From positions 1 through 44,371 of the forward strand of contig CAJXCR010000006.1 in NCBI GenBank assembly GCA_913051825.1: DNA of 44,371 bases, in the 5' to 3' direction. The notes under the pieces were generated by a model, which was given only the letters and a program-made list of their open reading frames with translations, did not search any database and was not told the DNA's origin. Position numbers and translations under genes: made by a program. This document shows, piece by piece, positions 1-44,371 of this stretch (positions are counted from its first letter, which is position 1; the number at the start of each line of letters is the position of its first letter). The DNA is from an uncultured Halieaceae bacterium (lineage in GTDB: Bacteria; Pseudomonadota; Gammaproteobacteria; Pseudomonadales; Halieaceae).

Positions 1-84
1 TTATCTATTGAGTTGCCGATAGAGCAATGGAATCGACTAGTTGGCCGAACAAGCAGTGAATTTTTTCTTGGTAAGTCTATCTAA
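1..84 (+). CDS. C-terminal end of a truncated gene, possibly HflX GTPase
   Basis: An open frame runs from the first base and stops at TAA (82-84), giving 27 residues that end SSEFFLGKSI. The gene begins outside the window. In gammaproteobacteria the gene just before hflK is normally hflX (ribosome-associated GTPase), and the fragment, with its alternating hydrophobic stretch ending in IEQWNRLVGR, is compatible with the poorly conserved HflX tail. The fragment carries no diagnostic motif, so the name rests on gene order alone. It lies 52 bases before hflK on the same strand. Confidence 0.45.
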   Translation, partial: LSIELPIEQWNRLVGRTSSEFFLGKSI

Positions 85-136
85 ATCTAAATTAGATTTC
101 TGTTAGACTTCTATTTAGTCAGAAGTGGAGATATGT

Positions 137-1276
137 ATGGCATGGAATGAGTCTAATGGTGGAAACAATCCTCGCGACCCATGGGGAGGTGGAAATCAAG
201 GTCCGCCTGACCTCGATGAGGCTCTAAAGAAATTGCAACGCCAGTTGGGCAGTTTTTTTGGTGGTGGATCTTCTGGAGGCGGAAATAAAGCTAGCAAATC
301 GTTACTTTTTGTCGGGTTTTTTGCTGTTATTTTTGTTTGGGCTTTGTCTGGATTCTATCAAGTTGACGAGCAGGAGCGAGCGGTTGTCCTGCGGTTTGGA
401 AAATATTTTGATACGGTTCAACCGGGTTTGCAGTGGAATCCGCCATTAATTGATGAGGTAATTGTCGTAAATACTACAAAAGTTCGTGCTGCAAGTTTTC
501 GCGAAATAATGTTGACTCAAGATGAGAATATTGTCGAGGTTAAGCTATCGGTTCAATATGTAATTGATGATCCAACTAAATTTGTATTAGAAGTGAGAGA
601 TCCAGAGAGATCTCTCCAGCATGCGGCACAAAGTGCGCTCAGACATGTTGTTGGTGATATGCCGATGGATATGGTGCTCACGGAGGGTAGAGCAGGTATC
701 GCTATAGATGTGCAGGAGCGACTCCAGGACTATATCAGATTATACGGCACGGGAATTAGGATTAGCAAAGTTAATGTCGATGAATCTAATCCGCCATCTC
801 AAGTTCAAGCAGCGTTCGACGACGTTATTAAGGCGAGGGAGGACGAAGAACGGGTAAAGAATGAAGCGGAAGCCTATGCGAATGGTATTGTTCCAGAGGC
901 TAGAGGTCAGGCGCAACGGCAGCTCGAAGAAGCTGACGCTTATAGACAGCAGGTTATAGCCAACGCCGAAGGTGAAGCTGATAGGTTTAATAAATTGCTT
1001 CAGGAGTTTAAAAAAGCTCCTGCCGTTACTCGAGAGCGGTTATATATTGATGCGATTGAAGATGTCTTAAGTAATACGAGTAAAGTAATGGTGGATGTTG
1101 AGGGAGGTAATAACATGATTTATTTACCACTGGATAAAATTGCTCCTGCCAAGCTTCAAAATAGCAGGGCCCTTGATATAAACAGTTCTAATATTCGTGA
1201 ACTCACAAATGCTGTTACGGAGCAACTTCGCTTGGATGCAGCAGTAGCGGGTGAAAATAGAAGAGGGGGAAGATAG
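137..1276 (+). CDS. hflK: HflK, membrane-anchored SPFH-domain regulator of FtsH protease
   Basis: HflK forms with HflC a large inner-membrane complex around FtsH and modulates its degradation of membrane proteins. The protein starts MAWNESNGG, the usual HflK opening, followed by a Gly/Asn-rich cytoplasmic segment, one membrane helix near residues 54-75, and then an SPFH/band 7 domain (DEQERAVVLRFGKYF, then VQPGLQWNPP), and a charged coiled-coil rich in Glu, Ala and Arg near residues 230-300. An in-frame GTG at 125 would add four residues (MEIC), but GTGGAG there serves better as the ribosome binding site for ATG at 137. The 379-residue length is normal. hflC follows after one base, indicating translational coupling. 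Confidence 0.95.
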   Translation: MAWNESNGGNNPRDPWGGGNQGPPDLDEALKKLQRQLGSFFGGGSSGGGNKASKSLLFVGFFAVIFVWALSGFYQVDEQERAVVLRFGKYFDTVQPGLQWNPPLIDEVIVVNTTKVRAASFREIMLTQDENIVEVKLSVQYVIDDPTKFVLEVRDPERSLQHAAQSALRHVVGDMPMDMVLTEGRAGIAIDVQERLQDYIRLYGTGIRISKVNVDESNPPSQVQAAFDDVIKAREDEERVKNEAEAYANGIVPEARGQAQRQLEEADAYRQQVIANAEGEADRFNKLLQEFKKAPAVTRERLYIDAIEDVLSNTSKVMVDVEGGNNMIYLPLDKIAPAKLQNSRALDINSSNIRELTNAVTEQLRLDAAVAGENRRGGR

Positions 1277-1277
1277 C

Positions 1278-2153
1278 ATGAGCACTCGAAATCTTTTTCT
1301 AACTAGCATAGTAGCGATAGCATTTTTCCTGCTGAGCAATTCTGTCTTTGTAATAAAAGAAACAGAGCGGGCAGTTTTACTTCGCTTTGGTGAGGTGGTG
1401 AATTTAGATATCACTCCAGGACTACATTTTAAGATTCCATTTGTTAACAATGTCAGGAAATTCGACGGAAGAACTTTAACAGTTGACTCTCAACCAGAGC
1501 GATTTTTTACCCAGGAGAAAAAAGCGTTAATAGTAGATTCTTACGCTAAGTTCAGAATTGCAGATACGGCTAAATTTTATACAGCTACAAACGGTGAAGA
1601 AAATAGAGCTATGGCACTACTTGCACAAAGGATAAACGATGGTTTGCGCAATCAAGTAGCAGGAAGGACTATTCAGGAAGTTGTTTCAGGAGAAAGAGAT
1701 CAGTTGATGGACGCGATTACGCGTCAAATAGACGTAGTAGCTCGAGAAGAATTAGGTGTGGAGATTGTTGATGTTAGAGTAAAAAAAATAGACCTCCCAC
1801 CTGATGTGTCTGAATCTGTATATCGTAGAATGAATGCAGAAAGAGAGAAAGAAGCGCGAGAGCGCAGGGCACAAGGTCAAGAGCTCGCTGAAGGCATTCG
1901 GGCGGCAGCGGATCGAGAGGTGACCGTTCTGGCGGCTAATGCTTACCGTGATGCTGAGCAAGTCAGAGGATCTGGCGATGCCACCGCCACACGAATTTAC
2001 GCGGAGGCGTTTAATCAGGATAGGGAGTTTTACTCTTTCACCAGAAGTTTAAGAGCGTACCAAGATTCATTTTTGAATTCTGGAGATATCATACTTATTC
2101 GTCCGGATTCCGAATTTTTTAGATATTTGAAAGATCCAGCAGGTGGTAAGTAG
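1278..2153 (+). CDS. hflC: HflC, SPFH-domain partner of HflK
   Basis: HflC is the second subunit of the HflKC complex that cages FtsH in the inner membrane with its SPFH domain in the periplasm. The 291-residue product opens MSTRNLFLTS and has one N-terminal membrane helix (about residues 5-24), an SPFH core with KETERAVLLRFGEV and ITPGLHFKIPF, and a coiled-coil with ERREAR-type charge and an AxADREVTVLAANAYRDAE stretch. The start at 1278 is preferred over an ATG at 1251, which would add nine residues encoded inside hflK; a GGGGGAAGA-like purine run precedes 1278. It ends in the typical DSEFFRYLK tail. Confidence 0.95.
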   Translation: MSTRNLFLTSIVAIAFFLLSNSVFVIKETERAVLLRFGEVVNLDITPGLHFKIPFVNNVRKFDGRTLTVDSQPERFFTQEKKALIVDSYAKFRIADTAKFYTATNGEENRAMALLAQRINDGLRNQVAGRTIQEVVSGERDQLMDAITRQIDVVAREELGVEIVDVRVKKIDLPPDVSESVYRRMNAEREKEARERRAQGQELAEGIRAAADREVTVLAANAYRDAEQVRGSGDATATRIYAEAFNQDREFYSFTRSLRAYQDSFLNSGDIILIRPDSEFFRYLKDPAGGK

Positions 2154-2288
2154 TTTTTCAAACATTAACTTAATTTTCGTTTTAGCTCGGAGACGTCTAG
2201 CCATGATTACAGATTATAAAAATATTTTATGCAATTGATACGACCTTATATTTTTTCTTCAGCGTAATTGCTGAGATTAGATTTTTAG

Positions 2289-2480
2289 ATGGAGTTTTGG
2301 CAGGTTCTTCCAGTCGCTGTTTCCCTGGTTTTTATTTTAGAAGGGTTTTTGCCTTTTTTGAGTCCTAATCGCTGGCGACAAATGATGACTTTGGTAGTCC
2401 AGATGGACGATAGGATTATACGTAACTTTGGCTTGGGTAGTATGATCTTCGGATTGTTTCTACTTTATATAGTCAACTAG
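2289..2480 (+). CDS. Small DUF2065 (YjeT-type) inner membrane protein
   Basis: This 63-residue protein has two hydrophobic segments (about residues 5-25 and 43-61) separated by the loop LSPNRWRQMM, which matches DUF2065/YjeT proteins encoded between hflC and hisZ/purA in many gammaproteobacteria. The function is unknown; its constant position suggests a link to HflKC or envelope quality control, but that is inference. It is 135 bases after hflC and 9 bases before hisZ. I saw no clear promoter or terminator in the 135-base gap, only a weak 4-bp inverted repeat (CAGC/GCTG) near 2263-2274. Confidence 0.85.
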   Translation: MEFWQVLPVAVSLVFILEGFLPFLSPNRWRQMMTLVVQMDDRIIRNFGLGSMIFGLFLLYIVN

Positions 2481-2489
2481 AGTGAAGTC

Positions 2490-3677
2490 ATGAGTGATAA
2501 TAATAGTTGGCAACTTCCTGATGGTGTTGATGAAGTTTTGCCGAAGAGAGCTTTTGTATTAGAGTCCCTTCGAAGAGAATTGCTAGACCTATATCATAGC
2601 TGGGGGTATCAACTAGTTGAGCCACCATTGGCGGAATTCACCGAATCTTTGCTAGTGGGTCTTGGGGCTGACTTAGACTTACTTACCTGTAAGATTCCAG
2701 ATCAACTAAGTGGACGGATGATGGGTGTCAGAGCCGATTTAACTCCTCAGGTTGCTCGGATGGATGCTCATAGCATGAGTGATTCCGGTATTAATCGGCT
2801 ATGTTACGCTGGGCCAGTACTTCATGCCAAACCAAAATCTGCTGGATCCAGTCGTTCACCTATTCAAGTTGGCGCAGAAATTTTTGGTGAATCGAGTGTG
2901 CAAGCAGATATAGAAATTATTGATCTAATGCTAGAAACTGTCGAACTATCTGGTCTTTCATGCTCTAGAGATGACTTAACGTTGGACTTGGGTCATGTCG
3001 GCGTTGTCCAAAGTTTGCTTAAATCTGCGGAGCTGGAAAAGAAAATCGAAGCGAAGGTGGTTGATGCTTTAAAACGAAAATCAATTCCAGATTTAGAGAG
3101 GGTGCTTGAGTCACTAGATGAATCTTTTGCTAAAATTTTTTTAGCGCTAGCGCGGCTTAATGGTGATGCTTCAGTATTGCTAAGTGCTAGAGAACTTGTC
3201 CTTGAAGTGGCACCTGCTGCAGTGGATTCAATCGATTTGCTCAGCGAAGTTATTGACTCTATGCGGATACGAAGGCCAGAAATAAATATTTATGTCGATT
3301 TAGCTGAACTTCGTGGTTACAACTACCATACTGGTATTGTTTTTGCCGCTTATACATCTAATTTTGGCCAGGCAATTGCAAATGGGGGGCGCTATGATAA
3401 CGTTGGCTCAATATTTGGCAGGTCTCGCTCCGCCACTGGGTTTGGTGCTGATTTAAAAGTCCTAATGCAATTTTATTCTTCACTTTTATGTGAAGACGTT
3501 GGATCTAAAGTTATTTCAGCTCCTTATTCTGATGATCCTGGATTACGTGAGGCAATCGCTGAATTGCGCAAAAAAGGTGAGAGAGTTGTAATGCAACTGC
3601 CTGGTGATAATCAAAACGATCAATTTGATCGTTATTTAACCAACTCTAATAATGACTGGATAGTTCAGCAAAAATAA
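2490..3677 (+). CDS. hisZ: HisZ, regulatory subunit of ATP phosphoribosyltransferase
   Basis: HisZ resembles the catalytic core of histidyl-tRNA synthetase but does not charge tRNA. It assembles with short-form HisG to make the first enzyme of histidine synthesis and carries the feedback site. The 395-residue protein has the class II-like motifs VRADLTPQVARMDAH (near 80-94) and the later ELRGYNYHTGIVFAAYT and NGGRYDN segments. It lacks the C-terminal anticodon-binding domain of true HisRS. The hisZ-purA pairing is a widespread gammaproteobacterial arrangement. GTGAAG before 2490 is a weak ribosome binding site. Confidence 0.93.
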   Translation: MSDNNSWQLPDGVDEVLPKRAFVLESLRRELLDLYHSWGYQLVEPPLAEFTESLLVGLGADLDLLTCKIPDQLSGRMMGVRADLTPQVARMDAHSMSDSGINRLCYAGPVLHAKPKSAGSSRSPIQVGAEIFGESSVQADIEIIDLMLETVELSGLSCSRDDLTLDLGHVGVVQSLLKSAELEKKIEAKVVDALKRKSIPDLERVLESLDESFAKIFLALARLNGDASVLLSARELVLEVAPAAVDSIDLLSEVIDSMRIRRPEINIYVDLAELRGYNYHTGIVFAAYTSNFGQAIANGGRYDNVGSIFGRSRSATGFGADLKVLMQFYSSLLCEDVGSKVISAPYSDDPGLREAIAELRKKGERVVMQLPGDNQNDQFDRYLTNSNNDWIVQQK

Positions 3678-4997
<1,320 letters not shown>

Positions 4998-5014
4998 GCT
5001 TTAGATTTTCTAGT

Positions 5015-5788
5015 ATGACTGTCTTCCTTATTAAGAAGTGGTTGTCGCTCGTTATATTTCCCCTTTCACAGTCAATTTTAATGATTGTTTTATCCTTAGT
5101 ATTGTTCTGGCTTTCTTGTCGACGTCTCGCTATTACCACGGTGCTTCTAGCTTTAGCATGGCTTTGGTTGTCATCTACCGCTGTTTTTGCAGATTGGCTG
5201 TTGACTGACCTTGAAAAGAATTTTGAAGCTCCTGTGTTTGCTTCTATACCAAAAGCTGATGCTATTGTTTTACTTGGGGGCGCGACTTCAGGATTGACCC
5301 ATGGTGGGGATATGGGAAATCTGAATGAATCGGCAGACCGAATAGTGACCACTCTTAAGCTTTTTAAGTTAAGTAAAGCGCCTTTGATCATTTTAACAGG
5401 AGGAGCTGCAAATGGAGGGGTTTCAGAAGCTTCGCTTATGCGCGATATATTAGAATTAATGGGAATTCCTTTAGAGGCTATTATACTAGAAGAAAAGGCT
5501 ATTGATACTAGGCACAACGCCGAATTAACGGCTAAGATTTTGCGTGATCAACAAGCAAGAAAAATTCTTCTAGTTACGTCGGCATACCACATGCGCCGAG
5601 CAAAATGGATATTTGATCGGACGCTTGATTTAGAAGTGGAAGTGATCCCCGTCGCTTCGGATCATCAAAGATCTATTGCCGACCCGATCTTGTCCCGTTG
5701 GATTCCATCTGTTGGGAATTTATATCGCACGAGTCTTGCGATGAAGGAAATTGTTGGTTATTGGGTTTATCGCCAAAGCTTAAGATAA
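5015..5788 (+). CDS. YdcF/ElyC-like DUF218 membrane protein
   Basis: The 257-residue protein has two N-terminal membrane helices (about residues 7-28 and 31-55) and a DUF218 domain with the expected motifs ADAIVLLGG, APLIILTGG, SEASLMRDILELMGIP, DTRHNAELTAKIL and LVTSAYHMRRA. In Escherichia coli, ElyC and SanA of this family affect envelope integrity and peptidoglycan or lipid-carrier metabolism; the exact reaction is not settled. It follows purA closely and is convergent with the molybdoenzyme gene ending at 5837. The 48-base gap shows no convincing terminator. Confidence 0.85.
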   Translation: MTVFLIKKWLSLVIFPLSQSILMIVLSLVLFWLSCRRLAITTVLLALAWLWLSSTAVFADWLLTDLEKNFEAPVFASIPKADAIVLLGGATSGLTHGGDMGNLNESADRIVTTLKLFKLSKAPLIILTGGAANGGVSEASLMRDILELMGIPLEAIILEEKAIDTRHNAELTAKILRDQQARKILLVTSAYHMRRAKWIFDRTLDLEVEVIPVASDHQRSIADPILSRWIPSVGNLYRTSLAMKEIVGYWVYRQSLR

Positions 5789-5836
5789 CCTCTTTCAATT
5801 TATGTCGACCTATCTTTATTATCCAGGGATTTCCTT

Positions 5837-7951
5837 TTAAATATTTTCTACCGAAACCAAAACGCCATTCAGGGCAGCATTACCAGATAATTTGTCCAAA
5901 TATCTCTCATCAGTAATATCATTGCATGAAGCTCCAGCAGTAGTTTCTGCAACGCTAAGCTGAATATCCTTTCTAGTGTGGCCGTATCCGTGCGGGAGAC
6001 TGACTGTGCCTGGCATTATTTCTAAGCATTTTTCAACTGAGACATCTATAGATTTCACTCTCGAAGTTACACGAACGGTATTACCGTCTGTGAGATCTCT
6101 CTTTTTTATATCATCAGGATGCATCAACAAGGTGCATCTATTTTTGCCTTTCACCAGTCGTCTAAAGTTGTGCATCCATGAATTATTAGATCTGACATGA
6201 CGTCGGCCAATTAGATATAAGCTTGATTCTGATGGCTCATTAAACTCGCTAGATAGTTTAGATAGTGCCTCGATTGGTTCATTTGTATCACAAATTATTT
6301 TCTTGTTAGGATTAAGCAGTCTTTCTGGAAGCATTGTCTTTAAAGGTCCCAGGTCAACGCCAGATGGATGTTGACGAAGTGTCTCGAGAGATAAATTTTC
6401 TTTTCTTCCTGTCCCATATGGACCGTTCTTTAAACTTGCATCAATTAATTCTGAAGGAGAGAAAGTTGGACGCGGCTCAAGCCCTAATTCTTTAGCAACT
6501 AACTCACCTAATCGGGTGAAAATTTCCCAGTCGTGTAATGCGCCCAAAGGCTTTTCAAATACAGGTTCATTAAATCTTGCTGTATTTCGAATGGAGTTAA
6601 TATGGAATGCTAAATCATAGTGATCATGCTCTAGAGGGGATGTTGGGGGCAAAATAATGTCAGCGTGGCGGGTTGTTTCATTTATATAAAAATCCAGTGA
6701 TACCATGAAATCTAGCTTTTCCAGTGCTTGATCGAGCTTTGATCCATTTGGTGTCGATAGAACTGGATTCCCAGCTCCTGTAAACAAAGTCTTTACTTGA
6801 CCAATGCCTGGAGTCAATATCTCATCTGCAAGTGTGCTGGCTGGCAGCTCATTGTCGAACTCCGGAAGTCCTCTAACTCTACTTAGGTGACGACCAAATC
6901 CCCCGGGTCTTGTGTTGGGCACCTGGTCGACTGCGGGCAAGGTGAACAAAGAGCCGCCAGATTTGTCTAGATTTCCCGTTACCACATTAATTAGTTGAAT
7001 GAGCCACTGACATAATGTTCCATGTCGCTGAGTAGATACTCCCATTCGTCCATAACAAATCGCTGCAGGCGCTTCATATAGTTCTTCAGCAAGGCGCCGA
7101 ATGTTACTCGCATCTATTCCTGTGATAGTCTCCACCGACTCAGGTCTAAATTCCCCTAAGTGTATCTTAACTTTATCGAGACCCTGTATTAACGATTTAA
7201 GCTGTCTGCCATCAGCATTTAACTCTACTATTAGTGTTCGGAGTAAAGAGGCTAAAAGAATTGCATCTGTGCCTGGTTTGATGAAAAAGTGTTCCGTAGC
7301 AATCTTTGCTGTTTCGGTTTTGCGCGGATCAATTACTATTAACTTTCCACCGCGATTTTTTAGGGATTTAATACGCTTTTTAACGTCGGGCACCGTCCAC
7401 ATACTCCCGTTGGATGCCAGTGGATTTGCACCTAACATTAAAAAATAATCTGTTCTATCGATATCTGGAATAGGGAATAAAGATTTATGGCCAAACATCC
7501 ACATACTAACTAAATGGTGAGGTAACTGATCAACTGAAGTGGCGGAGAAACGATTTTTAGTTTTGAAAAACCTAAATAAATTATTTTGGTGAGTCAGCAT
7601 TCCATAGTTGTGAACTGAGGGATTCCCAAAGTAGGCTCCAATGGAATCAACCCCATAAGTGTTATTAGCTTTAACTAGCGCTAGAGCCGTTTCTTTTAAC
7701 GCTTCGTCCCATCCAATTTCTTGCCAAGATACAACACCTGTTTTATCAATAATTTTTCTTACAGGAAAACGAAGCCTATCCTTGTCTTCATGCAAGTCTT
7801 TAAGTGCAATTGCCTTTGGGCATATGTGCCCGCGGCTCAAAGGATCTTCGGGGTCTCCTTTAATTTGCATTACTTTCCCAGCTTCTACCGTAATTTTTAA
7901 TCCACAAATGGCTTCGCAGAGATGACATGCTCGATGATGTACATGTTGCAT
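5837..7951 (-). CDS. Molybdopterin-dependent oxidoreductase (DMSO reductase superfamily), catalytic subunit
   Basis: The 704-residue enzyme starts with a [4Fe-4S] site, Cys9, Cys12, Cys16 and Cys44 (CHLCEAIC, then HICPK), followed by bis-MGD domains with GANPLASNGSMW, KLIVIDPRKTETAK and, near the C-terminus, SLPHGYGH for the molybdopterin-binding domain. Where relatives present a Cys, Sec or Ser metal ligand I read FSATSVDQLPHH, with no Cys, so the ligand may be Ser or Asp. No Tat signal precedes the cluster, so it should be cytoplasmic. No iron-sulfur or membrane partner subunit lies next to it. The substrate cannot be named. Confidence 0.88.
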   Translation of the reverse strand: MQHVHHRACHLCEAICGLKITVEAGKVMQIKGDPEDPLSRGHICPKAIALKDLHEDKDRLRFPVRKIIDKTGVVSWQEIGWDEALKETALALVKANNTYGVDSIGAYFGNPSVHNYGMLTHQNNLFRFFKTKNRFSATSVDQLPHHLVSMWMFGHKSLFPIPDIDRTDYFLMLGANPLASNGSMWTVPDVKKRIKSLKNRGGKLIVIDPRKTETAKIATEHFFIKPGTDAILLASLLRTLIVELNADGRQLKSLIQGLDKVKIHLGEFRPESVETITGIDASNIRRLAEELYEAPAAICYGRMGVSTQRHGTLCQWLIQLINVVTGNLDKSGGSLFTLPAVDQVPNTRPGGFGRHLSRVRGLPEFDNELPASTLADEILTPGIGQVKTLFTGAGNPVLSTPNGSKLDQALEKLDFMVSLDFYINETTRHADIILPPTSPLEHDHYDLAFHINSIRNTARFNEPVFEKPLGALHDWEIFTRLGELVAKELGLEPRPTFSPSELIDASLKNGPYGTGRKENLSLETLRQHPSGVDLGPLKTMLPERLLNPNKKIICDTNEPIEALSKLSSEFNEPSESSLYLIGRRHVRSNNSWMHNFRRLVKGKNRCTLLMHPDDIKKRDLTDGNTVRVTSRVKSIDVSVEKCLEIMPGTVSLPHGYGHTRKDIQLSVAETTAGASCNDITDERYLDKLSGNAALNGVLVSVENI

Positions 7952-8099
7952 CTAAGGGTCCACCATTTTCATTAGGCAGCCAGAAGAGACTTTTAGCCGA
8001 ATAGTGGCGATTGCGGGACTCCAATACTTTTTTGATGGCATTTAGGGTCTTTTAGTTTATTTCTTTTAATTTTACAACCATTATACTTCTCTCACTAAT

Positions 8100-8978
8100 A
8101 TGAAGTGTAAAAAAATGGCAGTTTTAAAGAAATTTGTTACAGTCAAAAATCGAAAAATCGCGTATTTGGAGGACGGGAAGGGCGATCCAATAGTATTGAT
8201 TCATGGGAATCCTACATCTTCATTTCTATGGCGAAATATCATCCCGCGCCTAGCTTCTCACGGAAGAGTGATCGCACCCGATCTTATTGGGCATGGAGAC
8301 TCAGAAAAATTACCAGTCGAGGATGGATCAGATCGTTATTCCTTCGATGTGAACTATCATTTTCTAAATGAGCTATTTTTAGAGATTGGGATAGAAGAAA
8401 ACATAATATTTATCTTGCATGATTGGGGCAGTGCCCTAGGTTTTCATTGGGCGAAAAATAATTCTACTGCTGTGCGCGGGATTGCCTACATGGAAGCAAT
8501 TGTTTGTCCTCTTTTTTGGGATGACTGGCCTGAAGATGCTGTCGGTATTTTTAAAGGCTTCCGCTCAGAAAAAGGCGAGGATTTAGTTTTGGCACGCAAT
8601 TTATTTGTAGAAGGTGTGTTGCCTAGTTCGATATTGCGTGAGCTAACGTCTGAGGAGATGAATGCCTATCGAGCTCCTTTTTTAGAGCCTTCTACCAGAC
8701 AGCCCACGCTTAATTGGCCTAGACAAATTCCAATTGAAGGAAGTCCGCAAAATATGGTTGATGTGGTGACCGCTTATGGCAAGTTTCTAGAGACGAGTAC
8801 TATTCCGAAGCTATTTATAAATGCCGACCCAGGGTCTATTTTGACTGGAAGGCCTAGAGAATATTGCCGGACATGGTCAAATCAAGAAGAGGTTACAGTG
8901 CGAGGTCTGCACTTTATTCAGGAAGATTCGCCAGATCAGATTTGTGATGCTTTGTCAGATTGGTTCTCAAATATATAG
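8100..8978 (+). CDS. Haloalkane dehalogenase, subfamily II (LinB/DhaA type)
   Basis: The enzyme hydrolyses carbon-halogen bonds of haloalkanes to give an alcohol and halide. In this 292-residue alpha/beta hydrolase the nucleophile is Asp108 in LHDWGSALG, the acid is Glu132 in YMEAIVCP, and the base is His271 in GLHFIQEDSPD. Halide-stabilising Asn37 (HGNPTSS) and Trp109 are both present. These positions agree with the known LinB pattern, which makes the subfamily II assignment firm; actual substrates are not predictable. ATG at 8100 and ATG at 8115 are both possible starts; neither has a good ribosome binding site. A TATACT box lies at 8082-8087, so the transcript may have a very short leader. 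Confidence 0.92.
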   Translation: MKCKKMAVLKKFVTVKNRKIAYLEDGKGDPIVLIHGNPTSSFLWRNIIPRLASHGRVIAPDLIGHGDSEKLPVEDGSDRYSFDVNYHFLNELFLEIGIEENIIFILHDWGSALGFHWAKNNSTAVRGIAYMEAIVCPLFWDDWPEDAVGIFKGFRSEKGEDLVLARNLFVEGVLPSSILRELTSEEMNAYRAPFLEPSTRQPTLNWPRQIPIEGSPQNMVDVVTAYGKFLETSTIPKLFINADPGSILTGRPREYCRTWSNQEEVTVRGLHFIQEDSPDQICDALSDWFSNI

Positions 8979-9013
8979 AGTCATATTGGTTAAATGTCTA
9001 AAGGAGTAGGTTT

Positions 9014-9328
9014 ATGTCAGACGCACCAGCATTTGTAGTAGCAAATTTTACAATTCATGATGCAGATGAATATCGTAATTACGAAAAAGGGTTTTTCCCT
9101 ATTTTAAAGCGGCACGGAGGTGAATTTTTTACTTTTGATGACTCTACTATCCACCTTGAAGGAGAAGAGCCGGTAGAAGGTAGAATGGTTTTTTTTAAAT
9201 TCCCCTCAGAGGAGGCTGCTAAAAATTGGTATGCCGACCCTGATTATCAGGCATTGAGTGAGCATAGACGAGGAGGGACTAAACTTAAATTTTTAACTTT
9301 GCTTCACGGACTCCCTCCTAGAGGTTAG
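9014..9328 (+). CDS. DUF1330 family protein
   Basis: This 104-residue protein matches the DUF1330 dimeric alpha/beta-barrel (ferredoxin-like) pattern: VANFTIHDADEYRNYEKGF, then GGEFFTFD, VFFKFPSEEAAKNWYADPDYQAL and LLHGL near the C-terminus. DUF1330 proteins are small and cytoplasmic, with no agreed reaction. AAGGAG at 9000-9005 is a good ribosome binding site for ATG 9014. It is 35 bases after the dehalogenase gene on the same strand, so co-transcription is likely and a supporting role is possible. Confidence 0.85.
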   Translation: MSDAPAFVVANFTIHDADEYRNYEKGFFPILKRHGGEFFTFDDSTIHLEGEEPVEGRMVFFKFPSEEAAKNWYADPDYQALSEHRRGGTKLKFLTLLHGLPPRG

Positions 9329-9394
9329 GTCCTAAAATTATTTCTCCCAAAAGATAGTGTTTGTATAATTGGAGGCTTTTGATTATTTATCTTT

Positions 9395-9892
9395 ATGCAA
9401 AATAGACAATGTGGCACATGCATTGCTTGTTGTGAAGGATGGCTCCATGTAGAAAAACTGGGGATGCGTCCTGGAGTTCCTTGCATGCACTGTACCGCAA
9501 ATGGTTGCAAAATCTATTCTGATAGACCCGAGGATCCCTGTAGAAAGTTCCTCTGCGCTTGGATGGAGGAAGATAGTGATCTGCCTGAAAACTTAAAGCC
9601 TAGTTTGTCTGGTGTCATCGTTCTAACGGATCGAAACTGGCGTGATTGGAAAGTTCTTAGAGCAATACCAACGGGTGAATCGATACCTCCAGATTCGCTT
9701 GAACACTTGCGATTGATAGCCCAAAAATTGGGAAAGCCACTTTTATTTTATGAGAGGATTTTGGAGGATGGTGAGTTCATTGGTGTGAATCAATTAGCCT
9801 ATGGGTCGACCTCTTTTGCAAAAGATGTAGAACGCTATGGAGGCGGGGAAAGTAGATTCTCGATTGATGATGAAGATTTGTTCAGTATGTGA
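9395..9892 (+). CDS. Cys-rich YkgJ-like metal-binding protein
   Basis: The N-terminal third holds nine cysteines: Cys6, 9, 12, 13, 30, 33, 38, 49 and 54, with the CxxCxxCC arrangement typical of YkgJ-type proteins annotated as zinc- or iron-binding. The C-terminal part (about residues 60-165) is ordinary mixed sequence without a recognisable domain. No signal peptide is present, so it should be cytoplasmic. The role is unknown. It sits 66 bases after the DUF1330 gene and converges on the M23-like gene ending at 9907. Confidence 0.75.
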   Translation: MQNRQCGTCIACCEGWLHVEKLGMRPGVPCMHCTANGCKIYSDRPEDPCRKFLCAWMEEDSDLPENLKPSLSGVIVLTDRNWRDWKVLRAIPTGESIPPDSLEHLRLIAQKLGKPLLFYERILEDGEFIGVNQLAYGSTSFAKDVERYGGGESRFSIDDEDLFSM

Positions 9893-9906
9893 AAAATGTT
9901 GGGTTA

Positions 9907-11184
9907 TTACAGGCAGTCAGCTGCTTTATCCTCAAATGGATTTTCTTCACTCTTAAGCTTGTAGCCCATTCCACCAGAATCCGCACACTCAGTGTATTCA
10001 ATGTACTCTTCGGGTCCGCAAGGACCGCCGCAATCTTTATGAACATTACCCCCTCTTAGTTGCCCTGAGAGTTGAAGCATAATGCTATCGTTAAAAATGG
10101 AAGGTGACATAAAGCTACCTCCATTCTTAGCAATATCATAGTGAATATGGGCATTTGAAGCTGGTGTACAATTGGCCTTGAATCCACAAACCCCATTTAT
10201 GTACTCATCGCCGGTAGAAGAGTACATATAGGCTATTAAATCTCCTTTACGTACGACATCTCCTTGTTTTTTTAATAAGAATTTGCGGTAGAAATCTTCA
10301 TCCTTTGGGTCAAGCATTGGTTCTATGGAGTAATTAAAGCGGACATTTCTACCATCTGACTTAGCAAACTCTATTAGATAACCATAACGATAATTGCCCG
10401 TGCTTTGAGCAAAATAATAATCCACACCAGTGATCACGCCGTCAAAGGCTGCATATATTTTTGGTAAATCGGAAAGCTCACCTGATTCAGCATAATTATC
10501 AAAATAAATTTCCTTAAATTGGACGTGTGCACCTGAATGCGGATTATTAGCATCCTTGCCTCGATAGATGTGACCGTTATTTACGACATTAAGATCTACT
10601 ATAAACTGATCACTCGGTTTACTTTGAAAAGTTGAAATCTGAGGCAGATTGCTGCTATCAAAGGGTGTTTGATCGCTCGATTCGGTATGAACATTAATTA
10701 GCGATATACCTGGTGGTAAGTCGCAGGAAATATTCATTAAGCTCAAATCTGGGGAAGAAGCGGCTACGACATCCCAGGTATATTCATTACTCTGAGTAGC
10801 ATCAGCAGTTATAGAAATTAATGCCGACCATTCATTCTCAACTTTAGGACCCAGAAGTTCTTGAAGTTGACAATTAACTGATTGAGCCGTTTCACTGCTA
10901 TTACCTAATATAATCCTTGCGCGAAATGCCGTATCGTTAGAATTAGACGCTTCAGAAAAGCTTCGTCTTTTAAGAGGGCAGACCACTTTAAGACTAAGGG
11001 TTTCATGTGTATTAGTAAGGCCGCTCTCTCTTGATTGTAACTTGAGACTTAGGGCTGGATCAGAGGCCTTGCAGGAAGAGCCATGAGAGATAAAGCGTTC
11101 TATAGAACTAGACTCTTGAGCTAACCCGCCGGTGCTTTTCAGGACTATTGCTAGGAGTAAATAGATTAGGATATTTTTATTCAT
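9907..11184 (-). CDS. Exported four-Cys module protein with M23-like C-terminal domain
   Basis: A signal peptide covers about residues 1-22 (ILIYLLLAIVL core, LAQ end). Residues 35-160 form a module with Cys38 (SSCKASDP), Cys69 (VVCPL), Cys105 and Cys154 (CDLPPG), also seen in the genes at 16651 and 22129. The C-terminal part resembles a lysostaphin/M23 fold: HSGAH (His216, His220), IYAAFDGVITGV, VVRKGDLIAY and HIHYDI (His346, His348). M23 enzymes normally have HxxxD where this has His216-x3-His220, so activity against peptidoglycan is uncertain; it may bind a different metal, or be non-catalytic. Envelope or extracellular location is likely. Confidence 0.7.
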   Translation of the reverse strand: MNKNILIYLLLAIVLKSTGGLAQESSSIERFISHGSSCKASDPALSLKLQSRESGLTNTHETLSLKVVCPLKRRSFSEASNSNDTAFRARIILGNSSETAQSVNCQLQELLGPKVENEWSALISITADATQSNEYTWDVVAASSPDLSLMNISCDLPPGISLINVHTESSDQTPFDSSNLPQISTFQSKPSDQFIVDLNVVNNGHIYRGKDANNPHSGAHVQFKEIYFDNYAESGELSDLPKIYAAFDGVITGVDYYFAQSTGNYRYGYLIEFAKSDGRNVRFNYSIEPMLDPKDEDFYRKFLLKKQGDVVRKGDLIAYMYSSTGDEYINGVCGFKANCTPASNAHIHYDIAKNGGSFMSPSIFNDSIMLQLSGQLRGGNVHKDCGGPCGPEEYIEYTECADSGGMGYKLKSEENPFEDKAADCL

Positions 11185-11216
11185 CAGGTCGTTTTTCAGT
11201 AACCACCTCTAGTCCG

Positions 11217-11243
11217 AAAAAATGGCGATGTTGTATCATCGCC
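11217..11243 (-). terminator. Intrinsic terminator after katG
   Basis: On the minus strand GGCGATG (11243-11237) pairs with CATCGCC (11230-11224) around a six-base loop, followed directly by A and a T6 tract (complement of 11222-11217). It lies 36 bases downstream of the katG stop codon and upstream of the next minus-strand gene, so it should separate katG transcription from the M23-like gene. Confidence 0.8.
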
Positions 11244-11278
11244 AATTTACATTACAGACAAGGCCATGGCCACATCTT

Positions 11279-13501
11279 TTACAGATCAAAACGATCCAGC
11301 ATCATTACTTTATCCCATGCTAAGACAAAGTCTTTAGCAAGTTTTTCTTTGCCATCGCTTGACGCGTAAACCTCTGCAATTGCGCGCAACTCGGAGTTAG
11401 AACCGAAGATAAGATCCACGGGAGTAGCTGTCCATTTTAGAGCATTAGTTTTTCGATCTCTTCCTTCATATATCCCGCTATGCTCTTCTGATTTCGTCCA
11501 CTGTACTGACATATCCAAAAGATTAGTGAAGAAGTCATTATCTAATGATCCAGGAGTTTCGGTAAATACACCATGCTTGCTTCCATTAGTATTGGCATCG
11601 AGAACACGCAGTCCTCCAATTAGTGCTGTCATCTCGGGTATTGAGAGGTTTAACAAATCAGCTTTTTCCACCAGCATATCAGCTGGTGATCCATAACTTT
11701 CGCGGCTGTAATAATTACGAAAGGCGTCTGCTGTCGGCTCGAGCACTGCGAATGATTCTATATCTGTCATGGCTTGCAATGCATCTGTTCTTCCAGGTGT
11801 AAAAGGGACTGAAAGTGCAATGCCTGCATTACTTGCTGCTTTTTCAATAGCAGCGGCGCCACCTAAAATTATCGTGTCCGCGAGTGATATTTTTTTGTCA
11901 CCGTACAGAGATTCATTAAAATCGGAATTTATACCTTTTAATATTTTTATTACTCTTGCCAATTCCTCTGGATCATTAACTTGCCAATTAATTTGAGGTT
12001 CGAGTTGGATACGAGCTCCATTTGCTCCGCCCCGCATGTCGGAATCTCGAAAGGTTGAGGCCGATGCCCAAGCGGTCTTTACAAGCTCTGAGATAGTTAG
12101 TTCTGATTCTAGAATCTGTTTCTTTAATTTTTGAGAGTCACGAGCACTTATTAAGCGGTGATCGACACTTGGAATAGGATCTTGCCAGATAAATTCCTCT
12201 GCGGGTATCTCATCGCCTATATAACGGCTGGATGGTCCAAGATCACGATGTGTAAGTTTGAACCAAGCCTTGGCAAAGGCGAGATCAAATTCTTTAGGAT
12301 TTTCTAAAAAGTGAGATGAGATTTCTCTAAACCCGGGGTCTTTTCTGAGCGCAATATCTGTCGTAAACATAATTGGTGCGTGTCTAAGGCTAGGATCATG
12401 TGCATCTGGTACTAAGGCTGAGGCGGATTCATCCGTTGGAATCCACTGTGTTGCGCCCGCGGGACTCTTCGTTTGCTTCCAGTCAAATCGAAAAAGGTTT
12501 TCTAGATAGAGTATTGACCATTTTGTTGGCGTAGAGGTCCAAGCGCCCTCTAAACCACTCGTCATCGTATCAGCGCCTTTGCCCGTACCACACTTATTTT
12601 TCCACCCCAATCCTTGTTCTTCGATACTTGCTCCTGCGGGTTCTGCGCCTACGCAGCTACCTGAGTGTGCTCCATGTGCTTTTCCTAATGTATGTCCTCC
12701 CGCAACTAAAGCTACGATCTCTTCATCATTCATTGCCATTCTTCCGAAAGATTCACGCATATGTTCGGCTGCAGCAAGCGGATCATTATTTCCCATTGGT
12801 CCTTGCGGATTAACATAGATCAAGCCCATTTGTACGGCACCCATCGGCTTTATTAATTTCCCATTTTTGTCATATCTTTTATCGCTGGCGAGCATTTCAG
12901 TTTCTGGTCCCCAGTAGACGAGATCTGCCTCCCATTCATCGGCACGTCCACCTGAAAAACCTAAAGTTTCGAAACCCATAGATTCTAGTGCGACATTTCC
13001 CACTAAAACCATCAAGTCGGCCCAAGATAAACTTCTGCCATATTTTTGTTTTACTGGCCAAAGTAAGCGGCGTGCTTTATCGAGATTAGCGTTATCCGGC
13101 CAGCTATTGAGAGGTTCGAATCGATGTTGACCGCCATCGGCTCCACCCCGTCCATCATGAATTCTATAAGTTCCCGCAGTGTGCCAGGCTAACCTGATCA
13201 TTAGACCACCATAATGTCCCCAATCCGCCGGCCACCAATCTTGAGACTGCGTCAAGGTATCCTCGATATCACTTTTTAGCGACTGCAGGTCGATGCTTTC
13301 AAAAGCTGTTGCATAGTCAAAATTGTCCCCATAAGGGTTAGATCTTGGGTCTTGAGATCTCAGCGGCTCAAGATTCAATCTTTCTGGCCACCAAAATTGA
13401 GTTGATTTAGCCATACCATCTGCCGCTAAGGAGTTATTAGTGACTGCTATCGAAGTGGCGATAGTAATGCCGATTAAAGCGTATAAAGATTTTGAAAGCA
13501 T
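11279..13501 (-). CDS. katG: Catalase-peroxidase KatG, exported form
   Basis: KatG is a bifunctional haem enzyme removing H2O2. In the 740-residue protein the distal site is Arg103, Trp106 and His107 (IRLAWHTAG), the proximal ligand is His270 ([10 protein letters not shown]), and the Met-Tyr-Trp cross-link partners are Trp106, Tyr229 (GLIYVNP) and Met255. Both halves of the duplicated peroxidase fold are present. The first ~27 residues ([14 protein letters not shown] core, SLAADG end) look like a signal peptide, so this is a periplasmic version rather than the common cytoplasmic one. GAGGAG lies before the ATG. It is divergent from oxyR, which fits control by OxyR. Confidence 0.97.
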
Positions 13502-13632
13502 TGCGGACTCCTCGTCTATTAATTTTTTTGGTTTATATGCTCGTAAACAGTTTAAATTCCCTTTAGATAAAAATTTAATTGATTAGAAATATCAATCCAA
13601 TCGGTTCAAAATTCGTGCTGTCATTTCTTAAT

Positions 13633-13647
13633 ATAGATCTACCATAT
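13633..13647. promoter_or_regulatory. Candidate OxyR half-operator between katG and oxyR
   Basis: The 211-base gap between katG and oxyR is AT-rich. ATAG-N7-ATAT at 13633-13647 resembles one half of the OxyR site (ATAG-N7-CTAT), differing in one of the eight outer bases; the second expected half-site seven bases on does not match. It lies about 65 bases before oxyR and 130 before katG. This is a weak lead based on position plus partial match. Confidence 0.25.
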
Positions 13648-13712
13648 TACATTTTGTATCATTTGGTAAATATGTAATTAGTGAACTTCATACTTTAAAA
13701 AATAAAACATAT

Positions 13713-14621
13713 ATGATTAGTCTCAAACAGATAAATTATGCGCTGCGCATCGGAAAAACTTTACATTTTAAGAAAGCTGCTGATGAGTGCTTTATCTCAG
13801 CTTCTACGCTAAGTAATGCGATTAGCGAGCTTGAAAAACAGTTGGGCTTTAAAATCTTTGAGCGCGATAATCGTAGGGTAATTGTTACAAAGCAGGGCGA
13901 AGCTTTTTTGGAGAAGGCTGCAGCAATTTCTTTAGAAGTGGAGGATATAAAAAAGATATCACAGCTCTATGCTGAGCCGCTATCGCACAAAATCTCGATT
14001 GGAATGATACCTACGATAAGTCCTTTTCTTATTCCTACAGTGCTGCCAAGACTAAACAGAGATTATCCAGAACTAGAGCTGCAATTGGTTGAAGCGAAAT
14101 CTCACGAATTGGTGAATCAAATTCAAAATGGGGAAATAGATATGGGTATATTAGCCCTCCCATACCCGATTAAAGAGCTGAGAGTTTTGAAGTTCTGGGC
14201 TGAAGATTTTTTCTGGATTTGTAGAGTTGACGATGAAAGATCGAAGACTCATAAAATAACTGCGAGAGAGCTGGATTTATCTGAGCTGATTCTTTTGGAA
14301 GAAGGAAATTGTCTGACCGATCATGTTCTATCTGCTTGTAATGTATCTTATGGCCACCAGCACTCATTTAGAGTGTCAAATTTGAGCACATTGATTCAGT
14401 TAGTTAAAGGTGGGATGGGCACCACTTTAATACCGGCAATGGCAACTGCGGAACTTGTAGATAATGACCTTGCCCTAAGGAAGGTTTGCTTAGGAGAAAA
14501 TAGTCCTCATCGAGAAATAGCATTAGTTGTAAGAGAGACTTTTGTCGCGATGCATGAGGTGGAGCTGTTAGCGAATATTTTCTCAGAGGAGCTGAAAAAA
14601 AATTGCCGAGCCGTCTTTTAA
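13713..14621 (+). CDS. oxyR: OxyR, LysR-family peroxide sensor
   Basis: OxyR senses H2O2 through a reversible disulfide and activates katG and related genes. The 302-residue protein has an N-terminal winged HTH (HFKKAADECFISASTLSNAISELEKQ region, residues 18-43) and a LysR substrate domain with IGMIPTISPFLIPTVLP. The redox pair is conserved: Cys200 in EEGNCLTDH and Cys209 nine residues on, equal to Cys199 and Cys208 of the E. coli protein. This and the divergent katG make the OxyR assignment strong over a generic LysR regulator. A further Cys26 lies in the HTH and Cys170 in the sensor domain. Confidence 0.92.
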   Translation: MISLKQINYALRIGKTLHFKKAADECFISASTLSNAISELEKQLGFKIFERDNRRVIVTKQGEAFLEKAAAISLEVEDIKKISQLYAEPLSHKISIGMIPTISPFLIPTVLPRLNRDYPELELQLVEAKSHELVNQIQNGEIDMGILALPYPIKELRVLKFWAEDFFWICRVDDERSKTHKITARELDLSELILLEEGNCLTDHVLSACNVSYGHQHSFRVSNLSTLIQLVKGGMGTTLIPAMATAELVDNDLALRKVCLGENSPHREIALVVRETFVAMHEVELLANIFSEELKKNCRAVF

Positions 14622-14792
14622 AATAGCAAATGTAAATACTTGATCTTTCTTAAAATGGAGGATTTTTTATTAGTCGGTTATCATAGGCCTTGCCCCTAAA
14701 GAATTTAGTCTCTTTTTCTTAGTAAATAAGGAATTTTAATTCTTCATTTTCCTTCCACTAATTTAACTCCTGAAATGAGGAATAAGTAAATT

Positions 14793-16592
14793 TTGGATAG
14801 TACTAAAATTAGAAATATCGCAATCATTGCACATGTGGATCATGGCAAAACGACCTTGGTCGATCGCCTTTTGCAGGATACAAATACCGTTGATGGTTCT
14901 CAGCACGAGAGAATAATGGATAGCAATGATTTAGAAAGAGAACGTGGCATCACTATTCTTTCAAAGAATACAGCGATTGAATATGAAGGAATGCGAATAA
15001 ACATCGTTGATACACCCGGGCATGCCGATTTTGGTGGTGAAGTCGAGCGCATACTATCCATGGTGGACGCGGTTCTATTGCTTGTTGACGCTGTTGATGG
15101 GCCGATGCCACAAACGCGCTTTGTAACACAAAAAGCATTTGCATTTGGTTTAAGACCGATTGTCGTTGTCAATAAAATAGATAGAGAGAGTGCGGACCCT
15201 GATCGTGTCATTGATGAAGTATTTGATCTATTTATTAGTTTGGACGCAAATGAAGATCAGCTCGATTTCACGACAGTTTATACGTCAGCATTGAAAGGGT
15301 TGGCTGGTTTAGAGATAGAGAGTCTCCAGCAGTCCATGACTCCGCTTCTTGATCTCATTATCTCCCAGGTATCACCTCCAACAGTCGATGTTGAAGGATC
15401 GTTTCAGATGCAAATAAGTTCACTCGCACATTCGAATTATGAAGGGGTAATGGGTATTGGACGTGTGCGCCGTGGTCGTATACTAAGTAATTCACCAATA
15501 TTAGTGATAGATAGAGATGGTGATCAGCGGAAAGCAAAAATTCTAAATATTTATGGGTATAAAGGATTAGAGTTGGTGTCGCAAAAAGATGCGATTGCTG
15601 GAGACATTGTTTGTGTCACCGGTGCGGGTGAGCTTGGTATTTCAGATACTTTATGCGCTATAGAATCACCCGAAGCTATGCCGGCTTTGAATGTAGATGA
15701 GCCTACTTTAACGATGATGTTTTGTGTTAATGACTCGCCCTTAGCTGGTAAAGAAGGAAAATATATTACTAGCCGACAACTTAGGCAGCGTTTGATTACT
15801 GAGGCTCTACATAACGTGGCTTTGAGTGTAGAAGACACTCAGGATCCGGATCGATTCAAGGTGTCAGGAAGAGGCGAATTACACTTGTCCATTCTTATTG
15901 AAACTATGCGAAGAGAAGGTTATGAGCTTGCTGTGTCTAGACCTCAAGTTATCCTAAAAGATAATAATGGTCTTCTTGAAGAGCCTTTTGAAAATCTTTC
16001 GCTTGATGTGGAAGAACAGCATCAGGGAAAAATCATGGAATCTTTAGGAGAAAGAAGAGGGGAGCTTCAGGAAATTCAATCCGACAACAGAGGCCGAGTA
16101 CGGATGAATTTTCGAATACCTACGCGAGGTGTTATGGGATACAGGCCCGAGTTTTTATCACAAACTTCTGGTACCGGCATCATGTCTTTTTCTTCAGCGG
16201 GCTTTGGACCAAAAATGTCTGATGTTGGTGGATCCAGATCAAATGGAGTACTTATCTCCAATTCTGCCGGTAAGGCCGTAGCGTTTGCACTTTTTAATCT
16301 TCAAAATCGAGGCAGAATGATGGTTGCTCCTAACGATGTGGTATATGAAGGGATGGTTGTAGGCTTGCATAGCAGGAATAACGATTTAACTGTGAACCCT
16401 ATGAAGGAAAAGAAACTGACAAATATAAGAGCATCTGGTTCGGATGAGGCTATTATTCTCAATGGAATGCTCGAGCTCACTTTGGAGCAAGCTCTTGAGT
16501 TTATTCAGGACGATGAGCTTGTTGAGATAACGCCTTCTGCCATTCGTGTTCGAAAAACTAAACTTAAAGAACACGAGAGAAAACGGGCCTAA
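14793..16592 (+). CDS. typA: TypA/BipA translational GTPase, TTG start
   Basis: BipA is a ribosome-binding GTPase of the EF-G family needed for growth at low temperature and stress and for 50S assembly. The 599-residue protein has G1 AHVDHGKT (residues 13-20), [13 protein letters not shown] and NKID, then EF-G-like domains and a BipA-specific C-terminal domain. No ATG can serve as start: TAA at 14787-14789 is in frame just upstream, and the next ATG lies after G1. TTG at 14793 follows GAGGAA (14777-14782) by ten bases and gives [18 protein letters not shown], as in relatives. Confidence 0.97.
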
Positions 16593-16650
16593 TTTTTTCT
16601 TTTATAGCAATTAAAGTAATCGTTTTTTTAATCCCAAACATCACTAAGAT

Positions 16651-18132
16651 TTATTTGTCTGATATCCATCTAGGCAATGGATCTTCATTACCGTTAGTAA
16701 ACTCCTCACCATCGCAGCTTAAAGGGTATTCGTCTCTAGATGCTTTCGAAATCATGAGGCTTTCTCTAGATGTTATCTTTGAGTTCCAGTCCATATATTC
16801 TTCAAATACAGTATCGCTTGCTATACTAAAATAACTGACGTTGGCAACACCTGAAGTTGTTCCGACACTCACCGAAATATCAAAATCATTACTCGCATCG
16901 GCCACGGATCCTTCAGGATCGTCAGAATTGACTCTAACGAGTCGGCCATGTCCAAGTGTCTGTCCTCCGACTATAGTTTGTCCCAGCACTAAGTCCAAGT
17001 CCTCTAGCACATCCACATGATATAGAATAATTTCATAGGCTGGGTTTGATGAGGACTTTATGCCTATCCGCTGATTGGTCTTTTGGTCATCAACGAATCC
17101 TCCCCCCTCTTCCCCTGATAAGCTGACAACAGTGCCGGTTATAGGAGCATAAATCAGATTTATACTATTTTCTTTTTCAATCGGTTCTAGATAATGCTTC
17201 ATAGATCGACAACTTTCAAAGTCATCGGATGCGTCATGACCTGCGGATGATCTAAAGAGTGAAATGTCCTTTAATTGAGCAGTAGAAATAACATTTGAGG
17301 TGCTTATCTTTTCGATGTCCACATCCGCTAAATTTACTTCTGCACAGGATCCACGTGTGAACCATCCATTTATAAGAATCGATCCGACTTCTAACCTTAG
17401 TGAACCAGACTCTACGGGATTTTCTATTTTAAAGGTTGCTTTGACCTCGATCTCATTTATTTGACCTAGAAGGGTGAATTCTGAACCGGTAGGTTTTCCC
17501 GTTAAGGTAATATCGTTTCCAAGATACCGCAAAGAAGTGACCTCTTCACCAAACTCGATAGGATTCATCGCGCCAGCACAATAAGAGCCGACAAGTGTTT
17601 CATCACTATCTTTAACATTGCCAGTAATTTGAATAGCACTAATGACAGACTGAGGCTGCATGACACATGAGATTACATATCCAGATAAGGCGTATTTTTC
17701 ATAGGAAATATCTTTCCAATTCAATTCAGTCAGTGTTTGATCAGTATTAGTGTTTGTCGGTAGTAGGCTTTCTTCTAATGAAAAACCGACCTGATGTGTT
17801 AGCTCGCACTCTATAGGTACAGAATCGTTTTCATTTTTGTGAACAAATATCTTTAGATCCATTAGTGCTTCGGAAGTTTTTGACTGCTCAGAATAAACTC
17901 GAACTGGAAGGGGACAGATAACATTAATAGTATTGATCTGACTCAGATTTTCCAGACCGCTTTCTCGAGATTTTAATTCGACACTCGTTGATGGATCAGA
18001 CGCCTTGCATAAGGTGGCTGGAATAATGTGATTTACCGAAGAAGCTCGAAATGGAAAAATCAGCAGTGCAATGCACGCTAGGCTGAGCAATAAGAGGTTA
18101 ATGATTCTAGTATCGTAGTTCATTATTTTCAT
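16651..18132 (-). CDS. Exported four-Cys module protein with degenerate M23-like domain
   Basis: After a hydrophobic N-terminal segment (about residues 10-30) the protein has the same module as the gene at 9907: Cys42 (TLCKASDP), RESGLEN, Cys73 (VICPL), Cys109 and Cys156. A middle beta-rich region (about 180-290) holds Cys185 and Cys263. The C-terminal domain resembles lysostaphin/M23: SAGHDASDD (His299, Asp303 as HxxxD), IYAPITGTVVSL, LYHVDVL (His372) and VGGQTLGHG. Where M23 enzymes have HxH the sequence reads DFDISV, so one metal ligand is probably lost. The module is described as a group under findings. An alternative ATG nine bases inside (18123) is possible. Confidence 0.68.
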   Translation of the reverse strand: MKIMNYDTRIINLLLLSLACIALLIFPFRASSVNHIIPATLCKASDPSTSVELKSRESGLENLSQINTINVICPLPVRVYSEQSKTSEALMDLKIFVHKNENDSVPIECELTHQVGFSLEESLLPTNTNTDQTLTELNWKDISYEKYALSGYVISCVMQPQSVISAIQITGNVKDSDETLVGSYCAGAMNPIEFGEEVTSLRYLGNDITLTGKPTGSEFTLLGQINEIEVKATFKIENPVESGSLRLEVGSILINGWFTRGSCAEVNLADVDIEKISTSNVISTAQLKDISLFRSSAGHDASDDFESCRSMKHYLEPIEKENSINLIYAPITGTVVSLSGEEGGGFVDDQKTNQRIGIKSSSNPAYEIILYHVDVLEDLDLVLGQTIVGGQTLGHGRLVRVNSDDPEGSVADASNDFDISVSVGTTSGVANVSYFSIASDTVFEEYMDWNSKITSRESLMISKASRDEYPLSCDGEEFTNGNEDPLPRWISDK

Positions 18133-18317
18133 ATTGCTGTCGAAGTTAACATGGGATCCTAGGAAAAAACAGGTATTTAGAGGTGTCTAAATTTTACTTG
18201 GAGAGCAATTTTAATTTTATTTAATTAGCACTTTATTGCACCTGTTAAATTGATATGCTAGAAGTAAATTCAATTTTTGCCTAATAGAAAATTTCTGAAA
18301 GGAGGTTAATTAATAGC

Positions 18318-18950
18318 ATGGCCACAACACCTTTTTCGAGGACAAACTGGAGTCTTGTCCCGTCCAAGACGACAATACTTAATATTGACCCGCAGAATGA
18401 TTTTTTACATGACGACGGATGGTATGCCAAGAAGGGAATCGATATTTCTCACATGCAGCGAGTCATCCCGCCCATCAACGAACTTATACCGTGCGCTCGA
18501 CAGAAAGGTATTCCGATCGTTTGGACTAGGCATGGAACTAAAAGCCTGGAGGATGGCGGGCCTTTCATGCAGACTCGAGAGTTTCTGAGGGAAGGAGGAT
18601 TAAGGCAGAATACTTGGGGTTACGAAATATTAGCAGATCTGAATCCTGACAATGATGAAGATTGGTTTGTAGAGAAGACTCGTCTTAGTGCATTTTACAA
18701 TACCAGTTTGGAAGTGATACTTAGAGGATTAGGGACAGAAACACTTATCATAACTGGAGTTCTTACTAACCAGTGTGTTGGTGCCACGACGAAGGATGCA
18801 ATTTTCAGGGATTTTAAGCCGATCGTAATCGAAGATTGTACAGGAACCACTATGCCGCATTTGCACGATCCAATTATAGAATGTATTAGAAATGGATGGG
18901 GGCAAGTGAATAGTTTAAGTGAAGTACTCTCCGAGATAGAGAGTATATGA
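18318..18950 (+). CDS. Isochorismatase-family cysteine hydrolase
   Basis: Members hydrolyse amide or ether bonds of small molecules (nicotinamidase, N-carbamoylsarcosine amidase, RutB). The 210-residue protein shows the triad Asp24 (IDPQNDF), Lys120 (VEKTRLSAF) and Cys153 (TNQCVGAT), with the family's cis-peptide VLTNQC. It therefore should be an active Cys amidohydrolase rather than an isochorismatase. A full AGGAGGT ribosome binding site lies at 18300-18307 region, about ten bases before ATG. It is followed by a luciferase-like oxidoreductase and a cupin on the same strand. Confidence 0.88.
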   Translation: MATTPFSRTNWSLVPSKTTILNIDPQNDFLHDDGWYAKKGIDISHMQRVIPPINELIPCARQKGIPIVWTRHGTKSLEDGGPFMQTREFLREGGLRQNTWGYEILADLNPDNDEDWFVEKTRLSAFYNTSLEVILRGLGTETLIITGVLTNQCVGATTKDAIFRDFKPIVIEDCTGTTMPHLHDPIIECIRNGWGQVNSLSEVLSEIESI

Positions 18951-19043
18951 GACCAAGTATGAGCTTACGATGAGACTTGCATCCTAATAGAAGAGTGCTA
19001 GAAAAGAAGTTCATATTTTAGTGAAATTGTAAGGGAGTATATT

Positions 19044-20039
19044 ATGAAAATTGGAGCACAATTATTAGTGCAGGAATATCCTGAATTTCTTCAGACATCT
19101 AAAGCTTTGGAAAAGAACGGTTATTCCTATGCTTGGGTTGTCGACTCTCAGATGCTATGGGAAGATGCTTACGTCTATGTTGCTCTAGCAATGCAGGAAA
19201 CTAATAATCTTATTTTCGGATCGGCTGTAAGTAATCCTGTCACCAAGCATTACACAGTCCCTACGAGTGCGGCCGCAACACTCGCGGGTTTATATCCTGG
19301 CAGATGGATACTAGGCATGGGCCGTGGAGATAGTGCCGTAAGAACTCTCGGGATGAAGCCTGTGAAAACTGCTGACATGGAAATTATCTTGAAGAAGATG
19401 CAAGACTTGTTGCACGGAAAAACGGTTGATGAAGCTGGATCGGAAATCAGATTGCGATACACTGATCAAGACCTAAAGGTGCCTCTCTGTTACGCTGCTA
19501 CTGGTCCTCGTAATTTGAAAATCGGGGGAGCTATTGCTGATATAGTGATGCTTCAAGTTGGAACACATCCAGCCTCAGTAAAGTGGGCTGTAGACAATGT
19601 TAAACAAGGTGCCGAGCAGGCAGGACGAGATCCTTCCGAAGTAGAAATTTCCTTATTGTGCGGAATGTGGGTCTCAGATGATCTTAAGGAAGCGCGAGAC
19701 AATACTCGATGGGCTGCCACCTGCGCAACAAATCACTTGGAAGATGTAGTAAGGGCTGGTCCCAACCATGGGATGCCTAAAGAGCTGCTCAGTATGGTAG
19801 AGGTCAAGCGCGATCAATATGATTATTATGGTGGGCACCTTGATTCTAGCGCTGAGCATACGGAATACTTGACCGATGACATGATAGATCGCTTTGCTAT
19901 AGCCGGTTCTGCGAGTCACTGCATCGAAAGAATACAAGAATTGGAATCTCTTGGTGTAGATGAAATTTCTTCAGCCTACTTGAATGGACACTTCGATCAA
20001 ATCGATCTCGTGGGAAATCAGATAATAAACAAAATTTAA
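19044..20039 (+). CDS. Luciferase-like (LLM) flavin or F420-dependent oxidoreductase
   Basis: The 331-residue protein is a TIM-barrel of the bacterial luciferase superfamily: MKIGAQLLVQEYPEF, YAWVVDSQ, FGSAVSNPVTKHYTVPTSAAATLAGLYPGRWILGMGRG type segment (residues near 58-95; only key parts quoted) and AIAGSASHCIERIQEL near the C-terminus. The GMGRGDSA motif is common in F420-type members, but FMN use is equally possible, and F420 synthesis cannot be judged from this window. GGGAGTATATT precedes the ATG. It is 93 bases after the cysteine hydrolase gene. Confidence 0.85.
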   Translation: MKIGAQLLVQEYPEFLQTSKALEKNGYSYAWVVDSQMLWEDAYVYVALAMQETNNLIFGSAVSNPVTKHYTVPTSAAATLAGLYPGRWILGMGRGDSAVRTLGMKPVKTADMEIILKKMQDLLHGKTVDEAGSEIRLRYTDQDLKVPLCYAATGPRNLKIGGAIADIVMLQVGTHPASVKWAVDNVKQGAEQAGRDPSEVEISLLCGMWVSDDLKEARDNTRWAATCATNHLEDVVRAGPNHGMPKELLSMVEVKRDQYDYYGGHLDSSAEHTEYLTDDMIDRFAIAGSASHCIERIQELESLGVDEISSAYLNGHFDQIDLVGNQIINKI

Positions 20040-20086
20040 TCTGCCTATTTCATAAATATCTTAGATAGTGGCTAAAAGGCACATCG

Positions 20087-20434
20087 ATGACGTATTACTA
20101 TAATAAAGAAGATTTGTCATGGAATGATGCACCAGTTCGTGGCGGCACCGTGATGCACAAGAGTGTTATCTGGGAAGGTGATCACGACGTGAGATCGGCT
20201 TTCTTCCGTATGCCAAAAAATATGCTTATCCCCGAACATGATCATCCTGGATGGGTGCAAGTCATGGTGCTTGAGGGTGAAATGGAGATAAAGGCAAAGG
20301 CGACTGGTTCGATAAGGATCAGTGAAGGTGGATGCTACTTCGTTGAGCCAGGTGATGTGCATTCTGAATTAGCCTTAAAGGATACACTCCTATTGGTAAC
20401 TCAAGCCGAAGATCGACCTGCTTTTAAATCTTGA
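20087..20434 (+). CDS. Small cupin-domain protein
   Basis: The 115-residue single-domain cupin shows the metal site pattern PEHDHPGWVQVMVLEGEME (His, His and Glu in cupin motif 1) and YFVEPGDVHSE (motif 2, with His). Such stand-alone cupins act as dioxygenases, isomerases or binding proteins; the sequence alone does not say which. It is 47 bases after the LLM gene and its last 34 bases overlap the 3' end of the convergent symporter gene. Confidence 0.85.
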   Translation: MTYYYNKEDLSWNDAPVRGGTVMHKSVIWEGDHDVRSAFFRMPKNMLIPEHDHPGWVQVMVLEGEMEIKAKATGSIRISEGGCYFVEPGDVHSELALKDTLLLVTQAEDRPAFKS

Positions 20435-21972
20435 TCCGGTGACATTTCTCGTCTTAATTCGGAGGAATATCTTTCTTCTAGAGCTGTGTCCGGCCAAAAA
20501 ATAGTAACAAAATATCCGACTAGTAAAGCAGATAAAAATGATGGAGGCATAGTTTCAAGGGCGGCGACATAATCACCTACACCGTCAATTTCTTGTAAAA
20601 AGAATTTACTTATGAGGGTCATTGAAAACCCTGTCAGCATGGATGCTATCGCTGCCCGCTCAGTAAACTTTGGCCAAAACAATGAAAGCAATATCATCGG
20701 ACAGAATGTGGCACCTATTCCTGACCATCCAAATACTGCGAACCAAAAAATAGTGCGATCAGGTGATAAGAAGGCGACCGTCATCGAAATACACAGGGCT
20801 AGCAAGGCCATTACGATTGTTATTCTTCGGCATAATAGAGTGGCTTCACTGTCGCCCAAGCCTGGGTTATATATCCGAGCATATAGATCATGTGTTAATG
20901 AGCCCGAAGCCATTACTAATAGAGAGGAGACGGTAGACATTATGGCTGCTAGAACTGCTGCGACATATAGACCAACTACCCAAGCAGGAAAAGTGTACTC
21001 CACCATTTCTGATAAAACATTCTGGGCACCATTTCCTAGGAAAACTTCAGGATCGGTGCCTTGATCGGCAAATATATAACGACCGAGTATGCCGATACTG
21101 ACAGCTGAGAAATCGACAATTATAGTGAAGACCAATGCCACCCATCTTCCTCGTCTTATTTCTGTCTCGTTCTTAATAGCGATCAGCCGAGCAAAAACCT
21201 GTGGAGATCCTAAAAACCCTAACCCAATAAGAGCCATTCCTAAGACGATGGAAACGTTCAGCGTATTTATTCCTCCCGCTCCCCAAATACTAACAAGGCC
21301 AGGATCTATAGTTTCGAGTTCGGTATAGATGTTGTCGAAATTTTCAACTGATAAACCTGCAACGATTGGCAGGACGAGTAAACAGATAAGCATAACTGCC
21401 CCTTGAAACATGTCCGTCCAAGCTGCCGCGAGAAATCCTCCGGCAATGCAGTAAGCAGCGACGATAATGAATCCTACTAGGGCACCAGCATGGTAGTCCC
21501 ACTGGAGAAACGATTCAAAAGCGGATCCGGTAGCATCAATTTGTGCCGAAATGTAAATCAATACAAAGAATGAAAGTGCTACGGCAGATATAATTCTTAG
21601 TAGATGAGATTTAGATCCAAATCGGGAAACCAAATAATCTATGACAGTAATAGAATCGTATTTGTCCGTAAGATATTTGAAGCGCGGTGCCATAAAAAAC
21701 CATGCGACAAAAACGCCCACTGCCTCACCAATTACTATCCAGTATGCCGAAAAACCAAGCATGGCGCCCATGCCCGTGACTCCTAATAAAAGCCATGCGG
21801 ATTCTCCAGTGGCTTGAGCTGAAAATGCTGCTACCCAGTAACTAAGAGATTTTCCTCCAATTACGAAATCTCTCATGGTATTAATGCGACGAGAAGCCAA
21901 ATATCCAAGCAGCATAAGTACTGAAAAATATATGGTAATCATCGCGTATTTTTCAAACATATTTTTACTCAC
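20401..21972 (-). CDS. Sodium:solute symporter (SSS family, PutP-like)
   Basis: This inner-membrane transporter has about 13 predicted hydrophobic helices over 523 residues. Family segments include RRINTMRDFVIGGKSL, FSAQATGESAWLLLG, YDSITVIDYLVSRFG and GGFLAAAWTDMFQG, all typical of PutP-like Na+/proline and related symporters. The substrate is not certain; proline or another amino acid-like compound is possible. GTG at 21972 or ATG at 21960 may be the start. Its 3' end overlaps the cupin gene on the other strand by 34 bases, and it probably feeds the neighbouring catabolic cassette. Confidence 0.9.
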   Translation of the reverse strand: MSKNMFEKYAMITIYFSVLMLLGYLASRRINTMRDFVIGGKSLSYWVAAFSAQATGESAWLLLGVTGMGAMLGFSAYWIVIGEAVGVFVAWFFMAPRFKYLTDKYDSITVIDYLVSRFGSKSHLLRIISAVALSFFVLIYISAQIDATGSAFESFLQWDYHAGALVGFIIVAAYCIAGGFLAAAWTDMFQGAVMLICLLVLPIVAGLSVENFDNIYTELETIDPGLVSIWGAGGINTLNVSIVLGMALIGLGFLGSPQVFARLIAIKNETEIRRGRWVALVFTIIVDFSAVSIGILGRYIFADQGTDPEVFLGNGAQNVLSEMVEYTFPAWVVGLYVAAVLAAIMSTVSSLLVMASGSLTHDLYARIYNPGLGDSEATLLCRRITIVMALLALCISMTVAFLSPDRTIFWFAVFGWSGIGATFCPMILLSLFWPKFTERAAIASMLTGFSMTLISKFFLQEIDGVGDYVAALETMPPSFLSALLVGYFVTIFWPDTALEERYSSELRREMSPDQDLKAGRSSA

Positions 21973-22033
21973 TAAAACTTACTTATCTTAAAGATGGATT
22001 GTTAATGATTATGCTAGAGACAAGAAGTATTAG

Positions 22034-22039
22034 TATAAT
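22034..22039 (+). promoter_or_regulatory. Possible -10 box for the CotH-like gene
   Basis: TATAAT occurs at 22034-22039 in the gap between the divergent symporter and CotH-like genes. No good -35 hexamer is seen 16-18 bases upstream. It would start transcription near 22046, before the coding start. Confidence 0.3.
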
Positions 22040-22128
22040 ACGTGTAACCAGCCCATTTTATGAAGTCTTATTAGATGTATACCAAAGACCATTTGCTTCT
22101 TGCTAAGCGACGCCAGGAGCAATCAGAT

Positions 22129-24567
22129 GTGATCAAGTCAACTTTAGTAGTATTGCTGTTAATTTTTTCTCATGTTTTGTCGGCTGACCAGCTAACTATT
22201 CCTGCTGCGAGTTGCAAGGCTAAAACAATGGATCAATCGTTGATATGGGCTGAAGATGGAATTACAAATAATCGCGATAGAGCGACAGAAATATTTTGTC
22301 CGATAAGACTACAGATTGAAAAAAACGAGAATAATGAAAAGCTTTTGAATCTTTCTATAAGAGTTAATCAAATCAAGGGTGATGGAATCTTTACATGTAC
22401 TTTATATAAAGATGAAATTGCTCAAGATATTCAAGAAAAATCGATAATGGAATCCGAAATGGATTCATTTGATTTATCTGTTCCAGTTAGAAAAGATGAT
22501 ACGTCACAAAGAATATCTCTGGGGTGCTCTTTGCCGCCAGAAAGCAGGCTTGTTTCGATTATTAGCTCAATAGGTTTTCCCGTGGGTGGATCGGTAAGTG
22601 ATATGAATGATATTCGCGGTATGGAGATTAAGTTGGGTACAGAATCACTTCCTGTTACTAGTGATGGTCTTTTTACTTTTAAAAATCCGCTTTTGCCTGG
22701 TCAGCAATTGGAATTTGAAGTTTCCAGAAATCCGGTTCATCAAGATTGTGAACTTGTAAGCTCTGGAGAGACGACTGCGCTCGTGACTTATGAAAATAGA
22801 AATCTTGATCTTGTGTGCATCGATAAAGAAAGTAATGACTTGTACTCATTGGACAAGCTTCATCATCTGCGGCTTACCATAACCAAGTCAGAATGGCAGG
22901 CCTTGCTAATGGATACACTTCGCTCGAATTACAGCGTTCGAACGGCATCTGGTACAGCGTGGGCGGGCAATTCTTGGAGTCACAGTGAGGTCTACCGCCA
23001 GGCGAACTTTGAGTACCTTGATGCAGATGGCAATGTGCTAGATTCCATAGAGAAAGTAGCTTTTAAGATGATCGGCAACACAAGTCGGCAAGTGCCGATC
23101 GACACTTCAGATTATGAGGCAGGGACAGGCCCCATAAAACCTATGCGCTTTAGCTTTTCAATAAAGTTTGATGAGGAATTTGAAGATGATGAAAGTGTTT
23201 ACGGATGTATTAATGATAATGGCGAATTAGCGTATGTTGATAACAAAGCCTGTAACAGTATTCTGGCCCAAGAAATTCCGGAATTTAAGGATGCGGATGG
23301 GCGAGAGTTTAAGGGTATAGAAAAAATTCGGCTTCGATATAACCGGGATGATCCAAGCTATCAGAGGGAAGTTCTGGCGCATGAAATACTCTACAGGTCG
23401 GGTGTGCCTACCGCTAGGGCAACCCATGCTGCTGTAGAATTTTTGATCGTTGGAGACGACGACGAAACTCTTTATGGTCAATCGCTACCTCAGACGTATA
23501 ACATGGGAGTCTTCTCGATGATTGAAATGATTGACAAGCCATTCTTAAAAAGTTACTTCGATAAGAATGGTTATCTTTTCAAGGTTGTTGCCCCAGGTAA
23601 TCTTTCGGGGTCAGCCGTTGTGGATACTGAGTGTATACCCTATGAGGAGAGTGAGGAGTATTTTAACGAAGATTTCTGTGTCGTAGGTATAGAGAAACCG
23701 GACCCTCTATCTCGAGAAGAGTGGTTAGGTGCGGATAATTATCTTAACCCCGAATTTGTTAACTCCCGCATTAATTGGGAGGGTTTGGACGGCAATCAAT
23801 CCCAGTTCCTGCCATACAAACCAACCTACGATCTAAAAACCAAGAAAAAATCGTTAAGTAAGGCTCGTGATGCGTTAGTCGAGTTCGCAACTTTTGTTCA
23901 AAGCGATCCTACCTTAGAGGAATTGGGTGAAAAATTTGATATTCCTGGATTTATTAAAGCGCAGGCAGCCGAAATTGTCCTTGGCGCCGTCGACCACTAT
24001 GTTCGTGTCGCCAATAACTATTATCTTTATTTTAATGAACCATCTGGAAAATGGATTTATATGCCGAACGATTTTGACTACACGCTGATTGATACACCAA
24101 GTCCAGACTGTTCCATTATTCCGAAACCAGATGGGTGCCAGTCCGGGTTTTTGGATTTTAAGACGTTTCAGGATGTTGCAAGTACCACTGCCTTTCCATA
24201 TGAAGGAAAACCGGACTGGGCTAGTAGGCCATTTTATTCAAATGGTCCCCCAATTTTATGGGACCAGATATTTGCCAGTAAAGAAAATAAGGCGCGCCTT
24301 TACAATGAAATCTCAACAATAATTGAGAATCATTTCAGTTGGGACGAGGAGATTGGGGCGACTCTTGTGCAGAGACGAGATCGTATTGCCAAAGTCATTA
24401 TGTCAACTGATGCTGGAATACCAGGAAATGATTGTGCACAAGTATATAACCCAGATGAAATTGATGGAGAACAAATAGGTTTTTGTGATCCGAATCGACT
24501 GTCCATTCGGGACTTTGTGAAGTTGCGTGTAGAAACCTTGACTGAAGAAATCAACGCTTTTCACTAA
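22129..24567 (+). CDS. Exported CotH kinase-like protein with four-Cys N-terminal module
   Basis: The start is taken at GTG 22129: AGGAG at 22115-22119 is nine bases before it, and it gives a 19-residue signal peptide ending HVLSA. ATG 22075 would add 18 charged residues without a ribosome binding site. The mature N-terminus has the module Cys29 (ASCKAK), Cys57 (IFCPI), Cys90 and Cys133 (CSLPPE). Residues from about 240 on form a CotH-type atypical kinase: LRLTITKSEWQALL, RLRYNRDDPSYQREVLAHEIL, MGVFSMIEMIDKPFL near 457-471 and MPNDFDYTL near 642-650 as the metal-binding motif. CotH proteins phosphorylate surface proteins in spores; in Gram-negatives the role is unknown. Confidence 0.8.
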   Translation: MIKSTLVVLLLIFSHVLSADQLTIPAASCKAKTMDQSLIWAEDGITNNRDRATEIFCPIRLQIEKNENNEKLLNLSIRVNQIKGDGIFTCTLYKDEIAQDIQEKSIMESEMDSFDLSVPVRKDDTSQRISLGCSLPPESRLVSIISSIGFPVGGSVSDMNDIRGMEIKLGTESLPVTSDGLFTFKNPLLPGQQLEFEVSRNPVHQDCELVSSGETTALVTYENRNLDLVCIDKESNDLYSLDKLHHLRLTITKSEWQALLMDTLRSNYSVRTASGTAWAGNSWSHSEVYRQANFEYLDADGNVLDSIEKVAFKMIGNTSRQVPIDTSDYEAGTGPIKPMRFSFSIKFDEEFEDDESVYGCINDNGELAYVDNKACNSILAQEIPEFKDADGREFKGIEKIRLRYNRDDPSYQREVLAHEILYRSGVPTARATHAAVEFLIVGDDDETLYGQSLPQTYNMGVFSMIEMIDKPFLKSYFDKNGYLFKVVAPGNLSGSAVVDTECIPYEESEEYFNEDFCVVGIEKPDPLSREEWLGADNYLNPEFVNSRINWEGLDGNQSQFLPYKPTYDLKTKKKSLSKARDALVEFATFVQSDPTLEELGEKFDIPGFIKAQAAEIVLGAVDHYVRVANNYYLYFNEPSGKWIYMPNDFDYTLIDTPSPDCSIIPKPDGCQSGFLDFKTFQDVASTTAFPYEGKPDWASRPFYSNGPPILWDQIFASKENKARLYNEISTIIENHFSWDEEIGATLVQRRDRIAKVIMSTDAGIPGNDCAQVYNPDEIDGEQIGFCDPNRLSIRDFVKLRVETLTEEINAFH

Positions 24568-24572
24568 ATTTA

Positions 24573-26432
24573 ATGCTCTCCTTTACTAATCTCTCTTTGC
24601 GAGCTGGCACAGAATTATTGTTTCAAGATGTTTCCTTTACAGTCTACGAGACTAATAAAATTGGTTTGGTGGGCGCAAATGGATCAGGGAAAACAAGTTT
24701 ATTCAGAGCCATTCTAGGAGATCTGGATTCTTATGATGGAAATATTAATTATCCTAAAGATCTTAGAATTGCCAACCTTGCTCAGGAGGTGCCAGCTACA
24801 GAAGAAATCTCCCTCGATTATGTTTTGTCTGGAGATGAGAGTCTCGCGAAAGTTAACATAGCCATAGAGGATGCTCAAAAATCTGGAAATACGAATCTAC
24901 TCGGTGATTTGTACGCCGAATATGAAACTCTAGATGGGTATTCGGCAAAGTCTAGGGCGGAGAAATTAATGATTGGACTTGGTTTTGCATCAACTGATCT
25001 TAAAAAGCCAGTAAGAGATTTCTCAGGAGGTTGGAGAGTTCGGCTAAATCTGGCTCAAACTTTAATGCAGCCATCAGATTTAGTGTTGTTAGATGAGCCG
25101 ACCAATCATCTGGACTTAGATGCCATTATATGGCTTGTAAATTGGATAAAGTCATATAAAGGTGCAGTAATATTGATTTCGCACGATCGAGAATTTCTTG
25201 ATGATTGCGCTGATAGTATCGCCTACCTAGACAAAAAAAGTATCGACCTGTATCCAGGAAATTATTCAGATTTTGAGACTAAGAGAGCATCTAAACTTGC
25301 TGAGATAGAAAAAAACTATGCTAAGCAGCAGAGAGAGATTTCGCACATCCAGAATTTTGTTCGAAGGTTTAAAGCTAAGGCAACAAAGGCGCGACAAGCG
25401 CAAAGTAGAATTAAAGCGCTGGAGCGGATGGAGAAGATTGCACCAGCTCATATTGATTCTCCATTTAAATTTGCGATCAATGAAGCTGAGAAAAATTCTG
25501 ACCCCCTCTTGGTATTAGATGAAGCTAGTATTGGATATTCCTCCCCGATACTGCAAGATCTTAAGATAGTCATTCGCCCGAGAGACAGGATTGGTTTACT
25601 GGGTTCCAATGGAGAAGGCAAATCAACGCTAATTAAAAGCCTTAACGGAGAACTAGCGCTAATAAGTGGTTCTAAAATCGCAGGGAAGAATCTTAAGATA
25701 GGATATTTCTCTCAACACCAGGTAGACGATCTAGATCTTAATAAGAATGCACTGCACCATATTCAGGATCTAGACAAAGAAGTATCGGAGCAAGGAGTAA
25801 GAAATTTTCTAGGTGGTTTCAATTTTAAAGGAAATAAGGTTACCAGTTCGGTCAACTTGTTCTCGGGCGGAGAAAAAGCAAGGTTGGCGTTAGCCAAAAT
25901 TGTTTTCAAAAAACCAAACTTATTGTTGATGGACGAGCCGACCAATCACTTGGATATAGATATGCGGCAAGCGTTAACTTTGGCGCTTCAATCTTTTAGC
26001 GGAGCTATCATACTGATTTCACATGATAGACACCTTTTAGCAAATACAGTAGATGAGTTCATGATCCTTAAGGATGGCAGTTTAGATGTCTTTAAAGGAG
26101 ATCTAGAAGATTATCGAAGAATTATATTAGGCAAAACTGCTTTACAAAAAAAACAAACGCGAGAAGTTAAACAAAAAAAACAAACAGTGAAAATAGAAAA
26201 GAAAGAGATGCGCCAAATTAGGGCAGAGATTTCTAAAATTGAAAAGCGACTAGAGCGCTTCCAGCGAAAAATAAATGAAATCGATCAAGAATTGAGTTCG
26301 AGTGATGCATATAAAAAAGACAGTGTAATTAATGTTCAATCTTTGCTGAGAGATAAGATGGAAATATCAGGACAAATAGAATCCCTAGAAGAAGAGTGGC
26401 TGAAGCTCAATACCAAAATGGATGTGGAGTAG
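24573..26432 (+). CDS. yheS: ABC-F ATPase, YheS type
   Basis: ABC-F proteins bind the ribosomal E site and alter translation; they have two ABC cassettes and no membrane domain. Here cassette 1 has GANGSGKTS, DFSGGWRVRLNLAQ and LLDEPTNHLDLDA; the linker is rich in Lys and Arg with RFKAKATKARQAQSR; cassette 2 has GSNGEGKST, LFSGGEKARLALAK and MDEPTNHLDIDMRQ. A Lys/Glu-rich coiled-coil forms the C-terminus (about residues 525-619). The order and the AKATKARQAQSRIKALERMEKIAPAHID-type linker fit YheS better than Uup. It starts five bases after the CotH-like gene. Confidence 0.92.
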   Translation: MLSFTNLSLRAGTELLFQDVSFTVYETNKIGLVGANGSGKTSLFRAILGDLDSYDGNINYPKDLRIANLAQEVPATEEISLDYVLSGDESLAKVNIAIEDAQKSGNTNLLGDLYAEYETLDGYSAKSRAEKLMIGLGFASTDLKKPVRDFSGGWRVRLNLAQTLMQPSDLVLLDEPTNHLDLDAIIWLVNWIKSYKGAVILISHDREFLDDCADSIAYLDKKSIDLYPGNYSDFETKRASKLAEIEKNYAKQQREISHIQNFVRRFKAKATKARQAQSRIKALERMEKIAPAHIDSPFKFAINEAEKNSDPLLVLDEASIGYSSPILQDLKIVIRPRDRIGLLGSNGEGKSTLIKSLNGELALISGSKIAGKNLKIGYFSQHQVDDLDLNKNALHHIQDLDKEVSEQGVRNFLGGFNFKGNKVTSSVNLFSGGEKARLALAKIVFKKPNLLLMDEPTNHLDIDMRQALTLALQSFSGAIILISHDRHLLANTVDEFMILKDGSLDVFKGDLEDYRRIILGKTALQKKQTREVKQKKQTVKIEKKEMRQIRAEISKIEKRLERFQRKINEIDQELSSSDAYKKDSVINVQSLLRDKMEISGQIESLEEEWLKLNTKMDVE

Positions 26433-26461
26433 TTTTATTAAAATCAATTAAGGAAGATACA

Positions 26462-26512
26462 ATGGAACTAGTTAAAGATCTCGCGTATGTAAATGAAGTA
26501 GGATACCGTTAA
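26462..26512 (+). CDS. Possible 16-codon leader peptide before a DMT transporter
   Basis: ATG 26462 follows AAGGAAG (26450-26456) by five bases and encodes MELVKDLAYVNEVGYR before TAA 26510-26512. The last A of that stop is the first base of the transporter ATG (TAATG), a layout suited to translational coupling. There is no run of one amino acid that would point to classic attenuation. The transporter also has its own weak AGGA eight bases upstream, so the mini-ORF could be chance. Confidence 0.4.
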   Translation: MELVKDLAYVNEVGYR

Positions 26513-27399
26513 TGTTGGGAGATAAAAATCGATCGCTTTCTCACGCCATGATGATCTTGGCGACATTGTTAATTTCTACTTCGTTCCCTGTTTGCCAAAT
26601 AATAGCGCCGAAATTAGATACTGGTCTTTTAACCCTTTTTCGATTTTCCCTAGCCTCACTGATTTTTTATCCGATTGTGTATTTGAAATATAAATTTAAG
26701 TGGCCAGGATCAAAGAGAATATTTCAATATAGCCTGATCAGTTTTTGCTTGGTAACATTTTTTTGGAGTATGTTCGAAGCCTTGCGGTATACCTCGGCGC
26801 TTAATGCTGGAACACTCTACGCTTTGGTTCCTGGATTATCAGCTGTTTTTTCAATGATCTTAGTAAAGGAGAAGCTAGATCGTGGTAGGGTTCTAGCATT
26901 TCTGCTCGGAATTTTCGGTTCGGTTTGGGTTGTATTTCGTGGAGACATAAATGCTCTCCTTAGTCTTGACTATAACAAAGGAGATCTCATATTTTTTGGT
27001 GGCGTATTTTTCATGTCTTTATATACACCTCTGGTAAAACGTTTTCATTCGGGGGAACCGGTGCCAGTGATGACGTTTTGGATTATTCTGTCAGGCACAG
27101 TTTGGCTGTTTCTGTTCAACCAAAGTGCTGTCTGGAAAGTGAGTTTTGAAGAGATCGAATATTCTGTGATAGCAGGCCTGTTATATTTATCAGTCTTCAC
27201 CACCATTATCTCTTTCTTTCTCCTCCAATTTGCTACCATTCAAATTGGCCCTACCAAGGTTGCATCATATTCCTACCTAAATCCGGTTGCCGTACTTGTC
27301 GTAGCCACACTATTTTTTGAGCAATCCGTTCCTAGCATTATAGTTTTGCCAGGTGTGATTATTGTTTTACTCGCGGTGATAGCTATCCAAAAAAAGTAG
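26512..27399 (+). CDS. EamA/DMT-family transporter
   Basis: The 295-residue protein has about ten hydrophobic helices in two EamA repeats: LLISTSFPVCQIIAP and FWSMFEALRYTSALNAGTLYALVPGLSAVF-type repeat 1 (key residues only), then FFMSLYTPLVKRF and GPTKVASYSYLNPVAVLV in repeat 2. DMT proteins usually export metabolites or take up small solutes; the substrate is unknown. It follows the short leader ORF with stop-start overlap and is separated by 19 bases from the winged-helix-like gene, so these may be co-transcribed with yheS. Confidence 0.88.
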   Translation: MLGDKNRSLSHAMMILATLLISTSFPVCQIIAPKLDTGLLTLFRFSLASLIFYPIVYLKYKFKWPGSKRIFQYSLISFCLVTFFWSMFEALRYTSALNAGTLYALVPGLSAVFSMILVKEKLDRGRVLAFLLGIFGSVWVVFRGDINALLSLDYNKGDLIFFGGVFFMSLYTPLVKRFHSGEPVPVMTFWIILSGTVWLFLFNQSAVWKVSFEEIEYSVIAGLLYLSVFTTIISFFLLQFATIQIGPTKVASYSYLNPVAVLVVATLFFEQSVPSIIVLPGVIIVLLAVIAIQKK

Positions 27400-27418
27400 A
27401 AGAAAAAGTAGTTGCTTT

Positions 27419-27676
27419 ATGACAAGAGTATTTAGTCGAGATAGAAGACGCAATCTACAAGATGCAGACTGGATTGTTGGGTGGATAAGAGTGCACGGTC
27501 CGGCTACCATCCGTGAGATTGTTGCTGCAATGAAAGAAGAAAATCGCGATATTAAGGCACATACAATTAAGAGGGCGCTAACTAAATCTCAGTTCGTATT
27601 CAAATCAGATGAAATTAACGTCGATGGAGAACGACATTCGTTATACAAGTTTAAAGAAACTATTTTTGATGACTAA
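27419..27676 (+). CDS. Small winged-helix-like protein of unknown function
   Basis: The 85-residue protein is basic at the N-terminus (TRVFSRDRRR) and contains WIRVHGPATIREIVAAMKEE followed by IKAHTIKRALTKS and FKSDEINVDGERHSLYKF. The helix-helix-helix-strand-strand pattern resembles a small winged-helix DNA- or RNA-binding fold. I recognise no named family. No signal peptide or membrane segment is present. It is 19 bases after the DMT gene and convergent with the SnoaL-like gene, 51 bases away. Confidence 0.6.
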   Translation: MTRVFSRDRRRNLQDADWIVGWIRVHGPATIREIVAAMKEENRDIKAHTIKRALTKSQFVFKSDEINVDGERHSLYKFKETIFDD

Positions 27677-27727
27677 AAGCGAAAAGTTATCAATTATTCC
27701 ACTTATCCAGCCGAGACGTTGAAGGTT

Positions 27728-28186
27728 CTATACTGAGATATTTGATAGATTAAAGGGTGCATCAGCGGGTAGTTTGGCACTGTCACCCCAAAGTGCGCGG
27801 TCTGCAAGCGCGCTATCGAAATACTCGATAAGTCGTATAAGTTTTCCATCATGGAAGGTAAGTATATGCACGTAAACTTGATCGTAACGAGCTCCGCTTG
27901 AAGCTAATCCATGATTTTGTGCCATGGCAACGACAGTTTGCTCATCGTCTGCAATAATTTTGTAGTCTTTACAGAAAGTAATTTCTTCTTGATTTACGCA
28001 AGAAAATACCAGTGGCAGAATTTCAGTCATAAACTTAGTTTTGCCTCGGTAGTGACCGGATAAAACGCCATCACTAATAGGAATGATAAGTTCTAGGTTT
28101 GGATCTAATATATCGGCTAATGCATCTGAATTAGCCGAAGCAATACTACGATAAAATTTATCAACAGTTTCACGATTAGTATTCAT
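27728..28186 (-). CDS. SnoaL-like (NTF2 fold) protein
   Basis: The 152-residue protein has the NTF2-like pattern: RETVDKFYRSIASANSDALADIL, LSGHYRGKTKF, then YVHILTFHDGKLIRLIEYFD, as in SnoaL-like polyketide cyclases and ketosteroid isomerase relatives. The family includes enzymes and simple ligand-binding proteins, so no reaction is assigned. AAGGAAG is placed about six bases before ATG. No signal peptide is seen. It is divergent from the Fur box region and the MFS gene. Confidence 0.8.
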   Translation of the reverse strand: MNTNRETVDKFYRSIASANSDALADILDPNLELIIPISDGVLSGHYRGKTKFMTEILPLVFSCVNQEEITFCKDYKIIADDEQTVVAMAQNHGLASSGARYDQVYVHILTFHDGKLIRLIEYFDSALADRALWGDSAKLPADAPFNLSNISV

Positions 28187-28304
28187 CCAAATTCTTCCTT
28201 TAGTTACTTAAAAGCGCGGTTCAATAAGTATTCTATTGAGCTTGACAGTTTATCTTATATTACGCTCTCTAAGCACTTTCTTGGCTTTAAATCGCCTTAA
28301 AAAC

Positions 28305-28323
28305 GAGAATGATTATCATTTAC
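28305..28323. promoter_or_regulatory. Fur box
   Basis: GAGAATGATTATCATTTAC matches the 19-bp Fur consensus at 15 positions, with the central AATGATTATCATT nearly palindromic. It overlaps a possible -35 (TTTACA, 28319-28324), with GATGAT 17 bases on as a weak -10, so iron-bound Fur would block this promoter. It may act on a downstream RNA, on the MFS gene at 28678, or on the minus-strand SnoaL-like gene. TTGACA at 28242-28247 has no -10 at proper spacing. Confidence 0.7.
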
Positions 28324-28353
28324 AATTCAAAATTTGTATGAGATGATGTTTTT

Positions 28354-28558
28354 GTTGCTGAGGTCGGCGCCCAATTTTTGAGGTTCCTCAGGTTCTCCTC
28401 TTTGGGCGTCGACCGACTTACCTTCCGCCAAACATATAATTAGATGCTAGAAAAAATTTAATTAGGAGCATTAATTCAAATTTTTTCCCCCTTTGTCAGC
28501 TTTCTTTGGCGTATCTATTACCTTTGCATATGGTAATGGAGCTACCCGGCTTTTTTTT
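28354..28558 (+). ncRNA. Candidate Fur-regulated small RNA or structured leader
   Basis: The 491-base gap 28187-28677 has no long reading frame. 28362-28374 pairs with 28402-28414 over 13 bp (one G-T pair), with a 27-base apical part that can form an inner TGAG/CTCA hairpin. Further on ATTACC (28517-28522) pairs with GGTAAT (28532-28537), and a T8 tract at 28551-28558 could end transcription. The 5' end is set from the putative promoter at the Fur box. A 12-codon frame (MMFLLLRSAPNF, 28343-28381) ends inside the stem-loop, so a leader with attenuation for the MFS gene is an alternative. Confidence 0.4.
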
Positions 28559-28677
28559 CAGTGCTGGTCAGTTAAGTTAGTCCAATAAAACAATTTAGGA
28601 TTTCAGTCGATTGCCTCGATATATTTTAATAAAATAATTGTTAAGCAAACTTGTTAGTAAAATAACCATGGTAATAA

Positions 28678-29841
28678 ATGGCCCAAATAAATAAAGACAG
28701 ATTATTTTTTGCCAGTTGCACTTCTCTACTACTGACCGCCATGACATTCGCTGTCAGAGCAAGGTTGGAGACCGTGTTTGGTCCAGATGGTCTTGGCCTG
28801 ACCCTAGAAGAGATTGGTTATGCATTTATGCCCGCATTCTGGGGTTTTACTATTGCCATGATTCTCGGCGGACCTCTTGTTGATACCCTTGGAATGAAAA
28901 AAGGGATGTGGCTAGCATTCTTCTTTCATACTCTAGGCATACTAACGACCTTATTGGCTTTCGATCTTGAGTCGCTATTTATCGCGACACTTTTAATGGG
29001 CCTAGGCAATGGGATGGTTGAAGCCGTCTGCAATCCGCTGGTCGCAAGTATGTATCCTGATCAAAAAACAAAGATGCTAAATCGCTTTCATCTTTGGTGG
29101 CCGGCGGGAATAGTCGTTGGATCCATTGCTGGGTATATCGCAATGGATCTCATGACCATGTCATGGCATTACATGGTAGCAACCTTATTTATTCCTCTTA
29201 CTATTTATGGCTACACATTATTAGGACAGGCATTTCCGGTCACTGAGCGAGTGGAAATGGGTATAAGTAGTTCTGACGCTTTTAGGAGTTTGTTTAGGCC
29301 GCTATATGTCTTTATTGCTTTCTGCATGTTGCTTTCGGCAGCAACAGAGCTGGGAACGACACAGAGAATAGAATCGTTACTCAAAGAAACAGGTGTTAAC
29401 GCGCTATTGGTGTTGGCATTTATTAATGGAGTTATGATGCTTGGTAGATACTACGCAGGTCCGGTTTCAAAAAAACTCACTGTGGTAGGGATGTTATTGT
29501 TCTCCGCCTTATTCTCATTCATAGGTCTTCAGTTATTAGCAATTTCTTCTGGAAAGTATGTTTTTATCTCGGCCGCCGTATTTGCAATAGGCATCACTTT
29601 TTTTTGGCCAACCACCTTGGCCTTTATTTCCGAGAACATACCAGAGAGTGGCGCATTTGGATTGTCGCTTATGGGTGGTTTGGGAAATTTATCTGTGGCA
29701 ATAGTGCTGCCACTAATGGGTCGATATATGGATAACTCAGTCGGTGTAGAAGTGATACAGCGTATGAGTATTCTTCCCGCAGTGTTGTTTCTCTGCTATC
29801 TAATTTTGCAGTTCTATCAAAAAAATAAAGCAGCTTTATAA
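28678..29841 (+). CDS. MFS transporter, FucP-like
   Basis: The 387-residue protein has about 12 hydrophobic helices. Loop 2-3 shows GGPLVDTLGMKKGM, the usual MFS motif A position, and helix 4-5 shows LMGLGNGMVEAVCNPLVASMYPD, typical of sugar-type FucP/GlcP relatives. TAA lies in frame directly before ATG 28678, fixing the start, though no ribosome binding site is evident. The convergent oxidoreductase and isomerase operon, one base beyond its stop, suggests uptake of a sugar or cyclitol, but the Fur box upstream would also allow a metal-linked role. Confidence 0.85.
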   Translation: MAQINKDRLFFASCTSLLLTAMTFAVRARLETVFGPDGLGLTLEEIGYAFMPAFWGFTIAMILGGPLVDTLGMKKGMWLAFFFHTLGILTTLLAFDLESLFIATLLMGLGNGMVEAVCNPLVASMYPDQKTKMLNRFHLWWPAGIVVGSIAGYIAMDLMTMSWHYMVATLFIPLTIYGYTLLGQAFPVTERVEMGISSSDAFRSLFRPLYVFIAFCMLLSAATELGTTQRIESLLKETGVNALLVLAFINGVMMLGRYYAGPVSKKLTVVGMLLFSALFSFIGLQLLAISSGKYVFISAAVFAIGITFFWPTTLAFISENIPESGAFGLSLMGGLGNLSVAIVLPLMGRYMDNSVGVEVIQRMSILPAVLFLCYLILQFYQKNKAAL

Positions 29842-29842
29842 A

Positions 29843-30991
29843 TTAGAGGTTTACCCAGATTGATCCAGAAGAACTTGATCGGATAACCGACTCAACGAAA
29901 ATTGCCCCTTGCTTACCATCATATCCAGATGGTGTGTTGGTGTGCGTATTGGCGAATCTTCCAACTCTTGCATCCATAATGGAATCGGCGATTTCAGTAT
30001 ACAGGTTGGCGAAAGCTTCTAAATAGCCCTCTGGATGACCAGGCGGGAGCCTAGAAATACTCGAAGCCTCAATTTTAGCATTAGGACTTCCCGTAGTAAT
30101 TTTTTGCGATGGTTGATTTAGAGGAGAAAAAATCAGCTCGTTGGGATGTTCCTGATTCCATTCTATGCCTCCTTTGTCCCCAAAAATCCTTAGCTTCAAT
30201 CCATTGTTATTGCCGATTGCAACTTGGCTAGTCCATATCATCCCGGTCGCATTACCATCAAACCGCAGTAATATATTCGCATTGTCATCAAGCTTTCTTC
30301 CTTCCACAAATGTTGAGACATCGGCACATAGTGATTTTGGAGTTAATCCACTGGTGAAGCAGATCAAATGGTATGCGTGAGTGCCGATATCACCCACGCA
30401 ACCAGCCATCCCAGATCTTTCGGGATCCGTTCGCCAGAGCGCTTGTTTGTGTCCGTCGCGCTCGATAGGTTCCGATAGCCAACCTTGTGCATACTCAGCT
30501 TGGATGATTCTTATCTTTCCGATCTCTCCATCCCGAATCATTGCTCTGGCCTGCCTCACCATCGGATAGCCTGAATAGTTGTAGGTTACCGCCAACACCA
30601 GGTTCTGTTTGCGTGCTTTTTCAATAAGCTGGTCGGCCTGGGCGCTTGTTAACGTAAAAGGTTTGTCACAGATCACATGAAGCCCGGCATCCAAACAGCA
30701 TTGTGCGATTGGAAAATGAGTATTGTTAGGAGTTACAATCGATACTGCTTCAATGGAGTCATCGCGTCTCGACTCCTTTAGAATCATATCTTCAAATGTT
30801 TCATATATTCGGTCTTCATCTAGTCCGAGTTCTTTCCCAGATGCGATTGATTTTCTAGGATCGGATGAGAGGGCTCCTGCACACAATATATATTTTCCAT
30901 CGAGTTTTGACGCCGCTCGATGAACCTCTCCGATGAAGGCACCTTTTCCTCCACCGACCATGCCTAATCGGATCGGATTTCTAGATTTCAT
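29843..30991 (-). CDS. Gfo/Idh/MocA-family oxidoreductase
   Basis: These NAD(P)-dependent enzymes oxidise sugars, inositols or related hydroxyl compounds. The 382-residue protein has a Rossmann opening GMVGGGKGAFIGEVH, then VSIVTPNNTHFPIA and HVICDKPFTLTSAQAD, where the DKP motif carries the catalytic Lys, and GDIGTHAYHL with the conserved Asp and His. The length is normal and it has no signal peptide. It starts three bases after the stop of the isomerase gene, so the two are an operon and probably act on one sugar. Confidence 0.9.
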   Translation of the reverse strand: MKSRNPIRLGMVGGGKGAFIGEVHRAASKLDGKYILCAGALSSDPRKSIASGKELGLDEDRIYETFEDMILKESRRDDSIEAVSIVTPNNTHFPIAQCCLDAGLHVICDKPFTLTSAQADQLIEKARKQNLVLAVTYNYSGYPMVRQARAMIRDGEIGKIRIIQAEYAQGWLSEPIERDGHKQALWRTDPERSGMAGCVGDIGTHAYHLICFTSGLTPKSLCADVSTFVEGRKLDDNANILLRFDGNATGMIWTSQVAIGNNNGLKLRIFGDKGGIEWNQEHPNELIFSPLNQPSQKITTGSPNAKIEASSISRLPPGHPEGYLEAFANLYTEIADSIMDARVGRFANTHTNTPSGYDGKQGAIFVESVIRSSSSGSIWVNL

Positions 30992-30994
30992 GAA

Positions 30995-32050
30995 TCAATC
31001 AATTCCAAGGAGTCTTCTGTTAGTCGCTTGATCAATACCAGCGCCAGCAAAGTCATCAAATGCTTTGTCGGTCACATTAATAATATGTTCCTTTATGAAA
31101 GCTGCACCTTCCTTGGCACCCTCTTCAGGATGCTTAAGGCAACATTCCCATTCTAGTACCGCCCAACCTTCGAAGTTATATTGGGTTAACTTAGAAAAGA
31201 TACTTTTAAAATCGATCTGGCCATCTCCTAATGATCGGAATCGACCAGCTCTATCCAACCAAGATTGGTAACCTCCGTAAACTCCCTGGCGGCCGGTCGA
31301 GTTAAATTCTGCGTCTTTAACATGAAACATTTTAATTCTTTCGTGATAGATATCGATATGTTGTAAATAATCCAGGCACTGGAGCAAATAATGACTTGGA
31401 TCATATAGCATGTGGCAACGCGCATGGTTATCCACGCGTTCAAGAAACATCTCAAAAGTAATCCCATCGTGTAAATCTTCCCCCGGATGGATTTCAAAGC
31501 ATAGGTTAACGCCTACTTCGTCAAATGCGTTTAATATAGGTAGCCATCTAGAAGCGAGTTCGTCAAACGCCATTTCCACAAGTCCTTCTGGTCGCTGCGG
31601 CCAGGGATAAAAATATGGCCATGCCAGAGCACCGGAAAATGTAGCATGATTACTTAAACCCAAATTATGCGAAGCCTTTGCGGCTAAATGTAGTTGATTG
31701 ACGGCCCATTCTTGACGGGATTTCGGATTATTTTGTAGATCAGCAGGAGCAAAAGAGTCGTACATAAGGTCATACGCCGGGTGGACGGCAATTAGTTGTC
31801 CTTGCAAGTGGGTGGACAGCTCTGTAATTGAGATCCCATAACCTGTTAAAGCTCCCTTTATTTCATCACAATAGAGCTGGCTTTCGGCAGCTGTCTTTAG
31901 GTCAAAAAGTCGAGCGTCCCAGCTTGGAATCTGTATGCCCTTAAAGCCACAATCTGAAACCCATTTCGCGAGAGATTCTAACGTGTTAAATGGAGGGTCA
32001 TCGCTTACATACTGAGCAAGAAAAATAGCTGGACCCTTTATTTTTGTCAT
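30995..32050 (-). CDS. Sugar phosphate isomerase/epimerase-type TIM barrel
   Basis: The family (AP endonuclease 2-like, xylose isomerase-like) includes myo-inosose dehydratase and hydroxypyruvate or keto-sugar isomerases. The sequence shows a TIM barrel with LCFEIHPGEDLHDG (Glu metal ligand), YDPSHYLLQ (Asp, His), MFHVKDAEF and EGWAVLEWECC (Glu), the four-residue metal site of the family. ATG at 32050 is preferred, with GGAGTGGGA eight bases before; GTG at 32059 would add three residues. It is the first gene of an operon with the Gfo/Idh/MocA enzyme. Confidence 0.88.
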   Translation of the reverse strand: MTKIKGPAIFLAQYVSDDPPFNTLESLAKWVSDCGFKGIQIPSWDARLFDLKTAAESQLYCDEIKGALTGYGISITELSTHLQGQLIAVHPAYDLMYDSFAPADLQNNPKSRQEWAVNQLHLAAKASHNLGLSNHATFSGALAWPYFYPWPQRPEGLVEMAFDELASRWLPILNAFDEVGVNLCFEIHPGEDLHDGITFEMFLERVDNHARCHMLYDPSHYLLQCLDYLQHIDIYHERIKMFHVKDAEFNSTGRQGVYGGYQSWLDRAGRFRSLGDGQIDFKSIFSKLTQYNFEGWAVLEWECCLKHPEEGAKEGAAFIKEHIINVTDKAFDDFAGAGIDQATNRRLLGID

Positions 32051-32169
32051 ATTTCCCACTCCGGATTAAATCCGATTTGCAAACTATTTTTCATTTTGGT
32101 GAGACAGTTCTGCACATATCATTTGGGCTATATTCTCTATGCTACTTAAGGATTCTGTCTTTAATTCAG

Positions 32170-32214
32170 CGATTCGAGAATCGTTGCTATTCATGTATTA
32201 CTCTTTTCGAGAAT
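32170..32214. promoter_or_regulatory. Repeated TTCGAGAAT element upstream of the PQQ dehydrogenase
   Basis: TTCGAGAAT occurs at 32173-32181 (within the hairpin-like CGATTCGAGAATCG, 32170-32183) and again at 32206-32214, start to start 33 bp, about three helical turns. It lies in the 243-base gap between the isomerase operon and the PQQ dehydrogenase. Two phased copies of a partly palindromic word suggest a regulator site, but no regulator gene lies adjacent, and chance is possible. Confidence 0.35.
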
Positions 32215-32293
32215 AACATTAAATGCCGCTGTGGATATAAAGTAAATTAGATGCTTTACTTTAAGCAGAATAAAGATAAAAGGCAGGCCGTTG

Positions 32294-34357
32294 ATGAAAA
32301 CAAAGGTTTTAGTTGCGATCGTGATTTTAACAATGAGTCAATTCAAGATCGCCGGTGCCCAGTCCTCTTCATTCAGTGATGGCAGAGATCTATATGTGCG
32401 AGAGTGTGGCGATTGTCATTCGCAAACACTCAGGGGTACCGCGCACGGAGTCTCCTTAGTAGGTGCCTCGTTTATAGAAAAATGGAACAATCGGTCGTTA
32501 GATAGTCTCATTGATTACACCAGAAAAACCATGCCACCGGGTGGATCTGTATCGCTTAGCGACCAAGATTACACTTCGATTTTGAATTATATCTTGGGAA
32601 GAAACCGTGATTTTATAGATTCAGACTCTGTTCTACTTGCCGTTAATGACAGCCTGGCAAATGAAACTACAAGCTGGTCAGGGGCGGAGGAAGTTGCCGC
32701 CATGGCTAGCAAAGTGACAGGATTTGAAAATCGTCCGATTGATGATCTCGCCAATGTTTCGCTTGATGACTTATATTTGCCGTCAGACGATTCCTGGCTG
32801 AGTTGGCGCAGAACATTAGATGGTCACGGTTTTAGTCCTCTTACCTTGATCAACAGATCAACTGTTAAAAATTTGAAATTGGTTTGGTCTTTGGCTATGG
32901 AGGACGGTAGTAATCAGGGAACTCCTCTTGTTCATCAAGGAATAATGTTTTTGACGCATCCGAATAACAGTATTCAAGCGATAGAGGTTGCAACCGGCAA
33001 TGTGTTGTGGAACTACAATTATGATTTTCCCTCCGATGCCCGTGTTTTAGGTGGTCCGACGAGAAATATAGCTATTTATGAAGATAAGATCTTCTTAAGC
33101 ACTTATGACGCGGCCTTGGTGGCGATAGACATGCGATCTGGCAAACAAGTCTGGCGAACAGTAAAAGCAGATTATAAGGATGCGTACACGCATTCTAGCG
33201 GTCCGATCATTGGAAATGGGGTGGTATTGAGTGGCATTAATGGTTGTGAGCGTTATACAAGGGAAGGTTGTTTTTTAACCGGACATGATCCTGAAACGGG
33301 AAAGGAACTTTGGAGAACCTCCACTATTAAACTTACTAAACCTGAGGAAGAAGATACCTGGGGAGGTCTTCCCCGAGATTTGCGGGCGGGTGGAGATTCC
33401 TGGATAGCTGGCTCCTATGATCCGGAGCTAGATCTTTTTATTATTGGCACATCGCAACCAAAACCATGGGTTGCAGCCAGCCGCGGTATGTCTCCGGCTG
33501 ACAAAGCGCTTTATACAAATTCTACTTTGGCCCTTGATCCTAGTACTGGAGAGATCGTCTGGTACTTTCAGCATGTGCCCGGAGAGACTATAGATATGGA
33601 AGTGGGATTTGAACGTGTACTTGTTGATATCGATAAGCGTAAATATGTGATCACAATTGGCAAAGATGGAATTCTATGGAAGCTCGATAGTCGAACCGGT
33701 GAATTTATTGATCTGGTAGAAACCTTGCCCCAGAATCTTTTTACTGAGATCAATAGGAAGGAAGGCCATGTGAAATACCGTTCTGACATTTTAGAGGCGA
33801 AGATAGGAGACACGATTTCGGTCTGCCCTGGGATTTATGGGGGGCACAACTGGCAGGCCTCCGCCTTAGACCCCTCGAGAAACACCTTAATTATTCCCTT
33901 ACATCAAACTTGTTCGGATATGACCGGTAGAGCTGTTGAGCTTGAGCTTGGTGGAGGAGGTTATGGCGGAGACTCGGCTACCTATCCAATGCCAGGTACT
34001 GACGAAAACCTAGGAAAATTGGCTGCATATAATCTAAAAACGATGAAGGAGAGTTGGAGTATTCAGCAGAGAGCGATGTTTCTTACTGGAGCTCTTACCA
34101 CCGGTGGTGGATTAGTTTTTATAGGTGATTTGGATCGATATTTTAAGGCATTCGACATTATTAATGGTGAAGAATTGTGGTCAATCCGCCTGCCGGCGCC
34201 TCTGCATGGTTATCCGATCAGTTTTGGGTTCGATGGAAAGCAGTATGTTGCCGTGCAGACCGGCATTGGAGTATTTCGAGCATTGACCGCTACTCTGTCG
34301 CCAGATATTTATCAACCATCTTCGGGCCAAGCCATCCACGTGTTTAGTTTAGACTAG
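32294..34357 (+). CDS. PQQ-dependent dehydrogenase with N-terminal cytochrome c domain
   Basis: The exported 687-residue protein should oxidise an alcohol or sugar in the periplasm and pass electrons through its own haem. A signal peptide ends near residue 22 (KIAGAQ). The cytochrome c domain has CGDCH (Cys38, Cys41, His42) and KTMPPGG for the axial Met. The rest is an eight-bladed PQQ propeller with repeats such as GNVLWNYNY, GKQVWRTV, GKELWRTS and GEELWSIRL, and ETIDMEVGFE where the catalytic Asp region lies. The haem domain is N-terminal, unlike the common quinohaemoprotein alcohol dehydrogenases with it at the C-terminus. TTG 32291 is just before ATG 32294. Confidence 0.88.
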   Translation: MKTKVLVAIVILTMSQFKIAGAQSSSFSDGRDLYVRECGDCHSQTLRGTAHGVSLVGASFIEKWNNRSLDSLIDYTRKTMPPGGSVSLSDQDYTSILNYILGRNRDFIDSDSVLLAVNDSLANETTSWSGAEEVAAMASKVTGFENRPIDDLANVSLDDLYLPSDDSWLSWRRTLDGHGFSPLTLINRSTVKNLKLVWSLAMEDGSNQGTPLVHQGIMFLTHPNNSIQAIEVATGNVLWNYNYDFPSDARVLGGPTRNIAIYEDKIFLSTYDAALVAIDMRSGKQVWRTVKADYKDAYTHSSGPIIGNGVVLSGINGCERYTREGCFLTGHDPETGKELWRTSTIKLTKPEEEDTWGGLPRDLRAGGDSWIAGSYDPELDLFIIGTSQPKPWVAASRGMSPADKALYTNSTLALDPSTGEIVWYFQHVPGETIDMEVGFERVLVDIDKRKYVITIGKDGILWKLDSRTGEFIDLVETLPQNLFTEINRKEGHVKYRSDILEAKIGDTISVCPGIYGGHNWQASALDPSRNTLIIPLHQTCSDMTGRAVELELGGGGYGGDSATYPMPGTDENLGKLAAYNLKTMKESWSIQQRAMFLTGALTTGGGLVFIGDLDRYFKAFDIINGEELWSIRLPAPLHGYPISFGFDGKQYVAVQTGIGVFRALTATLSPDIYQPSSGQAIHVFSLD

Positions 34358-34413
34358 ATGGTTTTTTATCGATTAATGTTAAGCTCAGATTTTATATAGA
34401 TGCCTATTATCAA

Positions 34414-35832
34414 ATGAGAAAGTTGGTCTTAATTTTTAAGGTGTCGTTCTTCGGTCTTCTCATGATCATGACTTGTCAACTTCAGGCGGCTTCAGAATCT
34501 AAGCAACGCCCAAACATTGTCATAGTGTTAATGGATAATTTTGGTTATGGTGAAGTAGGGGTTTATGGCGGTGGAATATTGCGCGGTGCGGCGACACCGA
34601 ATATTGATAGTATCGCAGCGGAAGGTTTCCAGCTTACAAACTATAATGTTGAGGCAGAGTGCACGCCTTCGCGCTCAGCGCTAATGACGGGCCGCTACGG
34701 GGTCCGTACCCGGGTGCGTCAGGATGGGACTTTAAGAGGTGTCTGGTACGGGATAACCGCCTGGGAGATCACGCTAGCTGAAATGCTATCAGATCAAGGC
34801 TACTCCACTGGTATTTTTGGGAAATGGCATTTAGGAGATACTCAAGGTCGTTATCCTACAGATCAAGGCTTCGATGAATGGATCGGCATTCCTAGGTCAT
34901 CAGATCGAGCTTTTTGGCCAGACAGTAATAGTTTTTCAGCTAACAGTCATCCCAATGCAGTTTTCACCCGAGTAATGTCGTCTAAGCGAGGACAAAAGCC
35001 TAAAGAGCTAGAAATATTTGATCGAGAAAAACGCGCAGCTATTGATCGAGAAATCACTGATAATGCGGTCGATTTTATTACTCGAAAAGCCAAGAGCAAA
35101 AATCCATTTTTTTTATACCTTCCCTACACCCAAACTCATGAGCCAGTAGATCCGCATCCGGAGTTTAGAGGTAGCACAGGTAACGGAAGCTTTGCTGACG
35201 TACTGGCGCAAACAGATGCTTATGTTGGAGAATTGCTGGATACGATAGAAAGACTTGGGTTAAGAGAGAACACAATTTTTATTTTTACGTCCGACAATGG
35301 GCGAGAAGGTGTTCCTAGATCATTTGGGTTCACTGGACCTTGGCGAGGTGGCATGTTTTCGCCGTATGAAGGATCTTTGCGAGTTCCTTTTTTAATCCGC
35401 TGGCCAGAAAAAATTCCGAAGAGAGGGTATTCAAACGAAATCGTTCATCAAATAGATCTATTTCCAACTTTGGCTAGCTTTATAGAGATTGAGATTCCGA
35501 CGGATCGAATAATAGATGGTGTAGATCAATCTGATTTTTTGATGGGAAAATCGGAAAAATCAGCTAGGGAATCTCTAGTGATTTATATTGGTAATGAGTT
35601 ATTTGGTGCGAAATGGCGGAACTGGAAACTTCTCATCAGAGAGATGGATGATGACGGTTATGGAATTAAGAAGATGGCCTATCCATCGGTCTATAATTTG
35701 CTTGTAGATCCTAAAGAGGAAGTACCTGAGCTCAACTATCTAAATGATACTTGGGTAGATTTTCCATTGTACCAGGTCTTAGAAGATCATGAGGTATCGC
35801 TAAAACAGGACCCAGGTACTCCTGACCCCTAA
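34414..35832 (+). CDS. Exported S1-family sulfatase
   Basis: S1 sulfatases hydrolyse sulfate esters of polysaccharides or small molecules. The 472-residue protein has a signal peptide (about residues 1-25, LQA end), the metal segment LMDNFGYGEVG (Asp41-Asn42, where most relatives have Asp-Asp), the active-site CTPSR with Cys83 to be matured to formylglycine, GKWHLG with catalytic Lys and His, and FTSDNG as the second metal site. No maturase gene lies in the window. It follows the PQQ dehydrogenase by 56 bases, so joint expression is likely. Confidence 0.92.
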   Translation: MRKLVLIFKVSFFGLLMIMTCQLQAASESKQRPNIVIVLMDNFGYGEVGVYGGGILRGAATPNIDSIAAEGFQLTNYNVEAECTPSRSALMTGRYGVRTRVRQDGTLRGVWYGITAWEITLAEMLSDQGYSTGIFGKWHLGDTQGRYPTDQGFDEWIGIPRSSDRAFWPDSNSFSANSHPNAVFTRVMSSKRGQKPKELEIFDREKRAAIDREITDNAVDFITRKAKSKNPFFLYLPYTQTHEPVDPHPEFRGSTGNGSFADVLAQTDAYVGELLDTIERLGLRENTIFIFTSDNGREGVPRSFGFTGPWRGGMFSPYEGSLRVPFLIRWPEKIPKRGYSNEIVHQIDLFPTLASFIEIEIPTDRIIDGVDQSDFLMGKSEKSARESLVIYIGNELFGAKWRNWKLLIREMDDDGYGIKKMAYPSVYNLLVDPKEEVPELNYLNDTWVDFPLYQVLEDHEVSLKQDPGTPDP

Positions 35833-35873
35833 ATTAAATGACCAACCTTTTTCCTGCATTTACCTAGAATATT

Positions 35874-36812
35874 ATGAGGCATCCGAATCATTTTTTAATT
35901 TGTCTAGGGTTAACCGTTGCTGCAGGTTCGTGGGGACTGTACTGGTTGCCGCAAAGATTTCTCGAGGGGTATGGGCTGACTGGAGGATGGGGAACAATTG
36001 CACAAATGGGTATTGCATTGCTCGTACTGTCACCCTTAGCTTTATGGCGAGCTATGCGCGGAAAAAGGACGGGATTAGAATTTCCCATTATAGGGTTTTT
36101 GATGGGGGGAGGTTACGCGTGCTACGCAAATAGCTTTCTTCTCACAGAAGTAATGCGAGCTCTAATACTGTTTTTTTTAATTCCTTTTTGGACCGCACTA
36201 TTTGAAAGAATATTTCTTGGCAAACGTTTTGGCCTTTCCAGATTAATGAGTCTTGTTCTGGCATTTGCTGGTTTATGGATTGTTCTTGCTCGGGATTTTT
36301 TTCTTCCAGTACCAGAGAACTGGGGAGACTGGTTGGCGCTACTTGGGGGTTGCTTTTTCGCAGGCGGAGCACTGAGATTACAAGAAGTCAAATCCAAGAG
36401 TGTCCAGCCAATTTTATTTGCTTTTTTCCTCTATGGCACACTGGCGACACTTGGTTTGAGTTCACTTTTGACCGCAGAACTAGGGCCAATGCCTTCGGCT
36501 GGGAGCTTGCTTTCAATGGCGCCATGGCTCTTTCTCCTGTCAGTGGGGTTTTTTATTCCCACTAACACCATAATTCTTTGGTCACCGAGCCGTATAGGTG
36601 CAGGACTTTTTTCAATTTTGATACTTTCTGAAGTCGTTGTGGGAACTGTGAGTGCGGGTTTGCTGGCAGACGATCCATTTGGTTGGCGAGAGGGTCTTGG
36701 CGGTATACTGATTTTGCTGGCAGGATTAGTCGAAACTATTTTCTCACCAGGATCAACAGAAGATATTGAATCTGATTTTAAGGAGCGAGAGCGCTCCTTG
36801 GAGGGAATCTAA
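35874..36812 (+). CDS. EamA/DMT-family transporter
   Basis: The 312-residue protein has about ten hydrophobic helices: AAGSWGLYWLPQRFLE in helix 1, SFLLTEVMRALILFFLIPFWTALFERIFLG for helices 3-4 (key residues only), and SVGFFIPTNTIILWSPSRIGAGLFSIL in the second half. It ends with a charged tail. A hairpin, GGAGCG with CGCTCC (36782-36797), lies at its 3' end. The stop is two bases before the start of the acyl-CoA ligase gene, showing an operon. The substrate is unknown. Confidence 0.88.
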   Translation: MRHPNHFLICLGLTVAAGSWGLYWLPQRFLEGYGLTGGWGTIAQMGIALLVLSPLALWRAMRGKRTGLEFPIIGFLMGGGYACYANSFLLTEVMRALILFFLIPFWTALFERIFLGKRFGLSRLMSLVLAFAGLWIVLARDFFLPVPENWGDWLALLGGCFFAGGALRLQEVKSKSVQPILFAFFLYGTLATLGLSSLLTAELGPMPSAGSLLSMAPWLFLLSVGFFIPTNTIILWSPSRIGAGLFSILILSEVVVGTVSAGLLADDPFGWREGLGGILILLAGLVETIFSPGSTEDIESDFKERERSLEGI

Positions 36813-36814
36813 TT

Positions 36815-38446
36815 ATGACAAGTATCTACGATTCCGAACTCGACAGAAATGAGGCAAACTACCAACCCCTGACTCCCATCACTTTTCTTCAGCGAGCAGC
36901 GTCGGTTTTTCCTGAACATGTGGCAATCATTTACGGTGATAAATCAATCTGTTATGCAGATTTTTTTTCTCGCTGCAGGCAGCTAGCATCAGTACTTGCT
37001 GATCGAGGAATTGGTCGTGGGGACACGGTTTCTGTCATGTTAGCTAACACACCAGCCATGTTAGAAGTGCATTACGCAGTACCGATGTGTGGCGGAGTCT
37101 TACACTCATTAAATACAAGGTTGGACGCTGGAGTTATTGCTTTTCAGTTAGAGCATGCCGAGAGCAAAGTATTAATAACCGACACCGCTTTTTCAAAAAC
37201 AGTGAAGACAGCTCTTGAACTAGCAAATGTGCAACCATGGTTAATTGACTATGCAGACCCAGTCTGCTCGCAAGCTGGAGAGCGCTTAAGCGATCATGAT
37301 TATGAAGTTTTGGTAGATTCCGGGGATGTAGATTTTAAGTGGCTGATGCCGTTGGATGAATGGGACGCGATTTCCGTAAATTACACATCGGGTACGACGG
37401 GTGATCCAAAAGGCGTTGTTTATCATCACCGTGGAGCGTATCTCTTAGCTCAAGGTAATGTTGTTACAACATCTATACAAAAACATGCAGTTTATCTATG
37501 GACATTGCCAATGTTTCATTGCAATGGGTGGTGTTTCCCATGGACGATTTCTGCGGTAAGTGGTACCCATGTCTGTCTAAGAGAGGTTCGTGCTGAAGCT
37601 ATATGGGCTTCATTGGATGATCATGCGGTGACTCACCTTTGCGGAGCTCCGGTAGTGATGTCTACTATCTTAGGTGTCGAAGAAAAATATAAACGTACTT
37701 TTCCTCAGACAGTTCATTTTTTTACTGCAGCAGCACCGCCTCCGGAATCGATTTTATCTCAGATGCGTGAAGTAGGATTTGTTGTGACCCATCTATACGG
37801 TTTGACCGAGGTATATGGCCCCGCTGTCGTGAATGATTGGAATGAAGATTGGAATTTACTTTCAGAAGCCGAGCAAGCTCAGCTCAAAGCCCGGCAAGGA
37901 GTGCGCTACCATGCGCTGGAGGAGTTGGATGTTCTCGATCCAGAATCAATGACTGCAGTACCTAGGGATGGGAAAACCTTAGGTGAAGTGATGTTCCGTG
38001 GAAACGTTGTTATGAAGGGTTATTTGAAAAATAAGCAGGCCACGGCAGACGCGTTTAAGAATGGATGGTTTCATTCTGGGGATCTTGGGGTGATTTACCA
38101 GGATGGGTATATTCAGCTTAAGGATCGTTCGAAGGATATTATTATTTCTGGAGGTGAGAATATCTCTTCCATTGAAATCGAAGAGGTGTTGTACAAGCAT
38201 CCAGAAATTTTGGCGGCCGTCGTGGTGGCTATGCCCGATCCAAAATGGGGAGAGACTCCGTGCGCTTTTGTAGAGTTGGTTGCGGGTGCTGAAGTTTCTG
38301 ATAGCGATCTTGTTGCTTGGTGTAGCGACCATCTTGCCAGTTACAAGGTGCCTCGTAACTTTGTGTTTGAGTCCATCGCAAAAACATCTACGGGAAAGGT
38401 GCAAAAATTTGAACTACGCGCTCGAGCGAAAAAACTAACGACATAG
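36815..38446 (+). CDS. AMP-dependent acyl-CoA synthetase
   Basis: The enzyme activates a carboxylic acid to its acyl-CoA via an acyl-adenylate. The 543-residue protein has the P-loop TSGTTGDPKG (191-200), the YGLTE A5 motif, GWFHSGDLG, KDRSKDIIISGGENISS and the C-terminal catalytic Lys528 in TGKVQKFE. The sequence style is that of the medium-chain or 3-methylmercaptopropionyl-CoA ligase-like group, so an aliphatic or aryl substrate cannot be chosen. GGAGGG at 36800-36805 is the ribosome binding site, nine bases before ATG. Confidence 0.93.
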   Translation: MTSIYDSELDRNEANYQPLTPITFLQRAASVFPEHVAIIYGDKSICYADFFSRCRQLASVLADRGIGRGDTVSVMLANTPAMLEVHYAVPMCGGVLHSLNTRLDAGVIAFQLEHAESKVLITDTAFSKTVKTALELANVQPWLIDYADPVCSQAGERLSDHDYEVLVDSGDVDFKWLMPLDEWDAISVNYTSGTTGDPKGVVYHHRGAYLLAQGNVVTTSIQKHAVYLWTLPMFHCNGWCFPWTISAVSGTHVCLREVRAEAIWASLDDHAVTHLCGAPVVMSTILGVEEKYKRTFPQTVHFFTAAAPPPESILSQMREVGFVVTHLYGLTEVYGPAVVNDWNEDWNLLSEAEQAQLKARQGVRYHALEELDVLDPESMTAVPRDGKTLGEVMFRGNVVMKGYLKNKQATADAFKNGWFHSGDLGVIYQDGYIQLKDRSKDIIISGGENISSIEIEEVLYKHPEILAAVVVAMPDPKWGETPCAFVELVAGAEVSDSDLVAWCSDHLASYKVPRNFVFESIAKTSTGKVQKFELRARAKKLTT

Positions 38447-38543
38447 AAATTGGCTTCATTATAAGAAAGGTTTTTGTTATCGCGTTTCTATGATTCAATT
38501 ACATCATAAAAAGAATATTCTAAATTAAATTTAAAGAGTCGGT

Positions 38544-39788
38544 ATGAGCGAAATCATAGCATCCTCTGAAGATCCCCTAATTCCGATGGCTCGTGAAGTC
38601 ATTCAACATGCAAGATCAGGCACCATGAAGCAAGCGCCTGAGGTTATGAAGCTGCCCGCAGCTCACTACACTGATTCTGTTCGATTTAACGATGAGCTAA
38701 AAAAACTTATCAAACGAGTACCAATTATTTTAGGACCCTCGTGTGAAATTGCCCGTCCCAACGATTTCAAAACGTTATCCGTTGCAGGGATGTCTCTGAT
38801 AGTAACAAGAAGTGAAGATGGTAATGCTAATGCCTTTATTAATGCCTGTACACATCGAGGAGCTAGGCTAACAAAGCAGGAAAATGGTCAACGGCGTCGA
38901 TTTACCTGCCCTTATCACGGATGGAGTTTCTCTACTTCAGGAGAGTTGTTAGAAGTCAATACGCAAGATGATTTTGGCGAAATTAACAAGTGTGATTATG
39001 GTCTTAAACGGCTTACCGTCTATGAATCTGCTGGTTTGATATGGGGCGTGCTTGACCCGAATTCTCGAGTAAACATTCCCGAGTTTCTTTCCGGTTACGA
39101 TAATGTACTCAAGGCTTTTGATTTCAAAGATTGGGTGTATGTTTCCAAACGTACATTCAAGGGGCCAAACTGGAAGATTGCCTATGATGGCTATCTTGAA
39201 TACTACCACGTGCCAGTATTGCACCGAGAAACTTTTGGGAGCGATGCGACCAATAGAGGGCTCTATTTTGCTTGGGGACCACACCAGCACATAAAATCAC
39301 CTTCGAATATCAAAGATCACATAGCGACTGAGACCTTAGGTTACATGGCTAATTTAATTGATAAACCAGAACGTGACTGGGACAAAGAGAGCTTAACTTA
39401 TGGTGTCTGGACGGTTTTTCCTACAACCTCTATTGCTTCTTTTTCAGGAGGAGGTCGTGGCGTCATGATTTCACAGATATTGCCAACAGATACCGTCGAG
39501 GAAAGCATCACCACTCAGTATTATATTATGGAAGAGGCGCCACTAGATCCTGAAGCTTCAGAGGCTCAGTTTGATTTTTTTCAGCAAGTAGTTATGGAAG
39601 AGGACTATGCGACCGGAGAATCTGCTCAATCTGCTTTAAAGATTGGGGCTCTTGATCATGTGTTATTTGGCAGAAATGAGCAAGGTAATCAGCACTTCCA
39701 TTCTTGGATAGATAAGGTGCTAGAGGCAGAGTCTGATGAAGAGCTGAATTCAGTTTTAAGAAATGCACCTCGATATGAAAACAGCTGA
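38544..39788 (+). CDS. Rieske non-haem iron oxygenase, alpha subunit
   Basis: These enzymes add oxygen to aromatic rings or demethylate/oxidise methoxy and alkyl groups using electrons from separate redox partners. The Rieske centre is Cys102-x-His104 (CTHRGA) and Cys122-x2-His125 (CPYHGW). The mononuclear iron site is NWKIAYDGYLEYYHVPVLH with Glu219, His222 and His227; the bridging acid is Glu where naphthalene dioxygenase has Asp. The 414 residues match single-component alpha subunits. No ferredoxin, reductase or beta subunit is nearby, so electrons must come from genes elsewhere. It is 97 bases after the acyl-CoA ligase gene. Confidence 0.92.
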   Translation: MSEIIASSEDPLIPMAREVIQHARSGTMKQAPEVMKLPAAHYTDSVRFNDELKKLIKRVPIILGPSCEIARPNDFKTLSVAGMSLIVTRSEDGNANAFINACTHRGARLTKQENGQRRRFTCPYHGWSFSTSGELLEVNTQDDFGEINKCDYGLKRLTVYESAGLIWGVLDPNSRVNIPEFLSGYDNVLKAFDFKDWVYVSKRTFKGPNWKIAYDGYLEYYHVPVLHRETFGSDATNRGLYFAWGPHQHIKSPSNIKDHIATETLGYMANLIDKPERDWDKESLTYGVWTVFPTTSIASFSGGGRGVMISQILPTDTVEESITTQYYIMEEAPLDPEASEAQFDFFQQVVMEEDYATGESAQSALKIGALDHVLFGRNEQGNQHFHSWIDKVLEAESDEELNSVLRNAPRYENS

Positions 39789-39836
39789 TTTTTCTGGCAC
39801 CGTAGTTTGTTTTTCTATTCTGGGTAATGTAAATCC

Positions 39837-39992
39837 ATGATAACCCTTATTGCTGCAGTAATAGTGTGGAGTACTTCATTCCTTTTTCTTCCGTTACTCG
39901 ATGGAAAAAAAGACTACAATTTGGTTCAACGAATTAATTTTGGGACCGTCAATGCAATACTTATTCTTATTATAGGGAATTTCTATTTTTAA
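39837..39992 (+). CDS. Possible small membrane protein, 51 residues
   Basis: ATG 39837 begins a 51-codon frame ending TAA 39990-39992. It encodes two hydrophobic stretches (ITLIAAVIVW with SFLFLPLL, and NAILILIIGNFYF) separated by a polar DGKKDYNLVQR loop. This is the shape of a two-helix membrane protein. A weak GGGTAA lies upstream. Its last 23 bases overlap the 3' end of the VOC gene on the other strand. No family is recognised. Confidence 0.4.
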   Translation: MITLIAAVIVWSTSFLFLPLLDGKKDYNLVQRINFGTVNAILILIIGNFYF

Positions 39993-40536
39993 TTTCTTTG
40001 TTTTCTTTTAGCTGATACACCAGAATAGCGTGTCCTGCGGGACTTAAAATCATTGCTTCAGAAAAAGTTTTTCCCTCGGGTGTAACATCAGTAATAGTTT
40101 CCGTAGCGAAAGATTCAAATATTTTTGCACGGGTCAGTGTTTCTTCAAGACTATCAACTTCAACTACTAGAACTACTGATCGAATATCGTTAATTGGTGG
40201 TCTTTTCATCTCTTTTTGTTCGATCAGGAAAAGTCCTCTTGGTTCTTTAGATGTTGAAAGGAGTGCGCGATTGATAGGTTTATTTGTATCTATATTGAAA
40301 ACCGGACCTAAAAAAGGTTCTTTTCCAGGGGGTAATGTTCCTTTAAAGTCAATTTTAAAACCTATGACCATCGTAAAAAAATTGAGTGACTCCTCTAAAT
40401 TTTGAGTCATCAAAGAGATGCGTTTTATTCTTGCGGTATAATCTTCTAGTGCTTCTTCATTATTTTCTGCCAACACGAATAATGAAAAACTAAAGTTAAG
40501 AAAAAAACCAAGTATGGAAGCCTTTATTAGATTCAT
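39970..40536 (-). CDS. Exported VOC-family (glyoxalase-like) protein
   Basis: A signal peptide (FFLNFSFSLFVLAEN region, cleaved near residue 23) precedes a vicinal oxygen chelate domain: RIKRISLMTQNLEESLNFFTMVIGF, then SVVLVVEVDSLEETL and EAMILSPAGHAILVYQL. In VOC enzymes metal ligands are His and Glu in each beta-alpha-beta module; here the usual first His is replaced by ISLMT, so a catalytic metal site is doubtful. Being exported is unusual for this family. It is 60 bases upstream of no gene on its strand except the YciI gene, 60 bases before its start. Confidence 0.75.
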   Translation of the reverse strand: MNLIKASILGFFLNFSFSLFVLAENNEEALEDYTARIKRISLMTQNLEESLNFFTMVIGFKIDFKGTLPPGKEPFLGPVFNIDTNKPINRALLSTSKEPRGLFLIEQKEMKRPPINDIRSVVLVVEVDSLEETLTRAKIFESFATETITDVTPEGKTFSEAMILSPAGHAILVYQLKENKEIKNRNSL

Positions 40537-40596
40537 TTTTCTTGAGCCTGCTTTTAACTAAAAAAATTCTAGGTAGTTATCCTGATTAGAGATCGT

Positions 40597-40920
40597 CTAC
40601 CACGTGATTCCGTCGACAAGATCGCCCGCAGACGCAACAAATCTTGACCATTCAGTCTTCTCCCATATTTCACAAGAAAAATACGGATCCTGACTTAGCC
40701 ACAGTTGCGCCTTTTGTAACTCTTCGGTCTTAAAGGCTAACATGCTGCCGATAATTTTATCACCACCCTCTGAGGTAAGAGGCCCAGCAAAGGCGATGCA
40801 ATCAATGATGGTTTCGATATAGCTGAAATGTTCTTCCATATGCTCTTTTCTCTTTTCAGCAGAGGACGATCCAGGTCGATCTATGCATTTTGCGACCCAT
40901 AGTATGCGGCGGCTCATCAT
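40597..40920 (-). CDS. YciI-family protein
   Basis: The 107-residue protein matches YciI-like dimeric alpha/beta barrels: ILWVAKCIDRPGSSSAEKRKEH, then FSYIETIIDCIAFAGPLTSEGG and LSQDPYFSCEIWEKTEW. Relatives include the chloromuconolactone dehalogenase/muconolactone isomerase-like fold; the His that is conserved in many members appears as HMEEHF. The first ATG is paired with a good AAGGAG six bases before. The VOC gene follows on the same strand after 60 bases. Confidence 0.82.
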   Translation of the reverse strand: MMSRRILWVAKCIDRPGSSSAEKRKEHMEEHFSYIETIIDCIAFAGPLTSEGGDKIIGSMLAFKTEELQKAQLWLSQDPYFSCEIWEKTEWSRFVASAGDLVDGITW

Positions 40921-41085
40921 TCATTCTCCTTCAGTAAAAGCTGTGAATACCATACTTGATTTTGACGGATTTCTCACAAGAACTAATATTAAGTTTTATC
41001 CTTTATATGTTTTCCCAGTTAAAACAAAAAACGATTTACAATAGTACAATTGTCCGAGAGACCTTTGAGAAGAGGCTAAAGCGCC

Positions 41086-41931
41086 ATGCAATTTAATAGG
41101 CGATATTTCCTGGGTTCACTTCCTTTATTGGCTAGCACAGCAGTTGTTCCAAATGCCCAGAGCCGTTTTTTTGATTTCGTCCTAGTCCATGGGACATGGC
41201 ATGGTGGATGGGTCTGGCGGTCAGTAGCAGAGAAACTTCAAAAGTTAGGTCATCGCGTTTGGACGCCCACCTGTACTGGTTGTGGTGAGCGGATTCATCT
41301 CACCGGTCCACAAGTAGGATTGGATACGCACATCGAAGATATATCCAATGTTATTAAGTTCGAAGACCTCAGTGAAATAATCCTAGTCGGTCACTCTTTC
41401 GCGGGCGTAACAATAACAGGTGTAGCAGATCAGCTCGGAGAAAGGGTTAAGAGAATTGTTTTTTTTGATGCCATTGTACCGAGACCCGGAAGATTAGCTG
41501 GAGTCCCCAAAGACCCTTTTTCTGGGCGGTTTCCAAATTGGTGGTATGAGAGAAGTAAAAAATTTGTAGAAGGATATCAAATGGTAATGTGGGATGATTA
41601 TCCCATTGAAATGTTGGTTCCTCCGGATGAGACTTCAGCGGTAGCGCTGCTACGTAATAGGATAACTACTCACCCAGCGAAGCAGTGGACTGACGAGCTC
41701 GAACTAAAAAATGGCGGTTGGGATGGTTTGTCTCCAGTGTTTATTCATTGCGTTGGGCAAAATTACCGGCGAACTAGTGAAGAGATGATAGGACCGGCAA
41801 GAACAGGAAGGCAATGGCAATTTATTGAGGCAGATTGTCCGCGAGACGGCATGTTAACTCATCCTGATCTAATAGCTTCGTTATTCGATGATCTCGCCAA
41901 AAACCAAAGGGCGATTGAGAAAAATGTTTAG
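41086..41931 (+). CDS. Exported alpha/beta hydrolase with twin-arginine signal
   Basis: The N-terminus MQFNRRYFLGSLPLL has the Tat pattern (RR-x-F-L-G), so the protein should be exported folded. The hydrolase fold shows LVHGTWHGGWVW (oxyanion loop), Ser104 in VGHSFAG and a His in DGMLTHPDL (His259). It resembles plant-type methylesterases and bacterial esterases of the same group, which act on small aryl or hormone esters. The substrate is not known. It is convergent with the amidohydrolase gene, 27 bases beyond its stop. Confidence 0.85.
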   Translation: MQFNRRYFLGSLPLLASTAVVPNAQSRFFDFVLVHGTWHGGWVWRSVAEKLQKLGHRVWTPTCTGCGERIHLTGPQVGLDTHIEDISNVIKFEDLSEIILVGHSFAGVTITGVADQLGERVKRIVFFDAIVPRPGRLAGVPKDPFSGRFPNWWYERSKKFVEGYQMVMWDDYPIEMLVPPDETSAVALLRNRITTHPAKQWTDELELKNGGWDGLSPVFIHCVGQNYRRTSEEMIGPARTGRQWQFIEADCPRDGMLTHPDLIASLFDDLAKNQRAIEKNV

Positions 41932-41958
41932 GATGGTTTGATCCATTCTGAAAATTGT

Positions 41959-42984
41959 TTAAATTTCCAGTCGGTAAACCCATTCTGCAGTTCCGCGGAA
42001 AAGCTGTTCTTTTTCATCGTCGGTAAATCGATTTGCTATCTTTTTAAGACCATTCCATAGTACACCGTAAGATACCGACTGTTTGTCAACGGGGAAATTG
42101 CTTTCAAACATGCAACGCGCTGGACTGAAGCAGTCGATGGTGTGCAGATAGTAATCTTGATGTGCTGCGACAATTTCGTCTGAAGATGCCGGCAGATCGC
42201 GTTGATCCCAGCCCCAACCATTGATGGGCATTGCTAGACCGCCAAGCTTCGCTACAACGTTATCACAAGATGCTAGCTCAGCAACATCTCGCTTCCATAC
42301 CTCTAAAATCTCAGTTTTTTTACCTTCGTATGGACCTATGCCTAAGGGGCCGCCAAAGTGATCGAATATGATGGTAGTGTGAGGGAATGCGCGAGCCAGA
42401 GCGGTCAATTCTGGAATTTGTGGATGTAGCAGCCAGGCGTCGAAGGTTATCCCAGCTGGTTCCAGTTGTGCAAAGCCTGCACGAAAATCATTTTGCATCA
42501 TTAAATGTTCGATTCGACCGGCATAGCGATCAATAATTGGAGGATCCGGGTAATAAGCCGAAGAATGTCGAATGCCGCGAAATAATCCATTCCCAGCTTC
42601 TATATGGGCCTCAATTATCTTATTAACTGCGGCACCAAGTCGAAGGTCTGCATAACTCACAATGCCTAGAATAGGAGGTTTTCCTAGTGCTGCATCTTGA
42701 AGAGATTTTTTCGCTATGGTGGCAACATATTCAGTTTCGCCGACTGGTTGCATTGCCTTCGGACTGTGAGAAAAATAGTTTGTGCCACATTCTATAAATA
42801 CAGTACCGATGACATTGTGACCGGAAGCTGTATCAGACCAAAAATCATCTAGTTCATAATCGTCACCAGAGTGACCAACGATACCCTTGTTTTGCCAGAG
42901 ATGATGATGTGCATCAATGATCGGAGTTTGCGGATCCACGATCTCTTCTTCAACCTGAGCAAGCCAGCTATCTAATTTAGACAT
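41959..42984 (-). CDS. Amidohydrolase family 2 (COG3618-like metal-dependent hydrolase)
   Basis: The 341-residue TIM-barrel opens IIDAHHHLW (His26 and His28 as the HxH metal pair), and has FDHFGG (His) and CMFESNFPVD (Asp) later, as in the amidohydrolase 2 group that includes lactone hydrolases such as LigI. Members open lactone rings or decarboxylate aromatic acids. The specific reaction is not predictable. No signal peptide is present, so it is cytoplasmic. It is 12 bases downstream of the small gene at 42997-43347 and likely shares its transcript. Confidence 0.88.
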   Translation of the reverse strand: MSKLDSWLAQVEEEIVDPQTPIIDAHHHLWQNKGIVGHSGDDYELDDFWSDTASGHNVIGTVFIECGTNYFSHSPKAMQPVGETEYVATIAKKSLQDAALGKPPILGIVSYADLRLGAAVNKIIEAHIEAGNGLFRGIRHSSAYYPDPPIIDRYAGRIEHLMMQNDFRAGFAQLEPAGITFDAWLLHPQIPELTALARAFPHTTIIFDHFGGPLGIGPYEGKKTEILEVWKRDVAELASCDNVVAKLGGLAMPINGWGWDQRDLPASSDEIVAAHQDYYLHTIDCFSPARCMFESNFPVDKQSVSYGVLWNGLKKIANRFTDDEKEQLFRGTAEWVYRLEI

Positions 42985-42996
42985 CGTTTATTGCTC

Positions 42997-43347
42997 TTAT
43001 AGTTTTTTACGTAAAAGTGTCAAAAAAGCCTCATAGTCTCCTTTGCATTTAGCCAAGTCATCGGCGGACAAGAGGATCTCGTAGAGGCCTTTAGAGTGTC
43101 TTATCACTATCGGCAAATGGTTTCTAGTAAGCGCACGCATTTCTTCAGTTTGATCATTCCGATGAAGCCATTCGATTTGATCTAAATTTTGCCTCCAAGC
43201 CGTTTTTCCACGAAAACTATTACCATGAGTGATGTCACATAATGAGCATTTTTTGCCGAGGAAATGCTTGGCGAAAAAATACTTTATTTCACCAAGTATT
43301 GTGCCGTCTCCATCGTAGATGCCAAAGATTTTTTCTTCTACGTGCAT
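42997..43347 (-). CDS. Conserved small protein with CxxC-DITHG motif, unknown function
   Basis: The 116-residue protein shows KIFGIYDGDGTILGEIKYF, then KKCSLCDITHG (Cys34, Cys37 and His41) and LPIVIRHSKG. The CxxCDxTHG group looks like a metal or redox site and I have seen comparable sequences labelled hypothetical, but I know of no assigned function. It has no signal peptide. It precedes the amidohydrolase gene by 12 bases on the same strand. The 217-base stretch after it (43348-43564) holds no supported gene. Confidence 0.65.
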   Translation of the reverse strand: MHVEEKIFGIYDGDGTILGEIKYFFAKHFLGKKCSLCDITHGNSFRGKTAWRQNLDQIEWLHRNDQTEEMRALTRNHLPIVIRHSKGLYEILLSADDLAKCKGDYEAFLTLLRKKL

Positions 43348-43564
43348 TTGGTGATATTGAACTCCGATTAAATAAAGATTGGGGTACTAAAAAAGTTTTC
43401 TCCTGTTGCATTAATGAGAAGGTCTTATTCAGTATTGCAGCAAAAGGCAGTATGGATAATAGTGCATACTGGTATTGTCGCATTAGAATTCTGTGCGCAC
43501 CAATTTCTATAACTGTTTGGACCTAGAAAATGTGGTCTTTAAATGATTTATTTTAGGAGAATTT

Positions 43565-44308
43565 ATGAGACTTATAAAATCTATTTTTTGTACTTTAATA
43601 CTATCATCTACAAGTGTAATTGCAGATGATCAGAGCGAAACTCTAGAAAACTTTAGTTGCAACTATGCTGAAGGCAAAGATTTTGATGATGTGATTTCTG
43701 TAGCTAAGACTTGGGATAAGTGGGCAGACGATACATTTTCGGTGCCATATCAAGCTTTTCTTTTCACGCCATTCTTTGTAGATGGTAATGATTTTGATTT
43801 TGATTTTTTCTGGGTAGGAGTAACCGATACCCCTTCGCAGATGGGTAGGATTAACGATGAATTTGTAGCGAAAGGCGCTGACATGCAAAAGAAATTTGAT
43901 CAGACATCCAAATGTTCAGGCCATAGCCTAGTCACCAGCCATACTATTAGAAGCTACGAAAAACCGGGCGAAGCAGGATATGTCACCATTTGGTCATGCA
44001 CCCTCCAAGATGGTGCATCGTTAGAGGAAGCAAAGAGAGCGGATGCAGAATGGGCTTCATGGATGACGGATAATGAAATCCCTGGTGGATTATATCGCTG
44101 GGATTTAGGTGCAGGAACTCCTAGAAATACAACTTTCGATTTTTATCAAATCTGGGTTAACTCTTCCTTAGAAGAACGAGGTCTGGCAATGGAAAAATAT
44201 CATGAGCTTGATGGAGATGAGGCCGCAAATAAGATTTACGGTGACGGAATATATGATTGCGATATTCCACGAGTTTGGTTTTCCACTCCGGTGGGTGGTA
44301 AAAGCTGA
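43565..44308 (+). CDS. Exported protein of unknown function with duplicated halves
   Basis: A signal peptide (FCTLILSSTSVIADD, cleaved near residue 20) precedes a 225-residue body with Cys32, Cys117, Cys145 and Cys232. Two parts look alike: SCNYAEGKDFDDVISVAKTWDKWAD and WSCTLQDGASLEEAKRADAEWASWM share a C-x-x-x-x-G-x-x-[FL]-[DE]-[DE] start followed by a helix ending in W. This suggests an internal duplication of a small alpha/beta unit, perhaps a dimeric-barrel type fold. AGGAGA stands before ATG 43565. No function is assigned. Confidence 0.65.
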   Translation: MRLIKSIFCTLILSSTSVIADDQSETLENFSCNYAEGKDFDDVISVAKTWDKWADDTFSVPYQAFLFTPFFVDGNDFDFDFFWVGVTDTPSQMGRINDEFVAKGADMQKKFDQTSKCSGHSLVTSHTIRSYEKPGEAGYVTIWSCTLQDGASLEEAKRADAEWASWMTDNEIPGGLYRWDLGAGTPRNTTFDFYQIWVNSSLEERGLAMEKYHELDGDEAANKIYGDGIYDCDIPRVWFSTPVGGKS

Positions 44309-44323
44309 TTACAATCGAAGTGT

Positions 44324-44355
44324 TTTGAGGGTGCGTTTCGCTCCCTCAAATTCTT
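44324..44355 (+). terminator. Intrinsic terminator
   Basis: TTTGAGGG (44324-44331) pairs with CCCTCAAA (44343-44350), with an inner GCG/CGC extension across a T-T mismatch and a TTT loop, followed by TTCTT. It lies 15 bases after the stop of the exported unknown protein and should end its transcript. Being nearly symmetric, it could also work for a minus-strand gene beyond the window. Confidence 0.8.
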
Positions 44356-44371
44356 TCATTTATCGCCAACT

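Follow-up and report, generated by a model that had tools for sequence, protein, structure and literature searches.

A candidate Fur-repressed small RNA and a sister RNA with predicted katG and sdhC sites in a genus of uncultured Halieaceae

An intergenic region of an uncultured Halieaceae bacterium likely holds a Fur-repressed small RNA gene at positions 28305-28420, the transcript of which would pair through its loop with the 5′ regions of mRNAs. Within it, the segment 28354-28420 on the plus strand (predicted small RNA, RNA1) represents, with a high degree of probability, a free-standing RNA under Fur control. The window, by which we mean the whole analyzed stretch of 44,371 nucleotides, is contig 6 of the assembly of this genome (G000; 2.3 Mb, 160 contigs), and the genomes G001 and G002, about 70% and 60% complete, represent two further species of the same genus. 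In the mechanism proposed here, Fur-Fe(II) would cover the -35 element TTTACA, which overlaps the Fur box, as long as iron is sufficient, and once iron is short, a short RNA would be transcribed from about 28354. This RNA would be made up of an invariant 5′ end plus a single long hairpin presenting a 27-base pyrimidine-rich loop that resembles an anti-Shine-Dalgarno sequence. By analogy with a second locus located outside of the window (RNA2), the loop would pair with 5′ regions of mRNAs whose products use iron or can otherwise be dispensed with, and the pairing would block translation or expose the mRNA to decay. Taken as a pair, RNA1 and RNA2 probably save iron under scarcity, like RyhB and PrrF do. 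Halieaceae are marine bacteria of habitats in which iron is often scarce.

In regard to the Fur box, a first-pass annotation made from the letters of the window had reported a 15/19 match, and the match was confirmed at 28305-28323 (not assigned to a strand), where GAGAATGATTATCATTTAC agrees with the pattern GATAATGATAATCATTATC at 15 of 19 positions on the plus strand and even at 16 of 19 on the minus strand. The pattern scan of the 44 kb returned it as the best Fur box and as the sole site with at least 15/19. By chance, 0.55 Fur-like sites per window are expected at a threshold of at least 15, and 0.05 at a threshold of at least 16 (first-order Markov control). Throughout one genome, 20 sites with no more than three mismatches were found vs. 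12 for the reversed control pattern, a number that exceeds chance only modestly. We take the weight of the Fur-box evidence to rest on its conservation; the palindromic core AATGATTATCATT is the same in all three species and at RNA2. The -35 element that had been suspected under the Fur match is best read as TTTACA (28319-28324). It opens a predicted sigma-70 promoter (28319-28347, plus strand), in which a 17-base spacer with TGA at its end (extended -10) leads to the predicted -10 element GATGAT at 28342-28347. The promoter was recognized by pattern search and by its conserved spacing, as TTTACA-N14-TGn followed by a weak -10 is common to all five promoters compared (three of RNA1 and two of RNA2, one per species). 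With this -35 element overlapping the Fur box, RNA1 would start about 7 bases 3′ of the -10, near 28354, which is exactly where conservation goes up. At both loci, we infer transcription as well as Fur binding. What marks the locus as a candidate non-coding gene is the Fur box over the predicted -35, the lack of a conserved frame, and a layout shared by these promoters. A short frame across the RNA1 hairpin (LLRSAPNF in G000) was considered and dismissed: a one-base deletion breaks it in G001, and it is without ATG in G002.

The long stem reported earlier is real. Its arms at 28362-28374 and 28402-28414 (plus strand; fold and alignment) form 13 pairs including one G.U, and it is the sole plus-strand stem in the window with at least 13 pairs and at least 8 G-C pairs. 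Its 5′ side carries the invariant GTTGCTGAGG. The enclosed loop of 27 bases (28375-28401, plus strand) has the conserved pyrimidine-rich core GAGGTTnnTCAGGTTnTCCTC, which ends in the CUCC/CCUCC stretch behind its anti-Shine-Dalgarno likeness; an optional GAGG/CCTC pairing could form inside of it. We propose this loop as the antisense part of the molecule. The first-pass annotation had continued the RNA through a second hairpin (28517-28537) to a run of eight T (28551-28558). Both elements exist, and the folding energy of 28333-28560 (z = -2.6) indicates a stable region, in line with a longer sRNA reaching from 28333 or 28354 to 28558. However, the two elements do not stand as a terminator: they lie 13 bases apart, the terminator scan made no call, and in G001 and G002 neither of them is conserved. 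The implied 3′ end at 28558 found no support, and we regard the longer RNA as unlikely. For the shorter RNA1, the terminator scan found no canonical terminator directly 3′ of the conserved stem, and its putative 3′ end at 28420 is drawn from conservation.

A DNA search recovered the block of Fur box, promoter and hairpin from each of the three species, while the 95 other genomes from the family and order gave no match. Identity to G000 amounts to 89% (G001) and 95% (G002) in the Fur box, 79% and 52% in the 29 bases between the box and RNA1, 97% and 85% in RNA1 itself, and 48% and 43% in the 42 bases directly 3′ of it. While conservation of the stem in relatives was thereby borne out, the compensatory changes that would accompany it were seen only in part. 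One T-A pair is replaced by C-G in G002, but one pair is broken in G001, and the signal, derived from three sequences with a single compensatory pair, was equalled by 165 of 500 shuffles, so the covariation evidence for the stem appears only mild. The G.U pair is conserved in all three species, and an RNA of the opposite strand would have an A.C mismatch in its place. A covariance model search found no credible copy of RNA1 in other genera of the family; its weak family-wide matches (E 0.007-0.09, eight genomes) were discarded, as none has a Fur box of at least 15.

The genes around RNA1 bear on two other explanations. As claimed before, the gap between the starts of the divergent SnoaL-like gene (27728-28186, minus strand) and the MFS transporter gene (28678-29841, plus strand), i.e. 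from 28186 to 28678, measures 491 bases and holds no long frame. The MFS gene lies 3′ of RNA1 in G000 and G002 (87% identical). In G001, where no MFS match was found in the assembly of about 70% completeness, a same-strand gene for a PPOX-type flavoprotein takes its place, about 119 bases 3′ of the hairpin. The segment 28305-28420 could, as the first-pass annotation had offered for an alternative, be a Fur-controlled 5′ UTR with an attenuating hairpin that acts in cis on the downstream MFS gene. Such a leader would accord with the presence of a same-strand gene 3′ of RNA1 in every species and with the absence of a strong terminator between the hairpin and that gene in the terminator scan. Nevertheless, the downstream gene differs across species, identity collapses past the hairpin, the gene facing the sister RNA2 in G002 is convergent, and Rfam gave no riboswitch or leader family match. 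These points weaken the leader explanation, which we hold to be improbable. A free-standing Fur-repressed sRNA is favoured, because the block is conserved in all three species whatever gene comes next, while beyond the hairpin the sequence diverges.

Alternatively, the Fur box could serve the divergent SnoaL-like gene, with the hairpin as a bystander. The box adjoins this gene in all three species, and the upstream region on its side is 82% identical between G000 and G001. On the other hand, the same side is only 42% identical in G002 although box and hairpin are conserved there, no Fur box of at least 15 was seen upstream of about 25 SnoaL homologues (43-52% identical) from another Halieaceae genus, and RNA2 presents the same box and hairpin beside other genes. 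This explanation is consequently very unlikely.

RNA2 was located through a Fur-box pattern search of the three genomes. Its locus, Fur box and promoter included, occupies G000:C25:15788-15899 (L071:1501-1612), with RNA2 itself at G000:C25:15836-15899, and its counterpart in the sister species is found at L070:1406-1519 (G002:C6). The Fur box is identical to that of RNA1 and the promoter spacing is the same, followed by GGCTGGTGCCC, the loop, and GGGCACCAGCC. The loop is equal in G000 and G002 except at its edges, and the stem shows a change from U-A to U.G in G002. The gene 3′ of RNA2 encodes a sodium/solute symporter in G000, where it has the orientation of RNA2, and a methyltransferase in G002, where it is convergent. 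Neither RNA2 nor sdhC was found in G001, an absence that is uninformative in an assembly of about 70% completeness. Strong stems behind Fur-like sites were scanned over about 2.3 Mb of the genus (sites of at least 15/19, stem of at least 9 pairs with at least 6 G-C within 150 bases), and only the RNA1 and RNA2 loci emerged; the RNA1 copy of G001 falls below the threshold because of its broken pair. Covariance models of the two RNAs cross-match at E = 0.006-0.035, which is suggestive, while plain alignment is not (SW p = 0.48 in G000 and 0.05 in G002), so that sequence homology between them would be weak. Weak RNA2 matches in G010 and G153 were rejected, since the sequence preceding them lacks the Fur box and promoter layout.

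Based on its complementarity, RNA2 is very probably an iron-sparing sRNA of the RyhB/PrrF kind, because its loop is complementary to the katG ribosome-binding site (13 nt) and to the sdhC leader (11 nt, in two species); action on these two predicted targets is likely. The katG gene, encoding the heme enzyme catalase/peroxidase HPI (TIGR00198, 1083.7 bits, over the cut-off), lies in the window at 11279-13501 on the minus strand. Its Shine-Dalgarno sequence and start codon are covered by AGGAGTCCGCAAT (13500-13512, minus strand), a perfect 13-nt complement of the RNA2 loop. In an unbiased scan of the G000 gene starts against this loop, katG with its 13 nt ranked first, and the RNA2-katG duplex (-35.4 kcal/mol) was the first of 936 in the same genome. 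The site was seen in G000 only, as the G002 contig begins inside katG.

The sdhC leaders of G000 and G002 share GAGTCCGCAAT, a perfect 11-nt complement to the RNA2 loop, about 83 bases upstream of the ATG. Sdh_cyt was the first target family examined for RNA2; when 28 sdhC leaders from other Halieaceae were compared with the loop, their longest complements spanned 5-8 nt. Within 1.07 Mb of G000, the 11-nt motif has three occurrences, in RNA2, katG and sdhC. In both the G000 and the G002 leader the complement lies in the loop of a small hairpin, CTAGAG-TCCGCAATAAAAT-CTCTAG (L093, G000:C43, minus strand; L094, G002:C21, plus strand), with a TATACT box just before it. It seems that the sdhC mRNA begins with this hairpin, and a kissing contact with RNA2 is possible.

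Dinucleotide shuffles of the RNA2 loop gave P = 0.0024 for a katG match of at least 11 nt, P = 0.0016 for an sdhC match of at least 11 nt, and P = 0.087 for a match of at least 13 nt to any gene. The 13-nt katG match by itself is accordingly modest evidence, but the coincidence of two iron enzymes, both matched at functional positions, goes beyond that. An energy scan permitting G.U pairs also placed katG first, yet shuffled loops reach its value, and the real loop was not separated from the shuffles. Dimer folding of the whole RNA2 with katG gained 17.7 kcal/mol, while with sdhC there was no gain; a contact with sdhC would hence need both hairpins opened or a kissing interaction, a type of contact which the program omits.

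Two other genes are weaker candidate targets of RNA2, to judge from their matches. A bulged match to the loop, GGAGTCCCGCAAT, lies in the window at 8010-8022 (minus strand), some 70 bases 5′ of the gene for a molybdopterin Fe4S4 oxidoreductase, and is retained in G002 (L239:5438-5450) though the surrounding sequence has drifted. The second is a gene for a membrane protein with a Urate_ox_N domain, where GGAGTTCGCAATG extends across the Shine-Dalgarno sequence and start codon in both G002 (L186:2737-2747, minus strand) and G000 (L142:75-86, plus strand). It comes near the RNA2 target motif, with one C to T change that is G.U-compatible.

By analogy with RNA2, RNA1 may reasonably be expected to pair in antisense with iron-related mRNAs, although with less assurance than its Fur-controlled transcription. 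No convincing target was found among 939 gene starts of G000, a scan that took in about half of the genome, and 1038 of G002, with 269 orthologous pairs. The longest matches, which in G000 precede a DUF1214 gene (11 nt) and further genes (11 and 10 nt) and in G002 a Rieske-type-oxygenase-like gene (12 nt), were rejected as being of chance length or unshared between the species. Also rejected was AAAAAAAACCTGATTAACCTC, a match to the RNA1 loop conserved in G000 and G001, which lies antisense within an acyl-CoA dehydrogenase gene (G000). A large conserved loop for which no mRNA partner was found could instead point to RNA1 binding a protein, e.g. as a sponge of the CsrA/RsmA type, with no antisense pairing involved. 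GGA motifs are the kind bound by CsrA/RsmA. In the loop, however, such motifs would fall on the minus strand, while the promoter and the conserved G.U pair indicate the plus strand, and RNA2, which is of the same design, matches mRNAs of iron enzymes. We consider protein binding without pairing quite unlikely, and antisense action through the loop is what we infer for RNA1.

In comparison with known systems, the RyhB/PrrF-type architecture suggested by the first-pass annotation stood in part. A Fur-controlled sRNA of that kind is supported by the block in three species, the katG and sdhC matches of RNA2, and the unique stems, whereas the architecture as drawn and membership in an Rfam family are not. 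No Rfam family matched the window at gathering, RyhB included, which was also without a match at E <= 5 in 28280-28680, and the only related match, PrrF (RF00444; 18.4 bits vs. a gathering value of 90), lies over the Fur box region (28292-28354) and excludes the hairpin. PrrF1 and PrrF2 of Pseudomonas form a pair of iron-repressed sRNAs that act on iron-containing proteins, and each is preceded by a Fur box (PMC4211561, PMC7377471). RNA1 and RNA2 resemble them as two predicted sRNAs each placed behind a Fur box, but the P. aeruginosa copies are tandem and 95% identical (PMC4211561), while the two RNAs of the present genus come from separate loci and present different loops. With RyhB of enterobacteria they share a promoter with a Fur box, a predicted sdh target (here via RNA2) and the iron-sparing logic; they differ in that RNA1 is one long hairpin with a large loop, without a clear 3′ terminator U-tract and without an Rfam match.

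BrrF of Burkholderia cenocepacia is a RyhB analogue whose predicted and iron-dependent targets include sdhC and katB, a katG homologue (PMC7377471). It is, like the RNAs described here, unrelated in sequence to RyhB, and its sdhC and katG-type targets correspond to those predicted for RNA2. Whereas RNA1 and RNA2 have their own Fur boxes, BrrF does not; its gene sits downstream of hemP (PMC7377471). As BrrF shows, members of the iron-sparing sRNA class can do without a stem-loop terminator (PMC7377471). NrrF of Neisseria, which according to a title cited in PMC4211561 acts on sdhA/sdhC, and HrrF of Haemophilus are likewise Fur-regulated sRNAs, but are unrelated to RNA1 and RNA2 in sequence as far as Rfam shows (no matches). 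The literature searched held no report of a Fur-controlled sRNA in Halieaceae.

By this functional analogy, RNA1 and RNA2 may be filed as new members, unrelated in sequence, of the RyhB/PrrF/BrrF class, adding another case in which iron sparing by sRNAs has reappeared in RNAs of unrelated sequence. More tentatively, and with less than even confidence, they could constitute a lineage-specific new family of two Fur-controlled hairpin sRNAs with one promoter design and different loops, between which the iron-sparing regulon is split: RNA2 would cover the katG start and meet sdhC loop to loop at a 5′-terminal mRNA hairpin, and RNA1 would have a different set of targets. The pair is compact and testable, with a single hairpin, an exposed loop and named sites in katG and sdhC. 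For uncultured genomes it also offers a recipe, in which a stem that comes after a Fur box with TTTACA-N14-TG designates a candidate sRNA.

Two further Fur-like boxes of G000 were observed in the course of the analysis, both with 16/19 matches. One (L068:1501-1519; G000:C1:4900-4918) lies between two convergent genes, without a stem nearby. The other (L074:1501-1519; G000:C28:5765-5783) is flanked by the gene for a TonB-dependent receptor and a divergent gene for a small protein, and, as an expected regulon site by its position, indicates a presumably ordinary Fur system in G000.
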